From: Patiria pectinifera
Taxonomy: Eukaryota; Echinodermata; Asteroidea; Valvatida; Asterinidae
Length of the DNA stretch: 64,000 nt
Direction: 5' to 3'
Assembly: GCA_029964075.1 (NCBI GenBank)
Contig: CM057129.1
Location: 25,597,430-25,661,429, forward strand
Shown here: in pieces, positions 1 to 64,000 of the stretch
Layout: each line of letters starts with the position of its first letter
Numbering within the stretch: position 1 is the first letter of the stretch
Notes under the pieces: model-generated
What the model saw: only the letters and a program-made list of their open reading frames with translations
The model's database searches: none
Told to the model about the DNA's origin: nothing
Made by a program: the position numbers and the translations under genes

Positions 1-15
1 GGTTTTTTTTTGTAG

Positions 16-1277
16 ATATATTCCACCAAGTCCGATGTCTGGAGTTATGGCATTCTCATGTGGGAACTCTACTCCTTTGGAAGAGTACCCTACCCTCGTG
101 TGGTAAGTCCAAACACTTTTGAGATTCCTTTAGGTGTTTTAGATTCCTGTCCTAAATACATTTGGGTCCTTCAATAAATTGACGGTCCACAATGTGACAT
201 TTTAGCTGCAGAAAGTAGCTCAAGAGATTGTCATGTCTCTCCGTTGGTTGGTTAGTAACAAACGTCAGCACATGCCTTCTTTGGCAACCAATTACCTTTT
301 TTCGTAGGCCCTCGCAACAACACGTGTTTAAGGTTTCCACTGACCAGTACCAGTTACCAATTTATTGCAGTCATGGAAAATTGGGTCACGAGGTCACTCA
401 TTTCGCGTTGGGGTTAGCACTGTACTGCACACAAATCAGGTGTTCCACATGCTATAAAACGCTTCATGCACCAACTGACATTCAACAAAATAATGGGATC
501 CTTTTCAATTGACAGTCACGACCACGTGAGTAGTTGTACATTATAAGAACAGACATTTACATTGTACATGACTTATAGGCTACAGCAGGTCTACAGTTGG
601 GCGGCAGCTTCCGAGATCATTTTGAGCGTGTTCCTGTCCCTGTTACCTTGGTACTTTGTAATTTGCCATTCAAGTGACATTAAGAATAGCTTTAAACAAT
701 TTTTTTATTTGTTGAGTAGGTAGTTTGCTATTCATAATCACTCTCGAAGGACGACTGCATTAAAAAGTGTATTAGAATTAGTAAATAGTCTATATCAGAT
801 TTTACAGGGACAAGAAAAAAAGTGGACTTCAAATTTATTGAACACCCCATAATTTGCCAAAATTTAGTTCATTAGAATGAAGTAGTGAAGGTGTGCGGTA
901 ACACCATGTGGAAATCTCTTTTCAGAAGATGTGTGGTTCTGAAAAGAACCGGTTGGTTGTGAAACTCGACGTTCCGATCAGTACGCTCTGATGGTCTTCA
1001 GGAGAAGAGACAAGATAGAGTGCTTTCTAAGTCTTTTGTTGTTGTTGTTTGTTTTATTGACTAACTGTAGCCTGCAGATGACGTCATAAAGTTTGTGGAA
1101 GATGGTAACCGAATGCAGCCGCCTGACGACTGCCCCGACACCGTCTATGACGTCATGAACAGATGCTGGAAGTTACAGCCGGAGAAAAGACCAACGTTTC
1201 GCCAGATCGAATCCAGAGTGATGGAACTGAGGCGCTTACTAAAAGAAGAACAGCGAGGGATGGAGTCAGCGTCTTAG
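16..1277 (+). CDS. CSK: CSK-like cytoplasmic tyrosine kinase, C-terminal two exons (partial)
   Basis: Two exons are visible: 16-102 (after an acceptor ending tttgtag, donor gtaagt) and 1071-1277 (after ctgtag), both phase 0. They give the last 97 residues and a stop. The first exon encodes kinase subdomain IX (SDVWSYGILMWE, then SFGRVPYPR). The second encodes the C-lobe with CWKLQPEKRPTF, the conserved subdomain XI arginine, and a short basic/acidic helix ending MESAS. The YPR motif, the VYDVM segment and the absence of a Src-type regulatory tyrosine tail point to the CSK/CTK family, which phosphorylates the inhibitory tail tyrosine of Src kinases at the membrane. The upstream exons (SH3, SH2, N-lobe) lie outside the window. 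It could be another cytoplasmic tyrosine kinase; family assignment is from the C-lobe only. Confidence 0.75.
103..1070 (+). other. Intron of the CSK-like gene
   Basis: AT-rich sequence between the gtaagt donor at 103 and the ctgtag acceptor ending at 1070. No coding potential is seen. Near its 3' end, on the minus strand, it carries a retroelement relic with a stem-loop and a hammerhead-like core (separate entry at 935-1001). Confidence 0.7.
935..1001 (-). repeat. Retroelement relic with hammerhead-ribozyme-like core and stem-loop
   Basis: On the minus strand the order is CTGAAGA (995-1001), a hairpin with arms ATCAG/CTGAT (about 976-993), then GGAACGTC (968-975), and 18 bases later a perfect stem-loop GGTTCT-TTTC-AGAACC (935-950). 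The box I / hairpin / box II order resembles the small hammerhead motifs of Penelope-like elements and retrozymes, but both conserved boxes are imperfect. The stem-loop alone also matches a histone mRNA 3' stem-loop. A related arrangement occurs at 62481-62560. Confidence 0.35.
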
Positions 1278-1887
1278 AAGGCCGGAAGGTCAGACATCAA
1301 ATCGTGGAATTATTGGTCTTCTGATGCAACTTGACACACGGCCAGTCTGATAAAAAAAAAATGTGTGCGTTTTGTGATTGAGAAGACTCTTTATGTTGAC
1401 CATTTCTACGGCATGTCCCTACATGCAGCTGTGGTTTTTTTTTTTTTTTACTGTTTTGTTACTTATTTTCCCCACAAGTGAGACCCAGAATGCTCCAGGG
1501 TGCACCGTGAACTCTTTCATTCACAGAAACGTTGGAAGTTGTATTCTTCTTGAAATGCACCTCAGGAAATTCCCAACCAATGAAAGCCAAAAACAAAACG
1601 ATTAAATGAGCTTTTTGTGCTGTCATTTCCCCATCAGCGTTAGTTTAAAAAGTCATTATTTTGCCTCTAGATTAAACGTGCCTCTGTATTGTTAAGGCAT
1701 TGTAAAAGATAGTCATTCTGCAAACAGTCTTTATTGCTGTTCCAATGTGATGTTGGTTTTTTTTTTATATCAAGAGCGTTTGCTGTTAAACTCAAACACA
1801 CAAACAAGGAACAGAAAACTTTTCAATAAGTTGGTCATCACTTCCTCATTAACCGTTTTAAAGATTAGCATGAAGATTTTAAACCAA
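1278..1887. other. Probable 3' UTR and start of a gene-free region
   Basis: Follows the kinase stop codon. It holds long T and A runs and no open frame with family features. No clear AATAAA close to the stop was found, so the 3' end of the transcript is not placed. Confidence 0.4.
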
Positions 1888-2394
1888 TAAGCATCGTCGA
1901 TATTGGAACTTTCAATAATCAGTATACTGGAAATTCAATATCGAGAATATTCGATATATCAATTATCCCGTGTAAATGTAGGTGCACTATGATACAAAAA
2001 AAAAACAATCTGAAGTCCCAATTTTCCGTGTTTTTTTTTTCTGGAGCATATTGCTCAAACTTTTTAAAACAAATCTCAGCACTGAGAGTTTGTCCAGAAC
2101 GGGCGGTTTCTTTCGAGATTTCACATTAGGGAGACCGCGAACTCCAACGAACGCTGAGCAGCACAGCTTGCCACCAAATTTTATTTCATTGTACAGCGAA
2201 TGTTAAACACAAAGTAAAAGCACAAACAGGAGATTTATTTCGAAAGATCATTTGATGCATTTTCGATAGGTACGATATCATTCCTTAATATTGAAAGTTT
2301 CGATATTTCGATATGATTTAAAAATTGCTATCGGCGATATTGATATAAAATTAATATCGAATAATCGAGTAATACGATATATCGACGGTGCTTA
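1888..2394. mobile_element. hAT-type MITE with ATATCGATAT-rich interior
   Basis: Termini TAAGCATCGTCGATAT and its imperfect inverted copy (ending ATATCGACGGTGCTTA) bound a 507-bp non-coding segment. The flanks are taaaccaa (1880-1887) and taaaccag (2395-2402), a TSD matching at 7 of 8 bases. The interior near both ends is packed with palindromic ATCGATAT variants. The length, 8-bp TSD and lack of coding fit a non-autonomous hAT element. Confidence 0.65.
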
Positions 2395-3883
2395 TAAACC
2401 AGCTGTTGCTTTTTCATTTTCTGTTCTTCAATTTTTTTTTTTTAAATGCAATCACACATGTTTAATGTTTACTTTTTATTCAAAAGTCAATATTGACTTT
2501 ATTTTAGTAGCTTTACCTACTTCATGTTGAGAAATTAGCAAAATATTGTTTTTGTAGCGAAACTAACTCAGATATCAGGCTGGCCCTGTTCTTAGCATGT
2601 ACTGAGATTGAGATGATTGATGCATGGACTGTCAGTGATAGTACAGTAGTACTTTCATCATCGTCCACCTGCAGTGGCCCAGGTTCACATCCCACCTTGT
2701 ACATCATGAATATCGGCTATATCAGGAATTTTCCTTGCTTTCCTTTAAGGCAATATACATGTACAACATTATGCAAACATCAACCAAAAAAAACCCCTAC
2801 CAAATTGTTATGAAATACCTTACTTGACTGTAAGTGAATAACAGTCTGAAGCATCCTGTGATTTTCAAGAAAAGTGGAATTGTATCGATTGCCAACAATG
2901 GTCGGCTGACCATCGTTGGAAAAAAACCTGACTGTCCCAATTTATCAAATTTTAGTTAGTCCCCTTTTTTTTGCTGTCGGTTACACATCCGTTAACGGGT
3001 GCAAGCCAGCTAGTCAGGGTCCCTGACCTGACAATTCCTCGACATTTATAATTGCTCTGGTTCATCTGAAGTAAGGTCAGGGAACCAGACTACAAGACCA
3101 GCATTTTTTTCTTTGTTTTTCCAGCATCTATGCACAGAAAAGTTAAACAGGTCAGTGTAACAGTATTTGCTATAAAATACTTACCCCCAAATCCATCCAT
3201 TTTTGAATTACAGCAAAAGCAAGTATTTTAAATTACATGTAATTTTAAACTGAAATGTTTCTTCCTTCTTATTTCTCATTCAAACTTGGGATCTGAGTGA
3301 CAACGGTTGCCAATTTCAGATAAACAGAAAGATAAGCAGAAAGCAAAATGTGCTAAGCCAGAACCAGATGGGAACCAGTCACATGCAGCATACATTGCAT
3401 GACAATTTGGCTGGTAAACGGTCAGCATACATTGTCTGCGCTTAGCACTGAATACGGGATATTCCCAATACAGAGCGCCACCAAGAGGTTGCCACGGAGG
3501 GTCCATTATTCAAGTTTACGGTCGACAAAAACATGGCGGACTTGCTGCGATTTTGGACGAATGTCAGTTGACAACTTGAGGAATATTTTGATAGATCGTG
3601 GCAAAGCATTCTACCGCCTCACAGAAAAAACACCATCTTGATAAAAAGAAAAGGAAAAAAAAGAAAAAGATACTTGAAATGTACGCTTACGAAACTACTG
3701 ATCGGACAAACTTACAATTTTACGTCACGTGTGTCTCCCACAATGCACTGTGAAAAATTGACTCTTGGTGGACTGTGGTTACCTCATGATGGCGCACTGT
3801 TTTGGGAATCACCCTGTATTGTTTGTGCTTAGTACTTGGCCCCAGTGGAATTGGCCCTAGTGCTCGAGCGCTGGTTTGGATAC
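2395..3883. other. Gene-free stretch
   Basis: AT-rich sequence with homopolymer runs. None of the short open frames here resembles a known family, and I see no RNA gene or clear element boundary. Confidence 0.5.
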
Positions 3884-4335
3884 TAGGACTGGGCGTTGAC
3901 GAATAATTTGGTATTTGATTATTCCAACTTGGACTTGATTTGATGGAATATTCAAATATTCAATATCGAAATGCACTGATCAAGTAACAAATGCACCAGC
4001 CTAAACTGGCCGCCAATCGGGTTTTGTGGGCACCTGCACTTGTCAAAAATTGACAAACGAGCTTTTGAAAATAGTGTAAAGAAAAAGCAGCAGAATGGCT
4101 GGTATTTTAACGATTTTAGAGAAGAAAGTTGAGCTAACATTTCTCAAATAAGCCGTCAAATCATGGGCAAAGTGGCTTTGAACTTATTGTACGATTAAAA
4201 TAACATTGGGGACAGTTTTCATCATCTGCTTGAGACCGCTCACATTTTTTTCAATATTTGAATCATAAAAGTGCTATTCGAATATTCGATCGATGATCAA
4301 ATATTCAAATATGCAGTTTAACCGACACAGCCCTA
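3884..4335. mobile_element. Probable hAT-like MITE with TTCGAATATTC-rich ends
   Basis: Left end TAGGACTGGGCGTTGACG and right end (inverted) TAGGGCTGTGTCGG are imperfect inverted repeats. The subterminal zones hold repeated AATATTCAAATATT and TTCGAATATTCG motifs. No matching TSD was found, so the boundaries are approximate. Confidence 0.45.
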
Positions 4336-5310
4336 CGTGTACCCAGAATAGTGACTGCTTACTCAAGTCCAAGGTTGTTGACTTTCCTTCCCCCTTCTTC
4401 CACAGCTCCCACCAGGATGGGTTTCATCCTGTGTGGACAGCACCATACCTCATTTGCCTCCAGATAAATGGAGTAAATTCAAAACATTTGAATTTGACAA
4501 GTCCAAAGTCGGGAGTGTCATGTTTGTGCAAGTGTGTAATTAATATAAGATCCAAATTATAATCTGAACGGTAAAAATAATGGTTGCTAGTGTATTCCAA
4601 ACTCGCAGTTTAATGCAATAACTGGGGATACTTTTAATTTTGACAGAATACGGTTAAGCAGAAGTTTATGCAGGATGGATTTTTTCCCCCAAGTATTTTC
4701 GTAGAACATTATTTTATTGGATTTGTGTACATTATAATCAAAATGGTGTGTATCCACTCATTATGTAAAATGTTTTTGTTTTATATTCCACATGCGTAAG
4801 AAAATTTCAATCATGTATGCCTGTATGTTTTGTTACAATATTTTCCTTGTCTTTTCCAAAAACCTTTTATCATTTCATAATATGTTCTTTTTACAGGTTG
4901 TCCCACAAAAAGCCTAATGGTCGAATCGAGCATGTTTTCAGAAAAGTGGGGGTAGTATTCAAAATCGTGTCTAATGTATTGCTGAGTAGAATAATTGGTC
5001 TTCCAAATGCTTTTTAGTTGGTTTCATTAGGATGTTTTGTTCAAAAGATACAGCAATCACAATACGGGACTTGAAAAACCACTTGGGCCACTTTTTTTAT
5101 TTATCAAGTTTACAGATCGAAGCCGGTAGAATAAGTCACACGTTACTCTTGAACCAGGTCAAAAATCCTTTGGGTGTTTCTCTAACTGCGCTTTCTTGCT
5201 GTCAAGGAAAGTGGCCCAGTACGATTTTCATCCCTTGAGTTCGATGAAGCATAACGTTTGTTCCAATGCATCGATTTGAATGAAATAAAGTGTGTATGGT
5301 AGATTGGTTA

Positions 5311-5682
5311 GGCCAAAAAAAAAAAAGTCTCCGGTTTCTGGTATGCGCGCGCATCGCCGTAGCCATGCGCGTCGGCAAAATGAAAAAGTTTTTTTTTCAA
5401 TGAAAGATGATGTCTCAAAACTGCCAAACTCACTGGTTTGACTGGAATCCTGCTGCTGCACAATTTTAACGTGTTTTTAGATGGGGTTATGGTCGAGAAT
5501 AAGCTTTATGTGGCCTCTCTGGACTCCCATATATTTGCACTAAGTTTAGTCGGGCGCCATTTGCAGTCATCAGCCGACATTTGAAGCAAAAAAATCAGGT
5601 AAAAAAAAAAAAGAAAGCCGCGTCGCCGCACCACTTTTTGGGCAAGCTCCATACCAGAAACCGGAGACTTTTTTTTTTGGCC
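5311..5682. mobile_element. PIF/Harbinger-like MITE
   Basis: Inverted ends GGCC followed by an A/T run and then GTCTCCGGTTTCTGGTATG face each other with TTA on both sides (5308-5310 and 5683-5685). A 3-bp TTA duplication is the PIF/Harbinger signature. The interior is non-coding and rich in GCGCGC/GTCGCCG. Confidence 0.6.
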
Positions 5683-6759
5683 TTATCTGACTTTAAGAGG
5701 TAATTTGAAAATATTCCAAAACTCACATGCAATATATCTTTATTAATTAGTTTTTGACTTTCTTTGTGGGGCAACCTGTGTAAACCTTTTTATTTTAGAA
5801 TCAGTGAGCGGAAGTTTAAGAGTGATTCTGTGCTCATGTTTAGCAAAAGTAATTTTGAGCCAAAGTTTGATTTTGTGCTTAGGTTTAGCACAGTAATCAC
5901 AGCTGTATATATTTGCTACTGCCATGGAAACTTTCAAATGCTATTCCCAATCTAACATGCAAGTTCATGATAAAAGTTGTACAAAAATGTGTATAAATTA
6001 ATTTTCTTTCTTACCAATGGAAACACTATATTTCTGATTTCGAACGGAATTCATCATGATTCTTATTCATTTTACAATTTTGCTCAGCGAAAACAGCATT
6101 TAAACCTTAACTTTTGCAGTTAAAAAAATTCAAGGTTGGAAACTTCACGGGGAAGAAAATCGTGAGTTTTGAAATTTCGAAACTGTTTCCATGAGTATTT
6201 CTATGCTGTTCGTGATGTGCAAGAAAGATATTTTTTACTGTATTTATTGTGAGCATCAAGTTAGATATTGAAATGATCTCTTTTAGGTTGGATGTTTGCA
6301 ACAAATTTGTATATTTTGCATTAATATCAAGACAATCTTCATAAGAACGTTGTGCAGATAAGCCATTTTGAAGTATTTATCAAAATGGTTCTTAATTTGC
6401 TTTGTACGTTTCTGTTCCATGTTCTTTAAAATTCCTGCTTATTTCAGTCCCAAACTTTGCGGAATTATGATGTGTTAGTATGTATGTGTGATAACGTTTT
6501 TATCCTCAAATTAGACCCTTTTTTTAGCAGAAGATACCATGGTTCTATTTTTGTACTAGTCTATCTTAGAATAATTAAGAAGTGATTGATAATTAAGCAT
6601 TTTTTACTTGCCAATACTCAGAATTAGAAAGAGAAAACCGTATGTTTTGTTCTTTTTGTCCTTTTCTTTTGCTGTACTTTTAATGGTGCATAGAATGTGT
6701 TCTTTTTATGTTGACTTATAATTTTGCAAGAAACATGCCAAATTCATCATACCTGTTAC

Positions 6760-7205
6760 CAGGGCTGTGCATTCGGAACCAGGTATCCAAATACCCAACT
6801 GCTGATGTCAAATTATGGGATCCGGTACCCATAACCAACTTGACAAGGTACTTAGTAACTTCTCAGACAATGAAAAAGAAGGGTTTTGAATGTCATTTGT
6901 GGAGAAATTTCAGAAGGAGAACCAGGCTACATGGCAAAACAAATAAAGATTCACCTTGATGACGCTTGCGAAAATGCAACATCGTACAACTCACTGAATG
7001 TACTAGCTCACTTTACACGCTTGTATCTTGCTGCATTGGCGCACCGATGTGGCAGTATTATCGTGTGGACCTTTATGAACAATCTGAACAGCAGCATCCG
7101 AGTTTTACATTTTGGGGTTAGGTTTCTTTCATGTGTACCTGGGTACCCGTGTTTTTTTCCAACCGGGTATCCGCTTCCTGTACTATCCGTAAATGCACAC
7201 CCCTA
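6760..7205. mobile_element. hAT-type MITE with GGGTACCC motif interior
   Basis: Ends CAGGGCTGTGCATT and AATGCACACCCCTA are inverted repeats. The flanks cctgttac (6752-6759) and tctgttac (7206-7213) agree at 7 of 8 bases, as for an aged 8-bp hAT TSD. The interior repeats GGTATCC, GGGTACCC and AATACCC motifs. The open frames that overlap it look like chance. Confidence 0.65.
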
Positions 7206-8369
7206 TCTGTTACAACCTGTTCAATATTATTGCTAAGACAATATTTCTACAAGTTTATCATAGGACAGTCACAAGTCAAATCCACTAGTTATATCACAAG
7301 TAAGAGGGAATTGGCAGTGCCAAAAGGAAAAAGAACGCCTTTTTTTGTTGTAGTTCATTTGAGAAGCCTCTTAAGATGAATGTGAGATAGGACAGTGATT
7401 GACTTGTGAAGGACTTGGCTTCATCTCCGCATCAAGTTGGAAATGGATGAGAAGATCTGATTGGAATAATCATTTTGTTGAAGAAAAGTTTTGCAGTTTT
7501 TCCTTGGAAACTTTGCAGTGCTTGGTGAATGAAATTGTAGCCCATGATCCAAGAACAATAAGCAGTCATAATTTTAGTTGCTATTTTGTTAAAAATTCTT
7601 TGAATCTGTCAAATCTCCAAAGCAGTTACAGTTTGCTGCAGCTATGATTTTTCTGTCTTTCTTACTTTCTTTTGGAAAGAAATATGGTTACAGAAAATAG
7701 TGTGTATAATTTCTTTTTTAAGCCTGAAAATATGCTTGTAACTGATGTGTATTGTTTTAAAATGAATTGTGTTAAATTGTGTATGCTCTACTATTTGGCA
7801 TGGGGAAATAAAGCTGAACGTGATTTGGCATTAAATCTGTTGTATTGTGTTGTCTTCTGTTATTGGGTTTGAGGCTGGGTTGGGGAATTAGTGACTTTAT
7901 TTGTAGGGTGGAATCGAGTTGGGGTCATGGGGGCTACTTCAAGCACAAAACTGACAAGTACAGTCATGGAAGTAGAAATTTCAGATTGGAAATAATTTTA
8001 CCTACAATTCCAATTGAAGGAAAAATCATTGGAACTCGGGTAAAGTTTTTACTTTTTTGTTTGTTTTGGGACATGTGGAAGGGAAAACAGTTAAAAGCCG
8101 TTGTCCAAAAACATGAATGACGTTTATGCTACTGTGCATCGGGAGTCCTGTTTATTACGTCACGATTTACTGTGTTTTGTTTGCTGCCCGCAACGACGAC
8201 TTTTGCACAGTTGCACGTTCGGGTCGAAACTGGACCTGAAAAACAGCTCTCAAAAGTACCTTTTGTACTCATTTAATGACAGAAACAATAGTCGTTTTTA
8301 TTTCATCACACCTTAGGCTACATATACCCGAAAAATGACGGAAATGTCTTCGAGCATTCCACAACCTCT

Positions 8370-9600
8370 TTAAGTGGGCGGTCTCTACGTCACTGTATGG
8401 CCATGCTCGTTTATTGTACATGTATACTTGGTCGATTGGCTCGGTGTATGCTTTTAATGCTGTGTATGCTTTCAATCTCACGAAGATATTGTTTTTTAAA
8501 TCAGCAGCTGTGTGCACTGCTTGTTCTTCTTGCTCTCGATTCTTGCTTCTGTGCGCAATTGCACTTAATAAAGTTGAATTAAAAATTGAAAAAAAAAATC
8601 AAAAGTAAAGAAATATTCTGGTTAAAGCTTGCCTATATACTTGGTTATCTTCAACACTTGCTTTACCATAAATGTACCTGCAAAAATGAAATGTCTGTCA
8701 TAACTCATTTGCGTGGCTTGTTCTGCGATAAAGATAAGAATTATCTGAAAATGAGAGTAACAAGGCAAGGAAAGAAAACCGAGTCTCGGTTACGTCAACC
8801 AAACTACGTTGAATGAAATAAGAGAAAAGTGCAAGTGAGAGACATCACGTGTGGGTGATTTGCAAACTTTCTGTTTGCGTTAATATACATGTAAGATGCG
8901 ACTTTAAAATAGTGCCAAGGGATATGTTTATATAAGAAACAGAACACTTGAAAAGATTTTAAAAGCACTAATAAAATAGTTGTAAATGTCAGTTTTCCAC
9001 CATCTAGGCGAAGAAAAGTAAGGAGAAGAATGGATTCATTGGCAGTCTTAAATCTGAAAGAGTGTGGATTCGTCGTCTTCCTTGTATAATTTGTCATTTT
9101 TGTTCCAAACCACTTTATTACTTGTCATGAAAAGAAGTCCTACTACTATCCAAATTAATTTATGCTTGTCGATACGCAAAAGAAGAATTATTAAGCCATT
9201 GCTGTATGGAATCCATTTCAAATTGTACAGTGTTATTTTATTTACCATGAATGGAGTTGTATTGAGAGACATTAATCTTATTTCTGTGTATGTATGAATC
9301 TGAAGAGTTACTGAACAGTACCGGTAATTAAGAAATGGGTGAGGTATTGTGTTATATGAAGTTGCTTTTGCTTAATATGCAAGAGATAATTAAACAACAA
9401 TTATTCATTGTGCTGCTTCGAATGAATCCATGATTTGTTTAGTTTAGTTAAATCGAGAAAGGAAGATATTTTGTTCTTAAATGTATCACCGTTCACTGGA
9501 ATCGATTTGATGTAATATTTTGTAAAAGTTGTGAATAGTTTAAGATTCCTTATATACAGAGAATGTATATTAAAGTCGAGTTTCTGCGAACAATTTGAAT
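8370..9600. repeat. Diverged duplicated blocks, copy 1 (order A-B)
   Basis: Block A (about 8370-8640, starting gggcggtctctacgtcactg) and block B (about 8728-9600, containing accgagtctcggttacgtca and gacatcacgtgtg) recur beyond the GPCR gene at about 15870-16115 and 14795-15700. Both are direct repeats, but the two blocks are in swapped order. No coding function is seen. Confidence 0.55.
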
Positions 9601-11652
9601 GTCCTTGAAACACCTCGCTTGATACTCAACCACGCATGCGCATTTAAGATTCTGCAGGTTTGTTTATCCCTTGCGGATTTCCATAAGTGACACGATTAAT
9701 ACCGAGGCAAGGCATTTTCTAGTTCTCGAGGAAAATACTTACTGAAATATTAAGGAGATTAAGTCATCCTCGAGGTTCAACCTCAACTTTTCTTGCGAGA
9801 AAATGGTTCACTTTATGTAATTGTATTGATGAATATAGAGAAACAAATATTGTCACTTTTGAAAGTAACCTGAACTTTTTGTGTAGTGTCTTTGACTACG
9901 AAACATATAACCGCTTTTGATAGTTTGTTCCGCAAGACAACTACGAAGCAGGCAGCTTCGTTCTTCCACATGCATGTGCTGTTAAAGATGTCGCATCTAT
10001 AGGAAGACATGTTCTGGTGTATTTGTGCACGGAGCCCATGTGCACACCACAGACATAAACCCAGACCGGTAAATAGACCCAAAATTGCCTACCAGGGAAA
10101 TGACGATTTGCATGCCCACAAGTTGTTGGCTACTTGGCTATTAGTATTAGAGCATTTTGTGGGCCATGAACTTAAAAGTTTGTATAAAAAGATGGGTGGA
10201 AGCCATGCACAGGTCTGTGAGCTCATATTTCTGTGAAATTCGGATGAAATTGGGCCCTAAAATTGCTCAATTTTGCAATGGAGCGTTGGCATCTTTTTTT
10301 TCTTCAAAATGGCGATGGCCACAGGACTACTTTGAGTGGTGATCATCTTTGGACAGTATTTGCTCTAAAGATGTTATTGGATTACCTCCCAAAAATTTGA
10401 ACAGAAATGAAATATGATAAGCTTTATGATGGGTGTCTCAAACACCTTGAAGAGTTGTGAGTACATTTGTATTTTTATAGTCATTTTTTGACGTGCGCGT
10501 AATTATCACTGAGGGCTATGCGAGTCAATTTACTGGTCTGCACCCATAGTACTTTAATAGAAACTTTGTTTCTTTTTTTCATTGTGCAAACTATATCCTT
10601 TGACTGGAATTTCAACTCATATAGATTATTGTAAAACACGTAGGTTTATGCTTATCCAGATCCAAATATGGTTTTATTTTATGGTTATTGCAAGTATTGC
10701 AGTGTTCCAGCAATGTATTTATTTGTATATAGCTGTTTTTAAGATGGCTACAGTTGTACTAAATACTGTACAGAAAACATGCATTGTATTGATCTATATT
10801 TTCCTCTTTGCCAACTAGGAATTAACAGAGAAAGATGGGCTTTTTGAAATTAACATTTTAAAATTGTGGGGACCACACTGCTGTATTGGCAAAGGCAACC
10901 TGTGTGATTACCTTTTTTTGTATACATTTGGGAGGGCTGTAACCACAGTTTCTTTCTGATTTGTTTTTAGAATCATGGGCTGTTTGAATATTACGTTTAT
11001 TTCATCGAAGGTTGACATTTCAAGACACAATAAAGAGGCCATGCAGTTTGTCCTATTTTAGCAGAAACTTTGTCAAAATAACTTCAGAAATAGATTGAAT
11101 ATTAATGGGTCGTGAGGAATTTTGAAAAGTGTCTGACCAAAAGAGTTTGCAGTTTGGGAAGAATATAAACAATACAGACGAGCATTTCAATTATACCCGC
11201 CGGCATTTTAAAACCAAGATGTTTTTAGTTTGTAGCTTTTATTACGCTTTTTGATGTACTGCAATGATAACTCTGAACAAAGCAAAATAAATACAGCAAA
11301 CGACAATTCTCTTTTGTGTGTGTTTTTTTATTTCCTGAGATTGAATGCAACATCAAACTTATTTTGTGTGTGTAAAAAACAACATTCCTTTTAAATCTGA
11401 CAGCAAGCACTTAGTTGCGCAAGAACCAGAACAAAAACTTGTTCATCATATTAAGCTATAGTGAACAGGGAAGTACATTTCACTTTTGCTTTCAAGACAA
11501 AGCAATACAAACACTGAAATGAAATGGTGAAAGTGCTAAGTGAGAAAGTCATTTCCTGTCATAAAAGAAAACCCAAACTTTGGAAAACTGTGGTTTGATA
11601 TCATAAGTTTGCAAGCTTCGAGAGAGTACACATTAGAAAATGACACAATCGG
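9601..11652. other. Gene-free stretch upstream of the GPCR
   Basis: AT-rich sequence with no recognisable exon, element ends or RNA gene. A fragment at about 10009-10080 (tttgtgcacggagcccatgt) is shared with the repeats at 35060-35350 and 48540-48800. Promoter elements of the GPCR must lie here or be remote, but none is distinctive. Confidence 0.45.
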
Positions 11653-13026
11653 ATGAAGGCAACTATGTACAATTTTACAGTTGAAGAAAGACAGGGGCAG
11701 GTTGATTTTGTCATTAAAGCGCAGCAAGTCATCGATTCAAGTCTTCTTGCTGCTCAAATCATTTCGCCAATCGGTCTCATCTTAAACTTTGCCTTCATCT
11801 TTGTCATAGCGCGAGTGAAATCAATGCGAACAATCATCAATGTCTACTTGACCAACCTGGCAGTGGCTGACTCCATTCTTCTTCTCATAGCACTGATTTC
11901 ATCATCAACACCTCTGGATAGAGAAACTCAACGACTGAATTCGATTATAATTGCATTAGTGAATAGCACAGGGCGTTATGCTTCTTATTGTTTTGTGACG
12001 GCCATAGCAGCGGAAAGATTCTCAGCTGTGCATCATCCAATTCAGTTCAAAGCAGTGGCTAGCAAAACTCGAGCTGCCAAGATATCTGCAGGACTTTGGG
12101 TTCTGTCAGTTGTGTTGGGAGTGATTTCATCACTTCTAAACTACCCAGAATTTGCCTCAGACGATATCCCAACTATTAGGACTTGCTTCACAATATTTCA
12201 CACACTGTCCCTGATATTCTTGGTATCAACTTTTACAGTCACTGTGTCTGTGTACATCTACATTCTGATAAAGCTACGGCAACCAACGACTGCCTCACAG
12301 CAACATCCACAGCCATTCGGCAAGGTTGCCCGTATGTTGGTTATTAACACTGCTGTGTTCTTCCTTTTAAATTTGATGCGAATTACCCGGACAGTCATGG
12401 CCATTGTATTACTGTATAACGAAGACCCACAATATAGACTAAATACAGTAAAGGTAATCGTAAGTGCAGTCATCTTGGAACTGATCAACAGTTCCATCAA
12501 TTCCCTTGTCTACAGCGCCACCAACTCCGCCTATCGAGCTGCTGTAGTTGAAGCGTCCTCTTTCTTAAAATGTGTTCGCCGCTGCGAAAGTCAAACGCAT
12601 GCAGCACCACAAGCAGTGAGGGAGCAGGTAGACCTAATTGCTATCGGGCCTAAAGATGCCACACCCAAACCAGTACAGATTCAGGTACAACCGTCTGCAA
12701 TTCGGCCAAGGGATGCAGCTCAAGAACTTGTACAGGAGCAGATAGAACTGTCTGCGATTGGGCCAAAGGATGCAGCTCAAGAACTTGTACAGGAGCAGAT
12801 AGAACTGTCTGCAATTGGGCCAAAGGATGCAGCTCAAGAACTTGTACAGGAGCAGATAGAACTGTCTGCAATTGGGCCAAAGGATGCAGCTCAAGAACTT
12901 GTACAGGAGCAGATAGAACTGTCTGCGATTGGGCCAAAGGATGCAGCTCAAGAACTTGTACAGGTGAAGATACTACTGTCTGTGATTGGGCCACAGGATG
13001 CAGCTCAAGAACTTGTACAGGAGTAG
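11653..13026 (+). CDS. Atypical single-exon rhodopsin-class (class A) GPCR with a repeat-encoded tail
   Basis: 457 codons in one exon. The N-terminus has an NFT glycosylation site. Seven hydrophobic segments follow: TM1 about 32-54 (N45), TM2 66-85 (NLAVAD, D73), TM3 97-119, TM4 142-163 (W149), TM5 179-206, TM6 225-254, TM7 265-290. ERF (121-123) replaces DRY. The TM3-start cysteine position is serine 97 although a loop-2 cysteine (C178) remains. TM6 lacks CWxP, and TM7 has NSLVY instead of NPxxY. C307/C311 could be palmitoylated. From residue 355 the tail is repeats of a 19-aa unit (AAQELVQEQIELSAIGPKD), and the TAG stop lies inside the array. A peptide-receptor-like orphan is likely; the ligand is unknown. 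The ATG at 11653 is the first in the frame; Met5 is an alternative. Confidence 0.85.
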   Translation: MKATMYNFTVEERQGQVDFVIKAQQVIDSSLLAAQIISPIGLILNFAFIFVIARVKSMRTIINVYLTNLAVADSILLLIALISSSTPLDRETQRLNSIIIALVNSTGRYASYCFVTAIAAERFSAVHHPIQFKAVASKTRAAKISAGLWVLSVVLGVISSLLNYPEFASDDIPTIRTCFTIFHTLSLIFLVSTFTVTVSVYIYILIKLRQPTTASQQHPQPFGKVARMLVINTAVFFLLNLMRITRTVMAIVLLYNEDPQYRLNTVKVIVSAVILELINSSINSLVYSATNSAYRAAVVEASSFLKCVRRCESQTHAAPQAVREQVDLIAIGPKDATPKPVQIQVQPSAIRPRDAAQELVQEQIELSAIGPKDAAQELVQEQIELSAIGPKDAAQELVQEQIELSAIGPKDAAQELVQEQIELSAIGPKDAAQELVQVKILLSVIGPQDAAQELVQE

Positions 13027-13922
13027 AGAGAACTGTCTGCAATTGGGCCAAGGGATGCAGCTCAAGAACTTGTACAGGAGCAGATAGAATTTTCTGCGAT
13101 TGGGCCAAAGGATGCAGCTCAAGAACTTGTACAGGTGAAGATACTACTGTCTGTGATTGGGCCACAGGATGCAGCTCAAGAACTTGTACAGGAGTAGAGA
13201 GAACTGTCTGCAATTGGGCCAAGGGATGCAGCTCAAGAACTTGTACAGGAACAGATAGAATTTTCTGCGATTGGGCCAAAGGAGGCAGCTCAAGAACTTG
13301 TACAGATGAAGATACTACTGTCTGTGATTGGGCCACAGGATGCAGCTCAAGAACTTGTACAGGAGTAGAGAGAACTGTCTGCGATTGGGCCAAAGGATGC
13401 AGCTCAAGAACCTGTACAGGAGCAGATAGAACTGTCTGCAATTGAGCTAAAGGATGCAGCTCAGGAACTTGTACAGGAGCAGATAGAACTGTCTGCGATT
13501 GGGCCAAAGGATGCAGCTCAAGAACTTGTACAGGAGTAGAGAGAACTGTCTGCAATTGGGCCAAGGGATGCAGCTCAAGAACTTGTACAGGAGCAGATAG
13601 AACTGTCTGCAATTGGGCCAAAGGATGCAGCTCAAGAACTTGTACAGGAGCAGATAGAACTGTCTGCAATTGAGCTAAAGGATGCAGCTCAAGAACTTGT
13701 ACAGGAGCAGATAGAACTGTCTGCAATTGGGCCAAAGGATGCAGCTCAAGAACTTGTACAGGAGCAGATAGAACTGTCTGCAATTGGGCCAAAGGATGCA
13801 GCTCAAGAACTTGTACAGGAGCAGATAGAACTGTCTGTGATTGGGCCAAAGGATGCAGCTCAAGAACTTGTACAGGTGAAGATAGAACTGTCTGTGATTG
13901 GGCCAAAGGATGCAGCTCAAGA
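12712..13922 (+). repeat. 57-bp minisatellite with a 171-bp higher-order unit
   Basis: Twenty-two unit starts (gatgcagctcaagaa) fall exactly every 57 bp with no length change, preceded by one degenerate unit at about 12655. Each unit is 19 codons in the GPCR frame. In four units CAG is TAG, at 13024, 13195, 13366 and 13537, spaced exactly 171 bp (three units). This shows spread of a three-unit block. About seven units after 13539 are free of stops, and the frame then closes at a TGA at 13942-13944. Confidence 0.95.
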
Positions 13923-14189
13923 AGGAGGATCCAAAGACACTTGATCACCAGTGTGAGGTTAGTCTAATAACATCGGAGGAACATCACGTACAGAAAAATC
14001 CCATTATCAGTATGCTGTTAACATTATAGTAGGAAGTATTTTCACCCGTCCCTAAAGTTTCTGCGCAACTAAAATGTCTGCGGCTTCACACTTCATTCAC
14101 TACCAAATCCATTCCTGTTTGAATTCGGAAGTTTGTTAACACAGAGCTTATGCGTTCTAGGTATCTCTGAGGGCGTTCTTTGTTTTATC

Positions 14190-14195
14190 AATAAA
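14190..14195 (+). terminator. Candidate polyadenylation signal for the GPCR
   Basis: AATAAA in tcaataaaattgag, about 265 bp after the 57-bp array. It is the first canonical signal downstream in the sense direction. The hexamer alone is weak evidence. Confidence 0.35.
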
Positions 14196-14794
14196 ATTGA
14201 GTAACAAAAAATGCACAAACGATTTACTCATGCCTCTTCACACAATACAAAACCATTGGCCTCTAACTCTGCTTTAAAAATGAATTGAAATTATCAGCTT
14301 GTCTAGAATCATTCCTCGTATTTTGCTTAAACTTAATTAGGATGAATTTTATCTGAGTTATTTGGAGCACTCATGAAGGGTTTTACCACCAACATTTGCT
14401 AATGAGCTAGCATGCAAAGAGTATCACTGATTCTTAGGGACTATATACAATCTTAAAAGAAGTTTTGTGGCCCTTGAAATTATCACAAAATGCACACTGT
14501 GTTGACAATTCTTTCAAAATTAATTCCGGATTTTACAAATGTCATATTTAATAATGTGTTGCATTTTTACAAGAAAGGTAATGTTTTTGAAAGTAAAGAA
14601 GTGTCTTTTATAATAGGGTTAGCTAGCCTTATTGATAATCAAAAAGTAAATAAACCTGAAAAATGAAACATTATCTGATCATTCCTGGATGTACGTGCAT
14701 CAATAATGAACGTTTTCCGATAAAGCTGAAGGTGACTTTCGAGGGAACAACAATCATTTGCGTGATTTCTTGTTCTCAAGCCAGGAGCGATCAG

Positions 14795-16115
14795 ATAAAG
14801 ATAATAATTATCTGAAAATGAGAGTAACAAAGCAAAGAAAGAAACCGAGTCTCGGTTACGTCAACTAAACTACGTTGAATGAAATAAGATTAAATAAAGA
14901 GAAAAGTGCAAGTGAAAGACATCACGTGTGAAAGACATCACGTGTGAAAGACATCACGTGTGGAAAACTGTCCTGTTTTCGTATTTTTTTTTAGATGCGA
15001 CTCAAGAATAGTATTATGGGACACCCGATATGTTTAAATAAGTGAGAGAATTCTTGTAATTTGCTGTATCAAAATCCTCTCTCCTTCTTTTTAGACTAAT
15101 CAATGGCGCTAGTTCCCTCAGTGTTTTAGTTTGATATCGATCTTTGTCATGAATGATGTAATAGAAACTACAAGTCATGAAAATGCTTAGAAGTTTCATT
15201 GTTTTCCATCTTTTTAAGGTTTTTCAAAAATTTGAAGCATTACGGATTGTCTTTTTTTATTAGATATTTTGCCAAGCTCTTTTACTTGTCATGGGAGGAA
15301 ATCCTAAATTATAATGGCATTGCTATATGCACTTTTACCTATTCCATGTGAACTTGCACAGTTTCTTTTTGTTTGCACTGAATGATTTTTTTTATCGTGA
15401 CATTAGTGATTTATTCCTGTATATACAAGTAAATCTAAGGAATTACTGAACAATAATTGAGAAATGAAGCTGTTATACATGTATTTGTTTTTAAAGAGAT
15501 TATGAACAAAATAATTCCAATGGTCATTGTGTTGCTTGGAATCAAATGTGTCAATGATTTAGAAAATAACCTACAGCATTATTTTTAATATCTTTCTCCC
15601 ACTGAAATCAAATTGATTTAAAACTCTGTAAAATGTGTAAACAGTTAAAAAGTTTCCTAATTCGACACTTTGTGTCAAATGTACACAATTATTACCTGGG
15701 ACTGATTTTACAAGCAGGATGCATTATGTCTTATGTAAAATGGGTGCCTAAAAATAATCAGTGCTTGTAATTCTATGTCATAATGTCGCTTTCTGTATTA
15801 CTATAGATGAGAAAGTTCCAGAAGTCCGATTATAGGCCACTGTTCTAAAACCTCATTGGCTCAGACTTTTGAGTGGGCGGTCTCTAAGTCACTGTATGGC
15901 AATGGTCGTTTGTTATAATTGGTTGATGAACTCGGTGTATGCTTTCAATGCTGAAGCAATACGTAACAGAGGTAGTGCCTTATAAAGGAACAGCTGCGTG
16001 CACTGCTTGTACTTCTTACCTTCGATGCTTGCTTCTGCGCGTTCGCGCTTTATGTTAAATTTAATGCATTTTGAGGCACTTTTCAAAAGTAAAGACAATC
16101 TTCTGATTAAGCTTG
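14795..16115. repeat. Diverged duplicated blocks, copy 2 (order B-A)
   Basis: Matches the blocks at 8370-9600 in the same orientation but reversed order (B at about 14795-15700, A at about 15870-16115). In block B here the 15-bp piece gacatcacgtgtgaa is locally repeated three times (about 14917-14962). No gene is recognised. Confidence 0.55.
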
Positions 16116-16649
16116 CCTATACAGGGTGTATCAAAAAAAAGTATACACTTAGAGAAATGTATCAAAAAAGGATGTTTTATAATTTTCCAAAAATCTGTCA
16201 CTAAATATTGATGGACCAAGGTCTTATGCTTTAATTGCCACCATGTCAATCTTCAGCTGTTCCGCATGAGTGAACACTAGCTATTCACTTTCATCAGATT
16301 TGAACTGGCTTGCGCACAAAAGTGAAATGGTTAAAACATAATCAAACACCGTGGTAGGGAAGTTTAGGCATGTGCTTTGTTGCTCACAAATTTTCAAGAA
16401 AATTGAATTAACCCTTAGTCCTCCACAGGCCCACCAAGTTTGGACTCAAGTTGCGCCTTCCTTAAAACATTAACAACAGCATGACCTTATGATTAGGCCT
16501 AATGGTAATCGTCATGAGGGAATGCAATGTTTGCACTTCATGCATGCACGATTCAGTCTTCGATGTGGCTACCAGTTCTTTGCACACAGACTTCAGCCCT
16601 CATCAGCATGTCAATGATTTTTGTCGTTATCGTCCTGGCAGTTGAAATG

Positions 16650-16844
16650 CATTACAGACACACTCGCGGAAAAAATGGTCCGGATAACATTGTTAACTTA
16701 TTTCTTATGATGGGACTGCGGTTTGGCCGAAGTCAATTGAGCGTGATCGGCTGACTGATAAGGTTTACATACAAAACCCCAAGCCAACGAGGTTTTTGTA
16801 TAGAAAGCACCCGGACCACATTTTGCGAGAGTGTGTCCGTAATG
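16650..16844. mobile_element. 195-bp MITE, family A, copy 1 (unoccupied)
   Basis: Ends CATTACAGACACACTCGCGG and (inverted) CATTACGGACACACTCTCGC form clear terminal inverted repeats. The interior holds GGTCCGGATAAC and the mirrored GCACCCGGACCAC. A second copy with almost the same sequence starts at 17360. No TSD is evident. Confidence 0.7.
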
Positions 16845-17359
16845 CTTGAAGCCTGCCGGTAATGCTGAGCCTGCATACTGCCAAAGTTACCAGTTGCATC
16901 CCTACTGCAAATAGGACCCATTTTTGGACCCTAACTTTATCAAATCTGCTCTTAGATAATAGCCCAAAAGCTAGGGAGATGATCCTCGGCTATATTCGCA
17001 CGATTCCACCGATTTTTAAACTAGATGGTTTCGTATTTTACAAAAAAATTGTGGGGGGCACTTTTTATGCAAATTAACGACTCGGACGCGTAGAAATTGT
17101 TGAAACCCTAATCAAAATTATTGCGCCCGCTGTCGGTCTTATTGCGCCATTCTGATATATCTTCTGTCTGGCACCCCCCAGCCAGCGACTCCCCCACCCA
17201 CCACCACACCACCACACCAAAAAAATAATAGTACATGTAATTACATACTGTTAAAAATGTGCTCGTTTATTTAGAAATTCATGAAGCATATTCAAACTGA
17301 TTGGATTTTTCCAAAGTGTCTTTCCCATTTGCAAAAGTTCTTTTTAAAAGCCCATCAAC

Positions 17360-18453
17360 CATTACAGACACACTCTCGGAAAAAATGGTCCGGATAACAT
17401 TGTTAACTTATTTCTTATGATGGGACTGCGGTTTGGCCGAAGTCAATTGAGCGTGATCGGCTGACTGATAAGGTTTACATACAAAACCCCAAGCCAACGA
17501 GGATTTTGTATAGAAAGCACCCGGACCACATTTTGCGAGAGTGTGTCTGTTGTGCCCATTCTTGAAAATCACGCATTCTCGAAAATGGGCAGACACATTT
17601 TCGAGAATGTGCAACTGGATCCTTGCTCAATCTTGGCAAAAAATAACTCTTCCAGATTGAGCGCACATTCTCGAGAATGCGCGACAAGATAACGGTCTTG
17701 TCGATGCCGAGCACCGGCTGCGCTTGGCAAGTCTAGCTGAATCCTCGTTCACTGATTCTTAATAATTAGGGGAAAAAATAAGAAGAAAGAATTCAGATTT
17801 TTGAAATAATAAAAGAGGGGGGGGGGGGGCGTAAGAATGAAGAATGTGAAGAATGAGAATGAATGCTGCGACATCCCATAGTGCTAATGCTATTTATTTC
17901 CCATTTAAATTGCCACCAATTTATTGTTCACACCCCACCATAACGTCGCAGAGCTGGATTCTATCTAGTCAAAAGAGCAATTTTGGCAGCTTCTGGACAT
18001 CGTTTTTTTTTTCGTGGCACGCATATGATACATACAGGGACTTGTACTTGTCTAGCCTAAACAAAGCACTTCCCAGACTAGTTCCCAGTCCTCCGTTATT
18101 ACAAAACTTCCCATAAGTAGGCAGGAAAAAGCAATAATAACAGGTTTAATTTGATTCAAATTATCGTAGTTATACGAGTACAGAAGCATGGAACATTTTC
18201 TTTCCTCTTTATATGAATTGTTTCCCTTTTAACCGCTATACAATTCATTTAACATAATTATGTCGTGCAATGTTTGTTAAGATTGGGCAAAATTCATAAA
18301 TTGTGCACGTGGTATTCCCACCCAATCTTAAGAATGAGCGCTCATTTTCAAGAATGAGCGCTCATTTTCAAGAATGGGCGCTCATTCTTAAGAATGAGCG
18401 CTCATTTTCGAGAATGCGTGATTTTCAAGAATGGGCACAACATGTCCGTAATG
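17360..18453. mobile_element. MITE family A, copy 2, split by a nested insertion
   Basis: Begins with the same CATTACAGACACACTC end as copy 1 and follows it to gagagtgtgtc (17547). It is then interrupted by the 895-bp element B and resumes with tgtccgtaatg up to 18453. Comparison with the intact copy gives a direct empty-site/filled-site pair. Confidence 0.75.
17548..18442. mobile_element. Element B: foldback transposon with GAATGAGCGCTCATTC repeats, nested in A
   Basis: Ends TGTTGTGCCCATTCTTGAAA and its inverted copy bound 895 bp. Flanking tgtc (17544-17547 and 18443-18446) is the TSD, confirmed by the single tgtc in copy 1 of family A. Near the right end about four tandem copies of a 20-bp unit, itself palindromic (gaatgagcgctcatt), are present; the left end has related attctcgagaat palindromes. 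No transposase is encoded. Confidence 0.7.
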
Positions 18454-18761
18454 TGGGCAGTTTAGGCGTGCCTGGTGGGCGCAAGATGGGGCACCACCGC
18501 ACAGGAGAAGGATCGTGACTGAATGTCTCGCCGAATTGTTTGGCGATCGCTTCATGGCATTAAACCGGCCCGTCGAGTGGCCCCCAAGATGCCCGATCTT
18601 ACCCCATATTGGACTTTTTCTTGTGAGGCCATGTTAAGTCTAAGGTGTACACCACTCCACCAAGAGACCAAGAACGTGTTACTGCCAAGGTAGCTGTTGT
18701 GAGGCAGGATGCCGCAATGATTAACGATTAGGCGCACTGTTTATGACATGCTCAGGAGGGG

Positions 18762-19551
18762 TGTCGGACGCTTCGCCCCATTTCCACGTCGCCCCATGTC
18801 ACTTCGCCCCTAATCACTTCGCCCCATCCCCGCTTCGCCCCATCCCCGCTTCGCCCCATCCCCGCTTTGCCCCATCCCCGCTTCGCCCCATCCCCACTTC
18901 GCCCCATCCCCACTTCGCCCCATCCTCGCTTCGCCCCCATCTCCACTTCGCCCCATCCCCACTTCGCCCCATGTACATGTAGATTGGTTCCTCCAAGAGT
19001 GAAATTAGGATGTCAAAGGTATTGTCGTTCTCAGATATAAAGTGGGAGACGAGTCAACATGTATATACATCCGGGTTGGGAACAAAGTTGGATCTTTTTT
19101 TTTTTACTTCAAGCTTTTTTTCTCGGTAGGGATTGAGAGTGATAGCTTGAGAGTTGGTTATGAATTGTTTATTCGGTCAATGTTGGTGCATGACTTCCTC
19201 CATGGTTGGTGGGCTAATTCTTTCCGTTGGTTAGCAATTAGTGAATCTGTTGGAATTGTTTTTAAGCCAATAAAATTAGATGAGATTTTTTTTTTTTTTT
19301 ACATGTAACAGCTAGGGCGAAGTGGGGATGGGGCGAAGTGGGGATGGGGCGAAGTGGGGATGGGGCGAAGTGGGGATGGGGCGAAGTGGGGATGGGGCGA
19401 AGTGGGGATGGGGCGATGTGGGGATGGGGCGAAGTGGGAATGGGGCGAAGTGGTTAGGGGCGAAGTGACGTGGGGCGACGTGGGAATGGGGCGAAGTGGT
19501 TAGGGGCGAAGTGACGTGGGGCGACGTGGAAATGGGGCGAAGTATCCGACA
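18762..19551. mobile_element. Foldback element made of inverted arrays of a 16-bp repeat
   Basis: Left arm (18765-18972) is a tandem array of cttcgccccatcccca in plus orientation; right arm (19315-19546) is the same array inverted. The arms share the ordered variant units (tttccacgtcgcc, then tgtcacttcgcccctaa) and the outer end TGTCGGA(C/T)(G/A)CTTCGCCCC. About 340 bp of AT-rich DNA separates the arms, and its edges (tacatgta) are also inverted. The open frames here are repeat translations, not genes. No TSD was found. Confidence 0.75.
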
Positions 19552-19899
19552 TTCGTTCGCGTTTGAACAGTTGTCGTATTTCGGTGGTAAAGATAGTCGG
19601 ATACCATTTTCTACTTCAGTGAAGTTGCATCGTGAATGCACGAGGTACCGATCAGTCATCAATAACAGCGTTCTTGACAACGATTTTGGTGAGTTCGTCT
19701 GCAGCAAAAGTGGTGACAAATACACAACATATAACGGTAATTAAGCGGATATTTTCGACAGGCGTATAGAGCTGCAGTTAAATGAATATTTCATTGAGAC
19801 AATGGAAAATTAAAAATGTTCTGCGTCGTATCTTTAAGCAGGAATTCGTAACCGAAGTTTTGGGAGATATTTTGTTTGTGTACAAAGTCTATGGCGCAG

Positions 19900-21433
19900 T
19901 AGCTGGAGTTACCCTAGCCCCACTAGTGTGGCCGTCGGTATGCTGCGCTGAACCTCTGGCCACACACCGTGGTACCGCGGGCTACTGAGGACGAAGTTTT
20001 CATAAAATCTGCGGTCCGTTTCTTACATTCTCAGTTTCTTAATTTCTTATGGTTGTATTCTATGATGTCTCACCTATCACTTCTGAGATGCTTAGGGCTA
20101 ATGATGTTCCATTTACCGAGATATTCTTCAATCTTTCTGGAGCCCACATCAATATGCACTCGTGAAACGTCTGGCGGTGATGGCAGCCATTTTGAATGTG
20201 TCAAGAGATGACCTCAAGCTGTGACGTCGCGTTTATGCAAATCACTTGTCGAGCGAGGGCGCGAGTTGCAAATGCGACGGCTGTTTCCTGTACCATGCAT
20301 TTATCGTCAGGGGGCCACGTGCACTGATCTCTATTCAGGATCTACGGCACAGGAAACAGCCGTCGCATTTGCAACTCGCGCCCTCGCGCGCTCGACAAGC
20401 GATTTGCATAAACGCGACGTCACAGCTTGAGGTCATCTCTTGACACATTCAAAATGGCTGCCATCACCGCCAGACGTTTCACGAGTGCATATTGATGTGG
20501 ACTCCAGAAAGATTGAAGAATATCTCGGAAAATGGAACATCATTAGACCTAAGCATCCCAGAAGTGATAGTTGAGACATCATAGAATACAACCATAAGAA
20601 ATTAAGAAACTGAGAATGTAAGAAACGGACCGCAGATTTTATGAAAACTTCGTCCTCAGTAGCCCGCGGTACCACCATGACCACGGTGTGTGGCCAGAGG
20701 TTCAGCGCAGCATACCGACGGCCACACTAGTGGGGCTAGAGTTACCCAGCCCTGAGTTTTATCATTGGGTTGTCTATAATAAGGGCTGGAGCTAGTTTTT
20801 CTCGTAAACGATAGTATAAGCAAAATTTTTTGGAAAATGTTGAATTTTGTCCCCGTTACACACTAATTGCAACTGCAACTCACCCCAAACTTGCCTGGAA
20901 TAACCATTACACAGGTCCTTGAAGTAAAAAACGATCCACGATGAAGATTCAGCCTACAATTGCAGTGAAAACAGGAGGAATAACCGCTAACCTGACAACC
21001 TTACGGGCATGGCCAGGATCGTAATTGGTTTGTGCACAAAAAAAAATTGTGTTCAATGAATGGCGGTTGGTTACCGGTACCAGGCTGTCAACTAGTCGTT
21101 TTTGCCGGCTGGCGATTGGCTGTTGGCGCATGACGTCACGCGGAAGTGTAACACCCGATGACTGTTTCATGCACTCATATTAAGTTTACCATTCGCATCA
21201 CAGCTGCGGTACTGGAACCGCAACCGATCGTGGATTGTTTTTTACTTCAAGGACCTGTGTAATGGTTATTCCAGGCAAGTTTGGGGTGAGTTGCAGTTGC
21301 AATTAGTGTGTAACGGGGACAAAATTCAACATTTTCAAAAATGTTTTGCTTATACTATCGTTTATGAGAAAAACTAGCTCCAGCCCTTATAGACAACCCA
21401 ATGATAAAACTCAGGGCTGGGTAACTCCAGCTA
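19900..21433. mobile_element. Element Y: long-TIR foldback transposon with 9-bp TSD (MULE-like), carrying nested element X
   Basis: Ends TAGCTGGAGTTACC and the inverted copy; the arms continue as CAGCCCTGAGTTTTATCATTGG for about 200 bp on each side (20747-20950 and 21225-21433). The flank atggcgcag occurs at 19891-19899 and again at 21434-21442, a perfect 9-bp TSD. Without the inserted X it is about 700 bp. A 9-bp TSD with long TIRs fits Mutator-like foldback elements, but no transposase is present. Confidence 0.8.
19914..20738. mobile_element. Element X: 825-bp near-perfect palindrome nested in Y, 8-bp TSD
   Basis: Begins CTAGCCCCACTAGTGTGGCC and ends with its inverted copy. Arms of about 380-390 bp flank a loop of about 55 bp (about 20292-20346). 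Perfect 8-bp TSD gagttacc at 19906-19913 and 20739-20746; this octamer belongs to the TIR of Y, so X jumped into Y. Each arm contains gtgacgtcgcg and atgcaaat, mirrored. The ORFs at 19969-20211 and 20433-20684 are the same arm read on opposite strands. Confidence 0.85.
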
Positions 21434-21974
21434 ATGGCGCAGGGCTTTGACTAGACCCGTGAACGTGGCTTGTTGTAGCTTGACTAGCATTGCATGCCCT
21501 AGTCCGCCCTAGTAACTTGGGCGATCGTGTATCCTTTCCTACGGGCCCGGTTCCACTATAAGGGAACAAAATCCATTTTTAAATTAATTGACCTACCAAA
21601 CTTGTTGGCGAGATTACAGCTTATGCAGGGTTTGAAAATTTGAGGGAAATTTGGAATAAAGGACGATGACATTGACGACTACTCCTAGAACTAGTATAGA
21701 ACCCCGCAAAATTGTTGTCAGCACAAAACACTAATTAAGTACAAAAACGTCCATCCCAACCAAGCTTTTTCCCACAGAACTGCTGCACAGTTTGCCCCTA
21801 AACTCCGTACAATACCTCATGACATACTCACGTTATGTGCACCAAACAAACATCGGTGGATTCTGTCGGTTTTTTGGCAAAAATGATGAAAAATATGCCC
21901 TTTCCGCACTGAGCCAACCTGACACTTGAAACGTGCACGCGCGCAGATTGATCGCAGTACAGAAGCTTGAATTG

Positions 21975-22468
21975 CCTTCCGCGATACCGCGTTACCGTGA
22001 TAATTTATCACAGAAATCCGGAATTCAAAGATAAATCCTTCCGCGATACCGCGTTACTGTGATAATTTATCGCAGAAATCCGGAATTCAAAGATAAATCC
22101 TTCCTCGATACCACGTTACCGTGATATTTTACCACAGAAATCTGGAATTCAAAGATAAATCCTTCCTCGATACCACGTTACCGTGATATTTTACCACAGA
22201 AATCCGGAATTCAAAGATACATATTCCTCGATACCCCGTTACCGTGATAATTTATCACAGAAATCCTGAATTCAGAGATAATTCCTTCCTTGATACCGCT
22301 TTACCGTGATAACTTATCACAGAAATCCGGAATTCAAAGATAATCCCTTCCTCGATACCGCGTTACCGTGATAATTTATCGCAGAAATCCGGAATTCAGA
22401 GATACCTATTCCTCGATACCGCGTTACCATGATAACTTATCGCAGAAATCCGGAATTCAAAGACAAAT
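21975..22468. repeat. Tandem array of eight 61-62-bp units inside element Z
   Basis: The landmark cgatacc falls at about 21983, 22044, 22106, 22168, 22229, 22291, 22353 and 22414. Each unit reads roughly cgataccgcgttaccgtgat, then a tttatcacagaaatccg segment, then gaattcaaagataaatcc. A single inverted unit at about 22470-22540 belongs to the right arm. Subterminal arrays like this are typical of foldback transposons. Confidence 0.9.
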
Positions 22469-22564
22469 CGGTAACGAGGAAGGAATTATCTCTGAATTCA
22501 GGATTTCTGTGATAAATTATCACGGTAACGCGGTATCGCGGAAGGCAATTCAAGCTTCCGTATC

Positions 22565-22708
22565 GCAGTCATTTTCGGTTCGATCGCTCGGAGCGCGCCG
22601 CGGGGGGTATGGTGTAGGAGCGGAACGATAGTATGCGCATGCGTACAAGTGCAAGTACGTACCCCCCGCGCGCTCCGAGCGATCGAACCGAAAATGACTG
22701 CGATCATT
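22565..22708. repeat. Inner palindrome in the right arm of element Z
   Basis: Arms begin cgcagtcattttcggttcga and cover ctcggagcgcg on both sides of a loop of about 50 bp holding tatgcgcatgcgtac. The left arm of Z lacks it, so it arrived after Z formed. It is probably a small foldback insertion using ctgcga as part of its target. Confidence 0.6.
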
Positions 22709-23329
22709 CTGCGCGCGTGCACGTTTCAAGTGTCAGGTTGGCTCAGTGCGGAAAGGGCATATTTTTCATCATTTTGGCCTAAAAACAGACAGAATCCACC
22801 GATGTTTGTTTGGTGCACATAACGTGAGTATGTCATGAGGTATTGTACGGAGTTTAGGGGCAAACTGTGCAGCGGTTCTGTGGGAAAAAGCTTGGTTGGG
22901 ATGGACGTTTTTGTACTTAATTAGTGTTTTGTGTTGACAACAATTTTGCGGGGTTCTAACTCTATGAGGCTCCACTACGTGGAGCCTCATAGTTCTAGGA
23001 GTAATTGACGACAACATGCAACACGAAATATAGATGGCGATCACCGCGCGATGTACCTGTGTACCGTCCGTGAACGCACAAGGCACAGAACCAACCGTAA
23101 ACCGCATAGGAAAAATCGTAATTTCTACCCCAAGCAACTGTTCAAAATTACAAAAAAAGTGTCATTAGAAATGATTAGAAAAATAGAATTGAGAGAAGTC
23201 TTCTTTTGTTAAAAGGTCTTTTTTTGAGTAGGTCTCATAAGAAACACCCTAGCCCCATAATGTGGCCAATTTACTGGACTACCTCCGTAAATAAAGGCCA
23301 CACTTCCACCAGTGATGTAGTGCCTTGAT

Positions 23330-23460
23330 GCTGGGCCTTGGCCTTAAGGCTGGATTTTAGGGCCTTGGCCTTGGCCTCGAGGCTTGAGGGCAAAAGCCTT
23401 GGCCTTGGCCTTGGCCTTGAGGGTTCAGGGCCTTGCAATTTTGAGTCAAGGCTCTTCAAG
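23330..23460. repeat. GGCCTT-rich low-complexity tract, copy 1
   Basis: Repeats of ccttgg/ggcctt with interspersed cctcgaggcttgag. A similar tract lies at 24395-24535. The A/K-rich or A/L-rich open frames across it are repeat translations. Confidence 0.7.
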
Positions 23461-24013
23461 GCCCATAGATTTTTGCATTTTCCAGATAAATCTGTTCGAA
23501 ATTTTGCCGTTACCATTTTAATCGTATTACCATGGAGGAGGGAAGCACCCTATAGATTTGTGTGTTGGGCACACTTCCACTTTTGTAGCATCACATTTTG
23601 TTACCATTGTAGTAGATTTGCTGCAAAAATATTCCGTACACTTGTGGGGCTAATGAGATGATCACTTTAATTGCATATAACTATGGAATAGATCTGATTG
23701 GCTGTATATGTCTCCCTGATAAGTGCCAAAGATTTGCATGTATCTGTTTTAGATAATGCTGATATTTCTGACCATGTTGGGCCAGCAAATCAAAATTTCC
23801 CAAATCAGTTTCTTGAATCCCCCTTTTGTTACACTTGGGAGAATTGTGTGTCCAGATAGAAGTAAATCATCATTTTGTTTAGTTAAACCATATTGAAGAC
23901 CTGAACTTATACTTTAATAGATACAATGCAGTCATAAAACGGTGTAGGCCTATGCGAGCATGTTGATTGCAATTAAAGAAATGTTGTTTTTCGTAACGAG
24001 CAATTCGTGATGA

Positions 24014-24334
24014 TAAGGGCGGATCCAGGGGGGCCAAAAGGGGCCATGCCCCCCCCCTAAAAAAAACCACCAAAAACGAAACCATTTTTTTTTTTATGTG
24101 ACGTAATAAAGGCAGGCAATGAATACACCACCATCTTTTCCTCAAAAAACATTGGTTAAAGTGGTCAGAAATTGCCTCAAATCGCACCACAGAGCATCTC
24201 GAATCCAAAAAAATTTCGGGGTCCTTAAGCGGGCCCCGAAGCCCAAGCTGTAATTTTTTGACCCACTTTTTTGGGGGTGACCAAAATTTCTTTGCCCCCC
24301 CCCCTCCGCAAATTGTGTTCTGGATCCGCCCTTG
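24014..24334. mobile_element. hAT-type MITE, CAAGGGCGGATCCAG family, copy 1
   Basis: Ends (T/C)AAGGGCGGATCCAG and the inverted CTGGATCCGCCCTTG, with perfect 8-bp TSD cgtgatga at 24006-24013 and 24335-24342. 321 bp, non-coding, with C/G runs just inside both ends. Copies 2 and 3 lie at 28886-29191 and 49195-49438. Confidence 0.8.
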
Positions 24335-24394
24335 CGTGATGATGTGTCACTCATGTGACTATAATTAGTTCTATATTAGTGGTCATTTCATAAA

Positions 24395-24535
24395 ACAGGG
24401 CCTTGGCCTTGGCCTTGGCCTCGAGGGTTAAGCCTTGGCCTCGAGGCTTGAGGGTCAAAGCCTTGGCCTTGGCCTTGGCCTTGAGGGTCAAAGCCAAAGC
24501 CTTGGCCTTGGCCTTGAGGGTCAAAGCCTTTGCTC
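24395..24535. repeat. GGCCTT-rich low-complexity tract, copy 2
   Basis: Same composition as 23330-23460, with repeated cttggccttgagggtcaaag. No gene content. Confidence 0.7.
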
Positions 24536-24879
24536 CAACACTGACTTCCACCATGTACAAAAACATGTAGAACTTTGTCAAATTTTGATTTTCAAATTTA
24601 GGCTTAGTTTGTAGTTTATTTTTGCTTTAGAATCATACCCTCTTATACTTAGTTATAGGCTAATCAGAAAGTGCTGCCTTTTTCAGATGTCTATTTTTCG
24701 TGAAATTTCCAGATTCGTTTGCACACATTTGCGTATCAAAATTTCAACATGAAATTTCACGAAAATTAGATATCATGTGGCTCTTATAATCTACATATTC
24801 ATTTTTGCTACCTACAGATGCTAAGCCTAAGACTTAAGGTTTGTCATTAGTAAGGTAAAAGCCCACAGTAGACGACGCC

Positions 24880-27800
24880 ATGATGTCACTGGAGAGAAGT
24901 ATGAGTCCCGGTTCCATGGCAACCAGTAGTATCACAAGCAGTCAGATTGACCGAGCCCGACCACCTGGGTCACTAGAGGAGTGGTTGGAGAAACAAAATA
25001 TGAAATGGGTAGGTACAACTGTTGGTAAGAAGGTATTACCGAAATATAAGACATTCAAAGGATAATTTGCAAATTAACACTCAAGAGCAAAACTGCCAAA
25101 ATATGAAATACTAGCCCATTTGATTGTAAATAAATAACAGTCTGAAACATCCTGTGAAATCGTTGAGCCTGGTATGCTGTCATTCTCAAGAAAAGAGGAC
25201 TAATGACGGGTAGGACCTGCAAAGCTGAGAACAAACCGTTTTTTTTCTCTGCAAGCCAATCAAACATTTCCAACTGAGTGTATCGATAATAAAATAAGGC
25301 CATGTTATGTCAAGCTATATGCCATTTTTTCCAAGTACTGCTATTCAAGTATGAGTACTTTGATGATTGAGTAATTTGAGTACAACTTCGACATGTCAAG
25401 TACGAGTACTTTGCTGCCTGAGTATGAGTATACCGTCATTTCGAGTATGAATACTTTGACATTCCAGTACAAGTACTCTAAAAAAAAAAGTACTCGAGTA
25501 CGAGTACAACAACACTGCTAACTCCCTAAGTATTTTTGCTAGGATGCAACATTAATCCTGCAAAATCCTCCAATTGCCTCCATGTGAAAATTGCATACAG
25601 CCTCAATCCTGCAAAATCCTCCATTATTTCTTGAATGTGGTCCTTGGAGGGGTGACCACTGCCTCAATCCTGCAGAATCCTCCAGCAATTTCTGTCAATA
25701 TGTTGAGGCCGAGCCAGTGACATCCTGGAGCAGTGCGGAGGATTTCAAGTATATTTAGTTCTTAAGTTATGCACGACTGAGCATAAACATTACACAAGGT
25801 CCGGCTTAAGGGCTTGACACAGTGCATCCTCCAAAATCAGCCACATACTTTGAGTTTGACATATAGCCTCATCCTGCAAAATCCTCCATTTTGCAAAGAG
25901 GATTTTGGAGGATTTGAGAAGGTCAGGGTTACGGACACAATTCTAATGATGTTGCAATAACTGCCATCAGTCGCCATGTAAAATGGATTGACAATGCCAG
26001 TGGAAAATAAGTAAAAGACATTATTTATTTATTGTGCAGGCACGGGCTAAATGGGATGTCACGGAATTTCATCTACAGTGAAATCTTGATAAGTCACACC
26101 TGAAGGGAACAGGTTCAAACTTTGACTTAAGCAGAGTTTTGAGTTAAGCAGGGTTGTATATCATTGTTATACTACTGAAGGCAATGGATTCTTTCTTTGA
26201 CTAAACAGTTGTTTTGAGTTATCAGAGTTTGACTTATCGAGATTTCACTGTATATGGCAGTGAAAGGGTTCATGAAATGTTTTGATTATTGTGACTTTTT
26301 TTCGTCAGGAGGACTGGCCAATTATTGAGGACGATGACGGCAAGTTTGATGTGACATCAGAGAAGAATCTTCTTGGAGAAAAGGGGGATATCTTGGACAC
26401 GTTACGTGATCATGCACGTATCTTTTGTTAAATTCTATTGTTTTGAAACACATTCACAGGATAGTTTGACTTTTGAGGATTCTGTCTGAATGATCATTAA
26501 GAATTGAGTTGTTTAATCTTAAACGTTTGTCCATGGCATGTGCAACCTGGAGCAAGTTGCATCAGGAACTAAGGTTAACCATAGTTTGCTGGTAAATAAA
26601 TAATGGTTGGACAAGTCTAGATGTCTATTTGCAACCAACCTAGTGAGGTTGGTTACATTGCTAGTTGCAATAGCCACACGCATTACACAAGGTGAGTAAA
26701 AAAACAACAACCAAATGTCGGCCCATTGTTTTAGTGAAGTTCTGCATGTAGCACTTTCAAAATCAAGGATATGAAAGCCCAATTCATGGGCTTTCTTTTA
26801 GTACAAGAATCATTCAAATCACTCACATACTTTTTCAAGTTACAGACTTTTAAACACAACCACCATTTTAAAGTTCTGTCCACGGATCCCAAAAAGGTAA
26901 GTGTTCTTTCAGCAAAACGAAAACAAATCACATAGGTATGTTTGTGAATTGTTTTCGGTTTGCTGAAAGAATGCACACCTTTTGTGTGATCTATGGACAG
27001 AACTTTAAAATTCCGTAACTTAAAAAGTACGTAAGTGATTTGAATGATTCTTGTACTGAAAGAAAGCTTATGAATTGGGCTTTCATATCCGAGATTTTGA
27101 AAGTGCTACATGCAGAACTTCAATAAAACAATAGTTCCAACATTTGGGTTTCGTGTTTTTTTACTTACCCTGTATTCAGTTGCTAATGAAAAGTTTCCCG
27201 GAGCTTTGTCCGGAAGATTGCTCTGTATTTGTCCCAGACATGCTCCGGGAAAATTTTCATTAGCAACGGCTTGACACACCAATGCTGATATTTTCATTGT
27301 GGGAAGATTGCAGGGAAGTTGTTCGAAATTCTGCAATTTGTACCCGACACAATGTCTGCAGAACTTGTCCCAGATATGAATTGAGATGGGCCCTGAGACG
27401 ACCTTTGAGTTGTAGTAAAGAATGTTTTGATGATTGAGTGCCGATGGAGCTTCGCTCGTACCCCCCGCCCTGCAAACAGGACGCTGGGATACTCTGATGA
27501 ATTCACGCTTTGATTGGTTGGATTTTGCGTTACCAGTCACTGCGCGTCATCAATGTCATGACTCTGCAAGGTTTAAAACGGCCGTTAAGACTGATTCATT
27601 ACTCTTTTATTCCAGTTTAGAGATGTTTTTTGTTTTTTTTTCTCGTTGAAAAGCGTAATAATGTAGGAAATTCTGTAAAACTTATCTGTGTTGTAAATTT
27701 ACAATTCCCGTCACTTGCTCAGGCTCCGTTTCGAATCACGAACGGTCGGATTGCATCATGCGACGCTCAAAATTGTGTCCACATGGTCCGCAATGAAACA

Positions 27801-30800
27801 GAAATCACATCCAGTATGGAATGTGCGTAATTCTATGGGGAAGTTTTCGGATAGCATTTGCACACATTGGCTAATGCGGTCGTGAACAGCTGCAGCCAGA
27901 TGCTTTATACATAGGTCATAGGCCACTTCCTTCACAAGATTCTGTGAAGCTCATCAGAGTATCCCAGCGTCCTGTTTGCAGGGCGGGGGGTACGAGCAAA
28001 CGATGGAGTAAAGAAAACAGTTTTGTCAGTTTCTTAATGTATGAATGATCAGCTCTACCTATGCACATGTTGGATAACTTAGAGTCTAAACTGGACCTAC
28101 TTCAAGAGCATTTAGACGTCTATGCCAGCCAGATAGTTACCTCAGAGGCTCCGTCCTACCGCTGGCAAAATAATCTATTCCATTCACCAAGCGCTGGTAA
28201 GCAAACATAATGTTTTTGGTACAATAGTATACAATGTACAAATAATGAATGTTTATGAGTGCAATGGCGAGAATATTTTCACGAGTTGAAAGTTTGAATG
28301 TTCTATTCAACGAGGCGAAGCCTCGTTGAACGGAGCATCCCATCTTTCAATGAATCAAACTATTCTCACCACTGCACGAATGCAAAACATTCAGTATTTG
28401 TTTTATATAACATCCAAGTACATCTTTGTCATTCGATTGGAGGATAAACCTTAAGAACAAACAAACTCACATATTGTATCATATCCACTACCTTTTCTTC
28501 AGCTTGTTCGAGGTTAGCAAAGGTTTAAAAGTCAAGTCATTGACAATACTGCAAATTAACATTGTAAGTTCTTAAAATAATAATGCAAAAAAAATCATCA
28601 AGGCAACTGCATCAATTAGTCCTGCCGCAAGTCCATCACCAGTTACCCCGTCCCAAGTCAAGTCACATGCTATTCAAACGAACTGTGACAAATGAAGGCG
28701 TTCCTTGTTAATTGTGCTCATCTCCTGTTCTTTGTGACTGGACTTGCGGATTGACTTGTGACAGGACTTGTGATGGGGTTTGGGTACAACCTGTGTCATT
28801 AGGACGCATATAGGCAGGAAACTTTGCCACTAATTGCTTGTTTACCAACAAGGAGTAAATGGGTACTAGTATGGACACATTTTATCAAGGGCGGATCCAG
28901 GGGGGGGCCAAAGGGGGCCATGGCCCCCCCCCCCCCAAAACGAAACCATTTTTTAAATTTCTTTTATGTGACATCGCAAAAAAGGCAGGCAATGAGTACA
29001 CCACCATCTTTTCCTGGTTAAAGTGGTCAAAAATTGCCTCAGATTGCACCACAGAGCATCTAGAATCCAAAAAAATGTCAGGGCCCTTAAGCGGGCCCCG
29101 AACCCCACGCCGGAATTTTTTTGACCCACTTTTTTGGGGGACCAAAATTTTTTTGGGCCCCCCCAAAAAGTGTGTTCTAGATCCGCCCTTGCATTTTATT
29201 ACATGTAGTACTTTACAGGTACGATGGGTAGGGGTAATAATAACAACAACTTGATCAACTTATTGGTGGTTACGTATGCTTATAATCATTTGTAGGGGAA
29301 AACAGCCCCATTCTTAACAAACAAAAGAAGCAAATTTGTACAAAAATGTCAAATAAAATCATTTTGTAGTTGCATGATAAGGAAAGCTGATGGGACAGTT
29401 TCTATTGTGCAACAAAGTATTCTTGATCACTCTACTTTCTGACCTTAAATTTAAATAACTGTTTAATTCGTAATTTCTTTTTTTTTTTACCAGTTTTCCA
29501 AATTGAATGAGAAATTTTCTAACTTTATTAACCCTAACTTCCAGCCTTATACCCATTCTGGCAAATTCCAACACCCATAAGGGAAATTGTACACACACAC
29601 TGTTGGACTTAGTTTCTGGAGGTATGCCAAGCCCAATGTAAAAGACCATCTGTTTAGGGGTACTGTACCTATCCCAACAGATTTAAACAAAGCCTGCTGT
29701 TGAACTTTGATGGGTTGAGTTCGTTGAGGGTTAAAGTTCATACAGAAACTTTTCTTTCTCATTAAACGTAATCTTCAAGAACTAAGCAGTAACCTTTTAC
29801 TCACCTTAACTTCTTTGCAAAATGCTGATCTTTATTCTTCTTGTATGCTTTCTTTCCACTGTGTCCTAATTACTGCTTATTTAACGCTGCTTTTTTTTGC
29901 TGATGCTTCATTAACCAGGGCTGGTGGTGTATAAAGAAGGTATACAAAGCTTGACTTTTCATGAATTATGCGTGTGTATTTTTGGAGCTTTTTTTCAGTG
30001 TGTCAACTTCCACAAACCTCAGGGAATGCACTTTTGAATTTTACCAACATGAAAGGCATATAGGATCATTTGCATATATCTAAATATAACCTAGTGAATT
30101 TTTGTCAAAAAGCTTATTTGTATTAAAGATCGTACTGGTACACATCACCATGTGAAATTATTCCGTCTGGCTTGTTGTCATTTTATTCGAAAAAAATCAT
30201 GAATTGTAGGTGATTTCCAACGATCAGTCAATTGACAGATCGTTGGAAATAAAGAGTTATAATGACAAAATCGTGTTTCATGATCAAAAGGTTATGCATG
30301 GTTTTTCACCGTTTTCTCGAAAAGTGTAATAATATCCACTAAGATGACACTTCAACAGGTTATAGGTTTGTAACATTCTTCTTTGGATTTTGAGTGGTGT
30401 TTTTATTGGAAACAAACAAAACGCATGAAAAGCAAATGGACCTATATGCCTTTTTACATTGTTTGACATATTTTCTTTGTGTGATTCTTGTATTGTCACA
30501 ACTTAACAATCGCAATTTGAAGATGTGAAGGAATGAAGGAATGTATCAACCTGGAGGAATTTGGGCCCAAGTTCATGGCTATGCTCACCGTTAGCGAAAA
30601 ATCTCCGCTAAGTGTAGCAGAAAATTATGTGCTTGCGGACGGTTACCCTATTTCACGGGATAGCGTCGAATTTTGGTTATTGGCCTTTTTCCTCTTTGGC
30701 TAATTTAAATAATAAAATATGTTCTTTCTTCTTTTTTTGCACACTTTCTGTTTGTTGCACACTTGACAAATGTGGTGTGTGATGTTCTGCACCCTGGTTT

Positions 30801-33672
30801 CGGCACAAACACTTTCAACTTTAGGAATTTTTGATTGTTGATCTGAAAAGAAAGCTCATCCTTTTACTTATGGTATGTCCTTGACAGAAAAGGCCATTTT
30901 GGAAATTAGACACGAATAATTATTTCTCTTTTCCTTTATTTTTCAATTTGAAATGTCTTCCTGAAATTTGTCTTCAAATCTTGGTCTAAAGTTTGACAAA
31001 ACTGACTTTGTTCAATTGGATTATTTTAGTGATGGAGAAGGCATTAGAGTCCAATGCAGTGAAGGCCAGTCAACGACAACGGAAAGACAAGACCAAGGAA
31101 ATGAGAGCTCTTATCTTAGGCAGTAAAGCAAGAAGTGTGGAGGTAAATTAGTGGTCAAGTAGTCTGTACCTTTCTTCATTTACACCCACTTCAGAATGGC
31201 GTTCCAAAGTTGCACCAAACCAAATTAAGATGATAATTTGGATTACGTACATGAACAGTTTGGAACAGTTGAGAGCAACTGTGATGAAAGATCGATTATT
31301 ATTCATAAGATGGAATTCGCACCGGGGTGATGCAAATTCAAAATTGAGAGGTCGTGGGTTCGAGTCCGACCAAAGTACATGTACATTTGTAGTTTGTGAA
31401 TTATTCTTACAATCACTTGGGACAACACTGAGTATACAGTGTTTATAAAAATATGTTGGTGAAGGGCAAAACCCAATATTGAAAGATCAAATGTTGCTGT
31501 CACTCGGAACAACTCCGGATCCCAGAGGTGACAAGATCACTCAAAAGCTGGGAGAGAGTATGACAGTGCGAGCGGCAAAGACCATCATAATGTAACCATG
31601 GCTGGCCCTGGGGACGAGGGTGTCTTTTTTGGTCGATGGCCTTGGGTCTTGTTTTTGCAAAAGGAATGTGTTTCATTCATGCAGAACCACGATGCGCAGT
31701 GCTATTACGATCTTTGCGCAGAACTGAAGGCGCCAAAACGCTTAACCCAGACAAGAAAAAAATCCCCCAAATGTATTTTTAGAACAATTTGGCGTGAGGC
31801 ATGTGATTATGATTGTCCGACGTGTGAGTGTGTGACTAGACCTTTTGGCGTATGACGTATGCTAGAGGCGTGAGGCTTGGTAGGTCTGGGCTCTGGAGTC
31901 TAATCATTGGAAAAGTTAATACATAAACTTCGTCTGACTGAGACCCATATTTATGTCAACTAGTCCTTCTCATAGTTTGAACCAGCGGGACTCTGGAACC
32001 CGGTTTGAAATGGTTGATACAGAGTTGGGTTGAAATATTGAGTTCCATGACAAAGTATTTATAAGAAAAAATACGTACGTAATCTAGTGCTTATCAAGAC
32101 CGACAAAAGTAGCATCATTTTACACTTGTCGGTTTTGTTAAAACCTACGAAAATTATACTTCTGTTTTTCCAGTATTGTTCATGGGGTAATTATCTTTGT
32201 GTTTTACTTGTTTATTATTTTTCTTTGACAGACAACCACCTTCCCAGGGTTCAGTAGGAAAGAGCTGACGGAGTTACCGCATGGGTTAGAAGCACCACAG
32301 ATACTGGACAGAATCACCAAGGCACAAGACTTTAATGTAAACACCCTGGTTCTTATGGCTTCTTAAAATTTATTGCTATGGATTTATTTGGCAAGCTCGT
32401 ATCAGATCAGTTGTGAAATGTCCCCTGTAAAATAATATGAAACCAAAGAATAACTTTCAGGAACCTTTAAGGAACTTTTGTAAAATAAAATTTAAAATTA
32501 TTGGATGAAAAATTTTAAGTGAAATTAAAATTCGCTTCGTTTATTTTATAACTTAGGAATATTCTAAAACTGTAAACTGAACCTTTTATCTGGAAATTAT
32601 GCATTTCCTGAGTCTAAAATTGAAATGTCAAGGTGATGTTTTGCGTTGACCATGGTTTCGAGGTGTAAACAATTTTGGTAAATTTTTGGACATGACAGAC
32701 ATTTAAAGTTGATTGAACTTTCACTTCATTTTTTGTTGACTAAGCTTTCCCATGTACTTTACTCCAGTCTGGTTTTAGTAAATTCTGGAAGAAGTTGTTT
32801 TTATCGGAAGCCTCAGTGGCTGTCATGCAGGACGCTTTCTGGTGGTTCTTCATCCAAGAATACGAGGTGAGTAGATTATATCTAGTGGCGGGAGAAATCA
32901 GAGATTTCAAAATCCGATTTTCCTAAGTTTTTTCAAACCAAATTTAACGGTTATCCTATTTCACCGGAAGTTTTCATTCAGCTCACACCCGTGACTGGTT
33001 GGTTTTGAATATCTGGTTTTCAAAATCCAAACCAAATAGTGGAATTCAAACCGAATTTACAAATATCCGGATATTATTCCCATCACTAATTATATCTACA
33101 AAGGTTTGTACAATTGAGGGTTATTCTTTTTAAAAAAATGAATGTGTTCTTTAAATGTGCCGCAAACTATAATCTGCATCATAAACACAACTTTTGTAGA
33201 TGATATTAGTTTTATTTACCTTGATGTTTTTCTCGTTCACAGCCTAAGCGTAAGGCAGAGCAGAACAAGGTATTCAACAGGATCGCTGACAGCTTTGTAG
33301 CGCTCTTCACTAGCGTCAACCCAGACATCAAAGATAAATTCTTTGCTGTAAGTTAGAAAAAATGTCGGCCTGTTGGCCTGAAATTCTTGTATAAGTGGTG
33401 GTGTCCACACTGTTGTTTGATCAAATTTGTGGAAGAGCTTAGACAATGCATGCCCTGTTTGATATTAATAACATATTTCATATTTCAGAAGAAACTTCTC
33501 AGTCCTACGTTTTATTTTCACGAGGGTCAACAAAGAAATTGACTTTGGGGGATTTGGACCCTTGAACTCCAAAACACTGTACTGGCGCTCTACCAACTGA
33601 GCTATCCTATATTTGTTAAGTCACTATTATTATAAGATGGAATTTTTGCGTCGGGGTGATATAAATCAAATT

Positions 33673-33704
<32 letters not shown>

Positions 33705-36700
33705 CCTTCACCGACGTTTTTTATGTTTATGCGGTACCCGCTGCTATGTACATCAGATTCGAACCGGCCAACCGATCCCGTTAGCTCGGTGGTCGAGTGG
33801 TAAGACATCTGCACTAGAAAGCAGGAGGTCGTGGGTTCGAGTCCCACCCGAGTGATTTTTTCCAACTTTCACTCGGGAGGTAACACACTGAGTATACAGT
33901 GTTTAAAAAACGTCGGTGAAGGGCAAAAAACCTAATTTGATTTAAGTCACTATTTATATCAGATTTGAACCAGGTAGCTGATCCAGCAAGCTTGGTTGAT
34001 TGGTAAGGCATCTGCACTAGTTAGGAGGTCATGGGGACAAGTCCCACCCGAGTAAGACCTCGGACAACATTGAGAACCCTGTGTTTATGAAATTTCAGTG
34101 GTGAAGGGCAAAACCCAATATTTAACTTTATATAACTGACATACAGATCCTTGCCATTTGATTGATGGAACTCACATCACGTGACATTCTTTATTGCTCC
34201 CATTCACGTCAGGGCTCAGAAAGTCCCATTCGCCCGTGGTGAATGGGATTTACTATTCAACAGTTAGGATCATCTTTGTTCCATGACACGGTATTTGTGG
34301 GCAAATGCATGCTGGTGTGCGCGTTCAGCGTTGCTCATAGTGCGTATTGTTCCAAAGAGCCAGTGCTACAGAGTTCATTTTAAACATTTTCGTGAAGGGG
34401 TGGTTTGGAAGAGAGAAATACATTTTCCACTAATTTTGTATTGAATAAAAGTTCCAATGTATCAAATGACAAGGATCTATATGTCAGTTATATAAAAAAA
34501 AATATTGAGTGGCTTGAAATTGTGAAATGGGAGGAATATTATCGCTCGGTAAAATCTGGACTTTTCCAGTTCACTCGGCTCTGCCTCGTGAAAAAGAAAC
34601 GTCCAGATTTTACCTCGCAATAATATTCCTCCCATTCCACCCTGAGCCACTCAATACTTGTAAACTAAAGTTGATCAAGTACTTTATATCATGTCGTCTT
34701 TTCCTTGCAGGTGTATTCAGACTGCCTGGCGCAGTCCATATTCGCTGGTTATTGGGAAGCATTCATTGATTCACACAAGACGTTTGATGCAAATTTCAAG
34801 CAGAAAGTCGCAACAATGTGCAGTGAATGGGTGGCAGGTAAAACCACTTTTCTTATCTAAGTTTGTTTTACTTTTTTTTTTCCATGGTGACCATCTCAAG
34901 ACTTTTTGAAAGCAAAAGTTGTAAACAAATTGCTTCAAATTGTTTCATGCAGGACATGTTTAACACTTGTTGACTGCTGTGATGTGTGATATGACATGGC
35001 TTCTGTTTTTTTTACACCAAATGGGCACTTGGACCCAAGGCTAAGATTAGCATGTCTGGTAATGGGCTCCGTATGTAAACTAGAGAGGGCACTTTTTGAC
35101 CATTTTTGAAAGCTCCAGTGGGGGACACACTGCATCTTGCGCGTACTAGTTCATGCGCGTACTAGTTCATGCACGTACGGCAAGAAGTATGCATGTCTAT
35201 TTTTATTCTGAATGCACATAAAGCCAGCGTCTTTGCTTGAGCATCAGGCGTCGTCAGCAATGCTTCTGAATGTCTCTCCCAGTGGTCTCCCCCAACTCTC
35301 CATTTACTGTTGAGGGGTTCTTGTGCACGGAGCCCATATTTACTGCTCAAGGGATTATTTTAAAGATTCAAGGTTTGCATGTTTATTTGGATTCTTGTCC
35401 CTGTTGTAGGTATCAAGCCCGGGCCAGATGCTTGGAGTCATTGGGATGTCAAGCGACTTCAACCGAAGAGCATGAACAAAGAGAAGGAGGAAGATAAGAA
35501 GAAAGTAGTGCTGATGAAAGAGGGAAAGATCAACAAAGAAGGTGAGGACTAAATCAGGAAATATATAGAGGTTGTACCGTGTAAGGCGTCAACCCTACTC
35601 CCCACTCCACACCACCCCAACACCACCCCTGGCAGAAGAAAGTGGTAGAAGAAAAAAGAAAAAGAAAGTAGTGCTTATGAAAGAGGGAAAGATCAACAAA
35701 GATGGCGAGGACTAAATCAGGAAATACATAGAATACCGTTTAAGGTGTCAACCCTACTCCCCACTCCACACCTCCCCAACACAACCCCTGGCAGAAGAAA
35801 GTGGGAAAAGAAAAAAGAAAAAGAAAGTAGTTCTGATGAAAGAGGGAAAGATCAACAAAGAAGGTGAGGACTAGGTCAGCCTGGTATACAGAGAATAGAC
35901 AGGTGTAGCCTCCTGCCCACTCCAACCCCACCCAAACCCACCCCACCCCACCCCACCCCTGGCAGAGGGAAGAAGAAAAAAAGTAGTGCTGATAAAAAAA
36001 GGACAGATCAACAAAGAATTAAAGAACAGGGAATTCTTAGCAGGTTGACAGGTGTAGATACACCAGATCAGATGTCACATGATCAGTGTTTTAGACGAGT
36101 CCATCATAAGTCCATCACAAGTCTATCGCTAGTCAATCATTCTCAAGTCAATTTGTGCACAAGCTACTGGGATGATCTGTGAGAAAGGCATTGCTTTGTT
36201 GTTCATTCCCTGACACTTATTGAGTATTGCTGCCACAGTTGGGATGGAGCTTCTGCCTGTCACTGACAGTTGGGGTGGAGTTGGGCTCGTCATTACAGCC
36301 TCTTCCCCACCGTAGGTCTGTTGCCACCCTCTGTCTGTTGTACAGATATTTTCATGGTCATAGCTCCACTAGTATGTCCAACCTGGTTCCTCCAATCAGA
36401 GTGTTTGAGAGAGAAACTCGGCTTTTTACCTGTTCTCATCCATACACTGTTGCAGTACCTAGATACAGAACTAAAGGATATTCCAAAAGGTTTTTCCCGG
36501 ATCTTTCTCTGGGAGCCCACATGGGGCACTGCCTCACGTGGGAGAAGAAATCTCTCCTTCGTGGACATGCTGAAACGGAACACCAGCTTGACCACTGCTG
36601 AGGAGCTGCACTCTTGCATGCTGGACTGGGACATCTGGACCGAGATCATCAGGAGGGCTCGAGCTGCCAAAGGGCCTCGACTTGATTAATTGAAAAGCTT

Positions 36701-39700
36701 TTTTTTCCCATGTGCTGCATCTGTTTGGAATTCCTTGCCTGGTGCTTGTTTCCCTCCAACCTATGATCTGTCCTGTTTCAAGAGGAATGATAATTCCTAA
36801 CTTCAGGTTTCTTGAGTACTCTTTTTATTTCTCATGTACCATGAGTAGCTTTTTTCTTGTTCAGGGCACGTATGCACACAAAAAATTGTGAATTGCTTGT
36901 GATTTATGAGACCAGATATGTGATGTTCAACACAGTCCACAATTTCAGTCACTAGTCACATATTTTTTTTATTCTTATAGCTGATTTCTCTGTCAGCGTT
37001 GATGTTCCTGATGATGATGAGCTAGTGTCCGAGGGGACCAACATGGCTGGCCTATCTCGTGAAGTCACCCTGATGACCAATAAGAGTCTTCGATTCCAGC
37101 CGACAACCGCTGGCATGACCGGCGCCCCGTCAGGCTTGATGAACACGACCAGGATGGTGCTACCACCTGTACCGCCAATGCAAGAAGAGGTTAGAGATGT
37201 TGTTATATTTAGAGAAATTTGTGCATTTATGAATTTCTGAAAAATTCCATCTTCTTTCATTAACTGTGATACTTTTTCAATACTGAAATGAATCATTCAA
37301 GTTTAAAGGTAGAGTAGATCATTTGTCATTTGTGCATTTTCCTAGTTTGAAGCAACAAAAGTGCTCAAAATCTAAAGACGGGTGCTTAACAATAAAACCT
37401 GATGAAGTTTTAGGTCTGTGAATGCTGTAAATTCCAAGAAAACAATATTCTAGAATCTCGATTTAATTCAAAAGTTGCCAAGTCATATTTTGCCGGTTGT
37501 AGCTACGCGATGTCACACACTGAACCGACGAATGATAGTAACTGCGCATGCATGTGGGTAGTGTCAAGGCATGCGCGCGCACCCATTCACAGATTTGCCC
37601 AATAAAAAAACAACTACCAATGGAAATTTCCAAAAATGCATCGTTTGACTCATCTTTGGAAATGACCTTCTTTTATTGTTTTCTTCAAAATGGCAGCGTG
37701 CCAAAAGGAATAATTTTTATGGGAGTTTAGTGCCATTATTATCTTTAAACCAAGTAACCTTTTTAATAGTAATTTGGTCAGTAACTGTTTGGATAGCTGC
37801 AAATGATCTTCACTGCCTTTGACTTTGATAAGTGAATTTGAATCAGTCAAGCACAATGATTAACAACAGTTTCAGCTTTGCATTCCAGAGGCAGGCTGAA
37901 TCGAGATGTTTGACTTAAATAGATTTTTGTTTTACACTGGCGAGATGTATGTATTACTTTCCATTGACTGGATACTGGAGTTGTTCTGAACGACTGCAAT
38001 GGGGGAACTTTCAACAAATTACACTTGTGGTTGGATTATGTAGCTACAGGCGTCATTCCTACACAAGAACAAATATCCACTTCTAGGTTATTGGACTTTC
38101 CGAACTAGTTAGCAAAATTTAAAACCAACACCACTGTCGTGGATAGAGGGCAGGGTTTTGATTTTTTTTTAGGGAAATTTTTTGGGTAAAATGATGATGA
38201 AGACGACAAAATGCAACACGAAAAAAAAGATAAAAAGATGGCGATCACCGCGACGCACCGTGAATGCATAAAACCATTTTGATTTGCATGGCATCAATTG
38301 TAATATGCATAAGAAAATCACATTTTCTACCAAAAGATATTCTCTTGAAAATACCAAAAAATATGGTTATTAGAATTAAGAGAAGTCTGTTTTGGGTTGC
38401 AGAAGTTATTTTGGAATGATAAAAAAACATGTGATGTTTCTGTGAATATTCTACTTATAACACGACTTACAGGTTTCATACAATTTATCTCCTTGTGCAG
38501 TCTCATCCGATGGGTCCGGGACCAGACTTTGAGAGAATACTGTTTAACATCCAGGGCCGTAGTCCACTTATCGCCCATTATCTCTACATGAAGGATCTGG
38601 CTGGCAATGAACACATCGGACGTAATGTCCGCAGGACGGAGGTCGCCAAAATGCCATATCCTTGGAATTTTTTTTTTTCAATAGTTTATTTTTGTTGATA
38701 ACTATTCTAGGCAAGGGTTGGTAGATTCCTTTTTTATTTTCCATTCTACAAAAAAATATACTGTTTAGAATAGAGTTATAACACTTCAAAATAAAAAAGA
38801 CAACGTAACAAATCTGTTTGTAAATGGGATGAGTGCTGCATATAACAGATGACAGATAACAACATTTTTAGATGAAAATATCTGACTTAACATGTAAAAA
38901 GTCATCAACTTTTTTAAATGAAAAAGGAGAGTGTCTTTATCATTGATAAAGAGAGTGAAAAATGTAACCAAAAATGAGTCGGAAGCCGCAAAACTACTTT
39001 TGAGTAATACAGACCCATAAACAAATCTGGTACAATATATATGAATTGGAACTGTCAATGTTTTCACCTACATAAATGTCTGCATTCATCAGGATGTCAA
39101 ATTACGCGATATATACCAAAGAAGTGCCAAGTTTGCTCTTTCTCGTGCATAAAAAAACTACAATGGGACAAACTGTCCTTAAGACTAAATTCACAAATGT
39201 GATAGGATCTGAAAGAACACTGGAAAAAAAGTACATTGCTATCACAAATTCTCACTTTTTAAGATATTTTTGCAAGATTTTTACCCAAAGAAGCAACTTT
39301 GATTGATTTCCTTAACCTTGGAGTTACTCCCCCAGCTCTGACCTATCGTGAAGTCATCAAAGACACACAGCGAATGAAGAAATCACTCAATGCAGAATAT
39401 CAAAAGTGAGTACATGTCAGAGGAAAGATATAGTAAAGGTAAGTAAAGTCTGTCCCGAGCCCATGTGGCTCATCAGGCCGGTGTTTCTGTTCCCCCTTGA
39501 TGGGATGCCAGTCCATCGCAGGTTACTCCCCAGCTAATGCCGGTACCCATTTATACTCCTGGGTGGGGAGAGGCAAGTGGGGGTGAAGTGGCTAGCCCAA
39601 GGACACAACATGTGGCCAGCAGCTGGATTCTAACCCCTGAGCCTTCGATCAGAGTCAGGAACACTAACCACTAGACCATGCCCCCAAGGAAAGATGTAGG

Positions 39701-42700
39701 CTATGAGTAATCACGGTGTGTGGGTGATATAGGGACCATTGCAAGCTGTACTCGGGTATATTTCTTATCAAGTTCATTATCACTGGTCCCCCTAAGTCCT
39801 GCACCTATCCTGGATGTGTAGATTGGTGCTCAAAGTATTCTGGAAGTCATAAAGTGTTAATTTATCACATTGAACAATTTCTGGTTTATAAGAAATGTGC
39901 TATTATAAGGGATGCATATTGTTAGGAGTGTAGTAATAGAGACCATTGCAAGTCCTTACAAGTCAAACACTGGTCATGATCACGCGTCATCCTGCCTTAG
40001 TCAAGTTCATTATCACTGTTCAAATGGACAATGACAAAGGCATTCCTTTGTCATTGTTCATCTCCTGTTGCCTAGTTACTTCCAATCGGACTTGTGAATT
40101 GACTTGTAATTTGCTTGTTACCAGACACAAGTGAATCAAATTGTGATAAAAATTGACTCGAACTTTGTTTAGAAATCCCTCTTGATAAGAACTGTGCTCT
40201 TGCAAGGGGATCATGAGGAATGCAATTGATTATTTTTGATGATCTGACGATGACACCTTTTTGTTTTAATTCTAGGATCAAAGAGGAGCTAGCGCGTGAG
40301 ATGGCGGCCATTGAGAAGCAGAAGAGAGAACAGACGCGGGAGATTGAGCAGCTGAAACAGAAGATATTACTCCGCAATGTGGACGTCAAGATACTCAGTG
40401 AAAAGATCTTAGATATGAGGGTGAGTTGAATGAAAAAGTGAGGGCTCAAGATATTCATTTCATTCAGTTTGAGAAGAAAAAACTTGGGAACATGTTTTTA
40501 TTCAGCGGGAAAGTACATTAACTAAATTCCAAGATATGAGACTCACATTACCCACACTATTTACACATTTCAATATTTGAAAATGTTTCTTTACATCAGC
40601 TATATACGCTTGTCATCTGAAGATTTTTAATGTTTAAATCGAAACTGTTCTGTTTTTATTAGGCCCAAAAAAAAGTCTTATCACATGCAATTTTTTTTCT
40701 CCAAATCATCGTGCCCTGTTCAAATGAACCTGATTATTTGCTATTACTTAATATTTTAATGTTAATTTTATTTTCTTCCTTGTTACGCTCAATTTTGGCC
40801 AATTAAGGGCAAGGATGGAATCATGACATTACTAAAGGAAGCAGCTGGATATGAGGTTTGATGACTCCGTCAAATCATCAATCTTAACAGGCACGGTTCT
40901 AAAGGGGGCTACTAGGGCCATAGTCCACACAAAGTGAAAGTTAGCGTTGATGTATCCGACAGGATATTTTGCTGACTTAACCAACGGAGATGAGATGAGA
41001 TAGTCCCAACCACCCTAATTTTTAAATTGGGTTTTGCTCATAACAGTTGGTTGCCGAAACTGCTGCCACATCAGACTCGAACCGGCCAGCCGACCCTGGC
41101 AATCTCGGTAGTCGAGTGGCAAGACATCTGCACTATAAGCAGGAGGTTGTGGGTTCAAGTTTCATCGGCGTAAGCTTAGGGATTTTTTCTCGCAATCACT
41201 CGGTACAACACTGAGTATACAGTGTTTATAAAAATACATTGGCAAAGGGCAAAACCCAGTATAAAGTTTACATCTTTCCGACACAAACTTCATCTCCTAA
41301 AGAACACTCTAAATTTGTCCTAAAAAAAGAAAAGAATTAAAAAGCATGTTTAAAACGTTTCCTTAAAATGCAATGACGTTATCCTAAATCACATTTTGAA
41401 AATAGATAACTTTTAAAAATATACATTTTTAAACTTTAGAACTGTGCCTGTTTCCCCCCCCCCACAACATCCTTAATCCAATCCTACATCTATACTAACT
41501 GAACAATGTTTTTTAGTGCATTTTGGCAGTACGCATTTTGGGTTTGCAGTTTTTTGCCAGCAGGGGCCAGTATGGGGGCTTCATCACCAAGTCATGCATG
41601 GGCAGCATATGATTGAATGCCATACTGCTGTCATCAAAACTGGTCTTTGCTATAATTATTTCATTGAAGAATGTAGCGATTGTCTGAATTCTAAATGATG
41701 TGTCGTAGGATTCCTGATTCCCCAAATGTTATCATATCACATAGCAGGGTTGTCGTGTTGTGATACATTTGGCAATGGATAAGCGGATTCTTTGTTATAA
41801 AAATGCATGAAGGGTATGAGCGTCTGTCGAGGGTAAAAGGGGAGAGATGCGGGGTGGAGGGAAACGAAGGAATGGGAAATATCAGCCACATTCTCCTTCA
41901 AGTATGAAGATGCTTATAAAACAAGAGTGGTGCTCGAGCTTGGTGGTGTGGTAGATATGTTCAGTTGATGTAGCTATGTTAAAGATATAGGCCATCATTT
42001 GAAATTTGTGCATTTTGTTCGTTTGAAGCAACAAAAGTGTTCAAAATCTAATGAAGGATACTGAACAACTAACCTGAAGCAGTTTCAGCTCAGCTTCAGC
42101 TGTATATTCCGAGAAACACAGCATTCTAGGATCTCAATTTCAAATCAAAAGTTGCTGAATCATGTTTTGAATTGGGCCTGAATTCAGCATCTGAGACACG
42201 TTCTCACTGAGCCGATTGCAGCTATACGCGATGTCGCGCACTGATCCGACGAATTATAGCAACCGCGTGTGCGTTGTGCCAATGCTTGCGCGCGCTTCGC
42301 CGAATAACAAAACGAACTACTAATTTAAATTTTCCAATGGAAAGGCCTTCTTTGGTTGATTACTTCAAAATGACAGCTTGCCAGAAAGAATAATTTCACA
42401 GGGAGTTTAGTCCACTTACTATCTTTCAACCAAGCATGTTTTTAAACAATAATTATGCCAGTTACTTTTCGGATGGCTGCAAATGATGGACTATAGCTTT
42501 AATGCTTTGCCAACTAATATCTAGCAGGATATGCAAGATTGCATGTGCTAATTACCCAGCATATGGAGTGTACTTTATCCATGTTATATTCAAACCTGTA
42601 CATGTAGGTGATTTTTTTAAAGCAAAACTGTAAACATTGTAGATTTGTGAAGAAACTGTGTGATCAATTTTTAGCTAACTCGTGTGAGTAGATAAGTAGA

Positions 42701-43338
42701 ATATTAACATGTATGCCAGCTAACAAAAGGCAATGAGCATGATGACATCATTAGTACATGCACTCTTGCTTGGAAGCTTTGTCCTAATATGTAATCCTAT
42801 GTGATAGTATTTGTCCTGTAGAAATCAGAATTGGGGCAGTTTAGCAAAAAAACGTGTCCTAAAGCAACAAACAAGTTTTTAAAAGACTCTTTTACAAAAT
42901 TTGTCAATTCCAAATATAAGTTGTACCTTGTGCAGTTTTGTTGATGCAAATTAATTGGCATAATTATTCAAAAGAAAATGCAGCCATTTTCAGTTTGACA
43001 TTCACTGCTAAGATGAAATTATTTACAGTCTTCTATGGGGGAAACAATGCCATAAACAGAAAATCACTGGTTAAAAACGTGGTGTTTTTTTTTCCTTTGA
43101 GAAAGGTCTAGCTTAAGACCGATACATTAGGCCAGCTAATTTTGTTGTCGTTTTTTCCTGTAAGGCGCACGGCATTCCAAATGGATTGGGCTTATTATCT
43201 GTTTAAAGATGCCTCCAGGTGGAGGTTCTCATCTCTTATTTCAATTCTTTTTCCCACCAACAGGAAAGACAAGTTTTGCCAAACAAGAGGACTGGTAGTG
43301 GCTACAGCTCATCAGATGAAGATGACGACGATAAGTGA
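24880..43338 (+). CDS. FAM227B: FAM227B-like FWWh-domain protein, 14 exons, 542 aa
   Basis: Exons: 24880-25008, 26309-26417, 31030-31142, 32232-32336, 32768-32866, 33243-33347, 34711-34837, 35410-35541, 36981-37189, 38501-38655, 39328-39405, 40276-40420, 40808-40855, 43264-43338. All phases join and the total is 1629 bp. Exon 5 holds the family signature (FSKFW, LFLSEASVAVMQ, then FWWFF at about 176-180). Exon 8 ends lysine-rich. Exon 10 has GRSPLIAHYL. Exons 11-13 form a charged coiled coil (EELAREMAAIEKQKREQ). The last exon ends SSSDEDDDDK. The family's molecular role is unknown. Synteny with GALK2 favours the B paralogue. Oddities: a U12 AT-AC intron after exon 10 and tandem copies of the exon-8 end. 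The small exon at 40808 is the least certain. Confidence 0.85.
26076..26250. mobile_element. pogo/Tc1-mariner-like MITE in FAM227B intron 1
   Basis: Ends CAGTGAAATCTTGATAAGTC and its inverted near-copy, flanked by TA on both sides (26074-26075, 26251-26252). 175 bp, non-coding. The CAGT start and TA duplication fit pogo-type elements. Confidence 0.75.
26690..27171. mobile_element. Foldback element in FAM227B intron 2
   Basis: Arms starting GGTGAGTAAAAAAAC (left) and inverted GGTAAGTAAAAAAAC (right) mirror each other through gaagttctgcatgtagcact and aaagcccaattcat. The centre is near 26920 (tttcagcaaaacgaaaac and its mirror). About 480 bp. No exact TSD seen. The open frames are arm translations. 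Confidence 0.65.
27178..27287. repeat. Small inverted repeat
   Basis: gttgctaatgaaaagtttcc and its mirror ggaaaattttcattagcaac surround gcccagacat-type sequence. It looks like a short foldback insertion next to the larger element at 26690-27171. Confidence 0.5.
27450..28000. mobile_element. 551-bp TIR element with 8-bp TSD
   Basis: Ends CTTCGCTCGTACCCCCCGCC and inverted TTTGCTCGTACCCCCCGCC; the arms continue through ctgcaaacaggacgctggga. Perfect TSD cgatggag at 27442-27449 and 28001-28008. Non-coding. Termini are not hAT-like despite the 8-bp TSD. Confidence 0.75.
28245..28400. repeat. Imperfect foldback with a perfect central hairpin
   Basis: The centre ttcaacgaggc-gaa-gcctcgttgaa (28306-28330) is a perfect hairpin; the flanks aatgaatgttt and aaacattcag, and gcaatggcgagaatatt and its mirror, extend it imperfectly. 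Likely a small MITE remnant. Confidence 0.5.
28886..29191. mobile_element. hAT-type MITE, CAAGGGCGGATCCAG family, copy 2
   Basis: Intact ends CAAGGGCGGATCCAG and inverted copy; perfect 8-bp TSD cattttat at 28878-28885 and 29192-29199. 306 bp in FAM227B intron 2. This copy fixes the family boundaries. Confidence 0.85.
29200..31029. other. Remaining part of FAM227B intron 2
   Basis: AT-rich. About 30175-30360 shares sequence, inverted, with 43855-44000 (aggtgatttccaacgatcag and caattgac). No extra exon could be placed: exon 2 (phase 1) joins exon 3 cleanly. Confidence 0.5.
31318..31480 (+). mobile_element. tRNA-like SINE/MITE family T, fragment
   Basis: Contains a B-box-like ggtcgtgggttcgagtccga, then cactgagtatacagtgttta and gaagggcaaaacccaat, which it shares with 33662-33944, 33960-34125 and 41026-41270. 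The 5' part is missing. Confidence 0.6.
32883..33088. mobile_element. hAT-type MITE 16 bp after the FAM227B exon 5 donor
   Basis: Ends TAGTGGCGGGAGAAAT and inverted TAGTGATGGGAATAAT; perfect 8-bp TSD attatatc at 32875-32882 and 33089-33096. 206 bp, interior with AAAATCCGATTTT and ATCCGGATAT motifs. The left TSD begins 8 bp after the exon boundary, so the insertion just spares the splice donor. Confidence 0.8.
33480..33612 (-). mobile_element. tRNA-derived SINE, family S, copy 1
   Basis: On the minus strand: GATAGCTCAGTTGGTAGAGC (A box), GAGTTCAAGGGTCC region (degenerate B box), then the family tail GTCAATTTCTTTGTTGA. The tail is shared with copies at 45473-45580 and 60195-60300. Confidence 0.6.
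33662..33944 (+). mobile_element. tRNA-Leu-like sequence inside inverted ends (family T, complete copy)
   Basis: Ends taaatcaaattagg and the mirror cctaatttgattta. Just inside, after a long T run, are ccttcaccgacgttttt and its mirror. Residues 33784-33855 fold as a tRNA: D stem GTC/GAC, anticodon stem CTGC/GCAG with TAG in the loop, and a perfect T arm GTGGG-TTCGAGT-CCCAC. There is only a partial acceptor stem and no long variable arm, so it is not a working tRNA-Leu. This is an unusual mix of SINE-like core and transposon-like TIRs. Confidence 0.65.
33960..34125 (+). mobile_element. tRNA-like family T, degraded copy
   Basis: Shares gcatctgcactag, aggaggtcatgg, agtcccacccgagt and the end gtgaagggcaaaacccaat with the complete copy just upstream. 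The left inverted end is not recognisable. Confidence 0.6.
34131..34494. mobile_element. MITE with TATAACTGACATA ends
   Basis: Ends tataactgacatacagatcc and the inverted copy ggatctatatgtcagttata, continuing through ttgccatttgat. 364 bp in FAM227B intron 6, non-coding. TA could be the target duplication. Confidence 0.6.
34503..34663. mobile_element. Short palindromic MITE close to FAM227B exon 7
   Basis: Arms attgagtggct, aatgggaggaatattat and cgtaaaatctggac-type sequence mirror each other around 34580. It ends about 48 bp before the exon 7 acceptor. Confidence 0.6.
35060..35350. repeat. Dispersed repeat, copy 1
   Basis: Shares gagagggc, gcgtactagttcatgcg-like units, gagcatcaggcgtcgt, tctctcccagtggtctcccc and ttgtgcacggagcccata with 48540-48800. 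The two copies are in the same orientation but in introns of oppositely oriented genes. Function unknown. Confidence 0.65.
35636..35704 (+). other. Tandem copy 2 of the FAM227B exon-8 end (potential cassette exon)
   Basis: After a C-rich tract and cag acceptor there are 69 bp, phase 1-1, that would encode EESGRRKKKKKVVLMKEGKI plus NKD. It repeats the last residues of exon 8. The donor is G|GCGAGG, a rare GC-type site. Its symmetric phase means inclusion would keep the frame. Confidence 0.6.
35795..35863 (+). other. Tandem copy 3 of the FAM227B exon-8 end (potential cassette exon)
   Basis: 69 bp after ctggcag, phase 1-1, with an intact G|GTGAGG donor identical to that of exon 8. It encodes EESGKRKKKKKVVLMKEGKI plus NKE. 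This is the copy most likely to be spliced. Confidence 0.65.
35966..36030 (+). pseudogene. Tandem copy 4 of the FAM227B exon-8 end (decayed)
   Basis: The acceptor ctggcag is present and the lysine-rich coding remains, but the donor region reads gaattaaag instead of gaaggtgag, so it cannot be spliced as a cassette. Spacing to copy 3 is 171 bp against 159 bp between copies 2 and 3. Confidence 0.6.
36461..36689 (+). pseudogene. Non-LTR retrotransposon fragment (C-terminal end of an ORF2-like protein)
   Basis: An open stretch with ELKDIPKGFSRIFLWEP, SRGRRNLSFVDMLKRNT and ELHSCMLDWDIWTEIIRRAR has the RGR-x-YVDML...EL-x-x-xMxDRxxW layout found after the reverse transcriptase in many LINEs. There is no RT domain upstream. 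It lies in FAM227B intron 8 and is a dead 3' fragment. Confidence 0.7.
37305..37820. mobile_element. MITE family M, copy 1 (FAM227B intron 9)
   Basis: Ends AAAGGTAGAGTAGATCATTTG and inverted AAAGGCAGTGAAGATCATTT. The body (tttgaagcaacaaaagtg, gatgtc, gcgcgcgc, ggaataatttt) matches copy 2 at 41983-42498. The target duplication is degraded. Confidence 0.65.
38656..39327 (+). other. U12-type AT-AC intron of FAM227B
   Basis: The exon ends ...AAAATGCC and the intron starts ATATCCTT, matching the minor-spliceosome 5' splice consensus at all eight positions. TTCCTTAAC at 39308-39316 is the canonical U12 branch site, about 12 nt before the terminal AC at 39326-39327. No usable GT donor in the right phase is present. 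Joining CC to T restores proline and an open frame into PPALTYREV, and makes the whole CDS a multiple of three. Confidence 0.85.
39433..39686 (-). mobile_element. Full-length tRNA-derived SINE with target duplication
   Basis: On the minus strand it begins GCATGGTCTAGTGGTTAGTG (tRNA-like A box) and has GGGTTAGAATCCAG (B box). It then has tgttgtgtccttgggctagc and ggtacccatttatactcc (mirror) before the 3' end. TSD aggaaagatata (39421-39432) versus aggaaagatgta (39687-39698), 11 of 12 bases, fits LINE-mediated insertion. It lies 27 bp after the exon 11 donor. Confidence 0.75.
41026..41270 (+). mobile_element. tRNA-like family T, copy in FAM227B intron 13
   Basis: Ends attgggttttgctc and the mirror gggcaaaacccagt. 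The body has gactcgaaccggccagcc, gtcgagtggcaagacatctg, gaggttgtgggttcaag and actgagtatacagtgtttat. It confirms that the inverted ends belong to the family and are not a chance feature of the 33662 copy. Confidence 0.65.
41983..42498. mobile_element. MITE family M, copy 2 (TTAA or TA target)
   Basis: Ends AGATATAGGCCATCATTTG and inverted AGCTATAGTCCATCATTTG, with TTAA at 41979-41982 and 42499-42502. The TTAA duplication would suit a piggyBac-type MITE; a TA duplication with two more TIR bases is equally possible. Homologous to 37305-37820. Confidence 0.65.
42499..43263. other. 3' part of FAM227B intron 13
   Basis: No element ends or coding seen. It ends in a pyrimidine-rich tract and the acceptor ccaacag before the last exon. 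Confidence 0.5.
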
Positions 43339-44405
43339 TGCCTTCCATTGTAAAATATTGAACATCCAGCCAAAAGGCTATGGAGATGAAGCTTAAACTC
43401 AGATTACAACTTGCATCTTAGTCTTCCATTGTAACAAGCGCGAGTGCACATTAAGCTCTGGCCCGGTTCCGGAATGTCTCACTTCATATGCAAATAGATG
43501 CACATGCGCATCAATCGAGACAAAGGGGCATGTCCTGAAAATTTTCGCCAAGAGTGCATTTACCGACGATGGCATTGCATTTGGTCAATTTTTGGTCAAT
43601 TAGGGGGCCCGTTTTTGGTCAATTTTCCGGGGACCGACTGACCGATCACAAAGTAACATGTAGAAGCTCCGGTCAGAGCTTAAAAAAGAAACAGTCTAAA
43701 ATAATGGCAATGGACAGATGGTTACTAAAACTCATCATCATCTGATAAACACTACGAAGGTGAAGGGAGACATTCTGTTGATGATCAGCATGCTGGTCTA
43801 AACTAGGCTCAAGATCCAAGGAAGACTTTTCAAAACCTAACCTGTTGAAGTTTCGGCTCGTTGGATACTACACTTTGAGAAAACAGGGAAAAATTATGCA
43901 CAACCTTTCGATCACGAAACACAATTTCGTCATTATACGTCTTTATTCCAAAAATCAGTCAATTGACTTATCGTTGGAAATCACCTACATTTCTTGATTT
44001 CTTCTTCTTGTCAGCAAGCCAGAAGGAATAATTTAACAGGGTATTTAATACCAGCCAAGTCTTCTCCAATCTTTACTTTTGAAGAAGCATGATTTTAGTC
44101 AGAAATGATGATTGATACAGACCACAGACAATACGAACCAGAAATCACTTCACACATTTTCACATATTTATGTGTATATAAAAGATGTTCATTTTTATTC
44201 TAATTGTACATTTTGTATAGAGTGACGAAAGCAGTTTGTATCAGCTAAAACTATAACAAGTTGTAAATTAGAAATTGAGGCTAAATGTGTTGGTTTTTGG
44301 TGTTGATTAAACGCACTTTGTGTTGACAAAATTTCCTGGATTACCCCGCCATTTTCTTGCCCTGAATTGTTACTATTAATGATAATAAAAATAAAATTAA
44401 AAAAC
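43339..44405. other. FAM227B 3' flank with repeat fragments
   Basis: Probable 3' UTR followed by about 43855-44000, an inverted relative of 30175-30360. Then about 44005-44110 (agcaagccagaaggaataat) is a piece of MITE family M. Candidate polyA signals occur near 44383. No further gene. Confidence 0.45.
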
Positions 44406-44980
44406 AGTCCACACTCATTGCAGGGGCATAATTTTGAATCTGCTGATGTCTCTGAATATAACGTCATTTATATAAACCTTTGGGAACTTTTGTTAGCTAC
44501 CAAAGACTGTAAATCGTCCAAGACTGACAGCAGTTCATGAAAAATGATGCAGTTTGAAAAGTTGCAAATGTAAAGATTACGCGAGGAGAAATTGCTAAGC
44601 GCAAACACACATGCCCCTAGTGCCCAAACAAAGCACGGGTAAATCAATTTCGCGTGCTCCCATGTTCAGCGCATTGGGACCCCGTGTAAAATGCACTTTA
44701 TAAGAATGGTTTATTATTATTATTATTATTATTCCCTGCTGTTCGTTTTGGGCAGTGTAACATTGTCACGCAGCGATTTCCACTCGTATGCTCTTTAAAT
44801 TTGCAACTTTTCAAGCTGCATTATTTTTCATAAACCGTTGTCAATCTTGGATGATTTACAGTCTTTGGTAGCAAACGGGTATCAAAATGTAGCTAACAAC
44901 ATTTCCCAAAGGTCTATATAAATGACGTTACCATAAGACGATCAGATTCAAAATTATGACCCCTCCAATGAGTGTTGACT
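44406..44980. mobile_element. Foldback MITE between the FAM227B and GALK2 3' ends
   Basis: Ends AGTCCACACTCATTGCAGGG and inverted AGTCAACACTCATTGGAGGG; arms of about 170 bp include aattttgaatctg, atataaatgacgt and accaaagactgtaaatc. The middle holds a TTA microsatellite (about 44709-44731). Non-coding. Confidence 0.7.
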
Positions 44981-45472
44981 TTCTTTTGTTTGCAGCGTTT
45001 ACTAAATGTATACTACATTGCACATTAAGTTGATTTAGTTTAGCTGGGAAGCAACATGGCATTCCAATACGGCTTCATTTTGGTTAAACAGTTGCCATGA
45101 ACCAATTATAAACTTGTTGCAACCTGTAAATGCTTGGAATAAAAAAAAAGCAAAAACTAACAAGGCACTTTTCTCATTAAAGCTGGCATGCACACTACAG
45201 CTATAAAATACTCAGTTACATTAGTCTTGGTACACTGTGGAATTAAAATCAGACTCGGTTTTTCATTGACACTGATAAAATTTGATATAAAAGATCACCT
45301 GGAAGATAATCAAAGCATAGTGTCTCCAACTATATCAGAATAATTTACTTTCAAAACCAAACTTTCAAGGAATTATTGAAAGGAAATGCTGTTTACTGTT
45401 TTTTTGTTTATGTAAGTACTGGAAATTGGCAGTTTCTTGGATGAAAAAACAATAACATGGACAAAATGGGGA

Positions 45473-45580
45473 ACCACCACCATAATGCTGGGTAGCCCAA
45501 TCAGTAGTGCCCTGGAATGGCAATCTGGAGGTCGCAGGTTCAAACCCTGCTCCAGTCAATTTCTTTGTTCAACTTTAAAA
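45473..45580 (+). mobile_element. tRNA-derived SINE, family S, copy 2
   Basis: tgggtagcccaatcagtagt (A-box region), aggtcgcaggttcaaaccct (B box) and the tail gtcaatttctttgttcaact. Lies downstream of GALK2 in the convergent intergenic region. Confidence 0.6.
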
Positions 45581-45727
45581 TTAAAAACAAAATATCTTAG
45601 GAATGTTAACTTAATTACATCTAAGTCATAATCGCCTGTACTTTGAAACAAAAATACTGAAGTGAAGAAACTTGATGACTTAAGGAGTTGTTCCATTGTA
45701 AACTTTTTAAAGGACTTTGTCCTGATT

Positions 45728-48700
45728 TCAGAGAGAGGTTTCGGCGTCCAGTTGGATGATATTGGCTCCGTTGCCAGGCTCGGTAGCAAACAAACTCTCC
45801 TGGACACGTCCCTGTAGCTTGGGATCAGCTGCGTAATACCCAGCATGCACCTTGCTGATGAAGTCATCAACACCCTCGGATGGTACCATGGAAACGGCGC
45901 ATCCACCCCAACCAGCGCCTGTCAGACGGGAGCCCAATGCCCCAGAGTTTCTGTTTCAGTGGAAGTAAAGAAAAAGAAATTATTGATTTGAATGATTCTC
46001 CATCTCCAGCTAACATTCTCAATCCACCTAGCATCCTGTTCCCTATGCTCCTCTCTCCACCAAGGCTGCTGGTTAAGTTCTGCATCTCCAGCAGGCTGGC
46101 AGTTTCTCCTGAAGACAAACAGGATGCTCTGTTCACAACCAATTGTTCTAAGAATCGGACAACTCGTACCAAAATTTGCAGAGAACTTTGAAGAGATTCA
46201 TTCGTTTAGATGGACCCAAAGAGCCATCCTGCTGTACTCTTAGTGATTGAGTAACTGACTGACTGACCATGTCTGTATGAATCATGTCCTAAACTGCCAT
46301 CAGGCAAGCCGTTGTCTTTTTGTCCTTAGATTGTCAAATGCCGAGCAAAAACCGCCTTGTGCTACATTGATATAGCAGCAGTTTGTATGACAACTCACAA
46401 GTCCTCGCTGGGTAGCAGCATCAGCCTACAGTCCCCCCTCCATTCACTATTTACGCATTGCCTCACCCACTCCCTAACCCACTCACCTGCACAGCTCTAC
46501 TAGTGGATCTAACAGTTCACAGCTACATTAATACAAGTCTCTGCAGCTTGTATGGCCATCGCATATTAGTCATGGCCGTTGCTCATGAGTCCTAGCTAGG
46601 TAGCATTAGCCTACCACCCACCCACCAACTATCCACCCACCACATCGCCCCTCCCACTTCACCCCCTAACCATCTCACCTGCAGAGCTTTACTAGTTCAC
46701 AGCTACATTGATACAAGTCTCGGCAACTTGTATGCCTCTTGAGTCATCCTAGCTGAGTAGCAACATTAGCCTACCACCCACCCAGCATCTATCCACCCAT
46801 CGCCCCTCCCACCCCACCCCACCCCATCTACTAACCAACTCACCCGCAGAGCTCTACAAATTGATCTAGCAATTAAAATTTACATTGATACAAGTCTCGA
46901 TAGCAGAGTTGTAACGAGTCACTGATTTTTGTGACTCGAGTCGAGTCATTTTAAAGAAGTGACTCGAGTCAAGTCGAGTCATTTTAAAGAAGTGACTCGA
47001 GTCGAGTCAAGTCATTGGATCAAAAGGTCGAGTCGAGTCGAGTCGAGTCAAATATTTAGCTCGAGTCAATTCGAGTCACTATTATTTGAACACTATCTAT
47101 ACCAAAATTTATAAAAGGAGGCCATAAGTTTAGCCAGCGTTCGAATCCAAGAACTTTATAAGAAATTGCCCAAAACCAATGATGAAACAGCGAATTAGAA
47201 TATGTGTTTAAAAATCTGGTTCCTGGATAGTATTTTGTGCGTTCTAGAACCATGAGGTGGGAGTCTGTGACACGTATATTTGTACATGACTGCTATTCGC
47301 AAAGTAAAGTGAGCATAAATTTTGCACCGTAAGTCATTGCAAATACTTTTCGCAGGGTTGCGCTTTTATTTTTGGGAGTCGAGTCTTATTAGCCTTCACT
47401 CGAGTCAAGTCGAGTCTTCTGATGAGGGACTCGAGTCGAGTCAGGTCATTTGCTCGCAGTGACTCAAGTCGAGTCAAGTCATTTACCCTTTGGGACTCGA
47501 GTCACCAAAAATTGTGACTCGAGTCGGACTCCAGTCTAGTCATCGACTCGAGTCATTACAACTCTGCTCGATAGCCTGTACGACTGTCACTGATGAGTTG
47601 TCCTAGCTGGGTAGCAGTATCAGCCTACCACCCACCCACCCACCAACTATCCAGCAATCGCCTCACCCACCCCGCCCCACCCTCTAACCCACTCACCTGC
47701 ACAGCTCTACAAGTTGATCTAGAGGTTCACAGCTACAAGTCTTGACAGCTAGTATGACCATCACTCCTAGAATCATAGCAACATAATAAGCCTACCACCC
47801 ACCCACTGACTATCCACCAATCGCCTCAACCACCCCACCCCACCCCATCCACTCACCTGCAGAGCTCTACTAGTTGATCTAGAGGTTCACAGCTACACTG
47901 ATACAAATCTCGGCAGCTTGTATGACTATCGCTCATGAGTGCTCCTAGCAGAGTAGCGGCATCAGGCTACCACCCACCCACCAATTATCCACCCCACCCC
48001 ATCCACTAATCCACTCACCTGCAGAGCTCTACTAGTTGATCTAGAGGTTCACAGCTACACTGATACAAATCTCGGCAGCTTGTATGACTATCGCTCATGA
48101 GTGCTCCTAGCAGAGTAGCGGCATCAGCCTGCCACCCACCCACCAACTATCCACCCCACCCCATCCACTAATCCACTCACCTGCACAGCTCTACTAGTTG
48201 ATCTAGAGGTTCACAGCTACACTGATACAAGTCTCGGCAGCTAGTATGACTATCGCTCATGAGTCCTCCTAGCAGAGTAGCGGCATCAGCAGGTCCCTGA
48301 TCACAAATCTCCTTGAATTTCACAACTCGGTTTGCTTCACCAAACACATGCTTGGCACGATCATGCAACTTGAACGAAGTGACTGTAAAATCAGAGGTTT
48401 GGAAATGGACAAAGTATCAGTGATCTGGCTGAGAAACGCAGTGAAACTATTATTTATTTTAAACAATTTCTGTTAAAAAAAACATTTCCTGATCAACCTT
48501 TTCCAAATACTGATAGATGCCAAAGATAGAAAATTGACAAATATAGTCAAGAGAGGGCGCTGTTTGAAAACTTTTGAGAGCCGAGTGGACAGGACATACT
48601 GCATGCGCGTACTGGTTCGCGTACTAGTGCGCAGTACCCACGACTAATTGTATTCTGAATGTTCACAAAGATAGCATCTTCGCGTGAGCATCAGGCGTCG

Positions 48701-51700
48701 TAAGCAATGCATCTGAATGTCTCTCCCAGTGGTCTCCCCCAACTCTCCCATTCTTGTCATTGAGGGGGTACTTGTGCACGGAGCCCATACACAACTCACA
48801 GACCCAGACCCACTCATAGAACGAACACATGAACTAAGAAAGACAACACTGCCAATTTTTTTTTTAGCTTGTCGTTTTTTAAGCTTTAATGCTCCAATTC
48901 AATTCCCAATTTAAAAGATTTCAGTGAAGGCGTCTTGTGAGTCGGCAATCTTCTCACCTTCCAGTGTGTTCTGGCTCAGGCTCTCCTTGTTCAACTCCTC
49001 TTCCGACACCCCAAGGATGTCACAAACCTCCTGTTTGCTGTACGGCTCAAGATGCAGCACATCCTCCACAATGCTCAACATGTCCTCCGAGGAGACTCCT
49101 AGCGCCTCTTGTAGCTTGGCTAACACCTTAAGCTGCTTCCAGTCTAATCCTTTAGCCTTGGCCAAGACCTAGTACAAAAGGATTGAAAATATACAAAGGG
49201 GGCCATGATCCCCCCCAAACGAACCCAATTTTTTTTTTTCTTAAGTGATGTCGCAAATTTTTTTGTTTAAGTTGTCAGAAATAGCATCAGTTCGCACCAC
49301 AGAGCATCTAGAATCCCAAAAATTTACAGGGCCCTTAAGTGGGCCCCAAACCCTACGCCGTAGCTTTTTGGACTCACTTTTTTGGGGACCAAATTTTTTT
49401 TTACCTACCCCCAAAATTGTGTTCTGGATCCACCCTTGCAGGAAACTCAACAATGTCTTGAAACTTTGCCACAGTTTGATTTTGGTTAAAAATGGATTTA
49501 TGCCATGTTTTTATTGGTTATGAAAGTTTGACCCTATTTTTCACAAACTGGCTGCTATGGTAACTCTACCTGGGTTGCTAGGCGACACTCAACCACTCTG
49601 ATATTGAAGTGAGACGTTGCAGCTTTCTGTAATTCCACGCAACTATTGGAGATGACAAACGACACACCAGGAGGTATGGAAACGCTGGTGGCTCGGATGG
49701 GGTTAAACTGGATCCACTTGGCCTGTATGTGATCAATATTGGATAAAAAAATATTGATACAACTGCAGAAATGGGTTGTTGCATGAAGAATTAGAGAAGC
49801 TTTTAAAACGTTTCTGTTAAAATAAAATATCCGGTCTTAATTTATCATTTTGACATCGGGTCACTCTGTTTATCATTTAGGTATTTTGAATGGACTATTT
49901 TGACAAACAATTAGAAGCCATTTTTCAAGGGGCATCACGTTTGCGCTCATGCCACACGCAATCTTAAAGACGAAGCACGCCTACATTTTGGTAACACTAT
50001 TGGTCGAAGGAGCCCGGAGTGCGTGCGTATTACCTGAGCGCAATTCGCTCGAGTTTGGCGCCATCTCAGAAAATGGCTGTCGCCGAATTAGGTACTCGGT
50101 AGCATTCTATTGTCTGTTGTTTTAGCTGTTTTTCCTTTTTACCTCTTTGTTTTTACCCGTTCACCACAAGACATGTTTTACAATGAAAGGAGTTGACAGT
50201 TCAGCAAAATGATTCAATGTCTTAAGGACATTTCATCTATCTTTACTAAAATTCATAAAATATTCGAAAATGAAATGAAAAAAAGAGACTCACAGTTCCA
50301 GTTTCCGCCAGGAAGCAGATAGATTGATCCATACCACCGCCTTGAGTGCCAATATAACGCTCACATCTCATACAGATATCTGCTAATTTCCTCTGAATTA
50401 AAACAAAAATAAAGGTTATCATTACTTAGAAGAGGATGGGATGAATTTTAACGTATTCGTGAGTAAGTATTAAAACCACCTCATCTCAAAATTTCAAATG
50501 TTCTGCTGCGAGTACAGCCGATAAGCCCCCAAAATTTAATTTAATTAATTTGGTCGCATTTGCCAGACAAACATTTTTTACTTGAAAGTCACCAATTGCC
50601 AATAAGCCATTTGAGAGTGACCTATACCCTTTGGGATTTAAATTTGAAAAACGTCTGGTACACTGACTTGCTCAGAATGCTTAGCACATTTTAACTGTGA
50701 ATTCTCCAGACCAAAGACACCGTTGCTAATCACATGATTTGGGGCAAGCTCTTGCATAGTTACGTAAGAGTCCCTCAGCACCAATACATTGTTCACAATG
50801 GGTGAGAATGGCACAAAGACACCAGACCATACCGGAGCTGGGGGTTGCTAGTATAAAGCTTGCCTCGAATCACGTGATATAGTAACAGTCTCTTTGATCG
50901 GGTGAATGTAAATGTAACTCATGCAAAGCATTGGATTAAGTCAGCGTTCCAAATATTATTCAAATGTAACTTGCAAATGGCTTATTTCTATGTGATACTT
51001 TTGCCCAGGTTAAGGGGGGGGGGAGAGGGAGTTGGGCAGGCAACTCTAAACACACCCTATAATCTGCCCATGGATCAGGACCTATTTCAGCAAAGACTGT
51101 TACACCTACCTTAGGTATCTCCAGCCCATTGGCATGCATAGTGACCAGACTACTACAGCACACCAAGGCACTAGAGCTAGACAGACCAGCACTGCGTGGG
51201 ACGATGCCATCCACCATCAGGTTCATACCAGACGGTGTAGATACACTCTCGGCTTCTACGATGCCTCGAAAGCCACACAGGATGTAGTTATGCCATAGAG
51301 GGTTGCTGGGATCGATCTTGTAGTCTTCAGTGCTTGATGTGAAATCCCTATCGGAATTGAGAAAATCACACAAACTGTTTTATGAGAAATAATTTAGTTT
51401 CAGTTTTTTTCTTTCTTTTTTCTTGTGTAGGTAAAAAGAAGAAGCTTGTTTTGGGTAATCATGTAGTTTAGGACACATCTGTGTTTTACAAATTCTATTC
51501 AGTAATTAAAACCCTGCCCTTTTTCCACAAAACATAGCTAGCTCTTAGCGAACTATTTAGATGATTCTTAACACATAAAGGGACTTTTCCTGCTTGTATC
51601 ATAGCCAAATGTTGTAAGTCCCAAAACATTTTCATTCTCTTATATGGCGGGGTCCTAAACTACATGATTACTATACCTTTGTTTTATTATTTTAAGGCTT

Positions 51701-52833
51701 ACATTTGTTTTATTTAAACTGGAGGAACTGGGGATGTACTAAAAAATACACAAATCAAAACAAAACAAAGCCCCAAAACACAAGAAAAAAATAAGCAGTG
51801 CTGTCAAGTTAACTCCCCCCCCAAAAAAACCACACCCCCCCCCACAAAAAAAACCCACAAAACATACTATAACAAAAACTGATAAACAACATGATACAAT
51901 GCCTTACTTGTATTCTGGATTTGTATTTTTGAAGTCAAGTTTCTTATCTGCATTTGGTCCGGCAGCGATCACGATGTCTTGTTGAATGGCCATCGGTAAG
52001 ACAGAATAGCCACAGTAGTCTATATGCTCACCTGAGTGTATTTAGTCAGATTGGGAAAATGGTTTGACATGTTTAAAATTTATTTGAAAGGACTGCAGTT
52101 GTTTTTCCTATGTAGTATTTGTTTTTACTTGACTTCACATTTAAAATTAGACCAAGTAAAAAAATAAAATACTTTTTCGTCCTGGCTTTTTTTCATTTCT
52201 TTTTCCCTAAGATGGCAGATTTTCCCAAGATGGCGGCCCACTGATCTCCATTATATAACAATTCTTCCATTTTCCCGACTCTTTTGCTGAAACACAGTTG
52301 TGTCCAAAGGAGCCGTCACCTTTTCTACATGGCTACAATTTTGCTGGAAACAAATACATGGACAATATATTGACAACATTTGCAAAATATATTGCAAATG
52401 TAATAAAAAAGGGGCAGGAAACAGGAAATGGGCAGGGAAAAGAAATTGGTATATGTTTTTTACTTGGCCTTATATGAAAATAAATAACTGTGTAACAAAC
52501 TAACACGTTATTACATTTCCGTCTAGGAATCTTTTTTGATTTTTAATTAATATAATAATATTCTTACCAATTATATTGACTCGTCCAGGTGCTCTAGCAA
52601 AAAAGGCTGGCTCTGTACCAAAACTCTCAATGTACAGCTTTCGGATGGATTTATACCTGATTGATAAATATTAAAAATATAACTAGACTAGATTCACTTT
52701 CATGACTTTCAGCACAATGACAATGGCAGAATTTTCATCTGCCCGGTTTTGCAATTTATTTCACCTACCTTTCTTTTTGTGAGCTTGGAACTTTTGTTAC
52801 AATCTCGGGACAATCTCTAGGATTTCCAGCCAT
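45728..52833 (-). CDS. GALK2: N-acetylgalactosamine kinase / galactokinase 2, 9 exons, 467 aa
   Basis: Exons (minus, 5' to 3'): 52833-52769, 52656-52568, 52031-51908, 51347-51110, 50392-50294, 49722-49570, 49168-48958, 48382-48181, 45950-45728. All have GT-AG sites and joining phases, total 1404 bp. GHMP-kinase motifs are complete: [20 protein letters not shown] (about 43-62), GLSSSSALV (147-155), GGGMDQS with the likely catalytic Asp194, and [12 protein letters not shown] (400-411). It transfers phosphate from ATP to GalNAc (and galactose) in cytosolic amino-sugar salvage. Length is close to the human enzyme. The Met at 52833 is chosen by alignment; an in-frame ATG at 52962 would add a stretch unlike the family. 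The final intron (2.2 kb) holds the exon-8 copy array. Confidence 0.95.
46384..48128 (-). repeat. Tandem decayed copies of the GALK2 exon-8 end plus 5' splice site
   Basis: Copies of the last ~110 bp of exon 8 with its donor lie at 48128-48019, 47967-47857, 47790-47697, 47624-46844 (split by a hAT MITE), 46770-46679, 46610-46487 and a stub at about 46427-46384. Six keep a usable G|GTGAG donor. Each is preceded on the minus strand by a G/T-rich stretch ending TAG or CAG. Divergence rises with distance from the real exon. The copies are out of phase with exons 7 and 8, so inclusion would bring early stops. Confidence 0.85.
46904..47566. mobile_element. hAT MITE packed with GACTCGAGTC, inserted in an exon-8 copy
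   Basis: Ends CAGAGTTGTAACGAGTC and inverted CAGAGTTGTAATGACTC; perfect 8-bp TSD ctcgatag at 46896-46903 and 47567-47574. 663 bp. Both subterminal zones are arrays of gactcgagtcgagtca; the middle is AT-rich and non-coding. It interrupts one decayed copy of GALK2 exon 8, so it is younger than that duplication. Confidence 0.85.
48540..48800. repeat. Dispersed repeat, copy 2 (GALK2 intron 7)
   Basis: Homologous to 35060-35350 (agagagggcgctgtttgaaa region, gcgcgtactggttcgcgtac, gagcatcaggcgtcgt, gtgcacggagcccata). Nothing coding seen. Confidence 0.65.
49195..49438. mobile_element. hAT-type MITE, CAAGGGCGGATCCAG family, copy 3 (left-truncated)
   Basis: The right end ttctggatccacccttg and the body (gcaccacagagcatctagaa, gggcccttaagtgggcccc) match copies 1 and 2. 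The left TIR is lost, leaving gggggccatgat. It abuts the GALK2 exon 7 acceptor, about 26 bp away on the intron side. Confidence 0.75.
49723..50293. other. GALK2 intron 5
   Basis: Nothing recognisable except a GC-richer patch at about 49930-50110 with ctcagaaaatggctgtcgcc, which looks like a start-codon context but stops after nine codons. No feature is assigned. Confidence 0.4.
50393..51109. other. GALK2 intron 4
   Basis: AT-rich with a G-rich run near 51014. No element boundary or extra exon seen; the open frame at 50902-51114 is not family-like. Confidence 0.4.
51348..51907. other. GALK2 intron 3
   Basis: Low-complexity, with long A/C runs near 51825-51860. No gene or element identified. 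Confidence 0.4.
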
Positions 52834-53123
52834 ATTTGATATATTTTCGTATCTAACTGTGACGGGGGAAATTGTTTGTTTCACGACGTCTACACTGCAT
52901 GTCTTTTGCCAACACAACAGTTTCTGCCTGATGAACTCCACCTCTCTGTTGGAAAAAGTCACGTGACAGTTATTGATCAGCTGACCTTCAATGTAAATAA
53001 AAGAAATACATCACCATTGTGATTGGATAATAGTGAGAAATATAAGCGTGAAGGGAGTGCTCTCATATTTCATTGGATATAATTTCCAGCGAGGGTGCGC
53101 GCGCAATACATTCCTGATTCAAG
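52834..53123. promoter_or_regulatory. Head-to-head promoter between GALK2 and MRPS30
   Basis: Only 290 bp separate the two start codons, which diverge. It holds a perfect palindrome GTCACGTGAC (52958-52967), which is an E-box/CLEAR-type USF/TFE site, and two ATTGG boxes (inverted CCAAT) at 53022-53026 and 53072-53076. No TATA at a convincing distance. At the MRPS30 start, caagATGGCGGCC (53120-53132) is a YY1-like motif over the ATG, common in mitoribosomal and ribosomal gene promoters. Confidence 0.65.
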
Positions 53124-55538
53124 ATGGCGGCCTCCATGTGCAGACGCGTTTTTCCTCTAGGAAGAAAGTTTACACGATTTACGCTGCAAAATGCATGTCA
53201 GTCGACAAGGTGTGAGTACTCCACTGTCGAGACAAGTACAGAAACACAAGTGGAAGTTCCAGAGGCGAAATATCCCCCGATTGTTCCACCGTTATTCGCT
53301 AAAACTGCGGAGACGAAAGAATATCGAACCAAACTGATCATCGAAGGGATCAACGATAAGCCAACGGCCACAGAAATGATCTACGAATTGAGTAAACGTC
53401 AAAGTTGGCATTACAACATTTTCCCTAGGTGTTTCCACTACAGCTTCTTGGATTCGTACAAGCACTGTATGAAGACAGTTATGGTGGAAGATCTTCCGAA
53501 GCAAATTGTAGAATTGGCGAACAGTGCTTCGGTAGAAAGAGCCGTCGAGATGTTGAAACCACACGTTATGGATTGCATTCTACAGCAGCAGTTATACGTG
53601 TACAGATACAAAGGTGATCCTGCAAAAAGAGATAGCACTGCTGGTAGACAGACCATGGAGAATGTCATGCGACTTTTGTTGGCAGGACTAGCTGGAGACT
53701 TTCCGCATTTGAGAGATTCACAAATAGATCAAGACGTTGTGGTGAAATCCTTCTGGAAACGTGATGAGACCAAATTTCAGTTCACTGGAAATCCGTTGTT
53801 TTTAATTCGAACAAAAGAACCACTTCCTGAGGTGAGATTCACAGTTTTAAATTATAAACATGATAAAGCTCTTATTTAAAAGTTGTTCAAATTTAAAACT
53901 AGGACAAAAACTCTTAAACACCCACCAAATAACTAAATGCACAAATTAAAATTAGAGGAAGACAATTGATTTATGCTTGTAAAATATTTTGTCTTTTACA
54001 TCTTTTGGAAAGAATGTGCTTGCAACTTTGACTTTTTTTTCTCATATCATCTCTCAATGAATATTGCCTTGCAAAAAAATGATGATAAGACAATCTGGGG
54101 AGAGAAATATTTATTTTTTTTAAAAAAAAATTAATTTTCTTGACTCTCCATAGACTTTGTACACAAGCGCGGAAGTGGCGTCAGGTTGCAACATTTTTTC
54201 CCATACATGTATTTTGAAAGGTATTTGTATATTTAACTTTTGTGCCCCTTTTTCTGTAGTTTATCAGCAGAGATGATGAGCAGCTATGCATCGGTGAAGT
54301 GCCGTCATGGTCCTATGCTCCAGAGAATGTCAGTGTCTTCAAGCAACACATCAACCCTGTCTGCTTTCCTGGTAAGCACAAAAGGGACTGATTTTGTTAT
54401 TCATCCCAAAAATCAGTCTTTTGTAACTGATAAATGTTTCTTCCTGTATTATGTAACAGATCGTCAGTTGCACCACAACAGAGATGCCACTTTTCAGGTT
54501 TTAACCTGAATTCAGGTTTTTTTTCAAAAAATGTGACAAATTAAAAGTGCTGGATTTGGTCTGAAGCATCCAGAAAACACATTCTTGAAAGGGGGTAAGG
54601 GTACATGTAGTTGCAGGTTTTCTAGTAGTGTTTCAGGCTTTTTATTGATATACTGGTGGCATCTCTGCCACAAAGTGATGTATCGCATGCACAAAGTCCA
54701 TAGACGATACGTCACTTCGTGGTACACCCGACGAGATGTCCGTCTCTTCTCTGGTATTTCTTAAACAATATCAACCTATTTCCTCTTGCTTTGATAGGAT
54801 TTAAGATTGGAAATCCATTCACCTACGGCCATACGCAGATCTACATGTCAGAATTCAACCGAAAAAAATGTGCTGAAAATAAAACCTTGGAAGAAGTTCT
54901 GATGGGCATTGGTATGTCGTCTTCATTTGGATGGCTGAATGGACTTGCCTTATATCAAAGTAAGTACTGACCTTTCTACCAGAGTTGTAAGCCTTTTGTT
55001 AATTTTTTTTCCTCTTTATCAAAAATGTTACAAAGCTACAATCAAACGAAAGCACCATAAGATGTGAACCTGAAATTGTAGTTATCTGTTTCTATTAGCC
55101 AGGCATTACATTGAATTCAACCAAATTTTGTACTTAATTTACTTCTATGGCTAGTACATAAACCTGTTTTACTTCTTGTAAAAGTGTAGTTGTTAAAACA
55201 GACCAGTTTTTGTTTATAAAAATAACAGAATCCTTCAATTTGATTTCTTGTTTTATTTGTCCACAGTGTATAACCCTTACAGAGACGTCACCCAACCGAT
55301 GACGTGTCAGACGATAGTCACCGATGGCTCCAACTTCTCATTCTTCTGTTACCAGCTGAACACCTTAGGACTGTGCAGTCGTTCAGGAGACAATCCGCTA
55401 CGGAACGTTTGCTGGTACACTCCAGATATGAAGCTGTATGGTGACATACAGGACGGGAGGATTATAGACTTCAATGATGATGTCCTCAAACAGACTATTG
55501 CTTTTCTTTTGAACCCAACTAAGCCTTTGGAAGAATAA
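53124..55538 (+). CDS. MRPS30: Mitochondrial ribosomal protein S30 (mL65), 4 exons, 417 aa
   Basis: Exons 53124-53831, 54260-54371, 54798-54959, 55267-55538; GT-AG, phases join, 1254 bp. The first ~35 residues (MAASMCRRVFPLGRKFTRFT...) are basic and amphipathic, as a mitochondrial import signal. Then KYPPIVPPLFAKT, the YGHTQIYM segment (exon 3) and DVTQPMTCQTIVTDGSNFSF, FCYQLNTL and FNDDVLKQTIAFLLNP (exon 4) match the MRPS30/PDCD9 family, which sits on the large mitoribosomal subunit despite its name. Length is near the vertebrate protein (about 440). The ATG lies in the AAGATGGCGGCC motif and is the first in frame. Confidence 0.93.
54479..54667. mobile_element. Small MITE in MRPS30 intron 2
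   Basis: Ends CAGAGATGCCAC and GTGGCATCTCTG are perfect 12-bp inverted repeats, flanked by ccacaa on both sides (54473-54478, 54668-54673). 189 bp with caggttttaacctgaattca inside. hAT-like ends, though the readable duplication is only 6 bp. Confidence 0.7.
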
Positions 55539-56237
55539 CTGAACAATGTCAGTTCTCAAAGGTGAGAAATTGTGTCCATGTTTTGTCAAGTTGCACTACA
55601 ACCTAACATTACTTTGCACTGTGAAGTAACATTTGAGTGCAGGTGATTAATTTTACTCTCAATATTTTACAGAAATATGTGTTGTATTATACAGCATTAA
55701 ATCTGGTCGTAATCGATTCATTTTTTCAACTCGTTAATGTAATAATCTACTGCATTAATTGTTGATGTCATAATACCACTGAACGTGATTGCTCACAAAT
55801 CTGTCAAAACTTGGTTTTATTTATTTTTTCCTTTGAGTATGGAGCATCATATAATTATACTTGGTCTAGAAAGTCTATGTTCTAATACATGTGAACTTGA
55901 TTCTGGGCAAGTAACAAGACCCACAATGTGACTGCATTTACATTACAAATATCTATCAAAATGCAGTACCTGTACAAAACACACCTACAAAACTTGTACT
56001 TCTTATTTTGTAAGTAACTCTCGATGCTACATGTCATTAAATGGGAATTGTATCATAGAGCTAGGTAACAGACTTGTCAAAATGTACCAAAAAGTGACAT
56101 TGTAAAGTGACCATAATACAAGGAGATTATGTAAAAAATTGGAAGGAGTATTGACCAGTTTCCTTTTGTATACAAACACTTATTTGGTAAAAGGCATGTC
56201 CACACTAGAGACCACCACAATCGTATGGATTTTTCAG

Positions 56238-56243
56238 AATAAA
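56238..56243 (+). terminator. Candidate MRPS30 polyadenylation signal
   Basis: AATAAA in cagaataaactc about 700 bp after the stop. Earlier non-canonical sites could be used instead. Confidence 0.35.
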
Positions 56244-58141
56244 CTCTTTTAAAGAAAAGAAAAGGCCGCCCAGACTCCTGTTTTTTTTCTTTTATCTGTC
56301 AGTTCAATGCAAGCTTGCGATTTTAATAGCGCCCTCATAACTCAATAAGTGGATGCAAACAGATTTGATGTGCCGCTTTTTGGCGCCGTGACCGCCGGCC
56401 CTGATCTGTGTGGCTGATACCATGTGTTGACTCTAGCGCCCCCACCGGCAATTCAAAACATTGAATGGGTCCCCACCCTGTTTTTGATGCGCCAAGCGTA
56501 AGTATTGTAGCTACTCATTCGCTTGGAAGCAAAGAACAGTTGGGACGCTTATTTGGATTCTGAGATTGGAGCATCCCTGTGGATATTATTGTTTTGTTAA
56601 AGCGACAGGATGTTTTCTGATGTCTCCTGATGGTTTTTGTAATGGTCACTTGAGAGTAGACCATTAAAATTCCATCGGAATTTAATTCCACTGGTATTTA
56701 TTTATTCTTTGGATTATCTCCGGAGACAAGGCCAAATACCAACTCCAATGTCTTGGCGTAAAAAAAATAAGAAAATCTAAAACAGGTGATCCAATTACAC
56801 AATTTTCTTTTTAATTTGGGGGATAGTATAAACTTGGCAAATTAAACACGGAATTTATTCCTCGTTCATGTGCCTGTGCATGAATCGATTCCACTGCTCT
56901 GTGATTCTATGGAGTCTATTCATTAAAGTATTACATGTACCCCCTTTTAACGCGAATTCGCAGCATTCTTTCCGAGTTGGTTACCGATCCGTGTTCTACT
57001 GTCCTTCCCTGAGGCATTGTAAACAAGTCCCCGTCTTGACAGTCAACACAACAGCAATTATTCCTGACTTGTCCGCGGTCCGCCATAGGTAGAGTGCAGG
57101 TTAAACAACTACTAATAAAACTGCCTTCACGGGGCTAGTCAGATATCAAGAAGTTCTATGTTGATATCTGCAATTGGTTGTAGTTATTTGTTGATAAGAC
57201 GCAACTTTGAGGCTTGGCAGTAAACATTGTGTTGTTTACGTGTAAAGTTAAAAACACTAGGTCACCAATCAGTAAGGTGAAATTAGTAAGGTGTTGATTT
57301 TCGGCTCAAGAATTCTTTTATTCAGTAAAAAAAAAAAAAAAGCTGATTTGTAAAATAATTTGTTTAATGTTGATTACCGTGATTTTTTTTAATAATAAAC
57401 ATTTTGGTAATTGTATACCTTCAAACTGTTTTTGTGTTTTCATCCCGCGGGAAATTAGGCAAACCTAAGATCATGTGCAGTTGTGACCTTTGTCTTTTAG
57501 TTATAGTCGTATTACAAATTAAAATCCCGAGCAGTTCTGTTGAAGCCCCATGATACTTGATATTGATATTCTCGTCCACTGGGTTTTCGCGACACTGGTA
57601 AATCCAGCGTCGGAGCTGACGAAAGTAATTTTCAAATCTTGTCATTTGATGTGAGACACTCGGAGACTGGGGACATGCATGAGAAATGGTGATCCATCAA
57701 TGCTGAAAGTTGAAAAGGTTACATGAATTCAGGACCTCCCGGCTTCGTACATGTTGGTCACGCTCCTTGGGTCAAATCAGTTGTGTCTTGTGAAGCATTT
57801 TTCCTCAATTTTCAAAATTGCAGTCATGGATGAATTGGGAGGGGATAGAAAAACAACAACAATTTGCTTTATACCCCCCTCTTCATTGGTCTTGGTTTTA
57901 AAGATGTCATCTGCTCTCCATTGACATTTTTCTTCCACGTTCTTAGTCGTACTCGACTCACTCATTTTTTCTTGTTTGCAAGGCTGTTGTTCCTAGTTTT
58001 CTTCCTTGTTCGTAGTCGTATAGTCCCTACTCAACTTTTTTTAAGGCTGTTATTTCAAGTATAAACAGTATAATCTAAATTCCTGACAATTAACTTGTAG
58101 TATTGCTATGGTCCGCTTCTACTTCTTACCGTTGAGACAAG
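56244..58141. other. Gene-free stretch downstream of MRPS30
   Basis: Mixed AT-rich sequence. Short open frames do not resemble known proteins. No RNA gene or element boundary could be fixed. Confidence 0.45.
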
Positions 58142-58347
58142 CAGCGGCGTAACTAGGGACAAGCTTAATTCTGAGGCACTTGGGGGTGCATCAATATTTC
58201 GAAGGGCACTGAAGGTAAATGAAACGCATTACTTCAACAGTGCAGTTCAAGGCTTCAAATGGGGGGGGGGGGGGGGGGATATGGGGGATATGGGCACCCT
58301 TTGGGGCACGGACATCCGCTGAGGCACGTGCCCCTATATCCCCACTG
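58142..58347. mobile_element. hAT-type MITE with a poly-G tract
   Basis: Ends CAGCGGCGTAACTAGGGA and inverted CAGTGGGGATATAGGGGC; perfect 8-bp TSD gagacaag at 58134-58141 and 58348-58355. 206 bp, with an 18-G run at about 58261-58278. Confidence 0.75.
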
Positions 58348-59712
58348 GAGACAAGCTAATGAAGGACACTCAGTCAGTTGATTACCGTGGTCTCGTGGTT
58401 TTTCTGCGGATGGTGGCTTCAACTTCAGCCTTTGAATTTGCAAGTATTCCCGGCCAGACATGTTGTCAATAGCTCTCTTTACCTTTAGCCTGCATTCTCT
58501 GATCATGCTCCATGCTCTGATATAGCAGTATGTTGCTGTATACTCCCTAGGGAGGTGAGATGCTTCTAAGGAATGTGCTGCTTGCACGACGAGAAGTGAT
58601 GATAATAATAATAATATGGCGCCCTGAACGCCAATAATATTGACTTATGTGCGCGTCATATAATAGAAATCATTCCGACATTCATTGACCGTGATGAGGC
58701 TTCTTCAGTGAGCTGTAGTTTTAGGATAATGTTCAAAGATGGGCTCATATTTCTTTTCTCAATTTGTAGTTTATTCAGTCATTTGACATCATTTCGGAAG
58801 CTGCAGAAGGAGCGCAATATTTATGTTCTGTCATCTGAACCTCTCAACGGAACTACGCGGAGAACGAGATATTTTATTTATGAGGGAGCGTCTTTGAGAA
58901 AGCGTGTTTTCATCTCTGCCGATCCAGTGTCATCGAGGCGCTATTCAAGACACTTGTTGGTCAGTTGAGTGTCCGTACGTGGATGAAATAATAACATCGT
59001 GTCGAGGCACACGTTGGAGTTACCGGTAAAACCTATCAAATAACAGCTGTTGTGTGTTATTGAATAAAACCCGGAGACTTAGTTTCCCGAGTAAATGTCA
59101 AATTTTATATTGATGCCCTGGTGAGACACTGGCAATTAATTCTCACCCAATCTTTCTCTCCCCGAGGTGAAAAGAATCATTGCAAGAAGCTATTCTTATT
59201 CCCGCACAGTCGGTACCTTAAGGGTTCAAATTATCAAGAAATTCAACTGGAAAATTGAAAACCAATTTAAGCGGTTTTTTTCTCAAACACGTCAGGTGAT
59301 TTGCCCCGTGGAAATCAAAATCGTTATTTTGGATTCCTTCATCAATTCGTCTTAATTGGTTGTATTTTTGTTGTGTGAGAGAATCATGATTGCAAGAAAT
59401 AACACCGAGTGAACTGTGTGCCCAGGGGCTCCAGCACGTACCGCTGCGCCAGAGGTAAACAATCACACAATCAATCACACAATCAACCTGCAGTTTGGTA
59501 ATATTTTGGCGATATTTAAAAACAAAATTCCGTCCTTTTTTTATCTAGCTGAAGGATATTGCTTTGAGCTATTTTGCTAAAAGTCAGTCGAGCATTGACC
59601 TATTGTTGACCAACTTCATGTATATATACACCTGGCACAAAAAGAAACTAAGCAGGTTTTATAAGCGTCCTTGTTTGGACATTTCACGGTGAACAAAAAA
59701 TCCAAAATATAC
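58348..59712. other. Gene-free stretch
   Basis: Contains a short AAT microsatellite (about 58601-58615) and unremarkable sequence. The open frame at 58708-58968 has no recognisable domain. Confidence 0.45.
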
Positions 59713-59969
59713 TTTTTGTCACGGAAACTTTCAGGTTCAATTTGATACCTCACTGCATCGTATAAGTAATAACGAAAGCGCAAGCGCTGAAGCTCCTGAA
59801 ACCCCACAACTAAAAGTTGCACTTTAGCGAGATTTTCAATGGGCATTGCAACACACAACAACTTTTAGTTGTTGGGTTTCAGGTGCTTAAGCGCTTGCGC
59901 TCTCGTTATTTCTTACATATTGTTCCCAAGTGAGGTATCAAATTGAACCGGAAAGTTTCCGTGACAAAA
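59713..59969. mobile_element. Foldback element
   Basis: Arms of about 105 bp: ttttgtcacggaaactttc, aatttgatacctcact, aataacgaaagcgcaagcgc and caacaactaaaagttg mirrored around about 59840. Likely a MITE of under 260 bp; no TSD seen. Confidence 0.7.
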
Positions 59970-60194
59970 CGTGTATTTCCCTTGTATTTTACTTGTCTTA
60001 CAGTATGAAAAATACACCTGAATATGAACCTGACATTAATCGGCCACTGTTGTAATGAAAATGTATGACTATTTTCTTCTTTTACTTTTGCTAGGAATAA
60101 ATATTTCTCGTAAATATATAACTTTTAATACACGCCCGGATTTTCTTTTTAAAGAAGCCGCAAACGGAAACTGACTAGGTGCTTATAATATCTG

Positions 60195-60300
60195 TTAAAA
60201 GTTGAACACAGAAATTGACTGGAGCGGGGTTTGAACCTGCGACCGCCGGATAGGCGTTGCTCTTCCAACTGAGCTATCGAGCCCTGTGCATTGGCGGAAA
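60195..60300 (-). mobile_element. tRNA-derived SINE, family S, copy 3
   Basis: Minus strand: GGGCTCGATAGCTCAGTTGG, AAGAGCAACGCC, GTCGCAGGTTCAAACCCCGC, then tail GTCAATTTCTGTGTTCAACT. It looks like a tRNA at first sight, but the acceptor and T stems mismatch and it shares the non-tRNA tail of the other S copies. Confidence 0.65.
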
Positions 60301-62480
60301 ATCTTTTTTGCTCACAAACATTACTAAATGTAGTAAATGACTGATTATCTCACCAATATTTTAATTCAGGGTTATCTGAGGAAAAATTAAAATTGTGGCT
60401 TAAGTTACGGATAGGGTAGAATTTTCATCTTAGAGTGGGGAAGTTTAGCTTACGATCATGACAAAATGGTGTGCATCATTTTTGTCAATTGGGGGAACGT
60501 CAGTTAACGTTTGCCTAATTATGTATGCCTTGCCTTTTCAGGTAAAAGGCCGGGTATCGTTCCTTAATGAACTTTTATGTATTTAATTTTGTAGTGATTG
60601 CTATGGCAACGTAGCTCACTCGTGCATGCCAAATTTTACGCCGAATCTTGACAATAAAAAGCAGCGGTGGTGACGGCAGACTTAATGAGTGTGAAAATTG
60701 CTATAACAAACGATTTGATTGAATGACGTTATCCGTTAAAAATCTTTCCGTAATGAGAGTGATGATAATGTTTTTATGAAAATATCTGGTGTTTTTTTTT
60801 TAGTCGGGCTGTTTCAAGGAAACATTAATTTTCCTCGTTATTATTTCCACGCTCCGTTGGGCTGATGCATGAGCCGATTTGGTCCTGAATGCCCGTGGGA
60901 AATGAGCCCCATATAAATATTAAATGCTTTGGTGCTTATACGGTGCCTGATACAACGCCCTTGGGTATTTTGACTGCGCTGTCTTTTTTCTGGACGTTCT
61001 GCCTTAGAATTCAAGCTGCGCAAAAAATGTAATATACCATTCCTTAATGTCAAAGTATGTTACGTGCGTTTCGGCAACACCTAAAATTAGTCGGATACTA
61101 CAATTTGTATTTTTACAAGCTCCCGGCGAGTCCGGATTATTATTGAAAGTTTTAATAATTCACAGGGTTTTTCTGCCTTATTCTCACGATTCACACTATC
61201 AATTCCCTCCTCCCCCTTTTTTTTTTAGATGGGGGAGCTTAAAATATACTGTATTCAATTCACGCGATGTTTTCATTGCTCATAATTTGTTTCCCCTCCT
61301 GCGCACGCGCTAGGCAAGTGAAGTCAGGTAACCCGTGTTCGCATATGGTTAGTGAAGTGGAGGAATGAAATCGAAGGTCCGCTGCTCGAGTTCAAAACTC
61401 ACACAAACTACATGTATACCTATTGACGTCATGAACACGTCAAAATAGTACATGTGGAACTTTATTATTTTCCATTTAAAGTAAACCTTTCAAAAATTGA
61501 TTTTAATACTTATAAATTGGTAACAGGGCTGGCTATATTATGTTTGTGAACAAACATTCAAAGTCCAAAAATAGGGAAATAATCGATAAAGGCTCTTTTT
61601 TCGTATTTTTGAGAAATATATTATTTTTTGACAGCAATGAGACAGGTGCAAGATATCAGGCATTCGATGAAATTCTCCTGAATATGGACACAAACTGTTT
61701 TCAGATAATACAAGCCTCGCTTTGAGATACAGTAGCCTCGTTATGAGTACACCCAAATAATGTTAAATTTTAGGTTGAATTTCAAGAGGACAATGAAGCT
61801 CATTATGGTGCAATATTGTTCATGCTGAGGCAAATGCTAGCTTTATTTCCCGAATCGAAATGACAAAATCAATAATTTGAGAATAAACTCTGACATTTTG
61901 ATTAATAAATTGAGGTATGAGAACAGGCCATAAACAGCTGAAAACACCTTGCGGTGCGCATCCATAGTGACACCGATATTGATAACATACGTCAGACCTC
62001 TTTGGCTTTCCAAATGAAGAATTTCGATTAGAATGTTTGATCACAATGCGCCAGTGAAACGGACTTAGTTCATTGAAGGGGACATTCGTCAATAGCCACG
62101 TCACTGTAGGTGTTCCAGCTAAAGTAATTTTGTTTCGAGCCTGATCAAAGCCATGTTGCGACGGCAGATGTTTTTCCTTCTCTCGTGCGGGGGAAATTCA
62201 AAATCAATTTATCGCCACGTGGGTCTTGCATAATCGCTGTAAAACTTTGCTCTCGCGTGGGGGATGTTTGAAATCGTGTTGGTACAGTCGCATCGTCTTT
62301 CCGAGCACAGACAAGTTCAAGAAAGGACCGCCGTGCCTCGATCCACTGTCAGCTTAATATTGCTATAGTTTAAAAAGCAATAGCTGCTCTTCTCCCCGAC
62401 TGAAGTGAACCAGGGTCTGCCGTTTGTAGGATTAAGCTGGCGGTTGATGCCACATGAAATGTCTCGTGTGAGTTTGTGTG
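60301..62480. other. Gene-free stretch
   Basis: No exon, RNA gene or bounded element recognised. Short open frames only. Confidence 0.4.
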
Positions 62481-62560
62481 GTTCTGAAAAGAACAGACTG
62501 GGAGAACCGTCGTTTTGGACAGTCTACTCCGCCCGTCCTCAGGAGACTGACGTTCCGATC
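62481..62560 (-). repeat. Second retroelement relic with stem-loop and CTGAGGA box
   Basis: Minus strand: CTGAGGAC (62535-62542), a hairpin-like GGGCGGAGTAGACTGTCC, AAAACGACGG, then GTTCT-TTTC-AGAAC (62481-62494). This is the same order of parts as 935-1001, with the more distant gatcggaacgtc also present just upstream. Presumed relatives of one element family. Confidence 0.35.
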
Positions 62561-62619
62561 GTGGTAACATCTTTTCTCAAATGCAACCGGTCCTTATACC
62601 GTTACAAAGTATTGGGGTT

Positions 62620-64000
62620 CTGTTCATTTTCGTTCACCAATGCCTCCCCCGCGTAATTTACGATTCATTCCACCCACCCGTCCCGATAGGCCAGTGAAGT
62701 TGGTGAAAACACAGAACTATTAGCTTTTAAACACAGAACTTTGTGCTATATAGTTAAGCTTTATGCTAAAATCTTTATTTCTTAACCATTACAACTATTT
62801 CTATTTCTGAATAGGGACTTGCTCCGTCAGGGAAGGCCTTGATGTGCATGCAAAAAAACGTGCCACCTGCCTGTTATAGCTCTCCATTTTTGTCTTAAAC
62901 CACTTAGATGCTTCGTTTCATCCCTGTCTTCAATGACGCCCGGCAAGAGGCAGGTATGACCACGTAGAGGGATCATATTACAAATGCTTTCAGTGCTTCT
63001 TCTGACGAGGGTGGGACCAAACATCGTGCTCTTCGGAGCAGAAGAAGGATCTTGAATTCTGGAGGATTTTAAATCAGGATGCACGCTGGATGATGCCCGC
63101 ATACGAATCTCGCGATGATGTATTTGGTACATCTCGCTCTTTCTCGCGGGATTTCAACACAGTTTTTGCCGTCTCACCCAACAATACTGAATAAAATCTG
63201 ACTTGATTCGGACGGCTTTCGTAAGAGTTTCAGAGCGAGTGTGCTAAGCCGACAAAGAAAGCAACAAATCCAGGCGGGATTGCACTTGGGCTTTTTGTTT
63301 AAATGAGTTTCTCAATACTAAAAAGAAAACAGCGATATTTTCGACACTTGCATCGCTCAAAAAAAGGAAACATTTTCATGCTGTCTAAGCTCCCAGCGGA
63401 GAGAAGATGACGGTGTGCAATCTGCATCTGTTCATTCTCGTTCACCAACGCCTCCCCCGCGTAATTTACGATTCATTCCACCCACCCGTCCCGATAGGCC
63501 AGTGAAGTTGGTGAAAACACAGAACTATTAGCTTTTAAACACAGAACTTTGTGCTATATAGTTAAGCTTTATGCTAAAATCTTTATTTCTTAACCATTAC
63601 AACTATTTCTATTTCTGAATAGGGACTTGCTCCGTCAGGGAAGGCCTTGATGTGCATGCAAAAAAACGTGCCACCTGCCTGTTATAGCTCTCCATTTTTG
63701 TCTTAAACCACTTAGATGCTTCGTTTCATCCCTGTCTTCAATGACGCCCGGCAAGAGGCAGGTATGACCACGTAGAGGGATCATATTACAAATGCTTTCA
63801 GTGCTTCTTCTGACGAGGGTGGGACCAAACATCGTGCTCTTCGGAGCAGAAGAAGGATCTTGAATTCTGGAGGATTTTAAATCAGGATGCACGCTGGATG
63901 ATGCCCGCATACGAATCTCGCGATGATGTATTTGGTACATCTCGCTCTTTCTCGCGGGATTTCAACACAGTTTTTGCCGTCTCACCCAACAATACTGAAT
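62620..64000. repeat. 808-bp direct duplication running off the window
   Basis: 62620-63192 and 63428-64000 read the same apart from two T/C differences in the first 25 bases. The offset is exactly 808 bp. The unique part of the unit is 63193-63427. Both copies contain the same 101-codon minus-strand open frame (63132-62827 and 63940-63635), which has no recognised family and may be chance. Either a very recent tandem duplication, the two long repeats of a young element, or an assembly join. Confidence 0.85.

Follow-up and report, generated by a model that had tools for sequence, protein, structure and literature searches.

A tandem array of exon-end copies with retained donor motifs in GALK2 intron 8 of Patiria pectinifera: a probable mirage-type minisatellite

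In a stretch of 64,000 nucleotides of the Patiria pectinifera genome (hereafter the window), intron 8 of the GALK2 gene holds a tandem array in which the end of exon 8, its splice donor and the beginning of the intron are repeated. We consider it very probable that this array is a mirage-type minisatellite, most likely the neutral debris of frequent tandem duplication, and that splicing proceeds on the true, exon-defined donor. Slippage or unequal exchange, in a genome with abundant local tandem duplication, would have both produced the array and driven its turnover, with no selection for the copies. Correct splicing would persist because the authentic acceptor of exon 8, which lies 202 nt upstream of the true donor, would define the exon jointly with that nearest donor, while the decoys would have no usable acceptor. 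A decoy donor could then come into play only if exon 8 were extended through an in-frame stop formed at its own end, which would give a truncated and probably degraded transcript.

Results and Discussion

The GALK2 gene and its intron 8 array

The minus strand of window positions 45728-52833 carries a nine-exon GALK2 gene with a product of 467 aa. The exons were located by tblastn, with human GALK2 as the query, and their ends were read off the sequence. The top solved relative of the product is N-acetylgalactosamine kinase (2a2c; 571.7 bits vs 225.5 for the runner-up), and Pfam matches place galactokinase and GHMP domains in the predicted protein. An earlier annotation made from the letters alone (the sequence-only reading) had named the gene, the exon and the intron correctly, as GALK2, exon 8 of nine coding exons and intron 8.

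The array lies on the same strand at 46355-48290 and consists of the true copy (c0), six full decoys (c1 to c6) and a partial copy (c7), as listed in Table 1. Together with an inserted element, the copies make up 1826 of the 2230 bp of intron 8. Each of the seven full units, which were compared by script along with c7 after removal of the inserted element, combines a stretch of 92-124 nt that corresponds to the exon-8 end with 52-73 nt of intron; in the true copy, 110 nt belong to the exon, about as the sequence-only reading had estimated. GGTGAG is kept in all seven full copies, so that the claim of six decayed copies with an intact G/GTGAG donor holds for 6/6 full decoys. The complete true 9-mer, CAG/GTGAGT, is unchanged in four of the six decoys, and the remaining two have CGG/GTGAGT and CAG/GTGAGA.

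Table 1. Features of the GALK2 locus, the second array in the window and boundary repeats elsewhere in the genome. Positions are those of the window unless a locus is named; donors are given by their first intron base, and unit lengths are those with the inserted element removed.
Feature	Position	Strand	Details
GALK2 coding exon 8	48181..48382	minus	202 nt; acceptor ttttacag/TCA, donor CAG/gtgagt
Exon part of the repeat unit	48181-48290	minus	last 110 nt of exon 8
GALK2 intron 8	45951..48180	minus	2230 bp
GALK2 coding exon 9	45728..45950	minus	holds a 12-letter protein stretch, lost on decoy-donor use
c0, true copy	48129..48290	minus	162 bp; exon end, true donor at 48180, G-rich intron start
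c1	47967..48128	minus	162 bp; 96% identity to c0; donor 48018
c2	47792..47966	minus	175 bp; 93% identity to c0; donor 47856
c3	47625..47791	minus	167 bp; 86% identity to c0; donor 47696
c4	46771..47624	minus	183 bp; 80% identity to c0; interrupted by a transposon; donor 46843, CGG/GTGAGT
c5	46611..46770	minus	160 bp; 85% identity to c0; donor 46678, CAG/GTGAGA
c6	46426..46610	minus	185 bp; 73% identity to c0; donor 46486
c7, partial	46355..46425	minus	exon part only, without donor; 67% identity to c0 over 55 bp aligned; distal end judged by eye
hAT-like element, inside c4	46904..47566		663 bp; ends CAGAGTTGTAA/TTACAACTCTG
Second array: exon end, donor and intron start	35409..36020	plus	period about 159 bp (153-163 between donor sites)
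CCT3 exon and three intronic copies of its end	L079:26-797, contig C1		GTAAGA donor each
Acceptor-side copies of exon starts, in upstream introns	L018:1656-1740 and 1867-1949; L042:168-354; L049:15-326

When exon 8 was compared with the window by blastn, seven additional pieces were found (E 4e-59 to 2e-6). The remaining eight GALK2 exons showed no matches in the window besides themselves, and a chance origin of the copies is excluded because exon 8 alone matches extra pieces. When a single unit was compared at the DNA level with the assembly, which comprises 613.5 Mb in 1020 contigs, it gave seven matches, every one at the GALK2 locus. Both the sequence alignment and blastn therefore show that the proposed array of about seven tandem copies, each with the exon-8 end and its donor, is real. 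The interval given for it by the sequence-only reading stood as far as the array is concerned and is refined here, in that it also takes in a 663-bp hAT-like insertion and a partial copy that extends the array to about 46355. The rise in divergence away from the exon was likewise correct overall, with the exception that c5 stands above c4 in identity to c0 (0.85 and 0.80).

Insertion and duplication history

The element inside c4 is flanked on either side by a perfect 8-bp target duplication (CTCGATAG), and its terminal inverted repeats start with CAG. These features fit a hAT-like, putatively non-autonomous element; CAG-type ends with an 8-bp target duplication are the hAT signature. For the middle of the element (47100-47380), 1034 candidate places were listed across the genome, and all 40 of those that were scored match at 91-100% identity, its own copy included. 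GAGTC/GACTC motifs are abundant towards both of its ends. Because the element sits within c4, the insertion is younger than this copy.

The intron parts of c0 and c1 differ by two substitutions in 52 without gaps, and these two copies have in common an 11-column gap that occurs in no further full copy. In the exon parts, c1 and c2 differ by one substitution in 110, and c0 and c1 by four. The simplest reading of these counts, small as they are, is that the youngest duplication would have been a 162-bp block, made up of an intron part and the next exon part, which lies wholly within the intron and excludes the true exon. This speaks against the suggestion that the duplications were seeded at the exon boundary, although the substitution counts are small.

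Other repeats in the window

The second array listed in Table 1 likewise repeats an exon end with its donor and intron start. Its first two extra copies have the form of in-frame, phase-symmetric exons of 69 nt that encode lysine-rich repeats (ESGRRKKKKKVVLMKEGKINKD); their acceptors are CAG, with pyrimidine fractions of 0.65 and 0.59. One of the two has a GC donor, and in the third extra copy the donor is lost. The intron parts are C-rich on the sense strand. As to the gene, a Pfam search of two exons gave no match, and a search of one exon for solved relatives gave none. This array is possibly the nearer case to intron gain by tandem duplication, in the form of exon gain.

Repeats of other kinds were also observed. 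At 12682-13923, a 57-bp unit (a multiple of three) is repeated about 22 times and continues the reading frame of a rhodopsin-type GPCR with a 19-residue repeat, for example DAAQELVQEQIELSAIGPK. Two arrays of a 16-bp repeat, at 18771-18972 and 19315-19543, are mutual reverse complements, and near-identical reading frames adjoin them in opposite orientation at 19927-20211 and 20433-20726; the paired arrays and frames between 18771 and 20726 are probably large inverted repeats. Near the end of the window, identical 108-residue reading frames at 62827-63153 and 63635-63961, 808 bp apart, form a direct duplication.

Boundary repeats elsewhere in the genome

As exon controls, we used 52 of 211 listed matches (12 of 20 for tektin, 30 of 61 for Cpn60 and 10 of 130 for kinesin), which we chose non-randomly from the match lists, with the GALK2 exons excluded. 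Direct repeats that overlapped the match were sought over a reach of 300 bp (to one side of L039, 200 bp) and were counted if they had a length of at least 50 bp and a period of at least 50. Qualifying repeats were found at five of the 52 controls (L018, L042, L047, L049 and L069), and the same test on random DNA gave 23 of 227 tiles from 19 sampled 10-kb stretches (Fisher p = 1.0). Without the cut on length and period, the counts were 6/52 vs 33/227 (Fisher p = 0.66), the added control being L007, which has a 36-bp repeat at the end of an apparent terminal exon. Local tandem repeats thus overlap exons about as often as they occur elsewhere in the genome. Because the rate at exons is that of random positions, the exon-intron boundary is no special seed, and this counts further against the boundary seeding that had been proposed for GALK2.

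The repeat at L047 is intronic only. At the other four controls the copies cross a boundary, in three of them with more than 20 nt of exon. On the acceptor side, 7 nt of exon are copied at L018 (tektin), 55 nt at L042 (CCT3) and 26 nt at L049 (kinesin); on the donor side, 102 nt are copied at L069. L042 and L069 belong to one gene. L069, extended as L079, is the CCT3 exon VPGGTIEDSR...GESQ of T-complex protein 1 subunit gamma. The array there was found without regard to donors, and GTAAGA is nevertheless intact in all three copies, whose identity is 77-85% with gaps scored as differences. Use of any of these decoys leads to a stop shortly past the true donor. The CCT3 array repeats the anatomy of the GALK2 array. 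Given that CCT3 is a core chaperonin subunit, such arrays seem compatible with expression, and the GALK2 locus would clearly exemplify a habit that this genome tolerates, not a one-off.

A simple pattern for the donor consensus occurred in none of 14 tandem-repeat rows of period at least 50 in the 190 kb sampled (19 stretches), which speaks against a wide spread of donor arrays. The kinesin matches with overlapping profile ranges on contig C17 (L038), which are outside the 52 controls, have no boundary copy. A scan by eye of the Cpn60 and kinesin match lists for tandem pairs found none; it missed L042 and L069, which were found by DNA comparison, so that it is not evidence. We also considered a nucleosome-sized unit, which was suggested by the 162- and 159-bp arrays of the window together with the 150-160 bp of amphioxus globins. 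This idea was dropped, since the boundary repeats of the controls have periods of 104, 117, 211 and 186, and those at random positions vary from 64 to 423.

Boundary-crossing copies at 4/52 controls correspond to an exact 95% interval of 2-19%, and 3/52, the count when a minimum of 20 nt of exon is required, to 1-16%. It is a tentative proposal, at somewhat less than even chances, that several per cent of the exons in this genome have their own splice boundary copied in tandem within the intron, often with the signals intact, and that some arrays, such as that at 35409-36020, are becoming in-frame exons; the copies at L018, with 7 nt of exon, make it a little less likely. If the proposal is true, then the true splice sites of a whole animal genome are accompanied by many near-identical decoys, which would amount to a natural experiment, massively parallel, on how the spliceosome recognises the right site. 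If the arrays are as common as this small sample suggests, a single RNA-seq data set would test splice choice at many natural decoys, and it would also reveal how exons and introns are gained from tandem duplication in hosts other than cephalochordates.

Possible use of the decoy donors

We asked whether the decoy donors are conserved beyond expectation. GGTGAG is the sole 6-mer of 157 that is intact in all six GALK2 decoys, and six columns drawn at random were all intact in 0.3% of draws; this 6-mer was chosen post hoc, however, and the copies share their history. The conservation of GTGAGT in GALK2 is matched by 6% of windows, and that of the donor in CCT3 by 13%. An excess in donor conservation was therefore dropped as an explanation, being strong for the post hoc GGTGAG alone and neither for GTGAGT nor for CCT3, so that special conservation of the decoy donors by selection is at most weakly suggested.

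From any of the six decoy donors, exon 8 is extended across a TGA formed at its own end, and translation stops at residue 394 of 467, upstream of the 12-letter protein stretch in exon 9. This common stop, and the retention of GGTGAG in every full decoy with the true 9-mer in four, would suit a role of the decoys as regulatory poison sites, at which a share of GALK2 transcripts would be spliced and degraded so that expression is tuned. We consider such a role unlikely. The retention of the donors is at most weakly above the overall similarity of the copies, CCT3 has an identical layout, and exon matches are overlapped by repeats no more often than the background.

It is less likely still that the array was selected for the G-run splicing enhancers, of the hnRNP H/F type, that each copy would carry and that would strengthen the true donor. 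Every intron part is indeed G-rich on the transcribed sense strand. However, intron 8 has just two four-run G-quadruplex motifs, and the C-rich intron parts of the neighbouring array indicate that the feature is not general.

We give very little credence to tandem alternative or mutually exclusive exons, in which each copy would be a whole exon with an acceptor of its own, even though an AG precedes each decoy, GTGAG ends each full decoy and the neighbouring array at 35409-36020 does resemble such exons. The exon parts of c1 to c6 are 110, 110, 95, 110, 92 and 124 nt, none of which is divisible by three. As cassette exons, the five decoys that the script could match, which are all but the insert-bearing c4, stop at residues 399-400. 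The would-be acceptors are G-rich, with a pyrimidine fraction of 0.18-0.29 upstream of the decoys (7 sites) vs 0.53-0.76 at the eight true acceptors. Thus, of the features expected of tandem alternative exons, triplet lengths and pyrimidine-rich acceptors were not found at GALK2, nor were open frames in the five decoys tested; given the G-rich sites before them and the early stops, the decoys do not appear from their sequence to be exons. The phase incompatibility of the copies described in the sequence-only reading is borne out by both outcomes, that is, the stop at 394 from 6/6 decoy donors and the stops at 399-400 in the five of six decoys that are testable as cassettes.

False duplication or mis-joined haplotypes in the assembly would be a far-fetched source of the array: c0, c1 and c2 are 93-96% alike, as the alleles of a very heterozygous animal might be, but such an error is unlikely because the copies hold private substitutions and indels (the others being 67-86% identical to c0) and one holds a transposon with a clean target duplication, and the one-unit search of the assembly led to the GALK2 locus only.

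Under our preferred reading of the array as neutral debris, the choice of the true donor has still to be accounted for. The decoy donors with the same 9-mer sit 162, 324, 484 and 1694 bp inside intron 8. Because four of the six decoys carry it, donor strength alone cannot account for correct splicing, and the choice would depend on position and exon definition. Competition of the true donor with up to six decoys, as put forward by the sequence-only reading, is conjectural at the RNA level, and the regular splicing of amphioxus genes with such arrays is reported to be undisturbed (PMC3087553, PMC3902484). We infer faithful splicing at the true GALK2 donor because of exon definition and because of these amphioxus reports.

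Comparison with known systems

The closest known structures are the mirage minisatellites of amphioxus, which PMC3087553 and PMC3902484 describe for Adh3, TnC, the globins BflGb6 and BflGb9, and PGBD5. In the globins, the units are 150-160 and 157 bp, and splicing was found to be regular by RT-PCR (PMC3087553; also PMC3902484). As in these mirages, the tandem unit of GALK2 spans a real exon-intron boundary, the authentic boundary stands at one end of the array (c0) with the copies c1-c7 inside intron 8, and the splice signals are kept in many copies (6/6 full decoys; c7 is without donor). Many amphioxus copies keep AG/GT, and both donor and acceptor sides are affected there, as they are in this genome. 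Our reading of the youngest block in GALK2 also agrees with BflGb6, in which the array edges escape homogenisation according to PMC3087553. The two systems differ in that the host here is an echinoderm and not a cephalochordate, and in that one GALK2 copy bears a hAT-like insertion. Among three tektin exons of the host, two fit the chains of 8snb, from sea urchin sperm, best (203.5 vs 129.8 bits and 171.8 vs 136.4 bits), and the third fits tektin-3 of the mammalian 7rro best (131.6 vs 104.5 bits for 8snb). A search for the GFP family, in which no control responded and which therefore does not demonstrate absence, gave no match, and neither did COX1 as a mitochondrial marker in the assembly. 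In addition, regular splicing and length polymorphism are described for the amphioxus mirages, whereas the GALK2 array is known from the sequence of one assembly.

Among echinoderms, repeats in an immune gene family of sea urchin are the subject of PMC5103432; a search by title and the start of the abstract, with most subscription papers outside it, found no report of mirage-type arrays in this phylum.

Two other systems share parts of the structure. The internal tandem repeats of human segmental duplications (PMC2812944) are likewise expansions of boundary minisatellites that alter gene structure; however, their units average 30 bp and they have transcript-backed new introns, whereas the GALK2 array offers no new intron by sequence. 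In the model of intron gain by tandem genomic duplication (PMC3443670), duplicated segments with splice signals are also the raw material. That model has an exonic AGGT duplicated so that its two copies become both splice sites, whereas the GALK2 copies lie in an existing intron. The structure itself is thus already known, as the mirage minisatellite; what is new is the host, the frequency estimate and the GALK2 locus.
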